Shown here piece after piece: positions 1 to 64,000 of a stretch of DNA of 64,000 bases (its first letter is position 1; each line of letters opens with the position of its first letter). This stretch comes from Candidatus Naiadarchaeum limnaeum. Its GTDB lineage: Archaea > Undinarchaeota > Undinarchaeia > Undinarchaeales > Naiadarchaeaceae. Location: contig DVAB01000023.1 of assembly GCA_014189685.1 (NCBI GenBank), forward strand, positions 33,398 through 97,397, written 5' to 3'. A program made the position numbers and the translations under genes. Below the pieces are notes generated by a model that did not search any database, had not been told where the DNA came from, and saw only the letters and a program-made list of their open reading frames with translations.

Positions 1-2
1 TT

Positions 3-869
3 TTGCGCGCAGCACGCGAATATTTTGCAAAAAACAATTTTATGGAAATCGAAACCCCAAAAATTATTGCAACTGCAACCGAGGGAGGCGCAGAACTATT
101 TCCAGTTTCATATTTTGACAAAGCCGCGTTTTTGAGACAAAGCCCGCAATTATACAAAGAATTGATGACAGCCTGTTTTGAAAAAGTTTTTGAAATCGGG
201 CCGATTTTTAGAGCAGAGCCTTCTGAAACCACGCGCCATATAGCAGAAGTAACCCAAATGGATATTGAAATAGGCTTTGCAACAGAAGAAGATACTTGGG
301 AAGTTTTTGATGATTTAATTCCTTATATTTACAGCAGTGTGAAAAAAAATTGCGCAGACGAACTAAAAATTTTGAGCGCTGATTTAAAAGTTCCAAAAGC
401 TCCTTTCAAGCGGGTTTCATATACAGAAGTTTTAGAAGCACTTTCTAAAAAAGGCTTAAAATTAAAATGGGGTGAGGATACTCCACCGCATGGAGAAAAA
501 CTAATCACAGAAATTTACAAAGGACCAGTAATTGTTTATGGCTACCCATCCGAGCTTAAGCCGTTTTATATTGCTATCCATGAAAAAGACTCAAAAATCT
601 CGCATGGTTTTGATTTAATTATGGAAGGGCTCGAGATTGCTTCAGGCGGCCGCAGAATTCACGATCCAAAAATTTATGAGTCTCGATTAAAAGCAAAAGG
701 TTTGAATCCAGATAATTTTAAAGAGATCACAAAATTCTATCATTTGGGGATGCCACCGCACTCTGGATGGGCTATTGGGGTTGATAGATTAGTTCAAGTT
801 ATTTGCGGATTGCAAAATGTGCGCGAGGCTGTTCTATTTCCAAGGGATGTGAAAAGGTTGACGCCTTAA
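3..869 (+). CDS. aspS: Aspartyl-tRNA synthetase, 3' part (partial)
   Basis: This is the C-terminal 288 residues of a class IIb aminoacyl-tRNA synthetase that charges tRNA-Asp; the gene runs off the left edge, so its start is not in the window. Class II motif 1 is near residues 15-20 (ETPKI), motif 2 at 69-79 (FRAE...TTRH), and motif 3 at 259-262 (GVDR, where most relatives have GxER). The end FPRDVKRLTP is typical of archaeal AspRS. The middle also follows the archaeal AspRS pattern (YPSELKPFYI, ASGGRRIH). AsnRS is the closest alternative. The stop overlaps the end of the convergent next gene by 4 nt. Confidence 0.93.
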   Translation: MRAAREYFAKNNFMEIETPKIIATATEGGAELFPVSYFDKAAFLRQSPQLYKELMTACFEKVFEIGPIFRAEPSETTRHIAEVTQMDIEIGFATEEDTWEVFDDLIPYIYSSVKKNCADELKILSADLKVPKAPFKRVSYTEVLEALSKKGLKLKWGEDTPPHGEKLITEIYKGPVIVYGYPSELKPFYIAIHEKDSKISHGFDLIMEGLEIASGGRRIHDPKIYESRLKAKGLNPDNFKEITKFYHLGMPPHSGWAIGVDRLVQVICGLQNVREAVLFPRDVKRLTP

Positions 870-1909
870 ATTAAAACCCCAAAGCTCTGCTCTGCATTCC
901 CAATCCCAACCCCTAAGTCTTTTTCTGTTATTTTTTTGCCTGTTTTTTTATCAATAAATTCGAATTCTTTAATTGTTGCAGGATACTCATGCCAAGTGAA
1001 AGTTGATTTTGCTGGCAATACTCCTTTTATTTTTTTCCTGAACTTCCACCACGAATCTGAATAAGTCTCAACTGTAAAGCTAATTTTTTCAGTTTTATTT
1101 TCCCCCGAAACAAGGAAAAAAGGATGATCCTCTCTTTCTATTCTCTTTATTTTTATATCAAAAATTCTATGTATTTTTCCTTTAAAATAAAATTCAATGT
1201 CTTTTTTCAAGGGCAGCTCTCCTGTTATCCTCCCCATATGAATTTTAAAATAAGTTAATGCTGCGCTTTTTTTGAAGTGGAAAATTCCCCAATACCATGG
1301 TAAAGCTGGCGCATTGAGGAAAACTCTCTGGAAATAAGCAGAGCCTTTTACTCTTTTTCCATGAACAACTCCCGTGAGGTTTAATTTGTTCATTCTCAAA
1401 AGCTTGTAATTAAAGCCAAACATTTCCTTGCTATTATGCGTGGGCATTGTAAACTGATTTAATTCCTTTAAGCTAAGTGCAAAATTAATGCCTTTCAACA
1501 CCTTTACAAAGAGTTTTTTTCCTTTCAGCGAAAGCTCAGTATCGGGATTTTCTGTTTTCAATCCATGTTTGGAAAAGCATAATGGAGTGTGATGCCTTAA
1601 AAAATTATGGTGCATTTTTTCTCCATCATAATACCACGCGGCAACTGCACCATCTCTAATTTTTCCTCCACTAGTTCTTTCCAAATCGTGGTTTAAAACA
1701 ATATTCAGGTCATTGCATTCAATTTCGACGTCTTTTTTTGTGCTCCAGAGTATCATCAATTGCCGCGGTTTTTCAGGATTTTTAGGGTTATTGAACATAA
1801 AGAGGAAAAACCACCACCACCAACTACCTTTTCTAGGCGTGGTTTTGCTCATATCAAAAACCTCTTTCTGTATTTCAAAAGCCCTTTTTGAATTAAATCT
1901 GTGTTCCAT
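866..1909 (-). CDS. Hypothetical protein with tryptophan-rich N-terminus
   Basis: I do not recognise this 347-residue protein. It has a striking WWWW run near the N-terminus, many aromatic residues and mostly beta-like alternation, with no signal peptide or clear membrane segment. A beta-barrel fold such as the lipocalin-like CrtC/AttH family is possible but weakly supported. The ATG at 1909 is preferred over an upstream TTG at 1951, because a TATA-like GTATTAAAA lies about 28 nt before it, as expected for a leaderless archaeal transcript. It is convergent with aspS and divergent from the geranylgeranyl reductase gene. Confidence 0.6.
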   Translation of the reverse strand: MEHRFNSKRAFEIQKEVFDMSKTTPRKGSWWWWFFLFMFNNPKNPEKPRQLMILWSTKKDVEIECNDLNIVLNHDLERTSGGKIRDGAVAAWYYDGEKMHHNFLRHHTPLCFSKHGLKTENPDTELSLKGKKLFVKVLKGINFALSLKELNQFTMPTHNSKEMFGFNYKLLRMNKLNLTGVVHGKRVKGSAYFQRVFLNAPALPWYWGIFHFKKSAALTYFKIHMGRITGELPLKKDIEFYFKGKIHRIFDIKIKRIEREDHPFFLVSGENKTEKISFTVETYSDSWWKFRKKIKGVLPAKSTFTWHEYPATIKEFEFIDKKTGKKITEKDLGVGIGNAEQSFGVLI

Positions 1910-1969
1910 TGTGAGGAGATAGGTAGGATTGTTTTTAATACTTTTGAACAAATTTAAATACCCAAACTC

Positions 1970-1978
1970 TTAAATACT
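1970..1978 (+). promoter_or_regulatory. TATA-type promoter of geranylgeranyl reductase gene
   Basis: TTAAATACT lies about 25-30 nt before the ATG at 2002 and no Shine-Dalgarno sequence is seen. This fits an archaeal promoter giving a leaderless mRNA. A very similar arrangement precedes the gene at 19932. Confidence 0.5.
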
Positions 1979-2001
1979 TTGAATTCTACATTTTCCGAAA
2001 C

Positions 2002-3246
2002 ATGGTAACAGAATATGATGCGATTATTGTTGGAGCAGGCCCTGCAGGCGCAACAGCAGCCATGTACTTAGGAAGAGCAGGCAAGAATGTTCTTCTTGTT
2101 GATATGGCAAAGTTCCCAAGAGACAAAGTATGTGGGGATGCTCAAGGAAGAAGAGCTGCTTCAATAATGAGGGAGCTTGGAATTTACGAGGGCTATACAC
2201 AGCTCCCTGGAAAAGGAATTTATGGAATGACGTTGAGCTCCCCAAAAGGGTTTGTTGTTCACTTAGATGTTGAAGATCGCAATAACCCGCCACAGGGATA
2301 TATACACAGGAGAGTTGATTTTGATAACTATCTTTTTGAAAATGCAGTTAGAATGTGCCCCAACTTTAAAATTTTTAAAGTGACTGATCTTATTATTGAG
2401 AACAATTTTGTAAAAGGAATTATTGGAGTTAATGAACAAGGGCAAACTGAAGAGATACGATCAAAAGTCGTTCTTGCTGCTGATGGGGCAAACAGTGTTG
2501 TTGCTGCAAAGTTTGGCTTGAACAAAAATCCACTTGCCCACTTTATTGTTGCAATTCGTGCTTATTACAAGAACGTCGAAGGAATGTCAGACCGCATTGA
2601 GATACATCTTGTCGAGCGAGTCATTCCTGGCTATTTCTGGATTTTCCCAATGCCAAATAAGGAGGCAAATGTTGGAATTGGAATGGTAGTTGAGGATATG
2701 AACAAGAAAAAACTTAACTTACAGGAAGCAATGCTCCGCGAAATAAAAGAGAATCCACTCTTCAAGGATAGATTTAAAGACGCATTTATAGAAACCCCTC
2801 CTGGAATAAGAGGGTGGAGCTTGCCCGTTGGAAGCCACCACAGGAAATGCTATGGGAATGGATTCATGCTGCTTGGAGATGCGGCTTCTCTGATTGATCC
2901 CTTGAGCGGAGAAGGAATTGGAAATGCACTGATTTCTGGAAAAATTTCAGCTCAAATTACAATGGAGGCTCTTGAGAAAAACGACTTCAGCGAGAAATTC
3001 CTAAAGAAATACGATACTGAACTCTGGAAGATAGTTGAACCAGAAATGAAATTAAATTACAAGCTACAGAAAATTGCAAAGAGGTTCCCTGGCCTAATAG
3101 ACAAGCTTTTGGAAAAGGCAAATAAAGATGATAAGTTCAAAAAGAAGCTGGAAAAGCACGTGCCTTACACAAGCAACCGTGATGAGCTTCTAAAGAAAGA
3201 TTTCTTAAGTGAACTTGGATTAGCTGCGACTTTTCTTGGAATATAA
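2002..3246 (+). CDS. Geranylgeranyl reductase family flavoprotein
   Basis: This 414-residue FAD enzyme belongs to the archaeal digeranylgeranylglycerophospholipid reductase family, which saturates the isoprenoid chains of membrane lipids. The Rossmann FAD motif GAGPAG is at 11-16. The family's lipid-binding motif appears as PGYFWIFP at 209-216. A second FAD motif (GDAASLIDPLSGEG) is near 293. Length is normal. The C-terminal segment is lysine-rich and could associate with the membrane surface. Other members act on menaquinone or chlorophyll precursors, but the archaeal context and the mevalonate genes at the right end favour lipid saturation. Confidence 0.9.
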   Translation: MVTEYDAIIVGAGPAGATAAMYLGRAGKNVLLVDMAKFPRDKVCGDAQGRRAASIMRELGIYEGYTQLPGKGIYGMTLSSPKGFVVHLDVEDRNNPPQGYIHRRVDFDNYLFENAVRMCPNFKIFKVTDLIIENNFVKGIIGVNEQGQTEEIRSKVVLAADGANSVVAAKFGLNKNPLAHFIVAIRAYYKNVEGMSDRIEIHLVERVIPGYFWIFPMPNKEANVGIGMVVEDMNKKKLNLQEAMLREIKENPLFKDRFKDAFIETPPGIRGWSLPVGSHHRKCYGNGFMLLGDAASLIDPLSGEGIGNALISGKISAQITMEALEKNDFSEKFLKKYDTELWKIVEPEMKLNYKLQKIAKRFPGLIDKLLEKANKDDKFKKKLEKHVPYTSNRDELLKKDFLSELGLAATFLGI

Positions 3247-3304
3247 AACTAGGCTCCTTTTAGGCTGAAAAGTTAAATAACTGCAAGCCTTATTCATATT
3301 TAAA

Positions 3305-5800
3305 ATGATTAAGAGCATAGAACTTCAGGGCTTCAAAAGTTTTGATAGACGAATCTCAATTCCCTTATCCAAGGGCATAACTGCTATTGTGGGCCCCAAC
3401 GGCAGTGGAAAATCAAACATAGTTGATGCTTTTTGTTTTGTTCTCGGTCGAACTTCAGCAAAATCTATGCGTGCTGACCGCTTAACTCACCTGATTAACA
3501 ATGGCGGAACGAAAAAGCAGCCTGCTCCATTCTTAGAAGTTGCACTTGGCTTTGATAATTCTGATGGTAAATTTGCAGTTGATTCTGAGGAAGTTAAGAT
3601 TACTCGCCGTTTAACAAGAAACGGAACAATGACTTATAAAATTAATGATGACAAATGCACCCGTTCACAATTAATAGACATATTATCGCTTTCTCGTTTG
3701 AATCCAGAAGGCTATAACATAATTTTGCAAGGCGATATCACAGCTTTTATTGATATGGATCCAGTACAGCGCCGTGGGATCATAGATGAGATCTGTGGAA
3801 TTGCAGAATACGATGCAAAAAAGATTGAGGCACAAAAAGATCTTACTCGTGTTGAAGAAAATATTAAGGAAATTGTAATAATGATGAGCGAGCGCAAGAA
3901 ACGCATTGATGATCTTGCAAAAGAAAAAGAAGATGCTGAAAGATATCAGCTATACAAAACAGATCTATCAAGAGTTGAGGCAAATCTAGCATACTCAAAA
4001 ACAAAGAAAATTGAAGCAGAAAGTTTGCAAATCTCAAGCGAGCTCAAAGTAAGGGAAGATGAAGAAAAAGAAGTTCTAAAAAATCTGCGCGCAGTTGAAA
4101 GCGGGATTTCCAAAAAAGAGCGCGAATTAAATGAATTAGATAAACGCTTAATTCGTGAAGGTGGGGAAGAACAATTTAATATTCGCGCTGAAATTGAAAA
4201 TTTAAAGACACGCGTTCAAGTGGCCGAAAGCAAAATTGCTTCCAAAAAAGCCGAGATTTCTGGCATAGATTCAATTATCTCAAGATTGCAGAGCATTGCT
4301 GAGGAGGAAGAGGATACAAAAGTTCTTACTCTGAAACAAAATGTTAAAGGAATACATGGAACTGTTTCAAACTTGTACAAAGTTGATGCAAAATATGCAG
4401 CGGCAATCGATTCTTCTGTTGGAGGTCGCGCGAACTACATTGTTGTTGAAAATGAAAATGTCGCTCTTGAATGCATTGAGTTTTTAAAAAAGAATCAAAT
4501 CGGCCGCGCAACATTCTTGCCCCTAAGTTTAATTAGGGGGCAGGAATTGGAGCATGCTAAGGAAAAGGGAATTTTAGGACTAGCGATTAATTATGTAAAA
4601 TTTGATTCAAAATATAAAAAGATTTTTGAGTATGTTTTTGGAAACACATACGTTGTTGAAGATTTAAGAAAAATCAAACCTTTGCTTGGAAAATATAGAT
4701 TGGTTTCTTTAGACGGGGATCTTGCAGATAAAAGCGGTGCAATTTCTGGCGGATACAAACGATTGCAACAATCAAAGGCAAGTACTGAGATTGAAAATTA
4801 CATACAAAAAAGAGATTCACTTCTAGATGAGATTGAAGCGCTTAAAATTGAAATTAATGATTTGAATGGGCGTTTAAAAACTTCCAATGAAAAAGAAACA
4901 AAATTTGGAACTGAATTTCAGGGATTAAGAACAATGCGCGATTTAATCGAGGGCGAACTTGAAAAGATGCGCAGTGAAAGAGAAAATATTTCAAATGAGC
5001 ATGATGCGGTTGTTAGAAAAGTTGGCGATTTGCGAGTGATAAAAGCAACCGTAGATCAAAGATTGGATGATGCAAGAATAAATCTGAAAAGATTTGCTCA
5101 GCAAAAGTTTGAAGAAATAGAAGTCGGGCAAGCTGAAAGACAGGTCGATGAGTTTATGCGCAAAATTACTGCTCTAGAGCCAGTGAATATGAAGGCAATG
5201 CAGGAGTACGAACTAGAAGTACAGAGCTTTAAGGAGTTTGAGGGGAAGTTTAACAAATTACAGGAGGAGCGAAAATCTGTTCTGAACTTCATAGATGAGA
5301 TTGAGGGCCGCAAAAAAGAGGTTTTTTTTGGAACATTTAACAAAGTTGCGGAGGAATTCTCAAAAATATTTCCAAAATTAAGTCCAAGTGGGGAGGCAAA
5401 GCTAATTCTCGAAAAGCCAGAAGATCCATTGAATGGAGGGATGCTTGTTGAATCGCGGCCGGCAGGAAAAAAATTCCAATCTCTCGAACTTCTGAGCGGC
5501 GGTGAGAAAGTTTTAACAGCACTTGCATTCCTCTTTGCCCTTCAGAGATTTAAACCAGCACCGCTGTACATTCTTGATGAAGTAGATGCAGCTCTAGATC
5601 AACACAATTCACTAAGATTTGTTGAGCTTTTGCGCGAAAATATTGGAAATGGGCAAATGCTAATTATTTCCCATAATCCTGCAGTTATCAAAAAAGTTGA
5701 TAGGTTATTTGGAATATCAATGACAGCGGAAGGAGCCTCAAGATTAATTGGATTGGATTTGACTGAGTATCAAGCTGCTCCAATTCCAAGGGCTGAATAA
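3305..5800 (+). CDS. smc: Chromosome segregation ATPase SMC, short-armed
   Basis: This is a structural maintenance of chromosomes ATPase, the core of prokaryotic condensin. The N-terminal head carries Walker A GPNGSGKS at 30-37. The hinge is at about 340-490 and ends in DKSGAISGGY. The C-terminal head has the signature LSGGE at 730-734 and Walker B LYILDEVDAALD at 754-765. All ATPase motifs are intact. It is 831 residues, whereas archaeal SMCs are usually near 1170-1180. The shortfall lies in both coiled-coil arms (about 170-340 and 490-640), each roughly half the usual length, so the reading frame looks genuine. scpA follows after 1 nt, so the two are co-transcribed. Confidence 0.95.
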   Translation: MIKSIELQGFKSFDRRISIPLSKGITAIVGPNGSGKSNIVDAFCFVLGRTSAKSMRADRLTHLINNGGTKKQPAPFLEVALGFDNSDGKFAVDSEEVKITRRLTRNGTMTYKINDDKCTRSQLIDILSLSRLNPEGYNIILQGDITAFIDMDPVQRRGIIDEICGIAEYDAKKIEAQKDLTRVEENIKEIVIMMSERKKRIDDLAKEKEDAERYQLYKTDLSRVEANLAYSKTKKIEAESLQISSELKVREDEEKEVLKNLRAVESGISKKERELNELDKRLIREGGEEQFNIRAEIENLKTRVQVAESKIASKKAEISGIDSIISRLQSIAEEEEDTKVLTLKQNVKGIHGTVSNLYKVDAKYAAAIDSSVGGRANYIVVENENVALECIEFLKKNQIGRATFLPLSLIRGQELEHAKEKGILGLAINYVKFDSKYKKIFEYVFGNTYVVEDLRKIKPLLGKYRLVSLDGDLADKSGAISGGYKRLQQSKASTEIENYIQKRDSLLDEIEALKIEINDLNGRLKTSNEKETKFGTEFQGLRTMRDLIEGELEKMRSERENISNEHDAVVRKVGDLRVIKATVDQRLDDARINLKRFAQQKFEEIEVGQAERQVDEFMRKITALEPVNMKAMQEYELEVQSFKEFEGKFNKLQEERKSVLNFIDEIEGRKKEVFFGTFNKVAEEFSKIFPKLSPSGEAKLILEKPEDPLNGGMLVESRPAGKKFQSLELLSGGEKVLTALAFLFALQRFKPAPLYILDEVDAALDQHNSLRFVELLRENIGNGQMLIISHNPAVIKKVDRLFGISMTAEGASRLIGLDLTEYQAAPIPRAE

Positions 5801-5801
5801 A

Positions 5802-6521
5802 ATGGAAGAAGATAAAATTGAAGAAGAATTTGTTGCTGAGAAGCCAACGTTCAATATAGAACAGATTTTGCAGAGTGAGCGCGCTTGGGAATATATTTTG
5901 CTTGATATTGTAAAATCTGAAGAGCTTGACCCTTGGGATATTGACATTACAAAATTAACACAAATTTATCTTGATAGGATTCAAAAAATGAAGGAACTAG
6001 ATTTAAGAATTCCTGCCAGAATTATTTTAGCAGCAGCAATTCTTTTGCGGTTAAAATCTGAAACTCTTTCACTAACCAAATCAGAAGAGGGTATGTTTGA
6101 GGAATTATTTGGGCAAGAAGAGGAAATTCCAGCAGAAGAGCCAGAGCCTGTTCCTCTTTTAGATTTAAGATTGACACGAAAGCCATTGCGCAAAATTACG
6201 CTTGCAGATTTGATCGAAACGCTTGAAAAAGCAATGGAAAAATCACATCGTGAAAGAGCTCTGCCATACCAAGTTGCACTAAATTTGCCAGAGGTTGATA
6301 TTTCTGAAATGATTGAAACTTTATACAGAAAAATTTATAACATGCGCGAGGAAAAAATTCCTTTCAGGGCATTGTTGCCACAAAATACCACAAGCCATGC
6401 TGTTGATACTTTTCTCCCTCTACTGCATTTGGCAAATGAACAAAGGATTGATTTAGAACAGGAAGGAATTTTTTCAGAGCTTTTTATTTTAAAGCAGAAG
6501 ATAAAGGCTAACGCTTCATAG
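5802..6521 (+). CDS. scpA: Segregation and condensation protein A (kleisin)
   Basis: This 239-residue kleisin bridges the SMC heads. The N-terminal half has the characteristic LDIVKSEELDPWDIDI and LRIPARIILAAAILLRLKSE segments that bind the SMC neck. An acidic linker follows (EEEIPAEEPEPVP), then a C-terminal winged-helix region. The start codon is 1 nt after the smc stop, so it is translated in the same operon. No scpB is seen nearby. Its 3' end overlaps the convergent orphan gene by 14 nt. Confidence 0.92.
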   Translation: MEEDKIEEEFVAEKPTFNIEQILQSERAWEYILLDIVKSEELDPWDIDITKLTQIYLDRIQKMKELDLRIPARIILAAAILLRLKSETLSLTKSEEGMFEELFGQEEEIPAEEPEPVPLLDLRLTRKPLRKITLADLIETLEKAMEKSHRERALPYQVALNLPEVDISEMIETLYRKIYNMREEKIPFRALLPQNTTSHAVDTFLPLLHLANEQRIDLEQEGIFSELFILKQKIKANAS

Positions 6522-7812
6522 CTTCGCTTTGTAGATTTCTTGGCACCCTGATACGGTATTTGTCAATAATGTACGCACATCTTCCTAGGGGGCTACCAAA
6601 GATGAATTTTTCCTTTTCTTCTTCTGGAAACTTTATTTGTTGTATTTTTCTTTTAGAATCTTTGTTATAAGCGGCACATACGCTCCTTAATTCTCTTGGT
6701 GCTCTAAAAACATTGATAATTATTGGAATTCTATAGTGTGTATCCATTTTCTGCCGGAACGTTTCTATTATATCCCTATCAAAATTGTACATCTCATCTC
6801 TAAAAACTTCAAATAGCCCATTTAATTTGTCAAAATGTGGTTTGTCCGTTACTATAAATGTCTTAGAAGGTCTCCCATGAAACAAACTTTGAACAGCCTC
6901 CTTAGGAGTTCTTGGTCCGAATGCAACAACTAACCTCTTTTTAATTTCTTGTATGAACCCTATCTTTGCTAGTTCATCAACAGCTCTTGATGCATCTCCA
7001 TCCATTCTTTCTGCAATATCTTTCACCTGTGCAGCCGCTTCTAATGGTTTTGTGGTAAATCTGTAGACTACAAGCCCCTCGCTTGAGGCGTACATCCCAC
7101 GAAGACTTGCTTTTAAAAATCTGCTCATCCATTTATTTCTCATCTCACCAACATTTGGCGCACTTTCATAAAGCCTTTCATATACATGAGCAAAAACTCC
7201 TTCGGGATTTGAAAGCATTCTTTTGAAATCTTTCGAACTCTTCTTTGTGCATTCTTCAAAAACAAACTTTAGTAGTAGTTTTGCGGCTGCAATTGCACAG
7301 TAAATATTTTTCTTACTTGGGTTTTCGGGATAGATGTTCTTTTCAAATACATTACAAATATCTGCAATTGTTCCACCTCTAAAGTGACTGGGCTCTACTC
7401 CACCTTTTAGCAATATACAAATCTCTTCTATTTTTTTCTTTGGTATTCTCGCATTTCCATAGTAGTGATTTATTTCAAAAAATGGTAAAAAACCATAGAC
7501 ACCTATGTCTCTGGCGCCATTGTAGTTTAATTCATTCCCAAAAACAAAGCCGAAATCTTTAAGGGCATCTGCATCCTTAAGATAATCGTACATTTTTTTG
7601 CGCTCATCTTTTGATTCATCCTTTTCGTCTTCATGGATATGATAGAGGTATTCTATTTTTCCTGTCCACAAAGGGATGACTACAAAATTAGTCTTTAACC
7701 ATTTAGCGAATTTTTTAAGAGGTGTTTTTGTTATAGAATAAATTTGATAAATAAGTTTAAGAAGTTCTATTATGGACATCTGTCCTGTCCTATCGCTTCT
7801 GAGACTTGGCAT
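6508..7812 (-). CDS. Hypothetical protein, 434 aa
   Basis: I do not recognise a family. The protein looks soluble and basic at its ends. The central part (about 150-290) is helical. A segment with RAVDELAKIGFIQEIKKR reads like a winged-helix recognition region, so a DNA-binding or regulatory role is possible but is only inference. The ATG at 7812 follows a short AT-rich intergenic region. It is convergent with scpA and lies downstream of the HD/NnrE gene on the same strand, about 36 nt away, so it may be co-transcribed. Confidence 0.65.
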   Translation of the reverse strand: MPSLRSDRTGQMSIIELLKLIYQIYSITKTPLKKFAKWLKTNFVVIPLWTGKIEYLYHIHEDEKDESKDERKKMYDYLKDADALKDFGFVFGNELNYNGARDIGVYGFLPFFEINHYYGNARIPKKKIEEICILLKGGVEPSHFRGGTIADICNVFEKNIYPENPSKKNIYCAIAAAKLLLKFVFEECTKKSSKDFKRMLSNPEGVFAHVYERLYESAPNVGEMRNKWMSRFLKASLRGMYASSEGLVVYRFTTKPLEAAAQVKDIAERMDGDASRAVDELAKIGFIQEIKKRLVVAFGPRTPKEAVQSLFHGRPSKTFIVTDKPHFDKLNGLFEVFRDEMYNFDRDIIETFRQKMDTHYRIPIIINVFRAPRELRSVCAAYNKDSKRKIQQIKFPEEEKEKFIFGSPLGRCAYIIDKYRIRVPRNLQSEAMKR

Positions 7813-7848
7813 GAGAATATCTGTAACTTATTTAATTAAAATATCTTC

Positions 7849-8937
7849 CTATACTCCTATGTCCGCAATTTGAACTCGCCCAAGTTGAAATTTTCCAATT
7901 AAACCTTTTTTAAACCTTCCTAAACAAATCACTAAATCCGTATTTACAACTACATTTTTTTCTTCTCCAGAATCTGGATTTAATCCAGACGGAACATCAA
8001 TTGCAACTTTTATTTCAAATTCATTTAATTTTCTAATTGCAGATGCAAATGGCTCTCCAATCTCTCCTCTAACACCTGTCCCAAAAATTCCATCAACTAC
8101 AATTTCACCACTTGTGCTTTCTAAATCTTTTATTTCAATTCCATCATTTTGTGCGCGCTTGAGATTCATTTTTGCTTCCCAAGTCTGCGGCTGTACAAGC
8201 AAGACAATTGAAACTTTTGCTCCCAAACTTTTGAAATAGCGCGCAGCAACTAATGCATCGCCGCCATTATTTCCAGGGCCTGCAAAACAAACAACGTTTC
8301 TTCTTATTACAGGAAAGAATTCATTTGTTATTCGTGCGATTTCTTTCCCTGCGTTTTCCATTAATTTTTCAATAGACAATCCTTTTTCAATTGCTTTTTT
8401 CTCTAATTCGTGCATTTCATCTCTTGTAACAAAACTTTCTAACTCCCTATGCTCTAGTTTTAATCGTTCAACAGTACCACTTTTTAAACCGAATTTTTGC
8501 TCAAACGCATGCAAAGTTTCCTGAAAAGAAAGAATTTTTTGGCCAGCAACTAAATTATCTCCGTATGAAACAATTTTTTCCTCGACTGTTACTGGAAGCA
8601 AATCCTGCACAGGCTCAATTTTTAATGCAAGCGTTTCCTCTTTTGTTATTCCAGCGCCAACATGATACTTTGCAATTTTTCTAATTTCCTCTGGCACTGA
8701 ATAATTTTGCAAAATTTCATATCCAGTTATTCCCTGCCTTACTGAATGATCGCGCGCTCGGCCGATATCGTGCAGAAGCGCTCCATATTTTACAAAATCT
8801 AAATTAACTTTTACTCCTTTTTGAGTCAATCTATTTGCTAACTCAAGCGCGGCCTTTTCAACAGTTCTACAGTGCTCTCTAATGTTTTCAGCTAAGCCTT
8901 CTTTTTGCCAAATTTTCTGAACTAATTCTTCATTCAT
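7849..8937 (-). CDS. HD-domain phosphohydrolase fused to NAD(P)HX epimerase
   Basis: Two domains are joined in one 362-residue frame. Residues 1-165 form an HDIG-type metal phosphohydrolase (H22, H56-D57 in LLHDIGRARDH, D127 in YGDNL). Residues 170-362 are a YjeF_N/NnrE domain, which epimerises damaged R-NAD(P)HX to the S form. It shows GPGNNGGDAL at 220-229, FGTG near 286, and DVPSGLNPDSG near 314. NnrE is normally alone or fused to the NnrD dehydratase; no NnrD part is present here. The HD substrate cannot be told from sequence. The fusion suggests a nucleotide-repair link, which is inference. Confidence 0.85.
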   Translation of the reverse strand: MNEELVQKIWQKEGLAENIREHCRTVEKAALELANRLTQKGVKVNLDFVKYGALLHDIGRARDHSVRQGITGYEILQNYSVPEEIRKIAKYHVGAGITKEETLALKIEPVQDLLPVTVEEKIVSYGDNLVAGQKILSFQETLHAFEQKFGLKSGTVERLKLEHRELESFVTRDEMHELEKKAIEKGLSIEKLMENAGKEIARITNEFFPVIRRNVVCFAGPGNNGGDALVAARYFKSLGAKVSIVLLVQPQTWEAKMNLKRAQNDGIEIKDLESTSGEIVVDGIFGTGVRGEIGEPFASAIRKLNEFEIKVAIDVPSGLNPDSGEEKNVVVNTDLVICLGRFKKGLIGKFQLGRVQIADIGV

Positions 8938-8946
8938 TTTGAAAAA

Positions 8947-9041
8947 TAGCCCCGAGCAGATTCGAACTGCTGTCTCAGGCTTTCTCTCTCAATCTTTTTG
9001 AGACCAGAGGCCCGTATCCTTGGCCGCTAGACGACGGGGCT
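8947..9041 (-). tRNA. tRNA-Gln (CTG) with 22-nt intron
   Basis: Acceptor, D, anticodon and T arms all pair. The anticodon CTG is at 9005-9007. The acceptor starts with an A1-T72 pair, which archaeal tRNA-Gln uses for recognition by GatDE. A 22-nt intron (8982-9003) sits after position 37 and forms a canonical bulge-helix-bulge: central helix CTCT/AGAG, three-base bulges on each strand, inner helix CTCA/TGAG. The mature length is 73 nt. CCA is not encoded. Confidence 0.92.
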
Positions 9042-9074
9042 AATATTATATTTAGCGGGACTTATTTTATAATC

Positions 9075-9347
9075 ATGCAGCTTAAAGACATTTTCTCATT
9101 ATACCGATTTGGAAGAGGGAAGAAACTTTCTAATTTGAGAGTTACAATTATCCACCGCGGCGCGCCGCAGGATAAAAAAACAATTAATTTTGCGAGAACT
9201 GAAGTAAAAATTTTCCGCAGCCATTTTGAATATTTTGATAGGGCGGAAAATGATTTTATTTATATCCCCTTTCATAGAATTCTTGAAATTAGAGCAAAAG
9301 CAAAAATTATTTACAGAAAGCGTATGCCTATGCAGCGCGGTCAATGA
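9075..9347 (+). CDS. DUF504 / MJ1316-domain protein (UPF0248)
   Basis: This 90-residue protein matches the archaeal UPF0248 family by its core, IHRGAPQDKKTI followed by YIPFHRILEIR. The MJ1316 domain has been proposed to recognise RNA ends in RNA repair or processing; the activity here is unknown. A TATA-like TATTATAT lies about 25 nt upstream of the ATG, fitting a leaderless transcript. It starts 33 nt from the divergent tRNA-Gln gene and overlaps the convergent PhoU-like gene by 20 nt. Confidence 0.85.
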   Translation: MQLKDIFSLYRFGRGKKLSNLRVTIIHRGAPQDKKTINFARTEVKIFRSHFEYFDRAENDFIYIPFHRILEIRAKAKIIYRKRMPMQRGQ

Positions 9348-10317
9348 CAACTTCTGCAATTTCTCCACTGTATTCAATAATTCTTAATCCACTATCAAGA
9401 GCTAGAGCAATATTCAAAGCTGCCTCTCCCTTCAATCTAAGCGCGCTCTGAGCCATTTCTTTCAGTTCTTCTCTTATCGACTCAGAGTTCTCAATGACAG
9501 AGTTCGCCATCACTGGATCGTTTTTAAAGAAGGCGCGCATTGATGTGTCAAATAGCTCATTAATTCTCAAATTAACTTTTTTAATGTTCTCAACAAGATT
9601 TTTTGGGAGCTTTCTCTGATCAACTCTGCTTAAATATTTAGCGATCCCCTTTGCATGATCTGCTACTCCTTCAAGTTTTTTAGTTGTCGATTGATAAAAT
9701 AGGCATTCCTTTGCGGAAATATCAATATCAGAAGACGCTCCCGGAGTTGTTGCAAGATTTAGATAGCGCATTGATAAATAATGCAATCGATTTATTGTCG
9801 AATCTCTCTCAATAACAGTTTTTGCAAGAATTTTATCGCGCTGGAACAAAACATCAACAGCGTCCTTGTGCATATCCTTTGCAAGCAAATACATTCTGCG
9901 AATTATTTTATCAATGGGAAGTTCCCCTGGTTTTACAAGGCATTCAATCGAAATACGTTTCATCCCTTCCTCAACAACCTCCAAACCAATAAGTGAACTT
10001 GATACCCTTGAAATTTCCTCTCGTAGTTTTGGAGAAAGAATTTCCTTGCCTTCAATATCAATGCGCTCGAACCCTGTAAGATATTTGCTGACAAGTATTC
10101 TTTGCAAATAATCAAAATCTATTTTATTGTCAAGCTGTAGGGTTACCGTTCGCATCTGTGGTGCAGAGTTTTCAGAGCGCAGCAAAAGCCCGCCATTTGA
10201 AAAATCATCTATGTAAACATTGTTCCCTGGTTTTAATTTTGTAGAATCAATCCATTTTTTCGGCAGCGAAACAACACAGCTGCTCTTTCCCATCTTAATT
10301 AGCTTTCGGACTTCCAT
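9328..10317 (-). CDS. AbrB-PhoU phosphate uptake regulator-like protein
   Basis: Residues 1-50 form a SpoVT/AbrB-type DNA-binding domain (GKSSCVVSLPKKWI). Residues from about 105 to the end are helical PhoU repeats. This AbrB-PhoU architecture is common in archaea and is thought to couple phosphate status to transcription; no phosphate transporter genes are nearby. The ATG at 10317 is clear. Just upstream lie a palindrome (10320-10336) and two TATATA-containing boxes near 10389 and 10411, so autoregulation is plausible. Confidence 0.87.
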   Translation of the reverse strand: MEVRKLIKMGKSSCVVSLPKKWIDSTKLKPGNNVYIDDFSNGGLLLRSENSAPQMRTVTLQLDNKIDFDYLQRILVSKYLTGFERIDIEGKEILSPKLREEISRVSSSLIGLEVVEEGMKRISIECLVKPGELPIDKIIRRMYLLAKDMHKDAVDVLFQRDKILAKTVIERDSTINRLHYLSMRYLNLATTPGASSDIDISAKECLFYQSTTKKLEGVADHAKGIAKYLSRVDQRKLPKNLVENIKKVNLRINELFDTSMRAFFKNDPVMANSVIENSESIREELKEMAQSALRLKGEAALNIALALDSGLRIIEYSGEIAEVVIDRAA

Positions 10318-10319
10318 TT

Positions 10320-10336
10320 TCTCGAGCCTCGCGAGA
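10320..10336. promoter_or_regulatory. Palindrome before the AbrB-PhoU gene
   Basis: TCTCG and CGAGA pair across 7 nt, and CTCGCGAG inside is itself a perfect palindrome. It ends 3 nt before the start codon. AbrB-type proteins bind such sites, so it may be an autoregulatory operator; this is inference. Confidence 0.3.
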
Positions 10337-10427
10337 GAAAATAAGCGAGCTTAATTTACTTCTTCCACTTCGCGCATTTTCCCACTAAATATATACACAA
10401 ATTCAGAAGTATATATTCCTTGTCTTT

Positions 10428-11210
10428 TTATAGGTCAGATGTTGTTAAGTATGGAACGTTTAGTTTTTCTAGGACAGAAAGTACTTTATTTCTGGCGTCG
10501 CTTTTTATTCCTTTCCAATCGATAACAGCTTTTTTTGCAAAATTTTTTTCAACTGCCTGCCTTACTGTATTTTCATTCAAAAATTCAGAGGCATATCTAG
10601 CTGCGACATGCCCAATGGCGGCTTTTTCATTTTCAATTTGGATTCTATTAAAGGAAGCGCAGTAATGTGTCCCTCCAAAAGCTGCATATTTTTCAAATTT
10701 TGCGGAAGGCGCTTTTTCGTAAATCTCTTTGATTGCGCGCGCAACTATCTCCCCGAGGTCTTTTCTTGACCATTCTTTTTCTGTGCTTCCAATTTCAATA
10801 AAAATTAATGGCTTTTCCCAGTTTGTTGGGCCGTGATGAGTGGCTTCCATTGTAATATCAAATCCCTCCGGAGCATTTTGTGAAAAATATTGCAGGCCGA
10901 TTTTTAATGCAGCTGGCCACGTATATGAAAGAGCATTTGGCGCTCCGCCCAGATCTGCGCTTCCAAAATTACCTGTTGAATGAACAGTTAAAGCAGGTTT
11001 TTTTGTTTCGCTTCTGTGTGTTGAAGCGACTATTAAATAATCGGTATCATTTACTTCTTGGAACATTTTTTCCAATTCTTTTTGAGTTGTGAACAAAAGA
11101 GATTTTGGGGATTGAACTAATAAATTACCTAATCCAATTTCGCGCAGATTGTTTGCAATGTTTGTTGCCGCTGGATCATCTCTCCAATAAAGGACTTTTA
11201 CAGAACTCAT
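10428..11210 (-). CDS. dtdA: D-aminoacyl-tRNA deacylase (archaeal type)
   Basis: The product removes D-amino acids from mischarged tRNAs and so protects translation. It has the archaeal DtdA pattern: ASTHRSETKKPALTVHSTGN near residues 64-83, then MEATHHGP and FGGTHYC, whose histidines form the zinc-type active site. Length (260 aa) is normal. The ATG at 11210 is preferred over an in-frame TTG at 11219. It lies 1 nt after the end of the CBS-ParB gene, so the two are probably co-transcribed. Its stop is about 110 nt before the AbrB-PhoU start. Confidence 0.92.
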   Translation of the reverse strand: MSSVKVLYWRDDPAATNIANNLREIGLGNLLVQSPKSLLFTTQKELEKMFQEVNDTDYLIVASTHRSETKKPALTVHSTGNFGSADLGGAPNALSYTWPAALKIGLQYFSQNAPEGFDITMEATHHGPTNWEKPLIFIEIGSTEKEWSRKDLGEIVARAIKEIYEKAPSAKFEKYAAFGGTHYCASFNRIQIENEKAAIGHVAARYASEFLNENTVRQAVEKNFAKKAVIDWKGIKSDARNKVLSVLEKLNVPYLTTSDL

Positions 11211-11211
11211 T

Positions 11212-11997
11212 TTATACAAGCCTTTTTACAACTCCATTCTCCAAAATTAAAGGAAGTGTATAAGGTGATAAGCCATCTAAAATTTCTATATCATCCAAAG
11301 TTTTCAGCCCCATTTTTTCAGCCGTTTTTTCTAGTCCAAGCTCAACCTCATGATCAAGTTTTAAAATATAGCAGTGCATTTTCTCCACACCCTGCCGCAG
11401 CGCGCCTAATGCTCTGTGGTGGCCATCAACCAAAACATATCGCTGGCCGTTTTGGACAACAAGCAGCGGCTCTGCAAGCCCAAGCGTTATTTCATATTCT
11501 CTCGCAGAGAGTTCATCTTTGTAGATTTTCCCTTGGGTAGGGATGAGATTTCTCAGCAGCAGATTGTCCTCTAAAAAAGTAACTTTAACATTGTGCAAGC
11601 TCTCAAGAGTTTTCTTCAGAGTCTCAACTTTCAAAGGAGTAACTCTTTCAATATGGGCCCGGATAACATCTGAGTTAGTAACTAATCCCAACAAATTTCC
11701 TTTATCATCAACAACAGGGAATCGTGAGTGTCCAGATCTGAACATTAAACGGGCAATTGCTTCCATATCCATTTCAGGCGGAATTGCAACAACACGGCGT
11801 TCCATAACTTCTTCAACTTTTTTATCAAGCGGTTGCAATATTATATCCTCATATGCAATAATACCAAAAACCTTTCCACCCTCAATAACAGGAAACCCGT
11901 CGTGAGCAGTTTCTTTCATTATTTTTATCACTTGCTCAACAGTCATAGCCTTAGTTACAGTTGTTGGATGCGAATTCATAAATTCATGCGCCTTCAT
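11212..11997 (-). CDS. CBS-pair protein with ParB/sulfiredoxin-fold domain
   Basis: Residues 1-115 hold two CBS motifs (DGFPVIEGGKVFGII and RFPVVDDKGNLLGLVT), which bind adenine nucleotides. Residues 140-261 form a ParB/Srx-like domain with VDGHHRALGAL. The archaeal serine kinase SerK shares this fold, so a nucleotide-regulated small-molecule kinase is an alternative to a partition role. The partition label often given to such proteins is not supported here, since no ParA gene is adjacent. dtdA follows after 1 nt. Confidence 0.82.
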   Translation of the reverse strand: MKAHEFMNSHPTTVTKAMTVEQVIKIMKETAHDGFPVIEGGKVFGIIAYEDIILQPLDKKVEEVMERRVVAIPPEMDMEAIARLMFRSGHSRFPVVDDKGNLLGLVTNSDVIRAHIERVTPLKVETLKKTLESLHNVKVTFLEDNLLLRNLIPTQGKIYKDELSAREYEITLGLAEPLLVVQNGQRYVLVDGHHRALGALRQGVEKMHCYILKLDHEVELGLEKTAEKMGLKTLDDIEILDGLSPYTLPLILENGVVKRLV

Positions 11998-12039
11998 AAT
12001 ACAAATAAATGTAACACACTTATTATAAGGTTTATTAAA

Positions 12040-12387
12040 ATGGCCATTAAGTATTATTCAGCCCCTGACATAAAGCGAAAAATTTCCGAGCTTATTCAGA
12101 ATAACGGCTTTCATAATGTGAGTGCTGAAAGAATTTACTGTTTCAGAAGCAAGGGTTCAAGTTCAAGAAGAATTTTGGCGCGCATTTGGAGCTTTCCAAA
12201 AATATGGCAGCAGGCTTTGTACATGGAGCCGCGGTATGTGATTGAGGTTTTGTCTGAAAGATTTGATAAACTAAGTCCTGAAAAACAGGAGGAAGTTTTG
12301 ATTCACGAACTAAAACATATTCCAAAAAAATTTTCAGGCGGATTGCGAAAACACGATCATAAAAATCCGAGGTCGATAAGATTATAG
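12040..12387 (+). CDS. Putative metallopeptidase (HELKH), 115 aa
   Basis: This small protein carries the zinc-peptidase motif HELKH at 89-93. A further histidine pair at 105 and 107 could supply the third ligand. It resembles the phage-type putative metallopeptidase family found in phages and archaea. The frame is open further upstream, but the ATG at 12040 is preferred: TATTATAA lies about 15-20 nt before it and the upstream frame runs through the divergent CBS gene. No signal peptide is present, so it acts in the cytoplasm. The substrate is unknown. Confidence 0.7.
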   Translation: MAIKYYSAPDIKRKISELIQNNGFHNVSAERIYCFRSKGSSSRRILARIWSFPKIWQQALYMEPRYVIEVLSERFDKLSPEKQEEVLIHELKHIPKKFSGGLRKHDHKNPRSIRL

Positions 12388-12412
12388 CCTTAACTTATCA
12401 CGAATACTAACG

Positions 12413-13090
12413 ATGACATTAAATTATTCAGATAAAAATGTTGTAATTGATGATTTTGTCGGAGGGAAAAAAGGAACTCAATTGATAAAAGAGCTGAGAG
12501 CTGTTGGTGCATTAATGTACGTCGATTCAGTTCAACTAACACTTGATGAAATTAGAAGAAGCATTATAGAACAAATAGTCAATAAGCAATATGGTTTAAT
12601 GATTTTTATTGAAAGCGGCGGACTGCTAATCCTAGGAACCACAGAGATAGTGTCCCATGCTAGGAGAACGGCTGTGCTTCCAGCCAGCAGCCATGTCATA
12701 GACTCTTATAAGGAGATAGAAACCTTTCTAAGCTTAGCAAAGCAGATTATTAAATCAAGCAAAAGAATTGCGATAGTTGAAGGTGATGTAGGTGAGGCTA
12801 GTCACTCTTATAATAGATTGAAGGATTTGAAGAACAGAATTATTGGCCTTAATAGGAAAGCATCTGTAGAAATTATTGTTGGAGTTGTTGCGCGAAAATT
12901 TGCGAATAGAAGACTTTTTAATGTTATAGGAGTTATTGTGAAAAATATAGATAAATTATCTGATATTGTTCATGAAATTCGTGATGTCAACTATCGCTCT
13001 GCTCCTATGCGAAAGCTTCGGGCTCTCTGGAAGCACAGAAAAAGAAGAAAACCTACTTCATTTCTTCAATCTGTTTCAGGGCGTCCTTAA
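12413..13090 (+). CDS. Hypothetical protein, 225 aa
   Basis: I do not recognise a family. The protein is a mixed alpha/beta soluble sequence with no cysteines. It has a hydrophobic strand (LMIFIESGGLLILGTTEI) near 65-80 and a strongly basic end (RKLRALWKHRKRRK). The basic tail suggests nucleic-acid contact, as inference only. It starts 25 nt after the metallopeptidase gene on the same strand, so they may form a pair. Its last 38 nt overlap the end of convergent thrS. Confidence 0.6.
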   Translation: MTLNYSDKNVVIDDFVGGKKGTQLIKELRAVGALMYVDSVQLTLDEIRRSIIEQIVNKQYGLMIFIESGGLLILGTTEIVSHARRTAVLPASSHVIDSYKEIETFLSLAKQIIKSSKRIAIVEGDVGEASHSYNRLKDLKNRIIGLNRKASVEIIVGVVARKFANRRLFNVIGVIVKNIDKLSDIVHEIRDVNYRSAPMRKLRALWKHRKRRKPTSFLQSVSGRP

Positions 13091-14741
13091 CAAATTCCTC
13101 GATCTTTACTCCGTACTGAACTTTTCCCTCTTTGTGCGAGCGCACAGCAATTGTTTTCTTTTCCTCTTCTTTTTCCCCGCAAACTAAAATGTAATTTATT
13201 TTTTGTAACTCTGCATTTCTTACCTTGTAATCAATTGTGTTCGGCTCAAAATCAGAAATAACTTTCAATCCAGCTTCTTCCAATTTTTTTCTAACTCCTT
13301 CTGCGTACTTTACATTTTTATCACTCATAGATAAAACAGTAACTTGGGCAGGAGCAAGCCATAAAGGAAATGCTCCTTTGTAATGCTCAACTAAAATTCC
13401 AATAAAACGCTCAATGCTTCCATAAATAACTCTGTGAATAATAACGGGCATTTTTTGCTTTCCATCTCTATCCACATAGCTTAGATCAAATCTCTGCGGC
13501 TGCTGGAAGTCAACTTGGACAGTTGCGCACTGCCAGTTTCTTCCAAGAGAATCTTTTATGTGAAAATCAATTTTCGGGCCGTAAAATGCGCCCTCGCCTT
13601 TATTTACTTTATACTTTAGTTTTAAGTTTTTCAAAGCATCTTCCAACCCTTTCTCAGCCTTTTTCCACTGCTCATCTGTTCCCATTGATTTTTCAGGCCG
13701 AGTGGAAAGTTCAACATAATATTCAAACCCAAATTTTTTGTAGAAATAGTCCGTTAGCTTTACAACCCTTTCAATTTCTCCCTCAACTTGCTCCTCTGTT
13801 GCAAAAATGTGAGCATCATCTTGCGTAAAGCTTCTCAATCTGAACAATCCTGCAAGAACTCCACTCAATTCATTTCTGTTTACTAATCCAAGTTCCGCTA
13901 ATCTCAAAGGCAATTCCCTATAACTTCTGTACGAAGACTTATAAACTAAAATCGCGCCAGGGCAGTTCATCGGCTTTAATGCAAATTCCCTGTCCTCATC
14001 TTTTGTGAAAAACATTAAATCTTTGTAATGCTCCCAATGACCAGAGACTTGCCATAAACTTTTATCAAGGATGATTGGAGTGTTAATTTCCTGGTAATCT
14101 GCTTTTTTATGCTCTGCGCGCCAAAATTCGATTAACTTATTTCTAATTATCATTCCCTTATTATGGAAAAAAACAGTTCCAGGCCCAACTTCCTGAAAAC
14201 TAAATAGTCCTAATTTCGGCCCCAAAATTCTGTGGTCGTTTTCAGATAATTTTTCTTTATCAATTCGCGCTGTTTGTTTTGCAAGTTTCTTTGTAATTGG
14301 GTTTTCCTCTTTTCCTGCTGTGATTACTCTACTAAGTTCGCTCAGCGGATGGCCCTTACATTTCATCTCAAACATTTTATAATATCCAAAAGGAGCGTGT
14401 TCAACTTCGATATCTTCTTTTTTTAATTGTTCCTCAAGCATGTCCATAATTTTCAGAGCTGTTTGCGGGCTCGAGGGCTCAGTTCCATACAAAAGGTGCA
14501 CATACGGATAGAGAAAAACCTTTTTGCAATTAATTTGCTTTAGAACATCTTTTAAATCTGCGATAGTTTTTTCAACAATTTCCTTTTCATTGCCTTCATC
14601 CGATTTTTCACTTGCAAAACGAACAAACAAACATTCCTCCATCGCACCTTTTTTTTCTTTTTCAGAAATTTTCTGCGCTAATTTTGTCTCTCGAGTTACC
14701 TCATATCGAATGTAATCAACATGCTGGAGCAGAGTTTTCAT
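13053..14741 (-). CDS. thrS: Threonyl-tRNA synthetase, archaeal type
   Basis: This 562-residue class II synthetase charges tRNA-Thr. The N-terminal ~140 residues are the archaeal D-aminoacyl-deacylase-like editing domain (start MKTLLQHVDYIRYEV). The catalytic core follows, with the zinc-site cysteine in ALKPMNCPGAI, motif 2 FRLRSFTQDDAHIF, and the C-terminal anticodon-binding domain. The ATG at 14741 is chosen over an upstream TTG because family members begin at this residue. Length is normal and no key motif is missing. Confidence 0.95.
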   Translation of the reverse strand: MKTLLQHVDYIRYEVTRETKLAQKISEKEKKGAMEECLFVRFASEKSDEGNEKEIVEKTIADLKDVLKQINCKKVFLYPYVHLLYGTEPSSPQTALKIMDMLEEQLKKEDIEVEHAPFGYYKMFEMKCKGHPLSELSRVITAGKEENPITKKLAKQTARIDKEKLSENDHRILGPKLGLFSFQEVGPGTVFFHNKGMIIRNKLIEFWRAEHKKADYQEINTPIILDKSLWQVSGHWEHYKDLMFFTKDEDREFALKPMNCPGAILVYKSSYRSYRELPLRLAELGLVNRNELSGVLAGLFRLRSFTQDDAHIFATEEQVEGEIERVVKLTDYFYKKFGFEYYVELSTRPEKSMGTDEQWKKAEKGLEDALKNLKLKYKVNKGEGAFYGPKIDFHIKDSLGRNWQCATVQVDFQQPQRFDLSYVDRDGKQKMPVIIHRVIYGSIERFIGILVEHYKGAFPLWLAPAQVTVLSMSDKNVKYAEGVRKKLEEAGLKVISDFEPNTIDYKVRNAELQKINYILVCGEKEEEKKTIAVRSHKEGKVQYGVKIEEFVKDALKQIEEMK

Positions 14742-14828
14742 ATTAGCTTTCAATAACGTGCTTTAATTTATATTTCTTTGTGATTGTCACAGAATACTTT
14801 ATAAATAACCAACAAAAATGTCATAACT

Positions 14829-15338
14829 ATGAAACTGCTGATATCACTTCTGTTGCTTTCTGCGATTCTTATAAGCGGCTGTATCCAGCCTCAGCAAAAT
14901 GGGACTGCTGGAGCCACTGAACCAGGAAAAGAACTAACTACAACTATTTCGCCTGCAAGAGATTTAACTGGAATTTGGGAAGGGCCAGCACAGTGGCGCA
15001 ATAATGTTGGCAATCCTGCTTGTTCTTATGAAGGAAGATTGAGATTAAATTTCCAGCAGAATGGCAATAATTTGGCAGGGACAATGCAGGCTACAATAAC
15101 AAAAAATAATCAGCTAATAGCAGATGTACCCTGCAGCCAGCCAGGAACTTTCCCTCCAGCTGCTGGTGTTGGTACAGTGAGCAGCTCCTCTTTCAAATTT
15201 ATAGTAGGGGTTATAGAATACTCTGGGACTTTTACAAGCGATTTAATGCAGGGCACCTTTGAGAGCTGCCCCAATCAGGTTTGCAATGATGGCTCTGGTG
15301 CTGTAGGCGCTATAGGAAGTTTTAGCTTAATGAGGTAA
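14829..15338 (+). CDS. Predicted lipoprotein, 169 aa
   Basis: A signal sequence ends in the lipobox ISGC (Cys18), so the mature protein should be lipid-anchored outside the membrane. A Thr/Gly-rich linker follows, then a beta-rich domain with the repeated style LTGIWEGPAQW...LRLNFQQNGNNLAGTM, seen in small ligand-binding beta-barrels. Two cysteine pairs could form disulfides. Function is unknown. A TATA-like TTTATAAAT lies about 30 nt upstream. It faces the Nudix gene with a 5-nt gap. Confidence 0.75.
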   Translation: MKLLISLLLLSAILISGCIQPQQNGTAGATEPGKELTTTISPARDLTGIWEGPAQWRNNVGNPACSYEGRLRLNFQQNGNNLAGTMQATITKNNQLIADVPCSQPGTFPPAAGVGTVSSSSFKFIVGVIEYSGTFTSDLMQGTFESCPNQVCNDGSGAVGAIGSFSLMR

Positions 15339-15343
15339 TAAAA

Positions 15344-15784
15344 TTATTTTCTCTTTACTTTCCCCTCTTCCTCATCCATTTGTATTATTTTAAAGTCCTC
15401 AACTATCGTTTCGTGATCAAAAGCAAGCTCAAGATTTTCAATTTCTTTTAAAGTTTTATAGCCAACATCCTCTGTCTCTGTTGAGCCACTTATCTTGCCT
15501 TTTTTTGGCGTTGCAAAGAAAACTAGTGACACCGTGTGGCCGCGCGGATCTCTGTCCGAATCTGAATAAACTCCCAAAATTCCTTCAAGCTCAACATCCA
15601 AACCAGTTTCCTCTTTCACTTCCCTTACTGCAGCCTTCTCAACGGTTTCTCCATACTCCACCATTCCGCCTGGCAATGCATACCTTCCCTTAAAGGGCTC
15701 TGTTTTTCTCTTTACTAATAGGATTCCCTTTGTTTCATCAGCAATCAGGACATCAACTGCAAGTTTTGGATATTTTTCAGACAT
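15344..15784 (-). CDS. Nudix hydrolase
   Basis: The Nudix box is complete: GGMVEYGETVEKAAVREVKE followed by ETG, with the GX5EX7REUXEEXGU spacing that binds the catalytic metal. The 146-residue length fits a single Nudix domain of the ADP-ribose pyrophosphatase / 8-oxo-dGTPase type. The RYALPGG strand before the box is typical. The substrate cannot be inferred. The ATG at 15784 is used rather than the TTG 6 nt upstream. Confidence 0.9.
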   Translation of the reverse strand: MSEKYPKLAVDVLIADETKGILLVKRKTEPFKGRYALPGGMVEYGETVEKAAVREVKEETGLDVELEGILGVYSDSDRDPRGHTVSLVFFATPKKGKISGSTETEDVGYKTLKEIENLELAFDHETIVEDFKIIQMDEEEGKVKRK

Positions 15785-15807
15785 TTTCAAATCGCCTCAT
15801 TTATTTC

Positions 15808-16248
15808 TTATTTGAAAATCAAGCGACTTTTAGTCGCGCAGATTTTAATCAGCTTCTTCCTTTGGGGCGGGGCCTTGCCATGAATTATATGCCAGATTTT
15901 TTCCTTTGGCAATCTAAATTTTAATGCGAGCGAATCCAAATTGTGATCGCCGCGTGCATATAATTTTTTTATCGCATCTGCAATTTTTGGCGGAACTCCG
16001 TGATGCGTGAACTCCCCCTCGATTGCAATATGATAAATTTCGGCATTTAAATAATCTCTCACTTCTCTTTCAGTCAGATTAAAAGCGTTCCCAGAGAAAA
16101 TAATTTTATCTAATTCTCTGCATCTTAGAACAATTTCTTTTGCAGCATGCATTGCCAATCCACAATCAATTCTTAGAACTTTTGTCTCGGGAGGAATTTT
16201 CCAAATATCTTCTCTGTTCTCTATGGTAAACTCTATTAGCTCTTGCAT
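15808..16248 (-). CDS. Hypothetical protein, paralogue of the gene at 16515
   Basis: The N-terminal ~75 residues align with the 76-residue product at 16515: both read NR, then VLRI, an Ala-Ile helix, CR-L, AF, and a TEREV/DPEAK-YL end. No known family is recognised. The C-terminal 60 residues are unique and basic (PPQRKKLIKI) and include a helix-turn-helix-like stretch (LDSLALKFRLPKEKIWHII), so DNA binding is possible. The ATG at 16248 is preferred over a TTG at 16284. It is divergent from the tiny zinc protein at 16287. Confidence 0.6.
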   Translation of the reverse strand: MQELIEFTIENREDIWKIPPETKVLRIDCGLAMHAAKEIVLRCRELDKIIFSGNAFNLTEREVRDYLNAEIYHIAIEGEFTHHGVPPKIADAIKKLYARGDHNLDSLALKFRLPKEKIWHIIHGKAPPQRKKLIKICATKSRLIFK

Positions 16249-16286
16249 AAATAATTTTAAGCACTGGTTATTAATATAGTTCAACC

Positions 16287-16424
16287 ATGGACTTGTTCAA
16301 AAAGAAGTGTTCGCGCTGCGAAAAAAGAGGCCAGGCTAGATATATGGAAAAAGTGGTTTCTACTGAAGGAAAAAAAGAGTGGCGCTGCACCGTGTGCAAC
16401 TATTTTGAAGACAGAATTTTCTAA
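16287..16424 (+). CDS. Small zinc-ribbon protein, 45 aa
   Basis: This short frame encodes 45 residues with two CxxC pairs (CSRC near 8-11 and CTVC near 34-37), the spacing of a minimal zinc ribbon. A TATA-like TTATTAATATA lies about 10-20 nt before the ATG and there is no Shine-Dalgarno site. The charge and even spacing of the cysteines argue for a real protein. It may bind nucleic acid or be a subunit of a larger complex; the sequence alone does not say. It sits between the two paralogous VLRI/CR proteins. Confidence 0.65.
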   Translation: MDLFKKKCSRCEKRGQARYMEKVVSTEGKKEWRCTVCNYFEDRIF

Positions 16425-16425
16425 G

Positions 16426-16518
16426 CTATTTTCGTTCAACCCAGTGTCTGTCAATCTCTTCTTTTACAGTTTCAACTACCCAAAACACCAATGGAAATGC
16501 CTTCTTTATTCTTTTCAT
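16426..16518 (-). CDS. Candidate 30-aa protein coupled to the upstream gene
   Basis: An ATG overlaps the stop of the 76-residue gene as ATGA, giving a 30-residue frame (MKRIKKAFPL start, DRHWVERK end). The overlap suggests translational coupling. It could be a real micro-protein or the remnant of a longer C-terminus lost by a frameshift. Support is weak beyond the overlap and the clean open frame. Confidence 0.3.
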   Translation of the reverse strand: MKRIKKAFPLVFWVVETVKEEIDRHWVERK

Positions 16519-16745
16519 TCTGTTTCAACAAAAACCCATTTATCAAGATACTGCTTTGCCTCAGGGTCAGTTCGCTCAAAAGCCTTGCGTTCAAAAACAA
16601 CCTCTTCAAGGGTTCTGCACTGTCTCATTATGTTTACAGCATCCTGAACATTAATCGGATAATGAATTCTCAGAACTCTCGCTCTACTTGAGACTTTATT
16701 CAATTCTGTCCTATTTTTAATGACAAACTCATCAAACCCTTCCAT
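16515..16745 (-). CDS. Hypothetical protein, 76 aa, paralogue of the gene at 15808
   Basis: Shared positions with the product at 15808 include NR near 11, VLRI near 24, CR-L near 42, and AF near 54. It lacks the basic C-terminal extension of its relative. No known family is recognised. The sequence has a beta-alpha-beta character, like a small repeat unit. Translation may be coupled to the 30-residue frame overlapping its stop. It lies 46 nt downstream of the SPFH gene on the same strand. Confidence 0.55.
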   Translation of the reverse strand: MEGFDEFVIKNRTELNKVSSRARVLRIHYPINVQDAVNIMRQCRTLEEVVFERKAFERTDPEAKQYLDKWVFVETE

Positions 16746-16791
16746 ATTTTCAACTACCTCTGCTCACTTCAGCACTGCATCGTGTAGCAAG

Positions 16792-17637
16792 TTACTTTTT
16801 CCCTACAACGCTCTCCAAAAGCTGCTCAAGCCTTTCTTTTGGCATATTTCCGCCAAGTCCGCTTGCTAATTTTTCAGCAACTCTTGTGAGCTCCATCGGG
16901 AATATGATTTTTGTTGCTTTTCCATCTGCAACATCTTTCAATGCTTTCAAGTAAAGATATGCGATTGTTGAATTGCTCAATCCACCTGCAGCTTCCTCAA
17001 GTGCGCGGATTCTGATTTTTGTTGATTCTGCTTCCTGAACAGCTGCGTTCTTATACAACAGCGCAACTTCCTCTGCTTTCATTGCTTCTACAACATCTTC
17101 AGGCGGAGTAACTCTTTGCAATTCAATGGTAATTATATCAACTCCCCACTCTGCTGTAAGTTTTTGAGTCTCATCTTTTAACTGCTTGTTTATCTCTGTA
17201 ATTCGTGCATACAAATCCTGCAATTCTAAGTTTCCAACAACGTTTCTTATTCTGCTCTTTACATGCTCCTCAACCGCTTTTCTGTAATCCTCTTCAACAA
17301 CCAACTCAGCTTTTACAGCGTCTTCAACTTTCAAATAAATAACAGCATCAATCGTTAACTTTACAGCATCTTTTGTAATAACTTCCTGAGGCGCAACATC
17401 TATTGTCTCAACCCTCAAATCATACTTCGCAAAAGTCTCGATTATTGGGATTATAAAAACCCACCCCGGGCCAACTAATCTATGATACTTTCCAAATCTA
17501 AACACAACTCCGCGCTCGTACTGTTTAAACTCAAAAATAATCTTCCCAAGGACCCAATGCCTTGGGTTCTTAATTAGCAAACCGAGTCCTGCAAATATCA
17601 AAATTACTGGAATTGCTACTACAAGGAATAATACCAT
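16792..17637 (-). CDS. SPFH/stomatin-like membrane protein
   Basis: An N-terminal membrane segment (LFLVVAIPVILIFAGLGLLI) is followed by an SPFH/band-7 domain (YERGVVFRFGKYHRLVGPGW). Next come the stomatin core (KDAVKLTIDAVIYLKV), a coiled-coil stretch with EAMKAEE, and a C-terminal helix. Such proteins oligomerise into membrane scaffolds and in archaea often act with an NfeD-type protease; no such gene is seen here. A GGGAGAGG Shine-Dalgarno-like site and an upstream TATATAC support the ATG at 17637. Length (281 aa) is usual. Confidence 0.9.
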   Translation of the reverse strand: MVLFLVVAIPVILIFAGLGLLIKNPRHWVLGKIIFEFKQYERGVVFRFGKYHRLVGPGWVFIIPIIETFAKYDLRVETIDVAPQEVITKDAVKLTIDAVIYLKVEDAVKAELVVEEDYRKAVEEHVKSRIRNVVGNLELQDLYARITEINKQLKDETQKLTAEWGVDIITIELQRVTPPEDVVEAMKAEEVALLYKNAAVQEAESTKIRIRALEEAAGGLSNSTIAYLYLKALKDVADGKATKIIFPMELTRVAEKLASGLGGNMPKERLEQLLESVVGKK

Positions 17638-17695
17638 TACCTCTCCCTATGTTACCACTATATAATGGTAAAAAGTAGTATATAAAGATTTTGGG

Positions 17696-18019
17696 CTATA
17701 GCGCTTCGCACTCGTGATTCTCAGGAAGCCTGTGCTCCCCACAGAAAAGTTCAGTACAGAATCTGCACCTAAACGGCAAAGCAACTGCTTTTTTACAATG
17801 AATGCACAGTGCTTTTAGAGGGGTTCCTGTTTTGGCTTTTGGAGGCTGCTGTTCTATTTTCTCCTTTCCACCAAAAGCTTTTGGAAGCGCAACAGGAATC
17901 TCAAAATTCTCAGCTTCGCGGCGCTCAGCTGTTTTTGCACTTCTAAAAAAAGCATGATAAGTAAGAGCCCCTACAGCTGCTCCGATTCCAATCAAAGCTA
18001 TTATTTGCTCAGCACCCAT
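17696..18019 (-). CDS. Membrane-anchored AN1-type zinc-finger protein
   Basis: The C-terminus has the full AN1 ligand set: C72, C75, C85, C88, C93, H96, H102, C104. A hydrophobic N-terminal helix (residues 5-22) should anchor it, with a Pro/Lys-rich linker between. AN1 fingers in eukaryotes act in ubiquitin and stress pathways; archaeal roles are unknown. Its start codon directly follows the stop of the exported-protein gene, with no gap, so the two are co-translated. The SPFH gene lies 58 nt downstream and has its own promoter. Confidence 0.8.
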   Translation of the reverse strand: MGAEQIIALIGIGAAVGALTYHAFFRSAKTAERREAENFEIPVALPKAFGGKEKIEQQPPKAKTGTPLKALCIHCKKAVALPFRCRFCTELFCGEHRLPENHECEAL

Positions 18020-18805
18020 TTACTTGCCTTTTACAAGCTTAGCTAAACTACTTCCTATTCCTTTAAATACATTTGTAAGACCAGGCAACAAATTCCCGAT
18101 GTTTTGCCTTATTTTACCAAAAAGTCCGCTCCCGCCTGCTGGTTTTGACCACCTTATCTCAAGCGCGTTAAAAACTGTTTGGTTTAAATTTTGGCAGCTT
18201 ATCTGGCCGCCGCTTAAAGAACATCCAGATGTTAATGTTTGTACACTTGCATCCGAGGGAAGTTTAAGCTCATAATTAACTCTCTCAACAGGATAGATTG
18301 TCTCAGTTACTCCTCCTGTAACAATTGTAACCTTTGGACTTGATAGCTGCTTTCCAGGCATGATTGAAAAAGTGCCATTCTCCCCTGCACTAACTAAAGT
18401 AAAAGAATCAAATTCTGTTATTATAAAATAAGAGATATCTTCGTCTGTTAGAAAAATAGGTTTTCTAAATATAACCCCTAGAGTACTTTCTCTTTCCCCT
18501 GTTGATGCAGTTGCATAAGCAGGCCCTTCAAGCACTTTCATAGTTCCAAGATTATCACTTGCTTCAAAATTGCCAACATCAGTTAAAGGTATGTTATACA
18601 CCATCTTAGTCATCTGTCCAAAGTTTTTAGTTATGTTATGGCAGGAAAAATACCACGTTGCTTTGCTATGCGTTTTCATGTCAGGGCCAACATCATTTAC
18701 AACACCAACCGGTCCAAGTGTGCATCTCACTACTTGCGCATTTGCTGGCTTTGCTAAAAAAATCACCATGCTTAAAATCAGAACAAGAAACAACATTTTT
18801 TTCAT
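18020..18805 (-). CDS. Exported protein of unknown function, 261 aa
   Basis: A signal peptide (MKKMLFLVLILSMVIFLAKP) with an AxA site near ANA-Q predicts export. The mature part is beta-rich and Ser/Thr/Gly-rich, like an immunoglobulin-type domain, with a cysteine pair (GCSLSGGQISC). The end is an amphipathic, lysine-ending segment (KGIGSSLAKLVKGK) that could lie on the membrane. No known family is recognised. It is the first gene of a possible three-gene set with the AN1 and SPFH proteins. Confidence 0.7.
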   Translation of the reverse strand: MKKMLFLVLILSMVIFLAKPANAQVVRCTLGPVGVVNDVGPDMKTHSKATWYFSCHNITKNFGQMTKMVYNIPLTDVGNFEASDNLGTMKVLEGPAYATASTGERESTLGVIFRKPIFLTDEDISYFIITEFDSFTLVSAGENGTFSIMPGKQLSSPKVTIVTGGVTETIYPVERVNYELKLPSDASVQTLTSGCSLSGGQISCQNLNQTVFNALEIRWSKPAGGSGLFGKIRQNIGNLLPGLTNVFKGIGSSLAKLVKGK

Positions 18806-18886
18806 ATTTTTTAGCAGGAGTTTAGTGAATCTGCCGATATATAAGCATTAGTAAAGTATTTAAAAAGCCAAACTTTATCTGCTCAC

Positions 18887-19126
18887 ATGGCAAAAATGCC
18901 AATGCGAGCAAGTGAGGAAAAGAAAATAAAGTTTGCTGTCGAGGAAATTGTACTGAGTTTTATCGGCGCACTCATACTTTCTTTTGGGGTATTAGTGCTA
19001 ATGATTTCGCACACACAGGGACTTATTGTTGATTGGCCATCTTTTATTCTAGTGATTTTCATAGTGTGGCTTGGATTGCTATTGTTCACAGTTCCAATAG
19101 TGCGCAAGATTGAACAGTTAATGTAA
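18887..19126 (+). CDS. Small membrane protein with two helices, 79 aa
   Basis: Two hydrophobic segments (about 23-43 and 50-70) flank a short loop, with a basic N-terminus (RASEEKKIK). No family is recognised. A TATA-like GTATTTAAAA lies about 25 nt before the ATG, fitting a leaderless transcript divergent from the exported-protein gene. Confidence 0.65.
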   Translation: MAKMPMRASEEKKIKFAVEEIVLSFIGALILSFGVLVLMISHTQGLIVDWPSFILVIFIVWLGLLLFTVPIVRKIEQLM

Positions 19127-19170
19127 TTTTCCCACTTAATAAATAGCAGAATTTTCAGCGATTTTCTTAG

Positions 19171-19803
19171 TTAGTATAACCCATGTTTTTTTAGTAATCT
19201 TCTGAATTTTCCATATGTAAGTATCCACGGCGGAGTCCAGTTTGCTTTATGTATTTTTAATTTTCCTGAGCTGAAATCATTCAAACCTTTTACATAAACA
19301 GTTCCATATCCAACTTCCTCAATTGCGTGTGCATCAGATGCTGCTGTTATTTTCAAGCCCAATTCTTTTGCAACTTTTTGGGCCTTCCAATTATCTGGCA
19401 AAAACGGCGCCCGAGTGTTATAAACCTCAATATAGTCAAACTTAACTTTTCTAACTAAATCTTTAACGCTCTCTCTAAAATGATCATAGGGATGAGCAGC
19501 AATTGCTATTCCCCCTTGCTCATGAATGCGCTCAACAGTTTCTTCTGCAGAAAGACATTTTGGGATATTCTCTGTTATAAACAGTCCCAAAACATGCCCT
19601 TCCAAAGAACTTACCTCGATTCCGGGGACAAAAGTAAGTTTTAATTTTTTTGCAGCCTCTCTAGCGATTTTTTGCCCTTTAACAGTATTGTGGTCAGTAA
19701 TTGCAAAGCCATCTATTTTTAGCCTTTTTACTTGCGCTGCCATTTCAGCTGGCGTGTTTATCCCATCTGAGAAAATTGTATGGAGATGTACATCCAAAAT
19801 CAT
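19171..19803 (-). CDS. PHP-domain phosphoesterase
   Basis: The metal-binding PHP motifs are present: DVHLHTIFSDG at the start, ITDHNT near 36, PGIEVSS near 60, AAHPYDH near 103, and ASDAHAIEEVG near 155. Members hydrolyse phosphate esters such as nucleotide or histidinol phosphates; the substrate here is unknown. The ATG at 19803 is preferred over a GTG at 19824. The start codon sits at the end of a perfect hairpin, and a short upstream frame overlaps it as ATGA, so its translation may be controlled. Confidence 0.88.
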   Translation of the reverse strand: MILDVHLHTIFSDGINTPAEMAAQVKRLKIDGFAITDHNTVKGQKIAREAAKKLKLTFVPGIEVSSLEGHVLGLFITENIPKCLSAEETVERIHEQGGIAIAAHPYDHFRESVKDLVRKVKFDYIEVYNTRAPFLPDNWKAQKVAKELGLKITAASDAHAIEEVGYGTVYVKGLNDFSSGKLKIHKANWTPPWILTYGKFRRLLKKHGLY

Positions 19804-19874
19804 GTGAAAATCACCTTTAAGCACTTCCGATTTTCACATATGCGAAAAGGGAAGTACCTTAAGTCTTTTCGCAT
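19800..19874 (-). CDS. Candidate 24-aa leader peptide upstream of the PHP gene
   Basis: An ATG at 19874 opens a 24-residue frame whose TGA overlaps the PHP start as ATGA. A symmetric TATA box (GTATTTAAAAG on this strand) at about 19901-19911 would place the transcript start close to this ATG. The two perfect palindromes lie wholly within it. It may be a coupled leader peptide, or chance created by the repeats. Confidence 0.25.
   Translation of the reverse strand: MRKDLRYFPFRICENRKCLKVIFT
19803..19838. repeat. Perfect inverted repeat at the PHP start codon
   Basis: TGTGAAAATC (19803-19812) pairs perfectly with GATTTTCACA (19829-19838) across 16 nt. Read on the minus strand, it resembles the neighbouring palindrome, including the loop start GGAAGT. 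Confidence 0.75.
19840..19874. repeat. Second perfect inverted repeat in the PHP leader
   Basis: ATGCGAAAAG (19840-19849) pairs perfectly with CTTTTCGCAT (19865-19874) across 15 nt. Its loop starts GGAAGT, which can pair with ACTTCC in the loop of the adjoining palindrome, so alternative folds are possible. Confidence 0.75.
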
Positions 19875-19931
19875 CATAGCTGCTCTATTTCTTTGAGAAC
19901 TTTTAAATACTTTCCGAACCATAAATCAAAT

Positions 19932-20318
19932 ATGCCAAGAAGAAAAAGCCCTGCCCAAGATACGCTTTCATTGAGACCAGAGTTTACAACTATTTTTCAA
20001 AATATAGCCGATCTTAACTTTTTTGATAGGCACTCATATGTTGCTTATCCAAGTCCATATATTGCCATAGTCTATGGTATAGCTGGAAGGATTCCTTCAA
20101 ATATAGAGGAAGCTTTTAGAGGTATTGCAGCCTTTAAGAATAAAGCACATGTTGAAGTTAGAGAAGTAAATTTAGTTTTACTTTTTAAAAATATAAGAGT
20201 TAGAGATGCGTGGCTTAAGCTTTTTCGAAAAATAAAAGATGAACGGTCAGAATTTGAGGGCGTTTTGAAGAGCGGGCGTAGATTTAAGAGTACTCTAAGT
20301 AGATATAAAATAGTTTAG
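19932..20318 (+). CDS. Hypothetical protein, 128 aa
   Basis: I do not recognise a family. The sequence is soluble and basic with an alpha/beta pattern. It includes YVAYPSPYIAIVYGIAGRIP near 36-55 and an Arg/Lys-rich end. The ATG at 19932 is preferred over an upstream TTG at 19893: TTTTAAATAC lies 22-30 nt before it, the same arrangement as at the geranylgeranyl reductase gene. It overlaps the convergent aminotransferase by 4 nt. Confidence 0.6.
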   Translation: MPRRKSPAQDTLSLRPEFTTIFQNIADLNFFDRHSYVAYPSPYIAIVYGIAGRIPSNIEEAFRGIAAFKNKAHVEVREVNLVLLFKNIRVRDAWLKLFRKIKDERSEFEGVLKSGRRFKSTLSRYKIV

Positions 20319-21523
20319 TACTTCTTAATCAGCTTTTCAATCATCTCAATCCCTTTATCAGCTGTTTCCCCATCTATGATTAAAGGCGGTGCAATTCTGA
20401 TTGTTTTTTCGCCGCAACCAAGCAAAAGTAAACCATTCTTAAACGCTCCATCAATAATTTTCTTTCTTCTTTTTACACTATCTATTTCAACTCCAATCAT
20501 CAATCCTTTTCCGCGTACATCAATAATTTTTCTTGGATATTTTAATTGAATTTCTTTAAAGTGCTTAAGCATATAATCTCCCATCCGCTCTGCATTTTTA
20601 ACTAAATTTTTCTTTTCAATAATCTCAATTACTTTTGCTCCAACTGCTAAATCAATCACATGCCCACCACCCCAAGTTGATCCAAGTGCGCCGCGCTCTT
20701 GTTTTGCCATATCATATTTTTTGCCTGCAATTGTTGCTCCAACTTGCAAACTTTTTCCAGTGGCCATTATATCAGGGACAACATTGTAATGCTCAAATGC
20801 CCACCATTTTCCAGTCCTACCCATTCCCGCCTGAACTTCATCAATAATGAAAGCGATGTCATGCTCTTTTGTAATTTTTCGCAGATATTTTACAAACTCT
20901 TTGCTCAAAGGGCGATAGCCACCTTCTCCCTGGACACATTCAATAATTACAAAAGCAGGCGTGAGTTCTCGAGAAATCAAATCCTCAAGCTCGCGGAAAT
21001 TACAATACCCCTTTTCTCCACAAAAATCAAGTTCATGATGCGGAAGAACAGGGAAAAATTTTTTCTGAATTGCCTTACTTGAGGTATAGCTTAAAACCCC
21101 TATAGTCCTCCCGTGAAAAGCTCCTTTAACAGAGACCCCGCCAAGAGGGCCTTTTTTTAAATAGGCAAGTTTCATTGCATTTTCAACAGCTTCAGCCCCA
21201 CTATTTACAAAAAAAGATTTTCTCAAGTTCTTTGGCAAATGTTTAGAAAGTTTTTTTGCCAGAACTAAAGCTTCTTCCAAAATTGTAAGCGTTCCATCAA
21301 CTTTGTAAATACCCTTTTTTGAATACTCACGAACAACTTCTTTAACTTCAGGGTTCCCATAGCCTATGTTATTTGTGCTCACATTTGAATGAAAATCCAA
21401 ATACTTTTTCCCATCCACATCTATCAAATAACAGCCCTCGCCTTTCACAGCAGCTAAATTGGATAAACCAACATCTATTCTATATTTCTTACTTTCTGAT
21501 AGAATTTTTTGCGCTTTTTTCAT
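20315..21523 (-). CDS. Class III PLP aminotransferase
   Basis: This 402-residue PLP enzyme has the class III signature: IIDEVQAGMGRTGKWWAFEH, then the Schiff-base lysine in MATGKSLQVG, with NSGAEAVENAMKLA for phosphate binding. Relatives include acetylornithine, ornithine and 4-aminobutyrate aminotransferases and archaeal amino-acid racemases. Its place as third gene after argF and the COG2403 gene (4-nt overlap) favours ornithine or a related omega-amino substrate; this is inference from context. Confidence 0.85.
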   Translation of the reverse strand: MKKAQKILSESKKYRIDVGLSNLAAVKGEGCYLIDVDGKKYLDFHSNVSTNNIGYGNPEVKEVVREYSKKGIYKVDGTLTILEEALVLAKKLSKHLPKNLRKSFFVNSGAEAVENAMKLAYLKKGPLGGVSVKGAFHGRTIGVLSYTSSKAIQKKFFPVLPHHELDFCGEKGYCNFRELEDLISRELTPAFVIIECVQGEGGYRPLSKEFVKYLRKITKEHDIAFIIDEVQAGMGRTGKWWAFEHYNVVPDIMATGKSLQVGATIAGKKYDMAKQERGALGSTWGGGHVIDLAVGAKVIEIIEKKNLVKNAERMGDYMLKHFKEIQLKYPRKIIDVRGKGLMIGVEIDSVKRRKKIIDGAFKNGLLLLGCGEKTIRIAPPLIIDGETADKGIEMIEKLIKKY

Positions 21524-22860
21524 AGAAATTCTTTTTCAAATTTACTAATTATTGTTTCAAGATCTGGCTTTCCAATTTCTTTGAGTTCATAATGAACTCG
21601 CACAATGGGCTTGTTAACTCGCAATATCCTATCAAGCCTTATTGGAGTTCCAACAATCACAGAATCACATCTCGCATGATTTATAGTTTTTTGCAGTTCA
21701 TCAATTTCAACTTTGTTATAGCCCATCGCAGGAAGTATCTCTTTTAACTGCTTGTACTCCGCATAAATTTTTTTTAAAGAACCAACTGCATATGGACGTG
21801 GATCAACAATCTCTTTTGCGCCGTGATTTTTCGCAGCAATATAACCAGCTCCGAATCTTGTCCCCCCGTGAGTTAAGGTTGGGCCATCTTCAACAACTAG
21901 AATTCTTTTGTCATGAATTAATTCATGTTTCTCAACTTTTATCTCCGAAGTTGCATCAATAATTATGGCTTTTTTGTTAAAAGTTCTGACATTTTTCTTT
22001 ACCCTTTCAATATTTTCTTTTGTTGCACTTTTTTCTTTTGCAACAACAATAACATCTGCCATAAGCAAATTTGTCATTCCGGGATAATACAAGATTTCAT
22101 GCCCTGGCCTTAACGGGTCAACTAAAACTATATGTAAGTCAGTTTTATAAAAAGGGAAATCATTATTTCCTCCATCCCAAATTATTACATCTGCCTCCTT
22201 CTCAGCCTTTCTTAAAATTTTTTCATAATCAACTCCTGCATAAACAATGTTCCCGTTTTCAATATGCGGTTCATATTCCTCGCGCTCCTCAATTGTGCAA
22301 TTGTATCGATTTAAATCCTCATACTTTTCAAACCTTTGTAAAATTTGTTTTCTCAAATTTCCATATGGCATTGGATGCCTTATAACAACGGCCTTGTAGC
22401 CCCTTTCTTTCAGAAGTTTTGCAACTTTTCTAGTTGTCTGGCTTTTCCCACAGCCAGTACGCACAGCGCAAATCGAGATAAATGGTTTTTTTGATTTGAG
22501 CATTGTTGAATTTAATCCCATTAATTTAAAATCAGCTCCCGCTGCAAGCACTTGTGAAGCTTTTTCCATGACATACTGGAAGCTTAAATCAGAATAAGCC
22601 AGAACAGCCTCATCAACTTTTAATTTTCTTATTAGCGCTAATAGTTTTTCTTCTGAATAAATCGGGATACCTTTTGGATAAAATTTTCCAGAAAGCTCTT
22701 TTGGGTATTTTCTTTGGGGGAGTTTTGAAAGCGCCCCTATATTTTGTTCAGATGCTTGTGTAAATGCAACAACATTATAATTTGAGTTATTTCTAAAGAA
22801 CGCATTAAAATTATGGAAATCACGGCCAGCAGCCCCCATGATTATAACACGTCTTTTCAT
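21520..22860 (-). CDS. COG2403-type P-loop protein (cyclic 2,3-diphosphoglycerate synthetase-like)
   Basis: An N-terminal Rossmann-like region (IIMGAAGRDFHNFNAFFR) precedes a P-loop domain with Walker A AVRTGCGKSQTT near 150, IIWDGGNNDFPFY near 225, and VVEDGPTLTHGG near 320. This arrangement is found in COG2403 proteins, annotated as predicted GTPases or cyclic 2,3-diphosphoglycerate synthetase-like. The true reaction is not known. It overlaps argF and the aminotransferase by 4 nt each, so all three are one operon, pointing to a job in carbamoyl-phosphate, citrulline or ornithine metabolism. Confidence 0.8.
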   Translation of the reverse strand: MKRRVIIMGAAGRDFHNFNAFFRNNSNYNVVAFTQASEQNIGALSKLPQRKYPKELSGKFYPKGIPIYSEEKLLALIRKLKVDEAVLAYSDLSFQYVMEKASQVLAAGADFKLMGLNSTMLKSKKPFISICAVRTGCGKSQTTRKVAKLLKERGYKAVVIRHPMPYGNLRKQILQRFEKYEDLNRYNCTIEEREEYEPHIENGNIVYAGVDYEKILRKAEKEADVIIWDGGNNDFPFYKTDLHIVLVDPLRPGHEILYYPGMTNLLMADVIVVAKEKSATKENIERVKKNVRTFNKKAIIIDATSEIKVEKHELIHDKRILVVEDGPTLTHGGTRFGAGYIAAKNHGAKEIVDPRPYAVGSLKKIYAEYKQLKEILPAMGYNKVEIDELQKTINHARCDSVIVGTPIRLDRILRVNKPIVRVHYELKEIGKPDLETIISKFEKEFL

Positions 22861-23780
22861 TTTAATAAAAGGGCAAGTATTCCTTTTTGAACATGCAATC
22901 TATTCTCAGCCTCATCCAAAACAATTGAATGCGGCCCATCAATTATATCAGCTGTTACTTCATACCCTCTATATGCAGGAAGGCAGTGCATAAACAAATA
23001 ATCAGGCTTTGCATTTTTTGCAAGTTTTTCATTTACCTGATACGGCTTAAAAATTTTCAATCGCTTTGTTTTTTCCTTTTCCTGCCCCATTGAAACCCAT
23101 GTGTCTGTGAATATTACATCAGAATTTTTAACAGCTTCCTTTAAGTTTTCAGTCCAACTTATTTTGCTTTTTGCATAACTCCCTATGTTCTTCCAAACTT
23201 TTTCACTTGGCTTATACTTTTTGGGAGTTGCAACACTCAGCTCAATCCCTAACTTTGCACAACTATAAATTAGCGAGTTGCAAACATTATTTCCATCACC
23301 TGTCCACGCCAATTTCAAGTTTTCTAAACTTCCCTTATGCTCAATTATCGAGAAGAGATCCCCAAGTATCTGGCACGGATGCTCAAAATCAGACAATCCA
23401 TTTATAACGGGAACAGAAGAATTTTTAGCTAGTTCCAAAAGTGTTTCATGCTGGTAAGTGCGCGCCATTATAGCGTCCGCATATCTGCTTAAAACTTTTG
23501 CAGTATCGGCTATGCTCTCACCTCTTCCAAGCTGCAGGTCGTTCTGGCTTAGAAACATTGCATGCCCACCGAGTTGAGTCATTGCAATTTCAAAAGAAGC
23601 CCTTGTCCGAGTTGAGGGCTTTTCAAATATCATTGCCAAAGTTTTTCCTTTTAATTCCTCGTGAGAAATTTCTTTTTTCAACTTTTCTTTGAGCTCTTTG
23701 CTTTTCTCAAAAATTTTTTCAATATCGACTCTGCTCAAATCGTTAATTGAAATGAGATGTTTAACTGAAAGCGACCCCAT
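22857..23780 (-). CDS. argF: Ornithine carbamoyltransferase
   Basis: It catalyses carbamoyl phosphate + ornithine = citrulline + phosphate. The carbamoyl-phosphate motif FEKPSTRTRASFE, the HPCQ motif near 134, and the ornithine-binding FMHCLPAYRG near 268 are all present. The 307-residue length is normal. It leads an operon with the COG2403 protein and an aminotransferase. Carbamate kinase starts 43 nt away on the other strand, so the enzyme may run in the breakdown direction to feed ATP synthesis; carAB at 37-41 kb allow the anabolic direction too. Confidence 0.92.
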   Translation of the reverse strand: MGSLSVKHLISINDLSRVDIEKIFEKSKELKEKLKKEISHEELKGKTLAMIFEKPSTRTRASFEIAMTQLGGHAMFLSQNDLQLGRGESIADTAKVLSRYADAIMARTYQHETLLELAKNSSVPVINGLSDFEHPCQILGDLFSIIEHKGSLENLKLAWTGDGNNVCNSLIYSCAKLGIELSVATPKKYKPSEKVWKNIGSYAKSKISWTENLKEAVKNSDVIFTDTWVSMGQEKEKTKRLKIFKPYQVNEKLAKNAKPDYLFMHCLPAYRGYEVTADIIDGPHSIVLDEAENRLHVQKGILALLLK

Positions 23781-23823
23781 GACAAATTTATTTAAGTAAT
23801 TCTTCTTTATAATTCTATGTTAA

Positions 23824-24738
23824 ATGAAAAAAATAGTTATTGCACTTGGAGGAAATGCTCTTGTAAAGACTGGCCAGCGCGGGACTTATAATGAAATGCT
23901 GCAAAATCTAAAAGCTCCAATCAAACAAATTGCCAGGCTCTCTAAAAAATATTCTGTTGTCATAACTCATGGAAACGGTCCACAGGTGGGGAACATTCTT
24001 TTACAGCAGGAAGCAACCGGATTAGTTCCAAAGATGCCGCTACAGTTATTAGTAGCAGAAACTCAGGGGCAAATCGGATATATGATAGAATCAACTCTAG
24101 ATCAAGAATTAATGAATCTTGGCATTTCTGAGAAAAAACTTTTTTTGACTGTTTTAACTTATGTCAAAGTTAATAAAAATGATCCTGCTTTTAAAAATCC
24201 AACAAAACCAATTGGCCCTTATTTTAAAAATAAAATCAAGAATTGGAGAATGATTAAAACTCCACGTGGATGGAGAAGGGTTGTTGCATCCCCTCGCCCA
24301 ATTACAATCTACCAGAAAAGAGAGATCAGGAAATTAGTTGATTCCGGGTTTATAGTTATTGCATGCGGCGGTGGCGGGATTCCCGTGGTTAAGGAAGGAA
24401 AAAACTTGCACGGTGTTGAAGCTGTGATCGATAAAGATTTGGCAAGCGCAAAGCTGGCCCAAGAAATAAAAGCAGATATACTGCTCATAGCGACAGATGT
24501 TGAAAATGTTTTTATCAATTTCGGAAAAAAGAATCAAATGGCTTTAAAGAAGTTAACAATGAGCAAAGCAAAGCAATATATCGATGAAGGACAGTTTGCA
24601 CAGGGAAGTATGTTACCAAAGATTCAGGCAGCTATTAACTTTTCTAAATTTAGAGGAAAGCGAGCAATGATATGCTCGATTAATAAAATTATCCCTGCTT
24701 TAGAGGGTAGGGCTGGAACCCAAATTGTGAGGGGTTAA
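23824..24738 (+). CDS. arcC: Carbamate kinase
   Basis: This amino-acid-kinase-fold enzyme interconverts carbamoyl phosphate + ADP and carbamate + ATP. The N-terminal IALGGNAL, HGNGPQVGN near 50, the ACGGGGIPV loop near 180, and LATDVENVF-like strand (IATDVENVF) near 225 match the family. Length (304 aa) is typical. It is divergent from argF, with only 43 nt between, containing TATA-like AT-rich boxes for both directions. acdB follows 32 nt downstream. Confidence 0.93.
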   Translation: MKKIVIALGGNALVKTGQRGTYNEMLQNLKAPIKQIARLSKKYSVVITHGNGPQVGNILLQQEATGLVPKMPLQLLVAETQGQIGYMIESTLDQELMNLGISEKKLFLTVLTYVKVNKNDPAFKNPTKPIGPYFKNKIKNWRMIKTPRGWRRVVASPRPITIYQKREIRKLVDSGFIVIACGGGGIPVVKEGKNLHGVEAVIDKDLASAKLAQEIKADILLIATDVENVFINFGKKNQMALKKLTMSKAKQYIDEGQFAQGSMLPKIQAAINFSKFRGKRAMICSINKIIPALEGRAGTQIVRG

Positions 24739-24770
24739 AGTATATAATATCAATTACATTAACCCAAGTT

Positions 24771-25469
24771 ATGGCGAAATCAGCCGTTCTTACTTTGTTT
24801 AAAAGAGTTAAAGCCCAGAAACGCGCAGTTCTAACAGAGGTTGAGGCAAAGCAAGTTCTAGATTCTTATGGAATACCAACTACAAAAGGAATTTTAGTTA
24901 ATAAAAAAGAAGATGCAATAAAGGCTGCGCAAAAAATCGGTTTTCCTGTTGTAATGAAAGTTGTTTCTCCAGAAATTGTGCATAAAACAGAGGCAAAAGC
25001 AGTTGCTGTTGGTTTAAAAACTGTTGAAGAAGTTGCTCAGGCTTTTGAAACTCTGCAAAAAAACGCGCGTGCATATAAGAAAGGCGCAAAAATTCACGGA
25101 GTTCTAATTCAGGAAATGGCTTCTGGAAAAGAAGTAATAATTGGGGCTATTAAAGATGTTCAATTCGGGCCAACAGTCATGTTTGGAATTGGGGGGGTTT
25201 TAGTTGAGATAATGAAAGATGTTACTTTTAGAGTTGCCCCAATTTCAAAATTGGATGCACAAGAAATGTTGCACGAGCTAAAGGGATACAAAATTTTACA
25301 AGGAGTGCGCGGCCAAAAACCAATAAATGAAAGCGCTATTTTAAACATTTTATTAAAAGTTTCGCAATTGGTTTCAGAAAATCCTCAAATAAAAGAGCTT
25401 GATATAAATCCACTTTTTGTGAATGAAAAAGAAGCAAAAGCTGCAGATGCAAGAATAATTTTGGAATAA
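24771..25469 (+). CDS. acdB: ADP-forming acyl-CoA synthetase, beta subunit (ATP-grasp)
   Basis: The 232-residue ATP-grasp domain is the size of the separate beta subunit of archaeal acetyl/acyl-CoA synthetase (ADP-forming). That enzyme makes ATP from acyl-CoA, ADP and phosphate. Visible motifs are LDSYGIPTTKG near the N-terminus, GFPVVMKVVSPEIVHKTEA near 57-75, GPTVMFGIGGVLVE near 137, and ELDINPLFVNE near the end. The alpha subunit gene lies 1.6 kb downstream rather than adjacent. The next gene starts 1 nt after the stop. Confidence 0.9.
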   Translation: MAKSAVLTLFKRVKAQKRAVLTEVEAKQVLDSYGIPTTKGILVNKKEDAIKAAQKIGFPVVMKVVSPEIVHKTEAKAVAVGLKTVEEVAQAFETLQKNARAYKKGAKIHGVLIQEMASGKEVIIGAIKDVQFGPTVMFGIGGVLVEIMKDVTFRVAPISKLDAQEMLHELKGYKILQGVRGQKPINESAILNILLKVSQLVSENPQIKELDINPLFVNEKEAKAADARIILE

Positions 25470-25470
25470 G

Positions 25471-26661
25471 ATGCCCTTGGAACTTGCAACTATCGAGCAC
25501 GAACTAAGAGAAAGTCCAATTAGAAAAATCGCTGCACTATTAGCAGAATCAAAAGCCCACAAAGATATAATTTCTTTTGGCGGCGGTGCCCCTTCTCTTC
25601 CACCACCACACGCAGTTGTAGATGAAATTATTTCTTCTCTGAAAAAAGATCCTTTCAAATCAATGTCATACACAGCGACTAAGGGAAATCTCTCCCTGCG
25701 CGAAGAAATTTGTACTGATCTAAAAAAATATGAAAAACTTTCAATATATCCTGTGCAGATTTGTCTAACAACAGGGGCAACAGGAGCAATTGATCTTGCT
25801 CTTGAATCTATAATCAATCCAGGGGATGAAATTATTTTAGCAGATCCAACTTATGCTGGCTTTCCAGGACCTGGAATAAAAGAAAGGGCGAAATTAAAAT
25901 TTATCCCTACAAAATGGCAAGAAAATTTTGAGATTAAAACAGAATTAATTGAAAATTTAATCTCAAAAAAGACAAAAGCTCTGATTCTATTATCCCCTGA
26001 TAACCCAACAGGCCGAGTTTTGAGCAAAGAAACAGTAAGAGCAGTTGCAAATTTTGCAGAGGACCACAATTTTTGGCTCATAACAGATGAAACCTACAAA
26101 GATATTATTTATGAAGGAAAACACTGGCCAGCTTACACGTTTGCTCCTGAAAATACTTTATCTGTTTTCACATACTCAAAGTCCTGCTCAGCTCCGGCTT
26201 TTAGGCTTGGTTATATCTATGGTCCGCAAAAAGCAATTGAGGCAATTGCAAAGTTAAGCCAGTATGTGAATCTCTGCCCCTCAAACATTTCGCAAATTGG
26301 TGCAGAGGCATTTTATAAGGTTAAAAAACAATATCTACAAAAAACAGTTCTGCCAACCTATAGAAAGAGAATGGAAGTAATGGGCAAGATGCTGAAAAAA
26401 CACTTGCCAGATGCTGGGTTTGTAAAGCCGCATGGCGCGTTTTACTATTTTGTTGATTTCTCACTTTATTTAAGAGACCTAAAACTGAATGAAGAAAAGT
26501 TTTCTGAAAAGCTTTTGAAAGAAAAACATGTTGTTGTCATTCCGGGAAGATATTTCGGCCAGTCTGGGAGAAGGCACTGCAGGCTAACTTTTGTCTCTGA
26601 AAAGGAAAGCAGAATAAAAGAGGGAATTCAAAGAATTGCTGAATTTGTTAAAAGAAAGTAA
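25471..26661 (+). CDS. Class I/II PLP aminotransferase
   Basis: This fold-type I aminotransferase resembles archaeal aromatic, branched-chain or 2-aminoadipate aminotransferases. Features are SFGGGAPSLPPP near 34, TTGATGAIDLAL near 99, SPDNPTGRVL near 175, DETYKDIIYEG near 207, the PLP lysine in TYSKSCSAPAFRLGY near 240, and the C-terminal arginine in RRHCRLTF. The gene is 1 nt after acdB, so it probably supplies 2-oxo acids for the acyl-CoA route. The exact amino acid cannot be assigned. Confidence 0.87.
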   Translation: MPLELATIEHELRESPIRKIAALLAESKAHKDIISFGGGAPSLPPPHAVVDEIISSLKKDPFKSMSYTATKGNLSLREEICTDLKKYEKLSIYPVQICLTTGATGAIDLALESIINPGDEIILADPTYAGFPGPGIKERAKLKFIPTKWQENFEIKTELIENLISKKTKALILLSPDNPTGRVLSKETVRAVANFAEDHNFWLITDETYKDIIYEGKHWPAYTFAPENTLSVFTYSKSCSAPAFRLGYIYGPQKAIEAIAKLSQYVNLCPSNISQIGAEAFYKVKKQYLQKTVLPTYRKRMEVMGKMLKKHLPDAGFVKPHGAFYYFVDFSLYLRDLKLNEEKFSEKLLKEKHVVVIPGRYFGQSGRRHCRLTFVSEKESRIKEGIQRIAEFVKRK

Positions 26662-26685
26662 TAAATATCTCCCTCTCCTTAAAAA

Positions 26686-27033
26686 ATGAACATGGAAGAA
26701 TTCGGTCCAGAAACTGCTAAATATCTAGACAAAAACAAAAATAACCCCAATTTTAATCTTAATGCCAACCAATTAGCAGCCATAGGAAAAGTTAATTCCG
26801 CTATCCATAGCTTTTTTCAATCAATAAAAGGGCAAACGATAGTTTATTTGCGCCGAGGTATAACTGAGGAACAAGTACAACTTTTGAGAAGATTTACAGC
26901 TGTTCTTTATGAGTGTGATGAAGAGATAAGAAAAGCTGGCCTAAACACACTATGGTTTCAGATGTTTCTACGCCCTCTAATAATTAGAGATGCAATTAAA
27001 CTTTATAATATAAAAGAGGAATTTTCAGCGTAA
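26686..27033 (+). CDS. Hypothetical protein, 115 aa
   Basis: I do not recognise a family. The protein is mostly helical with an Asn-rich N-terminus (KNKNNPNFNLNANQ). It lies 24 nt after the aminotransferase and 48 nt before acdA on the same strand, inside what looks like one transcription unit. It may be an accessory protein of the unit or an unrelated insertion. Confidence 0.55.
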   Translation: MNMEEFGPETAKYLDKNKNNPNFNLNANQLAAIGKVNSAIHSFFQSIKGQTIVYLRRGITEEQVQLLRRFTAVLYECDEEIRKAGLNTLWFQMFLRPLIIRDAIKLYNIKEEFSA

Positions 27034-27081
27034 AAACATTAAAATAGCCACATCGCTTATTTGTTTCAACTATTTACTCCT

Positions 27082-28467
27082 ATGACAAAAAATTTAGACC
27101 TTTTTTTCAACCCAAAATCAGTAGCAATTATAGGCGCATCTAGAAATCCCCAAAAAATTGGCCATATTGTTCTAAAAAATTTTGTTGAGGAGGGTTTTGC
27201 TGGAAAAGTTTTTCCTGTCAACCCAGACGCAGATCAGATTTTAAATTTAAAGTCCTATCCAACTGTAAAAGACATTCATGATGATGTTGACGCTGCTGTA
27301 ATTTTGACCCCTGCAGATGTCATTGCAAAAATTTTGAAAGATTGCGGAGAAAAAAAGATACGAGCAGTCACAATTATCAGCTCTGGGTTTAAAGAAATCG
27401 GGTCGCGCGGCGAAAAAATAGAAAGCGAGTTGAAAAAAATTATTGAAAAATACAAAATAAATGTTATCGGCCCTAATTGTTTGGGAATTTTCGATACAAC
27501 TTCGCAAGTTGATATGCTATTTTTGCCCGCTTACAGGCTTGGCCGGCCGCAAAAAGGAACAATTGCTTTTATAACCCAGAGTGGTGCATTTGGAAGTGTT
27601 ATTTTAGACTGGGCTGCCCAGGAAGGTTTTGGAATTTCTAAATTTATTTCATATGGAAATGCAATTGATATTGATGAAATTGATTTTTTGGAATATTTAG
27701 GCAATGACCAAGAGACAAAAGTAATTACTGTTTATCTTGAAGGCGCAAATCGGGCGCGCGAATTAATTGAAATCGGAAAAAAAGTTTCAAAAATCAAACC
27801 AATTCTCTGTTTAAAAGCAGGCGGCTCTAAAAGAGGGGCGGCTGCAACCCAATCGCACACAGGAAGTTTAGCAGGAAGCGATGAAATTTATTCAGCCGCA
27901 TTCAAACAAGCTGGAATTATTCGCGTGCAAACAATTGAAGAAATGTTTGATTATGCGCGCGCATTAGCAACTCAGCCACTCATGAAAGGAAATAGAATTG
28001 CAATAATAACAGATGGCGGCGGATTTGGAGTTATGGCAACTGATTATGCAGAGCAGGAAGGTTTGATTGTTGAAGAAGTTTCTGAGCAAACAAAAAAGAA
28101 AATGATGAAATGCACTTTGCCTTTTGCAACTCTGCACAATCCAATTGATTTGACAGGAAGTGCAAGCAGCGCAATGTACAGATGTGCGCTTGAGGCAACT
28201 ATGGCGGACAAAAATATTGATGCCTTGCTTGTGATTCTGCTATTCCAACCACCAAACATAGAAAGTGATGTGATTGCTCACTTATTGGAAGTTAAGTCAA
28301 AATATCAAAAACCAATGTTGGTTTGCAGTGCAGGCGGGAACTACACACAGCTACATAGAGATATTTTAGAGAGAAGTGGCATTCCAACATACCCAACTCC
28401 TGATCGTGCAATAAAATCTCTAGCAATTCTCTACAAATATACCCAAATAAAAGCGAAGCAGCACTAG
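27082..28467 (+). CDS. acdA: ADP-forming acyl-CoA synthetase, alpha subunit
   Basis: The CoA-binding Rossmann domain (VAIIGASRNPQKIGH) is followed by two succinyl-CoA-ligase-like domains. The phosphorylated histidine lies in QSHTGSLAGSD near 265. FITQSGAFGS near 168 and GPNCLGIFD near 138 are also typical. The ATG at 27082 is used rather than a TTG at 27061. At 461 residues it is the standard separate alpha subunit and should pair with acdB, giving acetate or other acids plus ATP. Order in the unit is beta, aminotransferase, unknown, alpha. Confidence 0.92.
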   Translation: MTKNLDLFFNPKSVAIIGASRNPQKIGHIVLKNFVEEGFAGKVFPVNPDADQILNLKSYPTVKDIHDDVDAAVILTPADVIAKILKDCGEKKIRAVTIISSGFKEIGSRGEKIESELKKIIEKYKINVIGPNCLGIFDTTSQVDMLFLPAYRLGRPQKGTIAFITQSGAFGSVILDWAAQEGFGISKFISYGNAIDIDEIDFLEYLGNDQETKVITVYLEGANRARELIEIGKKVSKIKPILCLKAGGSKRGAAATQSHTGSLAGSDEIYSAAFKQAGIIRVQTIEEMFDYARALATQPLMKGNRIAIITDGGGFGVMATDYAEQEGLIVEEVSEQTKKKMMKCTLPFATLHNPIDLTGSASSAMYRCALEATMADKNIDALLVILLFQPPNIESDVIAHLLEVKSKYQKPMLVCSAGGNYTQLHRDILERSGIPTYPTPDRAIKSLAILYKYTQIKAKQH

Positions 28468-28470
28468 GAT

Positions 28471-28488
28471 AAGGATTTAAATATCCTT
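28471..28488. promoter_or_regulatory. Palindromic TATA region before the exported-protein gene
   Basis: AAGGAT and ATCCTT pair perfectly around TTTAAAT-like sequence. The site ends 40 nt before the ATG at 28529 and overlaps the likely TATA box, so it may be an operator. Confidence 0.35.
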
Positions 28489-28528
28489 TTACTATAAGCG
28501 CATATCCATTTAAGTGGGAGTTGGTTGC

Positions 28529-30013
28529 ATGGAGAAAAAATTTTTGTTCATATCGATAATGCTTTTTACTTTGCTCACCCTCTCTTCTGTAAATGCTGCC
28601 ACAACAGTTGACATAAAAAGCCCAAAAACAGGTACAACTTACAATGTTGGCGATCAGTTAGTTGTTGATGGCACAATAACCCTTGACCAAACATTATTAG
28701 GGACAACTGTTACTTTTAAAGCATATAGCCAAAAATACAATATTACAATTCCTCTTGCGCAGAAAATTTATAATTTTCAGGCAAATGTTCCTGTTACTTT
28801 TTCTCAAATAAATAAAGGAAATATTATTTGGATCCTAGCAAGGAATACTCAGGTAGGCACTGATTGGCAAATAATAATAGATATTGATAAATCTCCCGCA
28901 TATGCAACAACATTTGAATCAGGATTTTTCTTTATATCGAAAACGATTCCGCTTACAACTAGTGTAAATTCCTATATGCTTAATATCGGAGAAACATTGG
29001 AAGCAACTGGAACAGCAACTACCTTGCGTGGAACGCCTGCAAATGGAACTGGCAATATTTTGCTTGAACACTCTGAGCTTGGAACTATCTACTCAAATAA
29101 TACTTCCGTAATAGATGGCTTTATAAGCATACGATATCCGTTCGATAAAGGAGATCCTACTGGAACATACACACTTACTTTCAAAATAGTGGATAGTAAT
29201 GGAAACATTGGATTTGTTATTTTGACAGGAATAGTACTTTCAGATCAATTAAAGCTTACTTGCTCAATCCCCCGAAGCGAATTTTTGCCAGGAGAGAGTT
29301 TTGCAGTCACGGGAAATCTAAAAAATATACATGATGCCCCGCTTGAAAAAATTCCTGTTGTTGCGTATCTCACAAATCCAAACGAAAACACAGCGGTAAA
29401 TTTTGTTGGAACAACTAATGGAAACGGAAATTTTGAAATTATTGTGGGAACTCCAAAGCTTGCGCAGCCAGGGCAATATAACCTGCGCCTTGTTGCTGAA
29501 GATTCTGATGGAAACGTTGGGAGATGCGAAAAGAACTTTTTCTTGAATGTGCAACGCATCTATGTTATTGATTTCAAGCTGGATAATTCATGGTTTTATA
29601 ATGAAAGCGAGCTTGGAAATGAGGTTGTAATTGTTAACAAAGGAAATATTGACTTATCTGGAAAAATTGTTTTGGTTCTTGATGGTGTTGAAGTAACAAG
29701 TACTGACTTTTTTGTCCAAAAGGGCCTTGAGGCAACTGTTCGGCCATACTGGATAGTGAGCGGGACCGAGGGAACGCACACACTAGAGGCAGTAATACGA
29801 GTACAAAATGAGACACTTTATAGAACAGAGCCGCAATTCTTTACAATTTTCCCAAAGCCGCTGCCCAAGAAAATTCTAAGCCCCTCAGTCTGGCAGGTTT
29901 TTATAGTTGCTGGAATTTTTGTTATTGCTATTTTACTTTATTTGAAGAAAAAGGATATAAGAGATCATTTCTGGCACTGGGAGTTAAAGCGCAAGTATGG
30001 AATTGGGAAATAA
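28529..30013 (+). CDS. Exported, membrane-anchored beta-sandwich protein
   Basis: A signal peptide (ends near SSVNAA) is followed by several tandem immunoglobulin-like beta-sandwich units, with repeated patterns such as YNVGDQLVVDGTI, LNIGETLEATGTA and FLPGESFAVTGNL. A C-terminal membrane helix near 465-485 (VFIVAGIFVIAILLYL) leads into a basic cytoplasmic tail. This is a cell-surface protein of the CARDB/MG2-like style; no enzyme motif is present. The ATG at 28529 gives the best signal peptide, an in-frame GTG lying 15 nt upstream. Surface or adhesion roles are guesses. Confidence 0.75.
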   Translation: MEKKFLFISIMLFTLLTLSSVNAATTVDIKSPKTGTTYNVGDQLVVDGTITLDQTLLGTTVTFKAYSQKYNITIPLAQKIYNFQANVPVTFSQINKGNIIWILARNTQVGTDWQIIIDIDKSPAYATTFESGFFFISKTIPLTTSVNSYMLNIGETLEATGTATTLRGTPANGTGNILLEHSELGTIYSNNTSVIDGFISIRYPFDKGDPTGTYTLTFKIVDSNGNIGFVILTGIVLSDQLKLTCSIPRSEFLPGESFAVTGNLKNIHDAPLEKIPVVAYLTNPNENTAVNFVGTTNGNGNFEIIVGTPKLAQPGQYNLRLVAEDSDGNVGRCEKNFFLNVQRIYVIDFKLDNSWFYNESELGNEVVIVNKGNIDLSGKIVLVLDGVEVTSTDFFVQKGLEATVRPYWIVSGTEGTHTLEAVIRVQNETLYRTEPQFFTIFPKPLPKKILSPSVWQVFIVAGIFVIAILLYLKKKDIRDHFWHWELKRKYGIGK

Positions 30014-30015
30014 TT

Positions 30016-30180
30016 TTATTTTGCGCCCACGACCAATTTTAAAAGCCCGACAATTATTAAATATGCAGCCACTAAGTAAGCTAAAAGATCCGGCTTCCAG
30101 AGTATGAGCGCTCCAACAACAATCATAATAATTGCTGCCGCAGTTTCACCTATGCCAAGTTTTTTAAATAGTGCTATCAT
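30016..30180 (-). CDS. Small membrane protein, DUF3096-like, 54 aa
   Basis: This short frame encodes two closely spaced hydrophobic helices with a WKPD turn between them (VVGALILWKPDLLAYLVAAY), the pattern of the DUF3096 family. The N-terminus MIALFKKLGIGE is basic. Function is unknown. It lies between the exported protein and the convergent-facing M48 protease promoter, and fills the intergenic region. Confidence 0.65.
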   Translation of the reverse strand: MIALFKKLGIGETAAAIIMIVVGALILWKPDLLAYLVAAYLIIVGLLKLVVGAK

Positions 30181-30223
30181 TTCAGTAAAGACTAATAGTT
30201 GAATATTTAAAACCTTTGCGCTT

Positions 30224-31387
30224 ATGGCTAAAAAAATAAAGTACCCATACGAGTTTAATCAAAAAGTAAGAGAGAAAGCAAAAATCTACTCCAGGGGCAG
30301 ATTTTTTAACAGAATTTTTAGCGGCATTTTTTTGCCATTAGTAGTTTTGAGCGCATTCTTGCTTTCAGGAATGCATCTTGTAATAAAAAATTTTGCTTTA
30401 AATATAAGCGATTTTTTTCTTGTTCAAATATATATAATAGTTTTGCTTACGATCTTAAATTTAATTGAATTCCCAGTGGTCTTTTATTTTTCCTATATAC
30501 GAGAACATAAATTTGGTTTGTCAAATTATAAAATGGGCGGATGGTTTAAGGATTTTTTCAAGGGACTTTTCCTTGAATATGTAATTTCTCTAATCACAAT
30601 AACTGCTCTTTACTATATTTTGGCAAACTTTTCTCTTTGGTGGATTTATGCAGCTATTCTCTATGCAATTTTTATTTTGGCTTTTCATTACATTTTTCCG
30701 ATTGTAATTTTTCCGTTCTTTTATAAAGTTAAGCCTTACAAAGATGAAAAACAAAAGCGCAGACTTTTGGAAATGGTGCATTCAGTAGGGGCAAAAGAAA
30801 TAAAAAATGTTGTCCTCGCGCTTGAAAGCGAAAAATCAAAGAAAGCAAATGCAATGTTCACTGGATTGGGAAATACAAAACAAATTGTTCTTTTTGATAC
30901 TTTGACAAAAGGCTTCCATCCATCAGAGACAGAGACTGTTGTTGCGCATGAACTTGGGCATTATGTAAACAAAGACATCTTGCGCGGAACTTTTTTTGAT
31001 GCAGTCTTGGCATTTCCGGCGTTCTTTCTTGTTGATTTATCGTTGAAAACATTTTCACAAAGCTTTGGTTTGAATGGAATTTCTGATATCGCAGGCCTAC
31101 CGCTTTTTATGCTCTCCTACTTAATTATAGAAATATTTTTAACGCCCTTAGAAAATTGGTACTCAAGAAAAGTTGAGGCAGAGGCTGATTGGTTTTCATT
31201 AGAAGTAGCGAAAAAACCAGATGCGCAAGTTTCAACAGACAAAAGATTGGCAGATATGAATCTGTCTGAAACCAATCCGCACCCCTTAGTTGAATGGTAC
31301 TTTTACGACCATCCTGCAATTAAAAAAAGAATTGAGATGGGCGAAAAGTGGAAATTAAAAAATAAGCGCAAAAAATCCCGTTCTTAA
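30224..31387 (+). CDS. M48-family membrane metalloprotease (Ste24/CAAX protease 1-like)
   Basis: The zinc motif HELGHYVNKD near 244 and the third ligand in EAEADWFSLE near 323 are intact. Several membrane helices precede the active site, and the 387-residue length and layout match CAAX prenyl protease 1 rather than the shorter HtpX. It probably degrades or trims membrane proteins. The stop overlaps the convergent small membrane gene by 4 nt. Confidence 0.9.
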   Translation: MAKKIKYPYEFNQKVREKAKIYSRGRFFNRIFSGIFLPLVVLSAFLLSGMHLVIKNFALNISDFFLVQIYIIVLLTILNLIEFPVVFYFSYIREHKFGLSNYKMGGWFKDFFKGLFLEYVISLITITALYYILANFSLWWIYAAILYAIFILAFHYIFPIVIFPFFYKVKPYKDEKQKRRLLEMVHSVGAKEIKNVVLALESEKSKKANAMFTGLGNTKQIVLFDTLTKGFHPSETETVVAHELGHYVNKDILRGTFFDAVLAFPAFFLVDLSLKTFSQSFGLNGISDIAGLPLFMLSYLIIEIFLTPLENWYSRKVEAEADWFSLEVAKKPDAQVSTDKRLADMNLSETNPHPLVEWYFYDHPAIKKRIEMGEKWKLKNKRKKSRS

Positions 31388-31626
31388 GCTGGAATTCCAA
31401 AGGCAATTATAGCTACTGTTGCATGAATTCCAACTGAAGCAAGGAAAAACCACCAGTAATAGCAATGATACCTGTAAAAGCTCATGTATTTTTGGTTTTG
31501 CGTTAAACGCATTGCCAATCCTGGGATGCATCTACAACTCAAAAGAACTAGAAAAATTCCAATTAAGTTTGTTATTCCAAGTATGAAAGCTAGTTTTACT
31601 GCGAGCCACGCTGGAATTAGAGCCAT
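31384..31626 (-). CDS. Small membrane protein with SCRC motif, 80 aa
   Basis: Two hydrophobic helices (about 5-28 and 58-76) enclose a loop with LLSCRCIPG and aromatic residues (FYRYHCYYWWFF). The cysteine pair and aromatic belt suggest a conserved membrane protein, but no family is recognised. It is convergent with the M48 gene and overlaps it by 4 nt. Confidence 0.55.
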   Translation of the reverse strand: MALIPAWLAVKLAFILGITNLIGIFLVLLSCRCIPGLAMRLTQNQKYMSFYRYHCYYWWFFLASVGIHATVAIIAFGIPA

Positions 31627-31711
31627 GGATTTACTTAATTTTTTCAGATATTTATATTCGATGGCAGCTTAAATAAACATATTAAAACAAACACACATTG
31701 ATTTCAATCCT

Positions 31712-31785
31712 GCCCCTGTGGTCTAACCTGGATATGATGGAAGCTTGCGGAGCTTTTGATCTGAGTTCAAATCTCAGCAGGGGCA
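31712..31785 (+). tRNA. tRNA-Arg (GCG)
   Basis: Acceptor GCCCCTG/CAGGGGC and T stem CTGAG/CTCAG pair fully. The anticodon loop TTGCGGA sits on stem GAAGC/GCTTT (one G-T pair), giving anticodon GCG. There is no intron and CCA is not encoded. It ends 2 nt before the stop of the convergent membrane gene. Confidence 0.9.
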
Positions 31786-31787
31786 TC

Positions 31788-32342
31788 CTATCCAAATACG
31801 CTTATCACAGTTGCGGCAAAAGAAGTTAGCAGGAAATAGTTAACACTTAAATTTAGAAAAGAAAGCATTATATGTTTTATTAAGGGCTCCGGTGAGAAAA
31901 AAGCCTTAACAATATTTCCACCGATATATTTACCAACTATTATTCCAATCATCCCAAACAGGACAAAATTTTCCACAGGGATAAAAGCTCCAAAAATTCC
32001 CAGTGCTGTTAGATAAACCGAATCGTAAATTGTAAGCATTGGCAACGGATAACTTCCGCCAAGAATTTTGCTCATTCTCCAAATCAAGATCGTTGATAAA
32101 ATTCCTACCAGCGCACCGGCCTGCCAACCAAACATGTGCCCTCCAACCAATGTTAAAAAAGAGTGAAACCCAAGAAGCATATTTCTAGAGAACGGTGTTG
32201 AGCGGCTAAAAGTAACCAATAAAATTATTGCAGAAACGCTAAGGGCGCTTTTTATTCCAAATAGCACTGGAATAACAAAGATAGCTATTAATCCTATTAA
32301 CTCAATCGCACTGCTTATTTTTATGAACGATTTTTCTTTCAT
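31788..32342 (-). CDS. Multi-pass membrane protein, paralogue of the gene at 36119
   Basis: This 184-residue protein has about five to six hydrophobic helices. It shares positions with the 180-residue product at 36119: FSR near one helix start, then FHS, a Gly-His/His-Gly pair, a P-L-D-(S/T)VYL stretch and an IP-N loop. No family is recognised. The ATG at 32342 is used rather than an upstream TTG. Both copies sit on the minus strand between tRNA-Arg genes, so the cluster may have grown by duplication. Confidence 0.65.
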   Translation of the reverse strand: MKEKSFIKISSAIELIGLIAIFVIPVLFGIKSALSVSAIILLVTFSRSTPFSRNMLLGFHSFLTLVGGHMFGWQAGALVGILSTILIWRMSKILGGSYPLPMLTIYDSVYLTALGIFGAFIPVENFVLFGMIGIIVGKYIGGNIVKAFFSPEPLIKHIMLSFLNLSVNYFLLTSFAATVISVFG

Positions 32343-32407
32343 TCTTCCAAGGGGCAAAGCTATTCCAAAGAAATCGTATTTAATTGTTTCTATTGATGTT
32401 AAATGAG

Positions 32408-32481
32408 CGCTGCCGACGAGATTCGAACTCGCATGAGCAGACTTAGGAGGTCTGTGCCTGTCCAGGTTAGGCTACGGCAGC
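32408..32481 (-). tRNA. tRNA-Arg (CCT)
   Basis: Acceptor GCTGCCG/CGGCAGC, anticodon stem CAGAC/GTCTG with loop CTCCTAA (anticodon CCT), and T stem GCGAG/CTCGT all pair. There is no intron; the discriminator is G; CCA is not encoded. Confidence 0.93.
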
Positions 32482-32514
32482 AAAATTATTCTCGTCAAAG
32501 AAGCACTTAAACTT

Positions 32515-32544
32515 TTACATTCTCACTGGAATCTCAATACCTAG
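32515..32544 (-). pseudogene. Duplicated 3' end of argS (left copy)
   Basis: On the minus strand this reads LGIEIPVRM-stop, nearly the C-terminus of ArgRS (LGIEIPERM-stop). Nineteen bases (32526-32544) are identical to the true argS end at 34139-34157, in the same orientation. No other argS sequence lies beside it. It marks the far end of a 1.6-kb two-gene insertion. Confidence 0.7.
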
Positions 32545-32593
32545 GCTACAGGAGCACGATATATATATCACTTTAGCTATAAATTAATTAAAA

Positions 32594-33559
32594 ATGGGTG
32601 CTGACTTTAGCGATGCAATAATTCAACAAGCTACATCTATTTCTGAGACTTTGGCTAAAGCCAGAAATGCTGTCCCTCAACTAAAAGACGTTAATTCTTT
32701 ACTTAGGCAGATAATAAAATTATCGAAAGAGACAAGTGCTTTTGGGAAAAAAGCAAAGCAAATGACGATGAAACATACTTTTGACTTTTATAAAGATATT
32801 GTAGTTTATACTCCTGATGCAATTTTTAGGTTAATTAAAGACAAAGACGGGCGGTATGAGAAGAGCGAACTTTTGAGAGAGCTATCTTTTTTTGAAAGGC
32901 GTGCGGTTCAAAAATATAGCTCAGAATTTTTAAGAATAACAGAAGCGCTTTCTAAGATTCAAATGCTCGGAGATAAATGGGAAGGACGGAAATTAATCCC
33001 AGGAGAACTTAGGAATGTGCTTTATTCAATGATTTTATCTGCAAAGAGGGCTTACAAAGAAACAAAACCCACGCATGAAAGCAAAAAAGCCTTTGACGAC
33101 TCTATTATTACTTTCTTGGATAAACTTACGGCTGAACTTAAAAGTGGGTTAGATAGTTTGGAGATGCAAATAACAAGTGGCACTTTGAGACTAGATAAAA
33201 AGTCTGCCGGAGCAGTAAGCGAATTAAATAAATTACTTTCATGGCGTCTTAAGCTTGAAAGGAATAGGAGATGGGATGATATATTAGGGGCATTTTATTT
33301 TCGTATTGGGTCGTATATTATTTGGGCGTTATTGCTTTTTATAATCTTTCTTGTAATATCAGTGATTGGCTTTTTCATGTACACTTTACAGGGAGTTAAT
33401 GTAGTTGTTCCTCTTGGGACCTATGCTTTATTTGGTGCTATAGTAAGTCAAGTACTTTCTTTCGTAAAGCTTATTTATGGTTTTGCTTCTGAGTGGTCTA
33501 AGACAAGAAAAGGTAAAAGAATGTCGGCTATCCAATCAAAATACTTCGGCAATGGCTAG
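32594..33559 (+). CDS. Unknown two-helix membrane protein, first gene of the insertion module
   Basis: I do not recognise a family. The first 230 residues are charged and helical. Two membrane helices follow (about 236-258, IIWALLLFIIFLVISVIGFF, and 266-290), then a short basic tail. TATATATATC lies about 35 nt upstream of the ATG. The next gene overlaps its last 8 nt. The pair lies between a duplicated argS end and argS itself, so it looks inserted. Confidence 0.6.
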   Translation: MGADFSDAIIQQATSISETLAKARNAVPQLKDVNSLLRQIIKLSKETSAFGKKAKQMTMKHTFDFYKDIVVYTPDAIFRLIKDKDGRYEKSELLRELSFFERRAVQKYSSEFLRITEALSKIQMLGDKWEGRKLIPGELRNVLYSMILSAKRAYKETKPTHESKKAFDDSIITFLDKLTAELKSGLDSLEMQITSGTLRLDKKSAGAVSELNKLLSWRLKLERNRRWDDILGAFYFRIGSYIIWALLLFIIFLVISVIGFFMYTLQGVNVVVPLGTYALFGAIVSQVLSFVKLIYGFASEWSKTRKGKRMSAIQSKYFGNG

Positions 33560-34124
33560 AAAAAAGGAAGCTTTAGCACAAGCCAAGGCAATTAAAGAAG
33601 CTTATTTTGCACAAAAGGTTGGAAAGCTTCCAATTTATGAGTTTAATGGTTATATGCTCACCATTATTTTCGCGGGTTTAGATGATATAGACTATATCAA
33701 AAAAGAATTAGCAAAATTAGGGGTCGAAATCAAAGAAGAGAAGGAACAGAAATTAATAGGGCTTGTTGATTTTATCAATCGAATTTTAAGTATACTACAG
33801 CGCTATTCCGAGCGAAATAAACTTGATATCGGGAAAAGTTTTTGTGAAAAACTTTTGAAGACTGTATTGAACTACAATACTTTTGTTATGGCATATATTG
33901 ATTTCCTAGGAAAACAAGGTTTTCTCTCCAATATGAGTTTTCTTTTAGGTTTTAGTGGGATTTACTCTGCTCAAAGGAAAAATTTAAGTAAGCACATAAA
34001 GGAAGCCGGTATAAAAAGAAGACACATAATTGAAATAGGGCGAATAATTTTTGGAGATCGAAACAAAAACATAACTAAAATGTTTTCTCTTTTAGAAAAA
34101 ATCCATCCAAAACCTTTGCCGTAA
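33552..34124 (+). CDS. Unknown helical protein, second gene of the insertion module
   Basis: This 190-residue, strongly basic, helical protein starts at the ATG at 33552, overlapping the previous gene by 8 nt, which suggests coupled translation. No family, integrase motif or nuclease motif is seen. It ends 3 nt before the convergent argS stop. Together with its partner it may form a membrane-linked module. Confidence 0.6.
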   Translation: MARKKEALAQAKAIKEAYFAQKVGKLPIYEFNGYMLTIIFAGLDDIDYIKKELAKLGVEIKEEKEQKLIGLVDFINRILSILQRYSERNKLDIGKSFCEKLLKTVLNYNTFVMAYIDFLGKQGFLSNMSFLLGFSGIYSAQRKNLSKHIKEAGIKRRHIIEIGRIIFGDRNKNITKMFSLLEKIHPKPLP

Positions 34125-34127
34125 TAT

Positions 34128-35858
34128 CTACATCCTTTCTGGAATCTCAATACCTAGCAAATAAAGGCAGTTTTTCAAAACATTAAATGTTGCTTGAACT
34201 ACTGCAACTCTTGCATTTATCAAATCTTTATCAGGCGCGTTTAAAACAGGCAAATTATTATAGAACAGATTAAACTTTTCTGCCAATTTATGCGCATAGT
34301 TTGCAAGCGTATGAACTCTGTAATGCGTTGCCGTCTCTTGAATAATTAATGGAAACTTTGCTAAATGCTTAACCAGTTCGTGCTCCTCCTCCTGTTCAAG
34401 CAAATTAAATTTAACTTCGCTCAATTTTATTGATTCAGCTTTTTCCAAAATTCTTTTTGCGCGCACAGCAGCATATTGTATATAAGGCCCTGTTTCTCCC
34501 TCAAATTCTAAGGCCCTATCCCAATCAAAGAAAATTGTTTTTGTATTACTAATGTTAAGAATTGAAAATTTAATTGCGCCTATTGCAATCTGCATTGCAG
34601 TATTCTTCTGCCCCTCAAGGGGAAGCTCAGGATTTCTGCTTGTTACTTCTGCAAGCGCCTTTTGAAACATTTTTTCTTTTAGCTCTCTGTATGTAATTGT
34701 GAGTCCTTCTCTTGAGCTCATTTTTTCCCCTTGCAGAGTAATCAAGTCAAAAGTTAAGTTGAAAGATTTTTTTACTTGTTTAAATCCCATCAGTTCAAGA
34801 GTTTTGAAGAGCTGCTGGAAATAAAGCCTCTGCTCACTTCCTGTAACAATAATCGTGCGGTCAATTTTGTATTTCTTGAATTTTTCTTCTGCCAAAGCAA
34901 GATCTCGAGTTGAATAAAGAGTTGTTCCATCGCTCTTTAATAAAAGAAAAGTATCCAAATCATATTTTTTAAGCTCAACAACAACTGCTCCGGCACTTTT
35001 TTTTGCAATTTTTTTCTTTTGTAGTTCTTGGACAAGATCCTTTCCACGCTTATCCATTTGGCTCTCAAAAAAATAATAATTAAATTTGACTCCTAAATCT
35101 TTGTAAATCTCTTCATACTCATCCAAACTCCACTGTCTTGTCCTTTTCCATAAATCCATTAGCTCACTGTCCTTTCCCTCTTCCAATTTTTTCTGTAATT
35201 TTTCAACTTCTGCTTTGTGTTCTGGACTTTCTTCCAATTTTTTAGAGGCTTCTGCATAAATTCTCCCTAACCATTCTCCTCTATTTGAGTTTGGAGTATC
35301 TCCTCTGTGGAAAGTTTGATAAGCCCATAGACATTTTGCAACATGCGCTCCGATATCTCCCTGATAATTCGCGCGCAAAACCTCGTATCCATTATATTCA
35401 AGAATTCTGCTCAAACTTTCCCCCAAAAGCGTACCTCTCAAATGCCCAATGTGAAAAGCTTTGTGCGTATTTGCTTGGGAAAACTCAACCATTATCTTTT
35501 CTTTTCTCTTTTCAGCCCTGCTATAATCTTTTTCAAAAGTTTCTTTTATCACTTCTTTTGCAAAAGCTCCTCTATTAAGGAAAAAGTTTACATATGCACC
35601 AGCAAGACCAACCTTCTTTGCAATTGAAGGCTTTTTGGTATTTGCTAGGATTTTCTCAGCAATATCCCGCGGGGAAACTTTTTTTTGCCTTCCAAGCTGA
35701 AAAGAAATACTGCAGGCCAAATCCCCCATTTTTGCGCTTGGGGGCTCTTCAATAGAATTATCTAAATCGCCTGTTTTTACTTTTAACTTCAATTTTTTTA
35801 GAGTTCCCTCAAGAGAATTAAAAACATCTTCCCTTGCTTTCATCCAGGCGGTTTTCAT
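34128..35858 (-). CDS. argS: Arginyl-tRNA synthetase
   Basis: This class I synthetase charges tRNA-Arg. The N-terminal additional domain is followed by the HIGH-type motif HIGHLRGTLLGE near 150, with FSQANTHKAFHIGH before it. The KMSKS-type motif is KMSSREG near 395. The C-terminal anticodon-binding domain ends LGIEIPERM. The ATG at 35858 is preferred because a TATTATAAA-like box lies just upstream; an ATG at 35906 in frame would add 16 residues. The gene sits among four tRNA-Arg genes. Confidence 0.93.
   Translation of the reverse strand: MKTAWMKAREDVFNSLEGTLKKLKLKVKTGDLDNSIEEPPSAKMGDLACSISFQLGRQKKVSPRDIAEKILANTKKPSIAKKVGLAGAYVNFFLNRGAFAKEVIKETFEKDYSRAEKRKEKIMVEFSQANTHKAFHIGHLRGTLLGESLSRILEYNGYEVLRANYQGDIGAHVAKCLWAYQTFHRGDTPNSNRGEWLGRIYAEASKKLEESPEHKAEVEKLQKKLEEGKDSELMDLWKRTRQWSLDEYEEIYKDLGVKFNYYFFESQMDKRGKDLVQELQKKKIAKKSAGAVVVELKKYDLDTFLLLKSDGTTLYSTRDLALAEEKFKKYKIDRTIIVTGSEQRLYFQQLFKTLELMGFKQVKKSFNLTFDLITLQGEKMSSREGLTITYRELKEKMFQKALAEVTSRNPELPLEGQKNTAMQIAIGAIKFSILNISNTKTIFFDWDRALEFEGETGPYIQYAAVRAKRILEKAESIKLSEVKFNLLEQEEEHELVKHLAKFPLIIQETATHYRVHTLANYAHKLAEKFNLFYNNLPVLNAPDKDLINARVAVVQATFNVLKNCLYLLGIEIPERM
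34139..34157. repeat. Direct repeat: true argS end, copy of 32526-32544
   Basis: These 19 bases are identical and in the same orientation at both positions, 1613 bp apart. This copy lies in the last codons of argS. The pair brackets the two-gene module. Confidence 0.8.
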
Positions 35859-35971
35859 AATTCGTTTATAATGAGACTTTGCTTTTAAACTTTTACAAAA
35901 TTCCATTTAATTTGGATTTATCAATTCTCTTGTAATTTTTGCCTGCGCCTATGAAACTCAGATTAAATGAA

Positions 35972-36086
35972 TGGACCCGAGGGGATATTCAGCTCTGCTG
36001 AATACACCGAGCGTCAGCGAGAGCGTTTGAACCCCCATTAAGAGGTCCGAAGCCTCTTGTCCTAATCCAGGTTAGACCACGGGTCC
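35972..36086 (-). tRNA. tRNA-Arg (TCG) with 40-nt intron in the T-loop
   Basis: Acceptor GGACCCG/CGGGTCC, D stem GTC/GAC, and anticodon stem AGAGG/CCTCT with loop CTTCGGA give anticodon TCG. The T-loop reads TTCAAA then a 40-nt insert (35986-36025), then T and the closing CCCC. A full bulge-helix-bulge forms: T stem GGGG/CCCC, central helix TTCA/TGAA, bulges AAC and TAT, inner helix GCTCT/AGAGC. Cutting in the bulges yields TTCAAAT, a normal T-loop, with the intron between positions 59 and 60. Confidence 0.9.
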
Positions 36087-36118
36087 GTAATAATTAGGGA
36101 ATAAACGCACTTATCTAT

Positions 36119-36661
36119 TTACCGTAAAAAAGCCATTATCTGCGGCAGAAAATTTCTCAAAATAAGATAGTTAAATATGATATTTATTACGCTGAGGGGA
36201 AGCCTTCTTGTTATAGGGTCCATAAATACATAAACGCGCACAAATCCAACAAGCCCATTTCCGAATATTATAATTGTCCACAAACTGTATTCTAAAAGAT
36301 TTGCAGCCGGGATTAGAGCTGCGATGTAAGATAATATGACTAGATAAACAGTATCCAGCAAAATCCATGGCGGCTTTTGAAAACTTCCAAGGTATTTTCC
36401 TGTCATGTTTATGAGCGGTGCACTTGCAATTGCAACAAAAGCAGCTGGAATAGCCCCATGCAAATGCGCTATTACTATTATAAGCACGCTGTGGAATTCT
36501 ATTTTTAAATTATCATAGAGCGAATTCGCGCGGCTAAAGATTACTAAGAAAGTTGCGAGAATTGTTATAAAAGCAATTTTTGGGAAAAATAGCAGTGGGA
36601 CAAAAAGAATTACGAGTAACATAATCAGGTCAAATCTCAGCAAACTTCTTGCGGTGGTCAT
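36119..36661 (-). CDS. Multi-pass membrane protein, paralogue of the gene at 31788
   Basis: This 180-residue protein has about six hydrophobic helices and shares the FSR, FHS, AHLHG, DTVYL and IPAANL-like positions with the product at 31788. It has no known family. It lies between tRNA-Arg(TCG) and tRNA-Arg(TCT) on the same strand as both, so it may be co-transcribed with them. Identity is low but the spacing of the shared residues is the same, so common ancestry is likely. Confidence 0.65.
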   Translation of the reverse strand: MTTARSLLRFDLIMLLVILFVPLLFFPKIAFITILATFLVIFSRANSLYDNLKIEFHSVLIIVIAHLHGAIPAAFVAIASAPLINMTGKYLGSFQKPPWILLDTVYLVILSYIAALIPAANLLEYSLWTIIIFGNGLVGFVRVYVFMDPITRRLPLSVINIIFNYLILRNFLPQIMAFLR

Positions 36662-36738
36662 TTTTTTTGTAATTTAACATCGGTTTATAAATTCCCTTGC
36701 AGTTTGTCCCTGCACCCGCGATGCCGATGTTAAATTAG

Positions 36739-36812
36739 TGCCCCCAAGGGGATTTGAACCCCTACCAATAGCTTAGAAGGCTATCGCCCTATCCAGGTTA
36801 GGCTATGGGGGC
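36739..36812 (-). tRNA. tRNA-Arg (TCT)
   Basis: Acceptor GCCCCCA/TGGGGGC, anticodon stem ATAGC/GCTAT with loop CTTCTAA (anticodon TCT), and a GGGG/CCCC-type T stem pair. No intron is present and CCA is not encoded. Confidence 0.93.
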
Positions 36813-36901
36813 ATAAATATTATTGTAACTGTGCGCTTTTATTCCTTGTGAACGAAGAATATTTAAACACCTTTTTATTACTTAAAAATCCTTTGGGACA
36901 C

Positions 36902-37207
36902 ATGGCAGAATTTATTGTTGCAAAGATTGATGAAATTCCTAATGGAACCGGAAAAGTTGTATTTGCAGGAGACAAGCCTATAGCACTTTTTAATATAAAT
37001 GGAACTTTTTATGCTATTGACAATACATGCGCGCACAGAGGCGGCCCTCTTGGCGAAGGAGATTTGGGTGGTACAATAGTTACATGCCCTTGGCATGGCT
37101 GGCAGTTTGATGTAACAACCGGAGTCTCTCCATTTGGGCCAACAGTTGAGAAGTATGAAGTTAAGCTTGACTCACAGACACAGGAGATAAAAGTTGTTGT
37201 TCCATAG
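36902..37207 (+). CDS. Rieske-type [2Fe-2S] ferredoxin
   Basis: The two cluster-binding boxes are CAHRG and CPWHGWQFD, giving two Cys and two His ligands. At 101 residues this is a stand-alone Rieske ferredoxin, of the type that donates electrons to oxygenases or reductases. The partner enzyme is not in the window. The ATG at 36902 is preferred over a GTG at 36848; TATTTAAAC lies about 40 nt upstream. The last 47 nt overlap the end of convergent carB. Confidence 0.9.
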   Translation: MAEFIVAKIDEIPNGTGKVVFAGDKPIALFNINGTFYAIDNTCAHRGGPLGEGDLGGTIVTCPWHGWQFDVTTGVSPFGPTVEKYEVKLDSQTQEIKVVVP

Positions 37208-40200
37208 AATAATAATCTTTCAAAGATTTAACGCTAAATTCGCCTTTTTGCATTTTCTTGATTGCTTCTAAAGCAGCAAATGCTCCTGAAATTGTTGTTA
37301 TGCATGGAATTTTTGCAGTTATGCATGCGCGCCTTATCTTAAAACCATCTCTACTCGCAATTCCTCCTGTTGTAGGTGTATTTATCACAAGGTCAACCTC
37401 GCCATTCCTAATCAAATCAACAATGTTTGGCGCTCCTTCAGAAGCCTTCAGTACTTTTTTTACATAAATGTTGTCAAGCGAAATTACTTTGGCAGTGTTT
37501 CCAACAGAAATTATCTCAAATCCCAACTCTGAAAATCCTTTCGCAAGTTTTGAAACATATCTTTTGTCATTTCTGTTTACAGCAAAGAATACGCTGCCCA
37601 TTTTTGGCAGATTAACATACGCCCCTAACTGTGCTTTGTAAAAAGCAGTTCCGAAATCATAATCAATTCCCATAGATTCCCCTGTAGATTTCATCTCAGG
37701 CCCTAATCTTATATCTGCGCCTGGAAGTTTATCAAATGGAAATACAACACTTTTTACAGAAACATGTTTTGGAGTTATCTCTCTGTTTGCCAAGCCTAAT
37801 TCTTCCAAACTTTTTCCCATTATCGCTTTTGTTCCAATTTTCGCAAGTTGCACTCCGATTGCTTTGCTGATGAATGGAACAGTTCTGCTCGACCTTGGAT
37901 TTGCTTCCAAAACATAAACAATCCCCTCCTTAACAGCGTATTGGATATTTATCATTCCAATAACTTTTAACTCAAGCGCAATTTTTTGTGTGTATTCTTT
38001 TACAGTTTCAATAACTTCTTTGCTCAAAGTTTGCGGCGGGACAACACAACTCGAATCTCCAGAATGAATCCCTGCTTCCTCGATATGCTCCATCACTCCG
38101 CCAATAAAAACATTTTTTCCATCGCAAACAGCATCCACATCCAATTCAATCGCATCCTGCAAAAATTTATCAATTAAAATTGGGTGCTCTTTTGAGACGC
38201 GCACAGCTTCTCTCATATAAATTTCCAAATCCTCATCTGTGTGAACAATTTCCATCGCGCGTCCTCCAAGAACATAGCTCGGCCGAACTAAAACAGGATA
38301 CCCCAATTTCCTTACAATCTGTTTGGCTTCAACATAGGAATTGGCAATCCCATATCTCGCTTGAGGGATTCTTAATTTTCTTAGAACTTTTGTAAACAAA
38401 TCACGGTTTTCAGCCTTATCCATATCCTCCGGAGTTGTACCAAGAACCTTTACTCCAGCTTCTTTGAGTGGGATTGAAAGATTTACGGCTGTCTGACCTC
38501 CAAATTGTGTTATAACGCCTAAAGGCTTTTCAATTTCGCAGACCGCGAGAACATCTTCCAAGTGCAAGGGCTCAAAATACAATCTATCTGATGTATCGTA
38601 GTCTGTTGAAACAGTTTCAGGATTGTTATTAATTATAATTGCTTCATATCCTAATTCTCTCAAAGCCCAAACTGCATGCACAGTGCAGTAATCAAACTCA
38701 ATTCCCTGCCCAATCCTTATTGGCCCGCTGCCAAGAATTATTACTTTTTTCTTTTCAGAGCTTTTTGTGTCAGTTTTTGTTCCATGAGTGCTATAATAAT
38801 AAGGAGTTTTCGCCTCAAACTCAGCAGCGCAAGTATCAACCATTTTATAATTGCGCAAAAATTCTTTTTTCAACTTTTTGTGCGTTATATTTTCAATCTG
38901 TTCATAAATAAATCCAAATTTTTTTGCATATTCAGTTATTTGCTTTAACTTTTCTCTTCTTGACTTTTTCAAAAGTTTTTCGATTTCAACTATATGTTGT
39001 ACTTTCTCTACAAACCACCTATCGATCTTTGTTAATTCAGAAATTTCCTTTACAGGGAATCCTGATTTAAGCGCGCTAACAATATAGAAAAGTCTTTTAT
39101 GCGTTGGGACGATTAAATGGTGTCTCAACTCTTCTTTGCTTATCTTCTCATCTTCACGATCTCCAACTAATCCAATTTTATCTATATCCAGAGAGCGAAT
39201 TGCTTTTTGCAAGGATTCCTCAAAATTTCTTCCAATTGCCATCACTTCTCCAGTTGATTTCATCTGCGTTCCAATAGTTCGATCTGCAGTTGAAAACTTC
39301 TCGAATGGCCAGCGCGGAATTTTTGTTACAATATAATCCAGGGCTGGCTCAAAACTTGCCTTTGTTTCTTTTGTAATTGGGTTTTGAATCTCATCCAGAG
39401 TTAACCCAATTGCAATTTTTGCCGCGATTAAAGCTATTGGATAACCAGTTGCCTTGCTTGCTAAAGCACTTGAACGAGAAACTCGCGGATTTACCTCAAT
39501 AACATAATAATTTTCAGAATTTGGATCTAAAGCAAATTGTATATTGCATCCGCCTTCAACTCCAAGCGCGCGAATAATTTTAATTGAAGCTGTTCGTAGC
39601 ATCTGGTACTCATAATCAGTTAAAGTTTGAGAAGGCGCAACAACAATTGATTCTCCTGTGTGAATTCCAACTGCATCAAAATTTTCCATATTACAAACTG
39701 TAATGCAATTATCAGCAGAGTCACGCATAACCTCGTACTCAATTTCTTTCCAGCCTGCAACACTTTTTTCAATTAAAACCTGGTGAATCCTACTCAGTGC
39801 AAGTCCATTCGAAGCAATTCTATCTAAATCAAAGGGATTTTCTGCAACTCCGCTTCCAGTTCCCCCTAAAGTGTAAGCAGGCCGCACAATAACTGGGTAG
39901 TCTATTTGTTCAGCATAATCCAGGGCATCTTTTACAGTTGTTACAGCTTTTGAAGGCGGAACTGGCTCTCTGATTTTTATCATTAATTCTCTAAACTTAT
40001 CTCTGTCCTCTCCAGCGTGGATTGCACTTACTGGAGTTCCGAGAACTTTTACTTTATATTTTTCTAAAATTCCTTTTTCAGAAAGCTCTGCTGTTAAATT
40101 AAGCGCAGTTTGCCCGCCCATTCCAGAAATAATCCCATCTGGCCGCTCCTTTGCAATTATTTTTTCAATGCTCTCAATTGTTAATGGCTCAATATAAGTA

Positions 40201-40388
40201 GCATCTGCCATATCCGAATCAGTTTGTATTGTTGCAGGATTTGAATTAACCAATACCGTTTTTACTCCCTCTTCGCGCAAAGACTTCAAAGCTTGGCTCC
40301 CTGAGTAATCAAACTCAGCTGCCTGCCCGATTATAATTGGGCCGCTTCCGATTATCAAAGCTTTCTTTATGTTTTCGCTTTTAGACAT
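37161..40388 (-). CDS. carB: Carbamoyl-phosphate synthase, large subunit
   Basis: The full-length 1075-residue enzyme makes carbamoyl phosphate from ammonia, bicarbonate and two ATP. Two homologous ATP-grasp halves are visible (PTYPIV-like VRPAYTLGGTGSG near 170 and VRPSYVLGGRAME near 700), with GMGGQTALN and TQFGGQTAVN preceding them. A C-terminal MGS-like allosteric domain (ANTPTTGG-like NTPTTGGIASRDG) is present near 1020. It overlaps carA by 8 nt. The product can serve argF or pyrimidine synthesis; no pyrB is seen. Confidence 0.96.
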   Translation of the reverse strand: MSKSENIKKALIIGSGPIIIGQAAEFDYSGSQALKSLREEGVKTVLVNSNPATIQTDSDMADATYIEPLTIESIEKIIAKERPDGIISGMGGQTALNLTAELSEKGILEKYKVKVLGTPVSAIHAGEDRDKFRELMIKIREPVPPSKAVTTVKDALDYAEQIDYPVIVRPAYTLGGTGSGVAENPFDLDRIASNGLALSRIHQVLIEKSVAGWKEIEYEVMRDSADNCITVCNMENFDAVGIHTGESIVVAPSQTLTDYEYQMLRTASIKIIRALGVEGGCNIQFALDPNSENYYVIEVNPRVSRSSALASKATGYPIALIAAKIAIGLTLDEIQNPITKETKASFEPALDYIVTKIPRWPFEKFSTADRTIGTQMKSTGEVMAIGRNFEESLQKAIRSLDIDKIGLVGDREDEKISKEELRHHLIVPTHKRLFYIVSALKSGFPVKEISELTKIDRWFVEKVQHIVEIEKLLKKSRREKLKQITEYAKKFGFIYEQIENITHKKLKKEFLRNYKMVDTCAAEFEAKTPYYYSTHGTKTDTKSSEKKKVIILGSGPIRIGQGIEFDYCTVHAVWALRELGYEAIIINNNPETVSTDYDTSDRLYFEPLHLEDVLAVCEIEKPLGVITQFGGQTAVNLSIPLKEAGVKVLGTTPEDMDKAENRDLFTKVLRKLRIPQARYGIANSYVEAKQIVRKLGYPVLVRPSYVLGGRAMEIVHTDEDLEIYMREAVRVSKEHPILIDKFLQDAIELDVDAVCDGKNVFIGGVMEHIEEAGIHSGDSSCVVPPQTLSKEVIETVKEYTQKIALELKVIGMINIQYAVKEGIVYVLEANPRSSRTVPFISKAIGVQLAKIGTKAIMGKSLEELGLANREITPKHVSVKSVVFPFDKLPGADIRLGPEMKSTGESMGIDYDFGTAFYKAQLGAYVNLPKMGSVFFAVNRNDKRYVSKLAKGFSELGFEIISVGNTAKVISLDNIYVKKVLKASEGAPNIVDLIRNGEVDLVINTPTTGGIASRDGFKIRRACITAKIPCITTISGAFAALEAIKKMQKGEFSVKSLKDYYSMEQQLLSPVSVSQA

Positions 40389-41490
40389 TTTTTCCCACCA
40401 TTTTTAAAAATTTGTCAAACAAATACTTATTGTCCTGCGGCCCTGGCCCGCCCTCGGGGTGATACTGAACAGAAAAAATTGGCTTATTTTTGTGTGTTAA
40501 GCCTTCGATTGAGTTATCATTCAAATTAAACTTTGTTGCTTTGAAATTCGTACCTTCTAAACTTTGTGAATCAACAGCATATCCATGATTCTGGGTTGTT
40601 ATATGAACAGTTCCTGTTTCGAAATCTTTTACAGGATGATTTACTCCCCGATGCCCGAATTTTAATTTGTAAGTTTTCGCGCCTGCAGCTAAAGCTAAAA
40701 TTTGATGCCCTAAGCAAATCCCAAAAATCGGAATATCACTTTCGTTTATTAGTTTGCGAACAGTTTCAATTACATAAGTCGGCTTTGCAGGGTCTCCTGG
40801 GCCGTTTGAAATTATAATTCCCTCTGGATTATATCTCATAATTTTTTCAAAACTAGTATTTGCTGGTACAACAGTTATTCTGCAACCCCTCCTCTCCAAA
40901 CTTCGCAAAATGTTGTATTTAACTCCTGTATCAATTAAAACAATATTTCGCGTTCCTTTTTTATTCCAAACTTCTGGCTTTGAGACCGTAACATATGGTA
41001 GCAAATCCTCGGAATCCGGATGCGGCCGCAAATTTACTTCTTCAGAAACTTTTTTAATATCCACATCTGATTTGCAAATTACTCCTTTCATAACTCCTTT
41101 CGTTCTAATCACTTGTGTTAGCGCGCGTGTATCAACATTGTAAAGTCCAGGAATTTTGTATTCCTTCAAAAACTTGCCCAAAGTTTCAAAAGCCTTAAAG
41201 TGAGAAGGCAGTTCACAGAGCTCACTTATTACAAATCCGCGCACTTGAACTCGTTTTGATTCAAAATTTTCTTTATTAGTTGCATAATTTCCAACTAAAG
41301 GGTAGGTCATTGTTAAAATTTGGCCAGCATAACTTGGGTCAGTTAAAGCTTCCTGGTATCCAGTCATTGCTGTGTTAAAAACGACCTCTCCAAAAGTGTT
41401 AGGGCTGAAAAAACCAAAGGGAATCCCCTCAAAAAAAGCGCCGTTTTCCAGCACTAAAAGTGCTTTATTTTTGTTTTTTTGCGCAGGCAT
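40381..41490 (-). CDS. carA: Carbamoyl-phosphate synthase, small (glutaminase) subunit
   Basis: The class I glutamine amidotransferase domain has the catalytic cysteine in GICLGHQ near 262 and the HPEGGPGP end motif supplying His and Glu near 348. The N-terminal domain (TGYQEALTDPSYAGQILTMT) matches CarA. It passes ammonia to CarB. A GGTGGGAG Shine-Dalgarno-like site lies about 10-17 nt before the ATG at 41490. Length is normal. Confidence 0.95.
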   Translation of the reverse strand: MPAQKNKNKALLVLENGAFFEGIPFGFFSPNTFGEVVFNTAMTGYQEALTDPSYAGQILTMTYPLVGNYATNKENFESKRVQVRGFVISELCELPSHFKAFETLGKFLKEYKIPGLYNVDTRALTQVIRTKGVMKGVICKSDVDIKKVSEEVNLRPHPDSEDLLPYVTVSKPEVWNKKGTRNIVLIDTGVKYNILRSLERRGCRITVVPANTSFEKIMRYNPEGIIISNGPGDPAKPTYVIETVRKLINESDIPIFGICLGHQILALAAGAKTYKLKFGHRGVNHPVKDFETGTVHITTQNHGYAVDSQSLEGTNFKATKFNLNDNSIEGLTHKNKPIFSVQYHPEGGPGPQDNKYLFDKFLKMVGKNV

Positions 41491-41635
41491 AGTTCAGACT
41501 CCCACCTAGAACCTGCTGAAATTTATCAAGCATTAGACTAAATAATTACCCTGGGCTGTTTATAAATGTTTCTAGCTCTAAAAGATAACTTTTAACAAAA
41601 CTATTAATATTCTTTTACTCCATTCACACTTTACT

Positions 41636-42874
41636 ATGCAATCTATTGTTCTTGCTGCAGGCGAAGGCACTCGAATGCTTCCATTAACTAGCACTAGGCC
41701 AAAGCCTATGCTCCCAATTGCAAATAAACCAATTTTAGAGCATATTGTCAATGCCTTAAAAAAAGCCGGTGTAAAAGAAGCTGTTGTTGTCCAGGACCCC
41801 TCAAGATTTATTGAAAATTATTTCAAAGATGGAAAGGAATTTGGAATAAAATTAAAATATATTGTCCAAGCGCAAAAATTGGGAACTGCGCACGCAATTT
41901 CACTTTGCGAATCTCTAATTAAAGACGATAATTTTCTTGTTATAAACGGGGATAATTTTGTGCGCGTGGAAGTTTTAGCAGATTTAGTGAGAAAGCACAA
42001 GGGCGATGCAACAATAACTTTGCTTGAAGTGCCTGATCGGGAATTAATGGGAACATTGAGCACAGTTAAGTTTGATGCGGACAGGGTTGTTAGGATTATT
42101 GAAAAACCGACTCCTGGGCAAATTCTTTCTCCATACGCTTCAATCGGAACTTATGTCTTTTCGCAATACCTTTTCGATGCGATTAAAAAAATAAAAAAAT
42201 CCCCCCGCGGCGAGCTGGAACTTCCAACAGCAATGCAACTCATGCTGAGCGAAAGAAAAAAAATGTACTACGTGAAAACTCATTATTGGCAACATATTTC
42301 CTATCCTTGGGATTTGTTAACCGCAAATAAAATGTTTCTAGATGAAACAAAAGCAAAAGTAAAGGGCGGAGAGATTGAAAAAAACGTTACTATTAAAGGA
42401 AAACTTTTGCTTGGAAAAAATTCAATAATTAAAAGCGGAACTTATATTGAGGGCTCTGTTATGATTGGAGATAATTGTACAATTGGCCCTAATTGTTTCT
42501 TGCGCTCATATGTTTGTCTTGGAAATAATGTTCGAGTTGGAAATGGAGTTGAAATAAAGAATTCAATAATTATGGATGGAACTCATGTTCCTCATTTAAG
42601 CTATGTTGGCGATTCGCTAATTGGACAGAATGTAAATTTTGGCGCCGGTGCGATTTTAACAAATTTCAGATTAGACGGGCAAAATATAAAGGTTCTGATA
42701 AAAGACAAACTAGTTGATTCTGGATTGAGAAAATTGGGTGCTATTGTCGGAGATAATGTAAAATTTGGAAGTAATGTTGTCGTAAATCCTGGAAAAAGGA
42801 TCGGAGCGAATTCACTTATTTGGCCAGGAAGAGTTATAACAGAGGACGTTCCAGATAGTTCTGAGATAAAATGA
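41636..42874 (+). CDS. Bifunctional sugar-1-phosphate nucleotidyltransferase / acyltransferase (GlmU-like)
   Basis: The N-terminal domain (1-230) is a nucleotidyltransferase with LAAGEGTRMLPLTSTRPKPM and INGDNF. The C-terminal part (about 245-410) is a left-handed beta-helix of hexapeptide repeats (VMIGDNCTIGPNCF), as in acetyltransferases. Archaeal proteins of this layout make UDP-GlcNAc or dTDP/UDP-glucose type sugars for glycosylation. The exact sugar is not determined. A leaderless TATTAATATT box precedes it. tmk overlaps its stop by 4 nt. Confidence 0.88.
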   Translation: MQSIVLAAGEGTRMLPLTSTRPKPMLPIANKPILEHIVNALKKAGVKEAVVVQDPSRFIENYFKDGKEFGIKLKYIVQAQKLGTAHAISLCESLIKDDNFLVINGDNFVRVEVLADLVRKHKGDATITLLEVPDRELMGTLSTVKFDADRVVRIIEKPTPGQILSPYASIGTYVFSQYLFDAIKKIKKSPRGELELPTAMQLMLSERKKMYYVKTHYWQHISYPWDLLTANKMFLDETKAKVKGGEIEKNVTIKGKLLLGKNSIIKSGTYIEGSVMIGDNCTIGPNCFLRSYVCLGNNVRVGNGVEIKNSIIMDGTHVPHLSYVGDSLIGQNVNFGAGAILTNFRLDGQNIKVLIKDKLVDSGLRKLGAIVGDNVKFGSNVVVNPGKRIGANSLIWPGRVITEDVPDSSEIK

Positions 42875-43443
42875 GCAAGGGAAAATTTATTGTTTTAGAA
42901 GGGATTGATAAATCCGGAAAATCAACACATTCAAAGCTTTTAGTTAAATTTCTGAGGAAAAAATTTTCAACTATTCACACAAAAGAGCCTTCGCGCGGCC
43001 CAATTGGATTACTGCTTCGAAAATATTTGCGAAAAGATTCTCTTCCATTAATAGATGCGCTCTTATTTACAGCTGACAGAGTTGAGCATCAGAACAGTGT
43101 AGTTGTGCCAGCTCTAAAAAAAGGGAAAGTTGTTGTCCAGGAGCGCTCGTTTTACTCAACAATTGCCTACCAACAAACCCAGGGCTTGAATGAGAAATGG
43201 CTGCGTGCGCTCAATTCTTTTGCACTAAAACCAAATTTGGTTATTCTTTTAGACATAAATCCAAGAATCGCGCTAAAGAGAATTCGTGGAAAAGAAAAAT
43301 TTGAAACTCTGAATTTTTTATATAAAGTTAGAAAGAACTACCTTGCACTTGCGCGTAAAGAAAAATTTACAATAATACGTGCGGATATGTCAAAGAAAGC
43401 TGTACAGGCTGAAATCCGGAACGCAGTCGGAAAATTGCTCTAA
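42871..43443 (+). CDS. tmk: Thymidylate kinase
   Basis: It phosphorylates dTMP to dTDP. The P-loop is GIDKSGKS at 10-17 (most relatives have GxDGAGKS). The family DR motif is in TADRVEH near 70, and VVQERSFYSTIAYQQ near 89 matches the TMP-binding helix. Length (190 aa) is normal. The 4-nt ATGA overlap with the upstream gene suggests coupling. Confidence 0.9.
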   Translation: MSKGKFIVLEGIDKSGKSTHSKLLVKFLRKKFSTIHTKEPSRGPIGLLLRKYLRKDSLPLIDALLFTADRVEHQNSVVVPALKKGKVVVQERSFYSTIAYQQTQGLNEKWLRALNSFALKPNLVILLDINPRIALKRIRGKEKFETLNFLYKVRKNYLALARKEKFTIIRADMSKKAVQAEIRNAVGKLL

Positions 43444-43455
43444 TTTTGTACAAAA
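43444..43455. promoter_or_regulatory. TTTTGTACAAAA palindrome before the Lrp gene
   Basis: A perfect 12-bp palindrome, followed by a TATATATA box and a second GTAC at 43480-43483, lies just upstream of the Lrp/AsnC gene. The core TTGTACAA also occurs twice upstream of the second Lrp-family gene at 47253. Confidence 0.6.
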
Positions 43456-43500
43456 GTATATATATTACATTTAAACATCGTACACTCTACTGGGTGGACA

Positions 43501-43974
43501 ATGGCATTTGACAAAAAGGATCGCATGATTTTAATGGGGTTGCAGCAAAACGCCAAGCAGTCCTCTCGCGATTTATCAAAAAAACTCAATATGCCAGCTA
43601 CAACAATTCATGAGCGCATAAAGAAAATGGAAACGGAAGGAATTATTACTGGTTATCATGTCGCAATTGACTATGAAAAAGTTGGAATGCCAACAACTGC
43701 TATTATTCTTGTGCGAAGAATGCCAAGAACAGTTTCTGATAGAAAAGTACTTTATAAGAAAATAGCTGACCTTACCGCAAAGATCCCAGATATTCAAGAG
43801 GCACACATCGTTACTGGCGAATATGACATGGTTCTAAAGATTCGTGGTAAAAATGAAAAAGAAGTCGGTGCATTTATTGTTGATACTATTTGGAATATGC
43901 CAGAGGTAGAGCGAACTTTAACTTTAATGACATTTTATACAGCAAAGGATACTTGCAGATTGGAGCTAAAATAA
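43501..43974 (+). CDS. Lrp/AsnC family transcriptional regulator
   Basis: An N-terminal winged helix (KDRMILMGLQQNAKQSSRDL, then MPATTIHERIKKME) is followed by a RAM/AsnC ligand-binding domain (IPDIQEAHIVTGEYDMVLKI). At 157 residues it is full length. Lrp proteins sense amino acids and usually autoregulate; palindromic TTGTACAA boxes lie just upstream, and it is a candidate controller of the amino-acid genes in this window. The ligand is unknown. Confidence 0.92.
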   Translation: MAFDKKDRMILMGLQQNAKQSSRDLSKKLNMPATTIHERIKKMETEGIITGYHVAIDYEKVGMPTTAIILVRRMPRTVSDRKVLYKKIADLTAKIPDIQEAHIVTGEYDMVLKIRGKNEKEVGAFIVDTIWNMPEVERTLTLMTFYTAKDTCRLELK

Positions 43975-44009
43975 AAGGTTTATTAATTAAAGAGAATACA
44001 TAATTCTTT

Positions 44010-45596
44010 ATGATTGGTATCAGAGGTTTCCCTGCGGTTGTAGTATCTACTAATTTATCGCCTACTGACAGAACAACATATATCAATGAAATTTCTGATA
44101 AAATAAAGAGGCCGCCTAGGTTTACAAGCCTTAGAGCTTATTTTGAGAAACTATTAAACAAAGGCATCTTGAGCAAAGACACCGAATCTTTATACCTTTA
44201 TCAAATAAAATACCGCTTCCCAGTGGAATACGGATCTACTACATGGAGTATGCGCACCCTAAACACTTTTGTTGCGCTTTGCAGTACTAGGCAGTTGGAG
44301 CCCCACGAGGGTGAGTCAAGAGATGAGATCAAAAAAATGAAACGCTCATTTGAAGATGCAAAGATCATTGTTACTCCTATTATGGGAATGGTACAAAGCA
44401 TAAAGCATATTATTGAAGAATTATACAGCGAATTAAAGCCAGGCGAAACAGATGCAACTGTTAAGATTTATGAAGAAACTTTTGAAGAAAACACACCTGA
44501 GCCACGCGGTTCAACACACACAATATGGAGAGTAAAAGATCCAAAATGGATAGAGCGAGTAAGAAGAGGCCTTCAACGTAAAAAATTTGCGATTATAACA
44601 GATGGTCATCACAGATATAGAGCTTTAAAGGAGCTCAAAAAGAGGTTTGGCTATAGGTGGATCCCAACAGTTTTTGTTGATTTAGATGATAATAATTTAG
44701 CTTTAATGAGTTGGCACCGTTTGATTAAGGGAATTGGTAAAGATGAGATAGCCAAAACAGCTAGACAACTTATGAGTCCTGAATTTCTGCATAGACATAA
44801 TACTATGCTCTTTAAAGTAGATAGTTTAGATGACCTAAGAAGTGTAACGCATCCTGCTGAATCAATTCATTTAAAAGTTAAGAGGAGGGTCTTACCTGAA
44901 TATGTTTCTCTCGATGCACGAAAAATAAGGCTCCCCGAAACTGAATTTGAAAGAAGAGTAAGAACCGTAAATGAAAGAGAAGTTGTTGAGTATTTAGAAA
45001 CACATGATGAACTTGCCATCGAAGATCAAATTCCTGACGAAGTAAAGAAAATGTGGCCAAGACACGATATCTCAAAAGCTCCTTTTCCTACAGGTGCAAA
45101 ACTTTTAATAGATCGCCCATTTATTGAAGAAGTTGTTGAATTTCCTGAAGAAGAAATTATTGCAAAAAGTTGGGAAAAAGGAATTTATTGGGAGCGCGAA
45201 CCTTTTAAAGGTCACTATCAAAAATTCGTGGTTTTTGGAATATACCTAATCGATAAAAAATGGACTGGTGCTAAAGAGGAGAAGTTTTATTTCCTATCAA
45301 GTGGCGAAAATATAGCTACTTTTACTCTTACTGTAGACTCCTTGATAAAAGACATGGTTGGTGAGGAGGATTTAGAAGAGAAGGTTAAATATTTCTCGGA
45401 AATAGGTGTAGCGAAAGATCATGTCTACAATGAAAAATTTCGAGTAGCTATTTTTGTTCCTGTTATAAGAAAACAAGATATATTATACTATATAGCTAGA
45501 AAAAGGCCCGAATATGCGTTGCCTGCAAAATTAACCTGTTTTTTACCAAAACCAGCAACAGCATTGCTTATGTGTGATCTTAATGATTTGAAATAA
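44010..45596 (+). CDS. DUF1015-like protein with long C-terminal extension
   Basis: The N-terminal ~250 residues carry DGHHRYRALKELKKRFGYR near 198-216, the hallmark of the DUF1015 family, preceded by the LEPHEGE-type signature. The remaining ~280 residues (to 528) are not recognised and make the protein longer than a usual DUF1015. DUF1015 is related to ParB/sulfiredoxin-like folds, and its role is unresolved, with kinase or phosphate chemistry suggested for relatives. The gene lies 35 nt after the Lrp gene on the same strand and may be its target. Confidence 0.65.
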   Translation: MIGIRGFPAVVVSTNLSPTDRTTYINEISDKIKRPPRFTSLRAYFEKLLNKGILSKDTESLYLYQIKYRFPVEYGSTTWSMRTLNTFVALCSTRQLEPHEGESRDEIKKMKRSFEDAKIIVTPIMGMVQSIKHIIEELYSELKPGETDATVKIYEETFEENTPEPRGSTHTIWRVKDPKWIERVRRGLQRKKFAIITDGHHRYRALKELKKRFGYRWIPTVFVDLDDNNLALMSWHRLIKGIGKDEIAKTARQLMSPEFLHRHNTMLFKVDSLDDLRSVTHPAESIHLKVKRRVLPEYVSLDARKIRLPETEFERRVRTVNEREVVEYLETHDELAIEDQIPDEVKKMWPRHDISKAPFPTGAKLLIDRPFIEEVVEFPEEEIIAKSWEKGIYWEREPFKGHYQKFVVFGIYLIDKKWTGAKEEKFYFLSSGENIATFTLTVDSLIKDMVGEEDLEEKVKYFSEIGVAKDHVYNEKFRVAIFVPVIRKQDILYYIARKRPEYALPAKLTCFLPKPATALLMCDLNDLK

Positions 45597-45607
45597 ATGT
45601 GTAAAAA

Positions 45608-46804
45608 TTATTTCTGCGCAGTTTCAAATAGCAATGCAAACTCTCTTCCTTCAGCATCTTCAAATAAACCATGCTTTACTACTCTAAGTCCTAATGCTTC
45701 AAAAATAAAAATAAAATCTTCTTTTCTAAAAAGCTTGTCAGTTTCTATAATCAAAACATGTCCTCTTTTATTCAGAAAATTATCCAAAATACCCTTTACA
45801 GCAACTAACCATTCTCGTTCATATTGTATACTTGGCGGAACAGCGCGCAGCGACTTTACAAAAATAATAAGATCAACCGATTTCCTTTTCAGATATTTCT
45901 TTAAGGTTTCGTTAATTTCCATTGTTAAAAAGTTCCCAACCTCTAGAAATACTTTATCTTTCAATCCAGCTGTTACTTTCCTTCCGGTTGCTATACTATT
46001 TTTCTCAGAATCGATTCCCACAACTTTTCTAACTCCACTAACTTTTGCTAGCTCTGCTGTTATTAAACAGACTCCGCATCCAAGATCTAAAATAATAGAA
46101 TATTTATCTAAATCCAAAAATCGTCTTAGAAACTTAACTGCCTCAGGGGCATATAATTTTGAGAAATCATAAAAAGCTTTTGTTATAGAAATCTCTAAAT
46201 TATTCTTATTTGAAAAAGTCTTTTTACTCAGTGCGCCTCGCAAAATGCTCAACGCCTCTTCTACTTTCGAATTAATTATTAAATAATCAAAAAGTTCACA
46301 TGCAATATAAAATAAAAACTCTGTAAATGTGAGGGTTATTTCTTTAGAATTTCTATAATCTATTTCTTTCTTCCCAATATCTATGTACGCTACTCTTATT
46401 GTTACTTTTTTGCCTCTATTTTTCTTTATGAGCCCTCTAAGTTTATCGTTTACTTCCTCTCCCTCAATTAAGAGGGCTGCACTAAATAACTCATCTCTTC
46501 TAACAGTGCTTTGAACAAGCTCCCAATCTGCAATACCTTTCCAATGTTTAATTCCCCCTATATAGCCCCTTGTATAACATTCTCTCAGGCTTTTATAGAT
46601 CTTACAAAAAAGAAAATACCTTCTTTGTGACTTTTTTTCCTTTAGTTGATCAAAAACGATGCTAGCTTTTAAAACTGCTCCACAATTGGGGCAGACCTCT
46701 TTCCAGAAAAGATAGCTTTTATAATTTATACGTAGTCTATTAAAACTTCCTTTTTCTGAAAAAGAATAGCCACACTTTTCACATTTTACATTTAATTTTG
46801 CCAT
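45608..46804 (-). CDS. Zinc-ribbon SAM-dependent methyltransferase-like protein
   Basis: An N-terminal zinc ribbon (C-x2-C near 8-11 and CPNCG near 38) is followed by about 180 helical residues. A class I methyltransferase domain then has ILDLGCGVCLITAELA near 240 and VVGIDSE near 262. The substrate is unknown. The zinc ribbon suggests RNA, tRNA or protein binding. It is convergent with the DUF1015-like gene, 11 nt apart. Confidence 0.75.
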   Translation of the reverse strand: MAKLNVKCEKCGYSFSEKGSFNRLRINYKSYLFWKEVCPNCGAVLKASIVFDQLKEKKSQRRYFLFCKIYKSLRECYTRGYIGGIKHWKGIADWELVQSTVRRDELFSAALLIEGEEVNDKLRGLIKKNRGKKVTIRVAYIDIGKKEIDYRNSKEITLTFTEFLFYIACELFDYLIINSKVEEALSILRGALSKKTFSNKNNLEISITKAFYDFSKLYAPEAVKFLRRFLDLDKYSIILDLGCGVCLITAELAKVSGVRKVVGIDSEKNSIATGRKVTAGLKDKVFLEVGNFLTMEINETLKKYLKRKSVDLIIFVKSLRAVPPSIQYEREWLVAVKGILDNFLNKRGHVLIIETDKLFRKEDFIFIFEALGLRVVKHGLFEDAEGREFALLFETAQK

Positions 46805-46844
46805 AAGTTAGTTTGTGGGCACTTTGCTACTTAAACATTTTTAG

Positions 46845-46918
46845 TGGGGGAGCCAGGATTTGAACCTGGAACCTCCTGCGCCCAAGGCAGGCATCATACC
46901 AAGTTAGACCACTCCCCC
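46845..46918 (-). tRNA. tRNA-Pro (TGG)
   Basis: Acceptor GGGGGAG/CTCCCCC, anticodon stem CCTGC/GCAGG with loop CTTGGGC (anticodon TGG), and T stem CCAGG/CCTGG pair. No intron, and CCA is not encoded. A GC-rich structured region lies immediately upstream of its 5' end. Confidence 0.94.
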
Positions 46919-46924
46919 GCAGCC

Positions 46925-47092
46925 GGCGACATGATCGTTTTTGCGACTTTGAATCCAGCGAAATAAATTTCGCTGTCTCTTCACTCGCGTTGCTCGTGAA
47001 GATCGGCTGGCGCTTCGGACTACATTGGGCACATCGCTCGCTTTGAAATTTGTGAATCGCGAGTGCCCAAATAGGCCTAGCAAGCCAACTGC
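46925..47092 (-). ncRNA. Candidate structured RNA upstream of tRNA-Pro
   Basis: This part of the 334-nt gap between tRNA-Pro and the RAM-domain gene is GC-richer than its surroundings. It folds into several hairpins: AGCGAAAT/ATTTCGCT (46957-46974), CTTCAC/GTGAAG (46980-47002), and GGGCA/TGCCC with CTCGC/GCGAG inside (47027-47068). A TTATATAAA box at about 47113-47123 could start a minus-strand transcript near 47092. A long open frame here on the minus strand runs through tRNA-Pro and is spurious. The rest, 47093-47252, holds only AT-rich sequence. No known RNA family is recognised. Confidence 0.35.
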
Positions 47093-47252
47093 TTTTATAA
47101 TCTTTACAATTCTTTATATAATCTCTGCAGAAGAAGTGCATAAAAGAAAAACATAGAATTATCTATAAAAAACTTGCCATTTAATTTCTAGTTTAAGCCG
47201 TAACTCATTGACACTCTTCTCCGTCATACAAACTTTCCAAAGAACTTACTTT

Positions 47253-47480
47253 TTAGAGACCAATCATCGTTGTAGTCATTGCAATGTTTGGCAGACTGCG
47301 TATTTTTCGAATCAAAACATCGTTTAAACTATCGATATCTTTTGTTTCTGCCTTTATGAGGACATCGTAGTCGCCATAGACATTGTACGCTTCCCTTACT
47401 TCTTCAATTCGAAGGAGGTCTGTCAGGACATCCTTCTCCTTTCCAGTTTTTGTTGTTGCCAAGATAAATGCCGTTACCAT
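47253..47480 (-). CDS. Stand-alone Lrp/AsnC RAM-domain protein, 75 aa
   Basis: The sequence is a complete RAM/AsnC ligand-binding domain (ATTKTGKEKDVLTDLLRIEE, then EAYNVYGDYDVLIKAE) without a DNA-binding domain. Such single-domain proteins form oligomers and modulate Lrp partners. The ATG at 47480 gives the standard length; an in-frame TTG/other start further up would only add leader-like sequence. Three GTAC boxes and a TATA box lie upstream. Confidence 0.88.
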   Translation of the reverse strand: MVTAFILATTKTGKEKDVLTDLLRIEEVREAYNVYGDYDVLIKAETKDIDSLNDVLIRKIRSLPNIAMTTTMIGL

Positions 47481-47549
47481 ACCTACCACCCTCACTATTG
47501 GTTGTTCTAGCGTATGCTTAACTTCATAATAAACCTTTTCTACATAAAC

Positions 47550-47607
47550 TTGTACAAAATGACAAAAAATGTACAATTATTTATACTAATTTGGAACAAT
47601 TGTACAA
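47550..47607. promoter_or_regulatory. Three TGTACA boxes around the RAM-domain gene promoter
   Basis: TTGTACAA occurs at 47550-47557 and 47600-47607, and TGTACA at 47570-47575. Together they surround a TATA-like TAGTATAAATA (minus strand). The core is the same as before the Lrp gene at 43501, so Lrp binding is likely. Confidence 0.6.
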
Positions 47608-47622
47608 CTCAAAAATTTTCAA

Positions 47623-47781
47623 TTATACAAACGCATGCAAAATAATTTCTATAACAACAATTGCACCGCTAGCAATTATAATATGCTCCGGTCTTATCTT
47701 GATTCCTCTGCCCTCTGCATCTGAAGGCCTAAATAATCCGCCACCAGTTGCAGGCAATTGAACTTTTTCTTTCTCTGCCAT
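47623..47781 (-). CDS. secG: Preprotein translocase Sec61-beta subunit
   Basis: This 52-residue protein has the archaeal Sec61-beta layout: a short charged cytoplasmic N-terminus with LPATGGGLFRP, the IKIRPEH segment, and a single C-terminal membrane helix (IIIASGAIVVIEIILHAFV). It is the small subunit of the SecYE-beta protein channel. The ATG at 47781 gives the family length; the frame extends upstream without support. Confidence 0.87.
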   Translation of the reverse strand: MAEKEKVQLPATGGGLFRPSDAEGRGIKIRPEHIIIASGAIVVIEIILHAFV

Positions 47782-47879
47782 AGCACATTTATTATGTAAG
47801 CATTTGGATTTAAAGTTTTCTATGTATAGAACAATGTTTAAATAGTTCGCCATTATCACTTCTTAAAAAGAGGGGGAGC

Positions 47880-49175
47880 ATGGGCAAACCTAAAAGAAAA
47901 GTATCAAAAGCAGAAAATCCGTTTGAAAATTCTCTCAAACAGCTGGAAGCTGCGCAAAAAATAGCAAAAATTGAGCCATCTGTTTATGAAATTTTAAGGA
48001 CCCCTCAGCGAATTTTAGACGTAAAAATTCCAGTTAAGCTTGATAGCGGAAAGACAAAAGTTTTCACTGGCTATCGCGTCCAGTACAGCGACGCGCGCGG
48101 CCCATGCAAAGGTGGGATTAGGTATCATCCAAGCGTTTCCTTGGATGAAGTGAAAGCTCTTTCCTCTTGGATGACTTGGAAGTGCGCAACTGTTGATTTG
48201 CCATATGGCGGAGCAAAAGGTGGGGTTATCTGCAATCCAAAAGCAATGTCAAAAACAGAATTAGAGCGTTTGAGCAGAGGATACATGAGAGCAATTGCTC
48301 GCTTTATAGGGCCTGACATAGATATTCCTGCTCCTGATGTTTATACAACAGGCGAGATAATGCTCTGGATGGTTGATGAGTATTCAAAAATTGTTGGTCA
48401 TTACGAGCCTGCAGTTATTACCGGAAAACCTCCTGATAAAGGCGGCTCAGAGGGAAGAGAGGAAGCAACAGGATATGGGGGTGCATTTATTGTAAGAGAA
48501 GTTGTAAATCATCTGAATTTGAACCCAAAAGAAACCACAGTTGCGATTCAGGGATTTGGGAATGTTGGAAGCAATGTGGCAGAAGCTTTGTTTAATATGG
48601 GTTTCAAAATTGTTGGCCTTTCAGATTCTACTGGCGGGGTTTATGCGAAAGATGGATTGGATACAACAAAAATAATTCCTTGCAAAGAAGAGGTTGGCGG
48701 GACAGTTTTGAGCTGCGCGCATCTTGGGATGATGGCAAGAGCGATGCATCTTGACAAAGTTTCTAATGAACAGTTGCTAGAGCTTCCTGTTGATATTTTA
48801 ATCCCAGCTGCGCTTGAGAATGTAATAACCGGAAAAAACGCGCAAAAAATAAAGGCAAAAGTTATTGTTGAACTTGCAAACGGCCCAACAACTCCAGAAG
48901 CGGATAAAATATTGCATAAAAAAGGAGTTTTTTTAGTTCCAGATATACTTGCAAACTCGGGCGGAGTAATTGGAAGCTATTTTGAGTGGATCCAAAACAA
49001 GAAAAATGAGCACTGGAAAAAAGACGATGTCTTAAACAGAGTGGATGAAATACTTGCAAAATCTTTTGACGCAGTTCTAAAAACTTCCCAAGAGCACAAA
49101 GTGGATATGCGAACTGCTGCGCTTGTTCTCGCTATGCGAAGAGTTGCCGACGCAATTAAAAAGCGCGGATATTAA
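47880..49175 (+). CDS. gdhA: Glutamate dehydrogenase
   Basis: This 431-residue enzyme interconverts glutamate and 2-oxoglutarate + ammonia. The catalytic lysine region LPYGGAKGG near 105, KGGIRYHP near 79, and the nucleotide fold AIQGFGNVGSNVAE near 221 are intact. It is of the hexameric archaeal/bacterial type. A GGGGGAG site 2-8 nt before the ATG serves as Shine-Dalgarno. With the aminotransferases, it can recycle the amino-group acceptor during amino-acid fermentation. Confidence 0.95.
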   Translation: MGKPKRKVSKAENPFENSLKQLEAAQKIAKIEPSVYEILRTPQRILDVKIPVKLDSGKTKVFTGYRVQYSDARGPCKGGIRYHPSVSLDEVKALSSWMTWKCATVDLPYGGAKGGVICNPKAMSKTELERLSRGYMRAIARFIGPDIDIPAPDVYTTGEIMLWMVDEYSKIVGHYEPAVITGKPPDKGGSEGREEATGYGGAFIVREVVNHLNLNPKETTVAIQGFGNVGSNVAEALFNMGFKIVGLSDSTGGVYAKDGLDTTKIIPCKEEVGGTVLSCAHLGMMARAMHLDKVSNEQLLELPVDILIPAALENVITGKNAQKIKAKVIVELANGPTTPEADKILHKKGVFLVPDILANSGGVIGSYFEWIQNKKNEHWKKDDVLNRVDEILAKSFDAVLKTSQEHKVDMRTAALVLAMRRVADAIKKRGY

Positions 49176-49179
49176 ATAG

Positions 49180-49359
49180 TTACTTGTATTTGTTTGCAGT
49201 TGCTTCGTTGCAGAATTTTGTCAACTTTGTTCCGCATTTATCGTGTTTGCCTTTAAGTGCATATTTCTTTTTGCCCTTAACTGTATAAGTCTTAACTTCT
49301 TTTACGTCTGATGTAACGTTTTTTTCTTTGCACTTTACACAGTAAAATTTCTCGCCCAT
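49180..49359 (-). CDS. Small zinc-ribbon protein (DUF5679-like), 59 aa
   Basis: The start FYCVKCKEKN and later KHDKCGTKL form the two halves of a zinc ribbon as in DUF5679, though the second half has a single Cys near 42 plus one at 50. The basic content (many Lys) suggests nucleic-acid binding. A strong GGAGG lies 7 nt before the ATG. It is convergent with gdhA, 4 nt away. Confidence 0.75.
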   Translation of the reverse strand: MGEKFYCVKCKEKNVTSDVKEVKTYTVKGKKKYALKGKHDKCGTKLTKFCNEATANKYK

Positions 49360-49415
49360 TTAATTGCCTCCTAATTTCTTTCCACAATACCTAATTCAGT
49401 ATATAAATGCTTTGC

Positions 49416-49613
49416 TTATTTAGGCGCGTAGCAGCCTGCGCAGCCGACCATCATTAGGCCAAACAGCAACACCAGCAACGCCCAGAAGTCTGGCAAGTTA
49501 AATGCAAGCCAGCCCATGCCCTTTGCCATGTACACTAGCCCCACTACAAGAATTAAAACTCCAAATGCACGCATATGCATTACATGGCCGGGATCTGTTG
49601 CACCACCGAACAT
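49416..49613 (-). CDS. Small membrane protein with two helices, 65 aa
   Basis: Two hydrophobic helices (about 15-32 and 40-56) and a CAGC end make up the protein. The N-terminus is rich in Met and His (HVMHM). No family is recognised; metal handling is a guess. An AGGAGGT Shine-Dalgarno lies 6-8 nt before the ATG at 49613, which is preferred over an upstream start that reads through the hairpin region. Confidence 0.65.
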   Translation of the reverse strand: MFGGATDPGHVMHMRAFGVLILVVGLVYMAKGMGWLAFNLPDFWALLVLLFGLMMVGCAGCYAPK

Positions 49614-49646
49614 ATTGGTTACCTCCTTTATTCTTTGAAATTTGTG

Positions 49647-49686
49647 AGGCTTTGCGCTTTGAGCCTTGCGCACTGCGCAGAGCGCA
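49647..49686. repeat. GC-rich hairpin cluster upstream of the 65-aa membrane gene
   Basis: AGGCT (49647-49651) pairs with AGCCT (49662-49666). TGCGC (49674-49678) pairs with GCGCA (49682-49686) around the three-base loop AGA, and two TGCGCA palindromes lie between. It resembles the larger array at 55528-55641. Confidence 0.5.
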
Positions 49687-49801
49687 TGGCACATAGCCTT
49701 AATTTACTTAACAAACTTTCGCTTATAAATCTATTGAGAAAATATCATAATGATAAAAAATTATAATGCTTAAATAGTTCTATGCATAATTAGATAGCCC
49801 C

Positions 49802-50734
49802 ATGACGGTGGATACTAAAACTTTGTATGATGTCATAATTGCAGGCGCAGGGCCAGCTGGAATGCAGGCTGCAATTTATCTAGGCCGGGCTAATTTGAAG
49901 ACTATGATTATTGGCTATCCAAACAAATCTCAATTATACAAAGCGCATGTTGTTGGAAATTATTACGGAGTGCTGACAACAATAACAGGGCCTCAATTAA
50001 TTGAAAATGGCTTAAAGGCAATAAAAGAGTATGAGGTTGAGCTTTTAGAAGCAGAGGTTGTAAATATTTCTCAGACAGAAAAGAAAACATTCAAAGTTAA
50101 GACTCACGAGCTCAAAGAGTATGAAGGAAAAACAGTTATAATCGCAACTGGTCGCGCGTACAAAATGGCCAATATCAAGAATGAGGAACCTCTTACTGGT
50201 AAAGGCGTTCACTACTGCGTGCCGTGTGATGGCTATTTTTATAAAAACAAAAAAATTGCAGTAATCGGGAGGCAGAATTTTGCTGCTGAAGAGGCACTTT
50301 CTATGCTTTCATATACAAAAGATATAACAATATTTTCTCAGGGAAAGGAATACGAAATCGCACCAAATCTTCTTGAGTCCCTGAAAAAGAATAATATCAA
50401 AATGGAGAAACACAAAGTTGTTGAGTTTGTTGGAGATAAAAAGGCAGATTATATGTTAACAGACAAAGGCGAGAAATTAAAATATGATGGAGTTTTTATT
50501 GCAATCGGAACAGCAGGCGCGGCAGCTTTTGCAAACACTCTTGGATTAGAGATTAAAAACAATGCAATTGTTGTAAACAGGGAAGGAAAAACAAACCTTG
50601 AAGGAGTGTGGGCAGCAGGAGATTGCACAGGCGCTGAGCCGCAATTGGCTGTTTCTGCTGGAGAAGGATGCGCTGCTGCGATGAGTATAATTAAAACTTT
50701 GCTTGGGAAATCAGCTTATATTGATTATTCATAA
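49802..50734 (+). CDS. Thioredoxin reductase-like flavoprotein with atypical nucleotide-binding site
   Basis: The FAD motif GAGPAG (15-20), the redox cysteines C139-VP-C142 and the end motif WAAGDC near 289 are those of thioredoxin reductase. The second dinucleotide motif, normally GGGxxA, reads GRQNFA at 156-161, and the Arg-rich 2'-phosphate loop (HRR) is replaced by FSQGKE. So NADPH may not be the donor; a different cofactor such as NADH or F420 is an inference. Length is 310. Confidence 0.88.
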   Translation: MTVDTKTLYDVIIAGAGPAGMQAAIYLGRANLKTMIIGYPNKSQLYKAHVVGNYYGVLTTITGPQLIENGLKAIKEYEVELLEAEVVNISQTEKKTFKVKTHELKEYEGKTVIIATGRAYKMANIKNEEPLTGKGVHYCVPCDGYFYKNKKIAVIGRQNFAAEEALSMLSYTKDITIFSQGKEYEIAPNLLESLKKNNIKMEKHKVVEFVGDKKADYMLTDKGEKLKYDGVFIAIGTAGAAAFANTLGLEIKNNAIVVNREGKTNLEGVWAAGDCTGAEPQLAVSAGEGCAAAMSIIKTLLGKSAYIDYS

Positions 50735-50741
50735 ATAAAGT

Positions 50742-51317
50742 ATGGGCAATAGCGTAAATCTGAAAAACCATAAAAATAATTTAATTCAAGATAGCTTAAT
50801 CATTTCTTTAAGTATTGCAGTTGCGATAATTTTTGTAAAAACAGGAATTATTATAAAAATATTGGAATCTTCAAAGGGGTTAGAATTATTTGGAAGTTTT
50901 ATAGCAGGAATGTTTTTTACCTCGGTTTTTACTGCTGTTCCAGCAACAGTGACTCTTGGAGAAATTGCTATAATTAATTCTGTATTGTGGACCGCTTTTT
51001 TTGGCGGAATTGGCGCAGTAATTGGAGATTTGATAATTTTTCGATTTGTAAGAGACGCCTTTTCTGAGCACATTATGGACTTTATGAGGCATCGCCATAA
51101 GGGAAGATTTTTTAAAGCATTACACAAAATAAAATTTTTAAAATGGCTGACACTTTTTGTTGCAGCAATTATTATTGCTTCTCCGCTCCCAGATGAGTTA
51201 GGGATTGCGCTCTTGGGGTTTTCTAAAATGAAGATTTATGTGTTTGTCCTATTTTCTTTCACCTTTAATTTTCTAGGCATTTTAGCCATAGGAATAGTGG
51301 CTAGATCGCTTTTGTAA
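50742..51317 (+). CDS. Polytopic membrane protein, DedA/VTT-like
   Basis: About five hydrophobic segments are present, with a GGIGAVIGDLIIFRF motif and a long amphipathic loop (HRHKGRFFKALHKIKFLKW). The G-x-x-x-G-D pattern is like VTT/DedA proteins, but the match is loose. The last helix holds LGILAIGIV. It starts 7 nt after the flavoprotein gene, so the two are probably co-transcribed. Function is unknown. Confidence 0.65.
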   Translation: MGNSVNLKNHKNNLIQDSLIISLSIAVAIIFVKTGIIIKILESSKGLELFGSFIAGMFFTSVFTAVPATVTLGEIAIINSVLWTAFFGGIGAVIGDLIIFRFVRDAFSEHIMDFMRHRHKGRFFKALHKIKFLKWLTLFVAAIIIASPLPDELGIALLGFSKMKIYVFVLFSFTFNFLGILAIGIVARSLL

Positions 51318-51497
51318 TGCAAATTAAAAACCCTTAAATAGTAGAGCATTCACTAAAATATCAGACTAAGATGAAAATAAGTGATTGTCTTCACAAATAC
51401 TAGAACAGAAGAATCAAGTTCACTTAGTCTTAATTCTACTCAAATTTTCATTCAAAGCTATTATAATAATCCGATTTCTAATCAATTCTATAAATCT

Positions 51498-51618
51498 GGC
51501 CCTCGTGGTGTAGCCGTTAGCATCGGAGCCTGTGGCGAACTTTTAGAAAAAGTTCGAGCTTTGATTGAAAGTTCGCAGATAGCTCTGGGGTTGGGTTCAA
51601 ATCCCGACGAGGGCCCCA
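51498..51618 (+). tRNA. tRNA-His (GTG) with 45-nt intron
   Basis: Acceptor GCCCTCG/CGAGGGC, discriminator C73 and an extra 5' G (G-1 at 51498) are typical of tRNA-His. Anticodon stem GGAGC/GCTCT holds loop CTGTGG...A with anticodon GTG at 51532-51534. The intron at 51536-51580 forms a bulge-helix-bulge: central CTGT/GCAG, inner GAACTTT/AAAGTTC. CCA is present at 51616-51618, unlike the other tRNAs here. hisS starts 19 nt later. Confidence 0.92.
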
Positions 51619-51637
51619 TTTTCACAGAGGTGCAAAA

Positions 51638-52906
51638 ATGATTCCAAGGGGAGTAAGAGATTTTCCACCAGAAGAAATGCGCAAAAGGAATTTTGTGCTT
51701 GATAAAATTGCACAGATTTACAGGAGCTATGGTTATCGTGAAATGGAAACCCCGGCTTTTGAATTCCTTGATGTTTTAACTGCAAAAAAAGCAGGTGGCG
51801 AATCAATTAATAAAGAAATCTTCAAATTTGAAGATTTGGGCGGCCGCTGGATGGGGTTGAGATTTGATTTTACAGTACCGATAGCACGCTTTGTTGCGCA
51901 GAATCCAAATCTGCCAAAGCCTTTCAAGCGTTTTCAAATCGGCCGCGTGTGGAGATATGAGGAGCCGCAGGCCGGCCGCTTCCGCGAGTTTTGGCAGGCG
52001 GATGTTGATGTATTTGGGAGCACAAATGTTGAATCTGATTTGGACACTTTAAGCGCAGTTATCGCTGCCCTAAAAGAACTTGGTTTCAATGATTTTGTTG
52101 TAAAAATTAATTCGCGCAAACTTTTAGAGGAAATAGCCGCAACTGCTGGAGTCAAAAGAGAATTTGCAGCAGATTTTTTCAGAGTAATTGATAAATTGGA
52201 AAAAATTGGAGAAAAAGGAGTAAAGCAGGAATTAAAAGAGAAAAAATTCCCTGTTTCTGAGAATTTGTTTAAGTTAATTTTACAAGAGGGCGCGCCTGAA
52301 AAAATCCTCTCGCAAATCAAAAAAGAAATTAAAGACAAAAAGCCCGCAGAGGAACTCGAAGACTTTTTCAAGCTCGCAAAAAGTTTTGGAATTTCTGAAT
52401 ATCTTAAACTTTCACTCTCTCTTGCGCGCGGACTTGATTATTACACCGGAATTGTTTTTGAAATTAAAATAAAAGGCGCTGAAAAATATGGCTCAGTAGC
52501 TGGAGGCGGCCGCTACGATAATTTAATTGCTCTCTACGGAAAAGAAAGCGTGCCTGCTGTTGGTCTTTCAATCGGAGTTGAGCGAATTTTAGAAATAATG
52601 GATGAGAAAAAAATGTTTCCAAATTTTGAAGGAGAGCCAAAAGTTCTTGTTGTTCCAATAGGTCAAACATTGGAAAAAGCAATTGAACTCACACAAAAAT
52701 TGCGCTCTGAAAAAATCTCAACTGAAATTGATTTAATGCGCCGAAATGTTGGAAAATTAATGAATTATGCGAATACTTTGCAGATTCCTTATGTTGTTGT
52801 TATTGGAGAAAACGAATTAAAAGAAAAGAAAGTTACTTTAAGAGATATGAAGACTGGGAAACAGGAATTATTAAATGAGAAGGATTTGATAAAAAGGTTG
52901 AAATAA
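51638..52906 (+). CDS. hisS: Histidyl-tRNA synthetase
   Basis: This class II synthetase charges tRNA-His. Motif 2 region FKRFQIGRVWRYEEPQAGR, the HisA box LARGLDYYTGIVFE near 265, and SVAGGGRYDNL near 285 are all present. The C-terminal anticodon-binding domain follows. Length (422 aa) is normal. A GAGGTG Shine-Dalgarno-like site precedes the ATG. The gene follows its own tRNA by 19 nt and the proline dehydrogenase gene follows with no gap. Confidence 0.95.
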   Translation: MIPRGVRDFPPEEMRKRNFVLDKIAQIYRSYGYREMETPAFEFLDVLTAKKAGGESINKEIFKFEDLGGRWMGLRFDFTVPIARFVAQNPNLPKPFKRFQIGRVWRYEEPQAGRFREFWQADVDVFGSTNVESDLDTLSAVIAALKELGFNDFVVKINSRKLLEEIAATAGVKREFAADFFRVIDKLEKIGEKGVKQELKEKKFPVSENLFKLILQEGAPEKILSQIKKEIKDKKPAEELEDFFKLAKSFGISEYLKLSLSLARGLDYYTGIVFEIKIKGAEKYGSVAGGGRYDNLIALYGKESVPAVGLSIGVERILEIMDEKKMFPNFEGEPKVLVVPIGQTLEKAIELTQKLRSEKISTEIDLMRRNVGKLMNYANTLQIPYVVVIGENELKEKKVTLRDMKTGKQELLNEKDLIKRLK

Positions 52907-53923
52907 ATGCCCTTAATCTCATCTGCAAAAAAACGCAAGCTGATAACAGAGCTAGCGCAGATGTTACAACAGCGACCCGGCCCACTGCGTCTATTTGCTA
53001 AATTTCCTCTGGTTAAACAATTATCCCGTTTTTATATTGCTGGCGAAAAAATGAGCGATGCGATTAGAGTTGCTAAAGAAATGAGGGCTGAAGGAAAAAT
53101 GGTTACTATAGATCATTTAGGCGAGGAAACAAAAAGGCCTATTCAAGCAGAAGAGGATGCAGCAGTATACAAGAAACTTATTCAGGCCATTTCTAAAGAA
53201 GAGCTTGTTGACCATGCAGATCTTTCGTTAAAGTTAACTCAGGTAGGTCTTAATACTGGAGAAGGCTTTTGCGTTGAAAAATTAACAGAAGTTCTTGAAT
53301 TAGCCCAAGAAAGAAGAGTAACAGTCTGGGTTGATATGGAAGGTAGCAAATACACAGAAGGCACAATTAAAATTATTGAAGCTTTGCGGCCAAGATTTCC
53401 AAATTTGCGCGGTGTTATACAGGCGATGATGAAGAGCAGCAATTCCCATGTTGCGCGCTTATTAAAGCTCGGGGCAACAATCCGCTTGTGCAAGGGTGCA
53501 TATAAAGAGCCACCTGATATAGCATATCAGCATCGCGCTGGAGATATTAGGGCAAACTTCTTAAAAATAGTTGATAAGCAACTTTTCCCAAGCAAAATCT
53601 ATCATGGTATTGCAACTCATGATGAGTTTATAATTAAAGAAACAATTAAGCTAGCTAAAAAACATAAACTTACAGAAAAAGATTTTGAATTTCAAATGTT
53701 ATACGGAGTTAAAAAAGAATTGCAAGATGAATTGATTAAGCTAAAATATCAATTGCGATTGTACGTTCCTTTTGGAGAAGACTGGCTCCCATATTTCTTG
53801 CGAAGAGTTTCAGAAAATCCTGATATTGCTGAGGATTTTACTCATGATTTAATTGAAAGACTTCATACAGAACATAACATTGACCTGCATTGGCTCCATC
53901 CACACTTTAAGCATAGGGAGTAA
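52907..53923 (+). CDS. Proline dehydrogenase
   Basis: This FAD-dependent TIM-barrel enzyme oxidises proline to pyrroline-5-carboxylate. Motifs seen are ADLSLKLTQVGL near 105, CKGAYKEP near 199, FEFQMLYGV near 262, and RLYVPFGEDWLPYFLRRVSE near 285, with the FAD/substrate arginines. Length (338 aa) fits a stand-alone proline dehydrogenase. No pyrroline-5-carboxylate dehydrogenase gene is in the window. The start directly follows the hisS stop. Confidence 0.9.
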   Translation: MPLISSAKKRKLITELAQMLQQRPGPLRLFAKFPLVKQLSRFYIAGEKMSDAIRVAKEMRAEGKMVTIDHLGEETKRPIQAEEDAAVYKKLIQAISKEELVDHADLSLKLTQVGLNTGEGFCVEKLTEVLELAQERRVTVWVDMEGSKYTEGTIKIIEALRPRFPNLRGVIQAMMKSSNSHVARLLKLGATIRLCKGAYKEPPDIAYQHRAGDIRANFLKIVDKQLFPSKIYHGIATHDEFIIKETIKLAKKHKLTEKDFEFQMLYGVKKELQDELIKLKYQLRLYVPFGEDWLPYFLRRVSENPDIAEDFTHDLIERLHTEHNIDLHWLHPHFKHRE

Positions 53924-53924
53924 A

Positions 53925-55514
53925 TTAATCGCTAATCAATCCCCTTATCGCATCATTGTATCTTAAAGCCCTTCTTATAAGGTCGGCCATTTTTCCCTTC
54001 ATATCGACTCTTACACTTGCGTTTTCTGTAAGCTTGGTCTTAAACAAAAAGTTTTTTCCAGCATAAGCAGTAATCTCTTTGTTTGCAGCTATATCTCCAA
54101 AATCCAAAATATATTCTTTCTTTGAGTGTGCCAATGTAGCGATAACTTCTTTCGGTGTAGCGCCTACCCGCATAATAACAGTTTCTTCCCCATAAGTGTA
54201 CATCTCGTATTCAATTCTGCCGCTTTCAAAATCCTTGACTTCAACAACTGGCCGCGCCAAATCGCTTTCAAACATTCCAGCCGGGACTTTTACAGTTAAT
54301 CTTGTTTCGTAAACTTTTCTAATTTCAGCATCTTTTATGTAAATCACAGTGTCAACTATAAGCGGAATCTGCCCTAATTCTAAACGAGAAACCATTCTCT
54401 GCAGCGCATCTATTGGCGCACTTGCATGGGTAACTCCAATCATACCAACTCCTGCCAAACGCATATCTGCAAAAATCTGGAAGTCTTGAGTTTTTCTTAC
54501 CTCATCATAAAATGTGTAATCAGGACGAACTAAAAGCAAAACATCCGCAGTCTTTGCCATCTGTCCTTCTAGAGGCGCATACTGGGTTATCTCAGGCTGA
54601 ACTTGTAAATCGCGCGGAGATTCCATAGTTTTCACAATTGCTCTTTTCTCTTTCACATAAAATTCTGCAAGCGCAGCAGCGAAAGAAGATTTTCCAGCTC
54701 CAGGCGGACCGCAGATTAAAACTCCTTCCGCGCTTTCTTTCAACCTTTTGAGCAATTTATCTGAAAGTTTATAGCTTTCAAGAGAAACTTTTGCAATCGG
54801 GCGGACTGCGGTAATTTCTAAACCATCTGAAAATGGTGGTTCAGCAATTGCAATCCTGAAATCTCCCATCTGAACAACAGTTGCGCCTTTCATTGAAATT
54901 TCAATTCCTTGATTTTCGCGCCCAAAGTCAATAATTTCCTTGATCATTTCAGTTAAATCCTGATCCGTGAGCTTTTCTTTTCCCAACTCAACAAGTCTTA
55001 CACTTCCAGGCCTGCCTTTTTTTGCAACTGGAACTGTATTAACTTTTAAATGAACAGACATTGTTTCTTTGTCAAAAAACTCTTGTATGCGCGGTTTTTC
55101 GCGAACTTTTTTCTCAATATATTTGCAATTAATTCCCCGCGCGAGCGCAACTTTATATTGAATATAATCAGCTGTTAAAAGTGTTGCATCTAATTTCGCG
55201 GCTGTATTTCTGATTAAAGCGTCTATAATTCCAAACTGCGCAGCCTTTATCTCGTCCACAGTTGGAAGCGCGCCGTAAAAAGTAATTTTTATTTTCTTTT
55301 CTTTCTCAAGCTCTTTTAGTTTTGCTATTTCATCCAATCCTTCAAATCCAATTGCGCGGCCTTTGTTTGCCTGATTTTCTAATTCAGAAAGAACAGCCTC
55401 TAAAATTACAAGCTCCCCGCTAAGTTCTCCCGACTCAATTAGTTTTGAAACCTTAGCTCCTATAAGAACTGAGGTATCCGGAACAGTTTTTCCAGTTAAT
55501 TTATTAGTTTCCAT
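53925..55514 (-). CDS. PIN-domain ATPase (PINA-like)
   Basis: An N-terminal PIN nuclease domain (VPDTSVLIG, IIDALIRNTA, LTADYI) is joined to a PilT-type AAA ATPase with Walker A CGPPGAGKSS near 268, and a C-terminal KH-like region. In Sulfolobus the related PINA is a helicase that acts with the Holliday-junction resolvase. It may work in recombination or replication-fork restart; direct evidence for this protein is lacking. The start at 55514 is an ATG with only AT/hairpin sequence upstream. Length (529 aa) is typical. Confidence 0.88.
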   Translation of the reverse strand: METNKLTGKTVPDTSVLIGAKVSKLIESGELSGELVILEAVLSELENQANKGRAIGFEGLDEIAKLKELEKEKKIKITFYGALPTVDEIKAAQFGIIDALIRNTAAKLDATLLTADYIQYKVALARGINCKYIEKKVREKPRIQEFFDKETMSVHLKVNTVPVAKKGRPGSVRLVELGKEKLTDQDLTEMIKEIIDFGRENQGIEISMKGATVVQMGDFRIAIAEPPFSDGLEITAVRPIAKVSLESYKLSDKLLKRLKESAEGVLICGPPGAGKSSFAAALAEFYVKEKRAIVKTMESPRDLQVQPEITQYAPLEGQMAKTADVLLLVRPDYTFYDEVRKTQDFQIFADMRLAGVGMIGVTHASAPIDALQRMVSRLELGQIPLIVDTVIYIKDAEIRKVYETRLTVKVPAGMFESDLARPVVEVKDFESGRIEYEMYTYGEETVIMRVGATPKEVIATLAHSKKEYILDFGDIAANKEITAYAGKNFLFKTKLTENASVRVDMKGKMADLIRRALRYNDAIRGLISD

Positions 55515-55527
55515 AGTGTTTTCCTAA

Positions 55528-55641
55528 TTCGCAGCGAAAGCAAAGCTTCATAAGGGAATGAAATTCCCTTATGCGCAAGGAAACTTTGTTTCCTTGCTGT
55601 CGCGCGCATCACGAAACGTAGTTTCGTAATGTTTCCAGAAA
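55528..55641. repeat. Array of perfect hairpins with mostly three-base loops
   Basis: Six hairpins lie almost end to end: TTCG-cag-CGAA, AAGC-aaa-GCTT, CATAAGGGAAT (55549-55559) with its complement at 55563-55573, GCAAGGAAAC (55575-55584) with 55588-55597, ACGAAAC (55611-55617) with 55621-55627, and TTTC-ca-GAAA. Loops are three bases except the last. It occupies most of the 231-nt gap between PINA and the next gene, which otherwise holds no gene. Confidence 0.7.
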
Positions 55642-55729
55642 GAGGGGACTTATTTCTGATCTTTGTTCTTACTATACTTGCTAAGCCATTATTTAAATCT
55701 TGCTGAATGAGGAAATTTATTAAGTCATA

Positions 55730-55741
55730 ACGCATATGCGT
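55730..55741. promoter_or_regulatory. ACGCATATGCGT palindrome at a gene start
   Basis: A perfect 12-bp palindrome ends 4 nt before the ATG at 55746, with a TATTTAAAT box about 40 nt further upstream. It could be an operator. Confidence 0.35.
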
Positions 55742-55745
55742 AATC

Positions 55746-56228
55746 ATGCTTACAAAGCCGAAATTTCAGAATATCAGCAAAGACCAAAAAGAGCGCGTAG
55801 TTGCAGCTTTTTTCAAGGCAAAATTTCCTGGATACCAAGTCAAAAGCGGAGTTAATGTTAATGTTCCAGCAGGCTACACAGTTAGAGTTGCAGCTCAGCT
55901 AACTGCAGAGGTTGAGAGCGAATTGATAAAAAAGGTTTTTGTTGTTCTTGAGGAATTCAATACTTACATAAGCAAAGTTGATATTGATACTGTTGTTGAG
56001 TACTCAGAGCAACTACATCAAGCAGGCGTTTTTGATCCAAAAAGGGATGAGTTTTGGCTTGTCACAAATCAAAAATGGACTTATGAGGCATATGTTTATT
56101 CAAAAGGAAAAATTGTTCTAATGGACACTGATACTTTAATTGAAGGGGTAAACAAAATTCTTGGAAAAGAAAGCAAAAAATCTTCAGATTTAAGAAAAAA
56201 TCTTGAGCGCATTGGGCTTTCTGTTTAA
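55746..56228 (+). CDS. Hypothetical protein, 160 aa
   Basis: I do not recognise a family. The layout (KSGVNVNVPAGYTVRVAAQL, then DEFWLVTNQKW and a C-terminal helix with KES/KKS) is like a soluble alpha/beta domain. A weak resemblance to restriction-endonuclease-like folds (D-E-F-W-L-V-T-N) is seen but no full PD-(D/E)xK motif can be claimed. It starts just after a 12-bp palindrome. The COG0701-like permease pair begins 27 nt downstream on the same strand. Confidence 0.55.
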   Translation: MLTKPKFQNISKDQKERVVAAFFKAKFPGYQVKSGVNVNVPAGYTVRVAAQLTAEVESELIKKVFVVLEEFNTYISKVDIDTVVEYSEQLHQAGVFDPKRDEFWLVTNQKWTYEAYVYSKGKIVLMDTDTLIEGVNKILGKESKKSSDLRKNLERIGLSV

Positions 56229-56255
56229 AGTGAGGCAAGTAGGTGAAATTTAAAA

Positions 56256-56753
56256 ATGATGCACGAATTTGTACTTCCAAGCAGTATATTTCTGATTATT
56301 GTTGTTGCTATGTATGTGCTTTCAATCTACAAAAATATTCAAAAAACTGATGCGGCCGCGCTTTATGTTTTTAACAATGTTTTTGACATAGTTGTAATTT
56401 TAGTTGGCATTTCAGGAATTATGGCATTGGTTGAAGTTGTTATTCCTGCAGGTTTTTTTGCGCACGCATTTGACAGCCTTTCCAAACTAATTTTAACTGC
56501 AATCGGCGGAACAATTCTCGGATCGATAACAGCCGGACCGCCAATTTTGAGCTATCCAATTGCAAAGGCGATGCTCGATGAAGGAATTGTGCTTGGAACC
56601 ATAGGAGCATTTATTTCAGCGTGGAGTTTAATTGATCCAATTTCATTACCAGTTGAAATAAGATTCTTGGGGAAAAAATTTGCATTTTGGCGCTTCTTTA
56701 TGTCATTTATTGTTGCATCAATAGTTGGAGTAACAATGTCAATACTGCTATGA
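56256..56753 (+). CDS. Permease half-protein A (COG0701/DUF318-like)
   Basis: About four to five membrane helices with the motif LGSITAGPPILSYPIAKAML near 90-110 and LIDPISLPVEI near 130 place it in the COG0701 (DUF318, ArsP-like) permease family. It is 165 residues and looks like one half of a full-length permease. The next gene, overlapping by 4 nt (ATGA), has the matching helix layout (FGTVVSASQYAIFPTI, SWSGISLPLIPLEL), so the two halves are translated separately. Confidence 0.7.
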   Translation: MMHEFVLPSSIFLIIVVAMYVLSIYKNIQKTDAAALYVFNNVFDIVVILVGISGIMALVEVVIPAGFFAHAFDSLSKLILTAIGGTILGSITAGPPILSYPIAKAMLDEGIVLGTIGAFISAWSLIDPISLPVEIRFLGKKFAFWRFFMSFIVASIVGVTMSILL

Positions 56754-57280
56754 GCATAAAAGCTTACATAGATTATGTACGCATTCACACAATTTCATTA
56801 GCTATTGCTGTAACTGCAATAATTTTATATGCAATTACTCTTGCTATAAGGCCTGAATTATTTGCCCAAAGCTTTTCAAAATGGGTGCAATTCTTTATGT
56901 TCTTCCTGCCTTTTGTTGTTGCAATAATAGGAGTTCTAGGTCTCTTGGAGGCATATTTGCCTGCAGAAGTTGTCTCGAAATATCTTGGTGACAAAAGAAA
57001 AGTCCACGGCTATATATTTGCCCTTGTCTTTGGAACAGTAGTTTCCGCGTCCCAATATGCAATTTTTCCAACAATAAAATTTTTGCGCAAAAAAGGCGCG
57101 CGGACAGCAATTTTGGCAACTTTTATGATGAGCTGGAGTGGAATATCGCTTCCTCTAATTCCTTTGGAATTGAAAATTTTTGGCCTAAAATTTGTTCTTC
57201 TGAGATTGATAATAATTGCAATAGCTGCGCTTATTTTTGGCATTATAACTGGATTGCGTGAAATTCACATGGAGCGCTAG
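56750..57280 (+). CDS. Permease half-protein B (COG0701/DUF318-like)
   Basis: This 176-residue protein has about five helices with VVSASQYAIFPTIKFLRKKG near 100 and SWSGISLPLIPLELKIFGLK near 128. It aligns with the same stretch of half-protein A in order and spacing. The ATG at 56750 is inside the ATGA overlap. The pair may form a heterodimeric transporter; the substrate is unknown. It overlaps the convergent CBS gene by 4 nt. Confidence 0.7.
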   Translation: MSIKAYIDYVRIHTISLAIAVTAIILYAITLAIRPELFAQSFSKWVQFFMFFLPFVVAIIGVLGLLEAYLPAEVVSKYLGDKRKVHGYIFALVFGTVVSASQYAIFPTIKFLRKKGARTAILATFMMSWSGISLPLIPLELKIFGLKFVLLRLIIIAIAALIFGIITGLREIHMER

Positions 57281-57711
57281 GCACCAAAAGTTGCGCCGCC
57301 TGGCGGTTTCATTTGTAACAAAATATCCGAGAATTCAGGGCTGTGTGCTATCAAATCTGTTGCAGTGATTATTCCTATTAATTTTCCGCTTTCACCAACA
57401 ACCGGCAGCTTTTTTATTCTGTTCATTGTCATAAGCTTGGCAGCATCATCAATGCTCGCATCAGGGCTTATTGTGATTAAAGGCTTGCTCATAATTTTCC
57501 CAACAGTTATTTTACTCAGATTTTTTTCCTCAGAAACAACTTTGAATAAAATATCAGCATCAGTTAGTATCCCAATTGCCTCCTTTCCATCAACAACCAC
57601 AAGGCAGCCTATGCGGAGCTTTTTCATTTTTTTCAGCGCATCCATTATAGATTCTTTTTCTTCAATTCCCATTACATTTCTTGTCATAACGTCTGCAACA
57701 GTTGTCATCAT
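57277..57711 (-). CDS. Tandem CBS-domain protein, 144 aa
   Basis: Two CBS domains are visible (MTRNVMGIEEKESIMDALKK, IGCLVVVD; then SKPLITISPDASIDDAAKLM, IKKLPVVGESGKLIGII). Stand-alone CBS pairs sense AMP/ATP or SAM and regulate partner proteins or transporters. It lies next to the permease pair, tail to tail, but no partner is certain. The C-terminal PPGGATFGA tail is unstructured. The two Met codons at the start are both possible. Confidence 0.88.
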   Translation of the reverse strand: MMTTVADVMTRNVMGIEEKESIMDALKKMKKLRIGCLVVVDGKEAIGILTDADILFKVVSEEKNLSKITVGKIMSKPLITISPDASIDDAAKLMTMNRIKKLPVVGESGKLIGIITATDLIAHSPEFSDILLQMKPPGGATFGA

Positions 57712-57759
57712 TTAGAATTAGGATAAAGCTATTATATATACTGAATTCTAACTTCATTC

Positions 57760-58614
57760 ATGAAGTCAGGCGAATCCTTAAGAGAAGGATTTAAACATTA
57801 TTTGAATAATCCAGTTTTGATTCTTCCCTACCTTTTGTTTGGTTTATTTTCGTTATTCCTGTACAATTTCTCGATTAACTTTGCGCGGGAAAGCTTTTCA
57901 ATATTAAAAATAACAAGTCCATTTCAAATTTTGCTGCTTCAAGAAGAGTTCGCAGATACATTGAGCGCAATTATTTTAAGAAATGTTTTCTTTTTTATTC
58001 TAGTTGGAATAATTTATGCTCTAGTTGATTCTTTTGTTAAAGCATATACTATCGGATTATCAGAAAAAATTTCCAGAACCGGCGGCGCAAAATTAAAAGA
58101 TGGTTTTCAAGGAGCAACTCAAACTTTGCAAATCTTCGGAAAGAATATAATTCTGATTTTGCTCCTTCTTTTTGGTTTTGGATTATTACTTTTAACAACC
58201 GCAATTTTGCTTGCACAATTTGCATTGCTCGCTTTTATCCCAGCGGCAATAATTTACGCTTTTATTATTTATTCCGTCTCATTTTTCGCAAGCCAATCAA
58301 TTGTTGTTGAGAAAAAAGGCCCGTGGGGGGGAATTGTCTCAAGCTATGCTTTTATAAAACGAAATATGGAAGATGTCGCAAAGCTAATTTTGTTTATACT
58401 TTTTGTTTATGTTGCATTTCATGTTATAAGATTGGCAAGTCTTCGTTTGTTTGAACATTTCTTTGTAGGCGCTACAATGCGTTTAATTTCTGTTGCAGAA
58501 AATCTTTTGCTCGGCTACATAATTATGCGGCCTTACTTTGTTATTCTAAAAACTCTTTACTTTATAAAGAATCAAAGATTTATATTAGTTAAAGCAAAAG
58601 AAAAGATGCGATGA
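57760..58614 (+). CDS. Polytopic membrane protein, 284 aa
   Basis: About six hydrophobic helices alternate with short loops (YLLFGLFSLFLYNFSINFAR, IILRNVFFFILVGIIYAL, IILILLLLFGFGLLLLTTAI and others). This general layout occurs in archaeal membrane domains of unknown function. Its C-terminal tail is basic. A possible TATTATATATA box and the ATG at 57760 mark the start. It is divergent from the CBS-pair gene. Confidence 0.65.
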   Translation: MKSGESLREGFKHYLNNPVLILPYLLFGLFSLFLYNFSINFARESFSILKITSPFQILLLQEEFADTLSAIILRNVFFFILVGIIYALVDSFVKAYTIGLSEKISRTGGAKLKDGFQGATQTLQIFGKNIILILLLLFGFGLLLLTTAILLAQFALLAFIPAAIIYAFIIYSVSFFASQSIVVEKKGPWGGIVSSYAFIKRNMEDVAKLILFILFVYVAFHVIRLASLRLFEHFFVGATMRLISVAENLLLGYIIMRPYFVILKTLYFIKNQRFILVKAKEKMR

Positions 58615-58670
58615 TGTCCTCATTTATCTCGAGCTTTGCGATGAGATGGGCGGACTGAGCGCTTAAAACT

Positions 58671-59282
58671 ATGGTAAAGTTACTTGTTCGTTACAAAACC
58701 CATTCAAATGAAGGTGGATGGAAAGTTGTCGCTTCTATAATTCCTGAATACAAAGGAAATTCAAATATAGAATTTCAAGAGTTTCCCGATGATAAAGATC
58801 CAGTTAAGGTTATTTTAATTAGTAAAAGAAAGCATAGGGGCAAACCAATGTCTTTTGATTCAAGAATGAACGTATATCATATGGCCGTCTATGCACATAC
58901 TGAAACACGAGAAAAATTGAACGTTGAAGCCAAGGACCAAGGGTTTTTAATTTTAGATGTCCGCACTAATACTTTTTCAGAATTTGCAATCGATTATTCG
59001 AAAAAGCACGAGCAAATAACCAGATTCCTTAAACAGTATCTGCGATCGAAACGCTTTCCAATAGTAGATGTTACTCGAAGTGACAGATTTGGTGATGAAA
59101 TAGCCATTCATCTGCCTGGAAAACGAAGACTAAGAAAAGGATACACGCTTATTGGAAAGTTTCTAGAACCATTCAACACTGACCTCATATACGAATACAT
59201 ACAAAGTCCTAGTCAAGTAGCAGACTCCAAAAATTTTTTGCGCGAAGCAATTGGTTATTTACTTTCTCAAAAAACCTTTTAA
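58671..59282 (+). CDS. Hypothetical protein, 203 aa
   Basis: I do not recognise a family. The protein is soluble, basic and beta-rich at first (IPEYKGNSNIEFQEFPDDKD), then helical (YSKKHEQITRFLKQYLRSKR). The Arg/Lys content suggests nucleic-acid contact. It follows the 284-residue membrane gene by 56 nt and overlaps the convergent acetyltransferase gene by 4 nt. Confidence 0.55.
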   Translation: MVKLLVRYKTHSNEGGWKVVASIIPEYKGNSNIEFQEFPDDKDPVKVILISKRKHRGKPMSFDSRMNVYHMAVYAHTETREKLNVEAKDQGFLILDVRTNTFSEFAIDYSKKHEQITRFLKQYLRSKRFPIVDVTRSDRFGDEIAIHLPGKRRLRKGYTLIGKFLEPFNTDLIYEYIQSPSQVADSKNFLREAIGYLLSQKTF

Positions 59283-59956
59283 TCATCTGGCTTTGGCACA
59301 TACTCCGCATCAAACTTTCCATATGTTAAAAGCTTCACTTCTTTTTCCTTAACAAATTTTCTCACAAACATATCAAGATTTTTTATATCCGGCCCGCCGT
59401 AGTAAATTTCTTTTCTATCTGATTCTGGGAAATGGTTCAAAGAACTTTCATACAAAATTCTTCCAAGCCCGCGGCCGCGGTATTTTTTTGCTATCCAGAT
59501 TAAGCGCAGATTTAATTTTCTTTCTTTTTCTCCTTTTACACGGATACGCACATAACAAGCATAGCCGACTAATTTTTCCTTGTACAAAAGCAGGAACATA
59601 TGATGCTCTAAATGCGGCTCAAAAAGTGGGATATCCATTCTATAAGTTGGCTCAGAGTAATCCTGATCAAACATAACAGCGTATGCAATATTTTCAGCAG
59701 CCTGCCTTTCTTTGTCCTCTGAACCATTTGTGGCAAGCGCGATTTTTATTTGATTTTCTTTATCATTATAAATGAAATTCTGAAAACTTGTGTTGCAGAT
59801 TTTTTGATGGCGGTCGCGCAACTTATTATCTTTAAAATTTTTGAAACATTTATCACATATAAAATACAAACTAGAAGAACCAGCAACTTCATCTAATTCA
59901 GCGTCAAGCATACCGCGTGTTTTGCCTTTCAATTTAGGTGATTTGAATAAATCCAT
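59279..59956 (-). CDS. GNAT acetyltransferase with C2HC zinc finger (Eco1-like layout)
   Basis: An N-terminal finger C34-x2-C37-x12-H50-x3-C54 is followed by a GNAT fold with the acetyl-CoA motif KYRGRGLGRILYE near 155-167. Eukaryotic cohesin acetyltransferase Eco1/ESCO has the same order (C2H2 finger then GNAT). Here the last ligand is Cys rather than His. That this is a functional relative is inference. It faces the 203-residue gene with a 4-nt overlap. Confidence 0.75.
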   Translation of the reverse strand: MDLFKSPKLKGKTRGMLDAELDEVAGSSSLYFICDKCFKNFKDNKLRDRHQKICNTSFQNFIYNDKENQIKIALATNGSEDKERQAAENIAYAVMFDQDYSEPTYRMDIPLFEPHLEHHMFLLLYKEKLVGYACYVRIRVKGEKERKLNLRLIWIAKKYRGRGLGRILYESSLNHFPESDRKEIYYGGPDIKNLDMFVRKFVKEKEVKLLTYGKFDAEYVPKPDD

Positions 59957-59965
59957 TAGAAAACT

Positions 59966-60997
59966 TTATTCGGGAAACATAACAACCTTTCCACTTCTGC
60001 CGCTTTTCATAACTTCAATTGCCTTCTCAAAATCATCCAGCTTGAACTTGTGTGTGACAATTGGAGATATATCAAATTTTTTATCAGTAAAAAGTTTTTT
60101 CATTAAATTCCAAGTGTGCGGAATTTCTCGGCCATAAATTGCGCGGATTGTTATATCCTTCAGAACAACATCCTTACTCCACATAAGGCAGACTTGCTGC
60201 GGCGGCAGTCCAAGCAGAGTTGCCTGCCCGCCTGGCTTTAAAACTTTTAATCCCTGCTCAATCGCTCCTTGGCTGCCTGCCATTTCATAAAAAACATCAA
60301 CCCCATCACCATTTGTTTCCTCTTTTACTCTTTCAACAACATTTTCATTGTGCCTATCTACTACAACATGAGCCCCAACCCTTTTTCCTAGATCTATATG
60401 TTCTTTTGTCCCGCTAACTGCAATAATTTTCTTCGCACCCCAATGCTTTGCAACAGCAACTGCAAACAATCCTGTTGGCCCTAATCCAAAAACAGCAATT
60501 GTCTTTCCTTTTACAGGCCCAGCAGATACAGTATAAACACTATTTCCAAAAGACTCATGCAGAGTTGCAATATGCGGCGGCAATTTTGGAGAAACTTTGA
60601 AAAGTACATGTTCTGGAACAACAATATGTTCAGCATAACTTCCATCAATATCAATTCCTACTGCCTTTATGTTTAAACAAGTGTGCGGTCTTCCAGCTTT
60701 GCATTGCGAACAATTACCACAGTAAATGTGACTTTCATTCGCAACTGTGTCCCCAACTTTTACTCTTTTAACTCCTTGTCCAATTTTTTCAACAACTCCT
60801 GTGAACTCATGTCCAATAATTCGCGGCGTTTTAATGCGCGTATCCCATGGTGGGTCATTGTTATAGATGTGAACATCTGTTCCACACACAGAGCAAGCCT
60901 TAATTTTAACAAGAACTTCTCCTTTTTTTGGATTTGGAGTTGGTGCATCGATTAGTTCAAAACCTTTCCCAGAATTTGTCTTGGCGACTGCCTTCAT
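59966..60997 (-). CDS. tdh: L-threonine 3-dehydrogenase
   Basis: This zinc-dependent medium-chain dehydrogenase oxidises threonine to 2-amino-3-ketobutyrate. The catalytic zinc site CSVCGTDVHIY near 36, GHEFTGVVEKIG near 63, the structural cysteines (CGNCSQCKAGRPHTC) near 93-107, and the NAD fold VFGLGPTGLFAV near 168 are all present. It lies 8 nt after kbl, which completes the reaction. Length (343 aa) is normal. Confidence 0.93.
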   Translation of the reverse strand: MKAVAKTNSGKGFELIDAPTPNPKKGEVLVKIKACSVCGTDVHIYNNDPPWDTRIKTPRIIGHEFTGVVEKIGQGVKRVKVGDTVANESHIYCGNCSQCKAGRPHTCLNIKAVGIDIDGSYAEHIVVPEHVLFKVSPKLPPHIATLHESFGNSVYTVSAGPVKGKTIAVFGLGPTGLFAVAVAKHWGAKKIIAVSGTKEHIDLGKRVGAHVVVDRHNENVVERVKEETNGDGVDVFYEMAGSQGAIEQGLKVLKPGGQATLLGLPPQQVCLMWSKDVVLKDITIRAIYGREIPHTWNLMKKLFTDKKFDISPIVTHKFKLDDFEKAIEVMKSGRSGKVVMFPE

Positions 60998-61005
60998 TTT
61001 TTAAA

Positions 61006-62193
61006 TTAAATTACTCCTAACCTTTTTCCAACTTTTTCAAATTTAGAAATCGCTTCATCTAAAATTTCTTTATTGTGCGCAGCTGTTGGCATTGTTCTAA
61101 TCCTAGCTTTTCCCTGCGCAACCATCGGAAAGAAAATTGGAATTGTAAAAACTCCTTCCTTTAAAAGCTCGGCAGCAAAATCCTGCGCAGTTTTACTTTC
61201 TCCAAGCATAAGCGGAGTAATTGGAGTTTCAGAAACTCCGATATCAAAACCTAATTTTTTTAGCGCTTTTTTATAATAGCGCGTGTTTCTCCACAACTTT
61301 TTCACAATCTGTGGTTTTTCTTGTAAAAGTTCAATTGCCGCAATGCAAGCAGCAACAACTGCTGGCGGCGCGCTTCCGCTCAAAAGCCAACTGCGGGATT
61401 TGTTTAAGGCCCACTCGCGCAAATATTTATTGCCAGCAACATAACCTCCAACAACTCCAAATGCTTTTGAGAAAGTTCCCATCTCAATATCGATTTTTCC
61501 TTCAAGTCCAAAATGATTTACTGCTCCGCGGCCGCCTTCTCCTAAAACTCCCTCCCCGTGTGCATCATCAACATAAGTAATTGCATTGAACTGTTTTGCA
61601 AGTTTTGAAATCTCAGGAAGCGGAGCAATATCCCCGTCCATTGAAAAAACTCCATCAGTAATTATTAAAATTCTCCTGTACTTTCCATGCGCTTCTTCCA
61701 AAAGTTTTTTTAATTCAGCCGTATTTTTGTGCGTATAAACTTTTCTCTCTGCTTTTGTTAATCTAACCCCGTCAATTATGCTTCCGTGGTTTAACTCATC
61801 ACTAATTATTAAATCTCCTTCGCCTGCAAGCTGCGCAAGAACGCCTGCGTTTGCAGCAAAGCCTGTCTGGAAATAAAGAGAAGATTCGCAATGCTTAAAC
61901 TCTGCAATCTTTTTTTCAAGGTTATTATGCAAATCCATTGTTCCTGCAATTGCGCGAACAGAACCACTCCCAGCTCCATACTTTTTAACCGCAGCAATTG
62001 CAGCTTTCTTTAATCTTGAGTGATTAGAAAGTCCAAGATAGTTATTAGAGCACAGCACAATAACTTCGCGACCATCAACAATTGCTCTTGGAGTAGACGG
62101 GCCTTGCAGTTCGCGGATTTTCCAATCTAGATTTTTCGTTTTTAAATCATCTACGTCTGTCTTAAAAAATGCAGTTGGATCTGCTTCCCCCAT
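61006..62193 (-). CDS. kbl: Glycine C-acetyltransferase (2-amino-3-ketobutyrate CoA ligase)
   Basis: This PLP enzyme splits 2-amino-3-ketobutyrate with CoA into glycine and acetyl-CoA. Typical motifs are LCSNNYLGLSNH near 46, YVDDAHGEGVLGEGGRG near 207, and the PLP lysine in MGTFSKAFGVVGGYVAG near 238. Length (395 aa) is normal. With tdh it forms a threonine-degradation operon; its acetyl-CoA can feed AcdAB for ATP. 8-amino-7-oxononanoate synthase is the closest alternative, but the tdh neighbour decides it. Confidence 0.92.
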   Translation of the reverse strand: MGEADPTAFFKTDVDDLKTKNLDWKIRELQGPSTPRAIVDGREVIVLCSNNYLGLSNHSRLKKAAIAAVKKYGAGSGSVRAIAGTMDLHNNLEKKIAEFKHCESSLYFQTGFAANAGVLAQLAGEGDLIISDELNHGSIIDGVRLTKAERKVYTHKNTAELKKLLEEAHGKYRRILIITDGVFSMDGDIAPLPEISKLAKQFNAITYVDDAHGEGVLGEGGRGAVNHFGLEGKIDIEMGTFSKAFGVVGGYVAGNKYLREWALNKSRSWLLSGSAPPAVVAACIAAIELLQEKPQIVKKLWRNTRYYKKALKKLGFDIGVSETPITPLMLGESKTAQDFAAELLKEGVFTIPIFFPMVAQGKARIRTMPTAAHNKEILDEAISKFEKVGKRLGVI

Positions 62194-62261
62194 TAATCCT
62201 CCTAATTCTCCTAAAATTTAGCATTCAGATTTATAAAGCTTGTGTCACTATGTCTATTATT

Positions 62262-63275
62262 ATGGCTTTGGTCAGTGTTGAGTCGCATCCAAACATAGCG
62301 CTCGTTAAGTACTGGGGGCAGAGGGATTCAGATTTATATTTGCCTTACAATTCAAGCATTTCAATTACTTTAAATTCAAAATTATGGACACGAACTTCTA
62401 TTTACACTTCAAAGGAATTAAAAAAAGATGAGGCCTATTTGAATGGAAAAAAGCTGAGCGGCGCGAAATTAAAACGCGCATTAAGGCAAGTGAATTATTT
62501 GCGCAAAAATAATGTTATTTCTAAAAAAGCCAAAGTGAAAATTGCCTCTGTAAACAATTTTCCAACAGGCGCAGGAATTGCATCAAGCGCTTCTGGATTT
62601 TCTGCATTAGCACTTGCGCTAAATAAATCGTTCAAATTAAATTTGAATAAAAAAGAGCTTTCAGTTTTAGCTCGAATTGGCTCTGGAAGCGCAGCGCGTT
62701 CGATTTATGGTGGATTTGTCCTCTGGAATAAAGGTAAGTTAAAAAGTGGAGCTGATTCCTATGCTGTTCAAGTGAAAAAAGAAAACTTTTGGTCAGAATT
62801 AAGAGATTTAGTTATAATAGTTGAAACAAAAGAAAAGAAAGTAAATTCTGCTGAAGGGATGCAGCGTTGCGTGGAAACGAGCCCCAGTTTTATGCATAGA
62901 ATTGGGGAGGCAGAGAGTAGAGTTGAAAAAATTAAGCGCGCACTTTTTAAGAAAGATTTTGAAAATTTAGCAATTGAAACAATGCATGATTCAGATAGAA
63001 TGCACAGTTTAATTTCAGAAGCGCGGCCGAAATTTTCTTATTTAAACGCAGCTTCAAAAAATGTAATTAACACAGTGCGCGCGTTTAATTCAAATGGAAT
63101 AAAAGCTGCTTATACTTTTGATGCAGGACCGAATGCACATGTTTTGACTTTAAAGAAGAATGTAAATGACTTAAAACAAATTTTGTTCAAAATAAAAGGA
63201 GTTAAAGAAATTATTGAGGCAAAAGTCGGGGGCGGGCCGAAGATCATTAAGAAAGAAGTGCGCGTTTCCAAATAG
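62262..63275 (+). CDS. mvaD: Diphosphomevalonate decarboxylase
   Basis: This GHMP-family enzyme makes isopentenyl diphosphate from diphosphomevalonate. Motifs are HPNIALVKYWGQRD at the start, NFPTGAGIASSASGFSALAL near 110, SGSAARSIYGGFVLW near 155, and the catalytic aspartate in TFDAGPNAH near 290. An ATG 12 nt upstream (62250) is in frame; 62262 is preferred because TTTATAAAG lies 24-33 nt before it. The neighbouring gene is mevalonate kinase, so the classical mevalonate route is used. Confidence 0.9.
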   Translation: MALVSVESHPNIALVKYWGQRDSDLYLPYNSSISITLNSKLWTRTSIYTSKELKKDEAYLNGKKLSGAKLKRALRQVNYLRKNNVISKKAKVKIASVNNFPTGAGIASSASGFSALALALNKSFKLNLNKKELSVLARIGSGSAARSIYGGFVLWNKGKLKSGADSYAVQVKKENFWSELRDLVIIVETKEKKVNSAEGMQRCVETSPSFMHRIGEAESRVEKIKRALFKKDFENLAIETMHDSDRMHSLISEARPKFSYLNAASKNVINTVRAFNSNGIKAAYTFDAGPNAHVLTLKKNVNDLKQILFKIKGVKEIIEAKVGGGPKIIKKEVRVSK

Positions 63276-63318
63276 TTTAAATATTTATAAATGGAACTTA
63301 CAAGCTCTATTAGGGAGA

Positions 63319-64000
63319 ATGACAAATTCAGCAAGAGCATCTGCCCCTGGAAAATTAATTTTGTTTGGGGAGCACATTGTTATCTACGGAGAGCCTGCAA
63401 TAGCAACTGCACTTGACAAGCGTGCATATGTAACAGCAACTGAATTGGAAAATAAAAAAATTGTTGTGCGCTCAAAAGATTTAGGAACTGAAATCGAGGC
63501 CTCTTTTAAAGAGCAGGCAAAAGATCCTATTGTAAGAGCTGCACAAGTTGCTCTAGAAAAAACAAAAGCAAACAAAGGAGTCCAGATCGAAATAAATTCT
63601 GAGATCCCTATTTCCGTTGGATTGGGGAGTAGCGCATCTGTTTCAGTTGCAACTGCAGCAGCTGTTTTAAAATTATTTTCTGAAAAAGAGCCAAGCAAAT
63701 TTGAAATGATGACAGTTGCGCACGAGGCTGAAAAAATAGCGCACGGAAATCCATCTGGCGTAGATACTGCAATAACAACTTTTGGTGGCACAATTTTTTT
63801 CAAGAAAGGCGAAATAGAAGGATTGGATGCGCCTCAAATGGAAATTGTTATTGGCAATACAAAAGTTTCGCGCAACACAAAAGAGATTGTTGAAAATGTA
63901 AAAAAAATTGTTGAGGACCCGCGCGTTGCATATAATTTGTTCACAATTAGCTCAATAGTAAAAAGGGCGCGCGAGGCTTTGCTGCGCTCAAATCTAACTG
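63319..64000 (+). CDS. mvk: Mevalonate kinase, partial (runs off the right edge)
   Basis: The frame is open to the window end, so only the N-terminal 227 residues are seen. GHMP-kinase motifs are PGKLILFGEHIVIYGEPA near the start, GLGSSASVSVATAAAV near 104, and HGNPSGVDTAITTFGG near 145. It phosphorylates mevalonate for isoprenoid lipid synthesis. It starts 43 nt after mvaD on the same strand, likely one operon. Confidence 0.92.
   Translation, partial: MTNSARASAPGKLILFGEHIVIYGEPAIATALDKRAYVTATELENKKIVVRSKDLGTEIEASFKEQAKDPIVRAAQVALEKTKANKGVQIEINSEIPISVGLGSSASVSVATAAAVLKLFSEKEPSKFEMMTVAHEAEKIAHGNPSGVDTAITTFGGTIFFKKGEIEGLDAPQMEIVIGNTKVSRNTKEIVENVKKIVEDPRVAYNLFTISSIVKRAREALLRSNLT

Follow-up and report, generated by a model that had tools for sequence, protein, structure and literature searches.

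Organization of the argS locus

The window, that is, the whole stretch of 64,000 nucleotides analyzed here, comes from a 984-kb archaeal genome that is 98% complete. The comparison set contained five relatives of the same order and none nearer. The argS gene (34128..35906, minus strand) is intact and encodes an arginyl-tRNA synthetase of 592 amino acids with matches above cut-off to Pfam PF00750, PF05746 and PF03485. Four tRNA-Arg genes lie around argS, at 31711-31788 (GCG), 32407-32481 (CCT), 35975-36087 (probably TCG) and 36738-36812 (TCT). tRNA-Arg(CCT) and tRNA-Arg(TCG) flank argS in the order relatives as well, which indicates that the cluster of the synthetase and its tRNA-Arg genes is conserved. 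Two related membrane-protein genes (31788-32357 and 36119-36661, minus strand) also flank argS, each adjoining a tRNA-Arg gene. Neither has a family match, and their homologues lie beside argS in the order relatives.

The 3' end of argS is present twice. The right copy (34127..34157, minus strand) is the working end of the gene and the left copy (32514..32544, minus strand), recognized by alignment and translation, is a displaced argS end. A repeat of 19 bases had been reported in the preliminary description, and positions 32526-32544 and 34139-34157 are indeed identical and in the same orientation. The similarity extends beyond this core, since 27 of 31 nucleotides agree between the two copies (26 of 29 in a shorter alignment), while 100 shuffles of the 4.1-kb neighbourhood reached a maximum of 21 of 31. 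A search of the entire genome with up to three mismatches returned the two copies and one unrelated site with three mismatches, but no further full copy. Translated from the minus strand, the left copy gives LGIEIPVRM followed by TAA, in agreement with the earlier reading of LGIEIPVRM and a stop, while argS itself ends in LGIEIPERM and TAG. All four mismatches fall within the last 12 of the 31 nucleotides (p = 0.016 under even decay).

In three of the order relatives (genomes G002, G003 and G005; loci L005, L004 and L003, respectively) argS ends in LGI..P.RM-TAG and tRNA-Arg(CCT) lies 15-43 nt downstream. The same tRNA gene, identified in the window by tRNA prediction (32407..32481, minus strand), is the ancestral downstream neighbour of argS. 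In the window it lies 33 nt past the left repeat copy, and a 1.6-kb module of two genes separates that copy from argS. Because argS and tRNA-Arg(CCT) are adjacent in the three relatives, the module is an insertion, and the left copy occupies the expected place of the original argS end. An insertion at the 3' end of argS with duplication of the target end had been proposed in the preliminary description. The empty sites in these relatives support, at the level of the order, the view that two genes were inserted between argS and its usual neighbour and that the gene end was duplicated. The stop is TAG in all three relatives and PERM is found in two of the three, as in the right copy. Thus, either the left copy may have decayed after its displacement or the right end may have come with the insert, and the endings fit both. 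ArgS is just 54-58% identical between the window and the order relatives, a distance too great for dating the event or for ordering its steps.

Gene content of the module

Exactly two open reading frames lie between the repeats, both on the plus strand, opposite to argS, and both orphans, as expected from the earlier statement that the segment holds two overlapping unknown genes alone. ORF1 (32594..33559, plus strand) encodes 321 amino acids with a helical N-terminal part and hydrophobic segments at about 230-297; from hydropathy, two membrane helices near the C-terminal end are likely. ORF2 (33552..34124, plus strand) encodes a basic protein of 190 amino acids that is predicted, with low confidence, to be all-helical and has no membrane segment. 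The two reading frames overlap by 8 nt, which suggests coupled translation, and they are probably passenger genes expressed as a single unit. By inspection of the sequence, TATATATAT (32560..32568, plus strand), about 30 nt before the start of ORF1, could be its TATA box. It can only be guessed that the pair has a membrane-associated accessory role, in which ORF1 would contribute the two membrane helices and ORF2 would be its soluble partner.

Neither protein had a match above chance in Pfam, PHROGs, PADLOC, NCBIfam or PDB sequences. A PADLOC match of ORF1 to LeoBC (E = 0.011, 12.8 bits) was not taken as meaningful. No credible homologue of ORF1 or ORF2 was identified in 197 relatives or in viral contigs and plasmids, nor in further genomes (156 for ORF1 and 19 for ORF2), nor, for ORF1, in phages. 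ORF1 was also absent from GTDB contigs when sought with exact-peptide patterns, which reach close relatives only. These searches gave matches at the level of chance or very short and weak ones, and very remote homologues lie beyond their reach. The same two genes had been proposed as something to look for at other argS or tRNA sites, and no homologue of either was found anywhere searched. Single-sequence structure models of the two proteins had a mean pLDDT of about 46, too poor for a structure search. The two orphan genes may merit identification once relatives appear.

In GC content and dinucleotide use the module does not stand out from the rest of the window (28% of windows are as extreme), so a foreign origin is not indicated by composition. 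A scan for bacterial-type promoters and terminators gave results at chance level, and Rfam identified no further RNA in the module.

The left joint

Directly inside the left repeat copy lies a sequence, absent from the preliminary description, that resembles the first 15 nucleotides of a tRNA gene (GCTCCTGTAGCCTAG; 32541..32555, minus strand). On the minus strand it consists of GCTCCTGTAGC followed by CTAG and carries the marks of tRNA nucleotides 1-15, namely T8, A9, G10, A14 and G15. At 13 of 15 positions the fragment agrees with the tRNA-Glu and tRNA-Asn genes of its own genome and with tRNA-Arg(CCT) of G003 and G005, and at 12 of 15 with the tRNA-Arg(CCT) of its own genome. When the preceding T is included, agreement with tRNA-Arg(CCT) of G003 and G005 is 14 of 16. 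Scanning of the window at 127,970 positions on both strands yielded five perfect matches, all from true tRNAs, and three positions outside true tRNAs with scores of 13 or 14; the fragment scores 13. The chance of such a tRNA-5'-like score is therefore about 2 in 100,000 per position. The CTAG at 32541-32544 is common to the left repeat copy and the fragment, where it represents tRNA nucleotides 12-15, and the similarity to tRNA ends and the similarity to argS begins at this one CTAG. At the left joint, then, a tRNA 5' end and an argS 3' end are fused, with a 4-bp word in common. A truncated tRNA 5' end fused in this manner fits illegitimate recombination better than an integrase footprint, and the joint has the appearance of a mishap of recombination in which a tRNA fragment took part.

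The order of the pieces at this joint is predicted exactly by a tandem duplication that preceded the insertion. A slip at CTAG between tRNA-Arg(CCT) and argS would have copied the argS end, the spacer and the tRNA 5' end, giving argS end, (module), tRNA 5' piece, argS end, spacer and tRNA, with the two genes entering the first spacer later in an event that left no mark. The two duplicated pieces are also similarly diverged (27 of 31 and 12 of 15). However, the sequence before the tRNA piece has no similarity to the present spacer (p = 0.92) and was rejected as a copy of it. This explanation also requires two events, the second being an insertion that is itself unexplained, and for these reasons it is considered unlikely.

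Origin of the insertion

The absence of a visible integrase, noted from the module in the preliminary description, extends to the whole genome where tyrosine integrases are concerned. With E values up to 10, the 98% complete genome contained no tyrosine integrase match to PF00589, phrog_1 or PF16795; among 14 control genomes, PF00589 and phrog_1 were detected in all 14 and PF16795 in six. There is no second copy of the module in the genome. In addition, the last 40 nt of argS from 40 other archaea were sought in up to 12 kb of downstream sequence. The best scores were 8-14, compared with 7-13 for shuffles and 20 for the window, so there is no visible reuse of the argS end as a target.

These results bear on site-specific integration, in which the module would be a mini-element, or the remnant of a larger element, inserted by a tyrosine integrase that came from elsewhere or has since been lost, with the attachment site restoring the argS end. 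The argS end is in fact restored in frame with its stop, the repeat consists of a perfect block of 19 nt followed by a tail that preserves the end of the protein and holds all the mismatches, and the empty site is present at the level of the order. There is also precedent in the Thaumarchaeota, where 14 of 68 elements are integrated in the 3' ends of protein-coding genes with a median attachment site of 17 bp, and one element replaces the stop codon (PMC6563490). The insertion resembles those elements in its short direct repeat, its restored gene end and the empty site in relatives. It differs from them in having no tyrosine integrase or other element gene, in consisting of 1.6 kb with two orphans only, and in the tRNA 5' piece at one joint (PMC6563490). 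Integration of this kind leaves unexplained why a tRNA fragment exactly abuts the core of the repeat. With the genome lacking an integrase match, the module being single-copy and the argS end not being reused in the 40 archaea, it is judged somewhat unlikely. Thus, of the earlier reading as a mobile mini-element, the insertion stands, while an integrase footprint is not supported, given that no tyrosine integrase match, second copy, relative of either gene or reuse of the site was found in the genomes searched. The preliminary description of the insertion was correct and the insertion itself is real and of an ordinary kind; a mobile element could account for it but is not the preferred reading. 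A variant that would take in the tRNA fragment is an integrase-less mini-element of a DPANN-like archaeon, with its site at the 3' end of argS and a hybrid tRNA-5'/argS-3' sequence for attachment, and with the enzyme supplied by another replicon or by a partner host cell. This variant is regarded as quite doubtful.

Direct repeats on both sides of an insertion that lies at the 3' end of a gene could also result from a target-site duplication of about 30 nt, made by a transposon, a casposon or insertion at a staggered break, and casposons do use the 3' ends of genes (PMC6563490). However, the ends of the module carry no inverted repeats, and neither ORF is a transposase or Cas1. The clustering of the mismatches at one side makes simple decay of such a duplication less likely and is equally compatible with an integrase and with a donor end, and the tRNA fragment again has no explanation. 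Such an origin is very improbable.

The explanation favoured here is that the module entered at the junction of argS and tRNA-Arg(CCT) by recombination without a dedicated integrase and was closed at a CTAG microhomology. The incoming DNA would have comprised the end of an argS gene, the two-gene module and a tRNA gene, and its source would most simply be the same locus in a relative already containing the module. It would have paired by homology at argS, the presumed anchor, and the break at its other end would lie within the tRNA gene, just past nucleotide 15. At the CTAG common to both, the broken end would then have been sealed to the argS end of the recipient. That end, thereby displaced, would be the sequence now read as LGIEIPVRM and a stop ahead of the native tRNA-Arg. 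The insertion relative to the order, the displaced end beside the tRNA gene and the tRNA 5' fragment breaking off at CTAG are observed, whereas the identity of the donor, the pairing by homology and the sequence of the steps are inferred.

Several observations argue for this explanation. First, a single event of this kind predicts not only the repeat and the displaced argS end but also the tRNA piece and the lack of an integrase. Secondly, the empty sites, the tRNA fragment and the coincidence of the two similarities at CTAG all favour it, as do the lack of an integrase, the lack of inverted ends and the lack of a repeat at the 40 other argS ends. Third, homology-facilitated illegitimate recombination is documented in bacteria, where joints of this type usually show 3-10 bp of microhomology (PMC3240628), and the illegitimate joint here has its CTAG. 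As in the bacterial process, homology would explain one end and a 4-bp microhomology the other, and the insert is of the order of 1 kb. Against the favoured explanation, no donor with the arrangement argS-module-tRNA was found, and the fragment is nearer to tRNA-Glu and tRNA-Asn (13 of 15) than to its own tRNA-Arg(CCT) (12 of 15). In addition, loss of recipient DNA is usual in the documented cases, whereas the present locus has gained a short duplication, and the process is documented in that work for bacteria and not for DPANN archaea (PMC3240628). For these reasons, recombination by homology and microhomology is put forward tentatively, with nearly an even chance of being correct.

The locus presents, in a reduced archaeal genome, a single insertion that can still be read, with both the displaced gene end and the joint preserved. 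A gene-end duplication, which is usually read as an integrase footprint, can bear the signs of a microhomology accident, and this bears on the calling of such footprints where an integrase is absent.

On the other side of argS, positions 35975-36087 (minus strand) resemble a tRNA-Arg(TCG) gene with an interruption of about 35-40 nt in the T-arm. The gene was missed by ARAGORN and scored 24.2 bits with Rfam, which is below threshold. The interruption is possibly a non-canonical tRNA intron.
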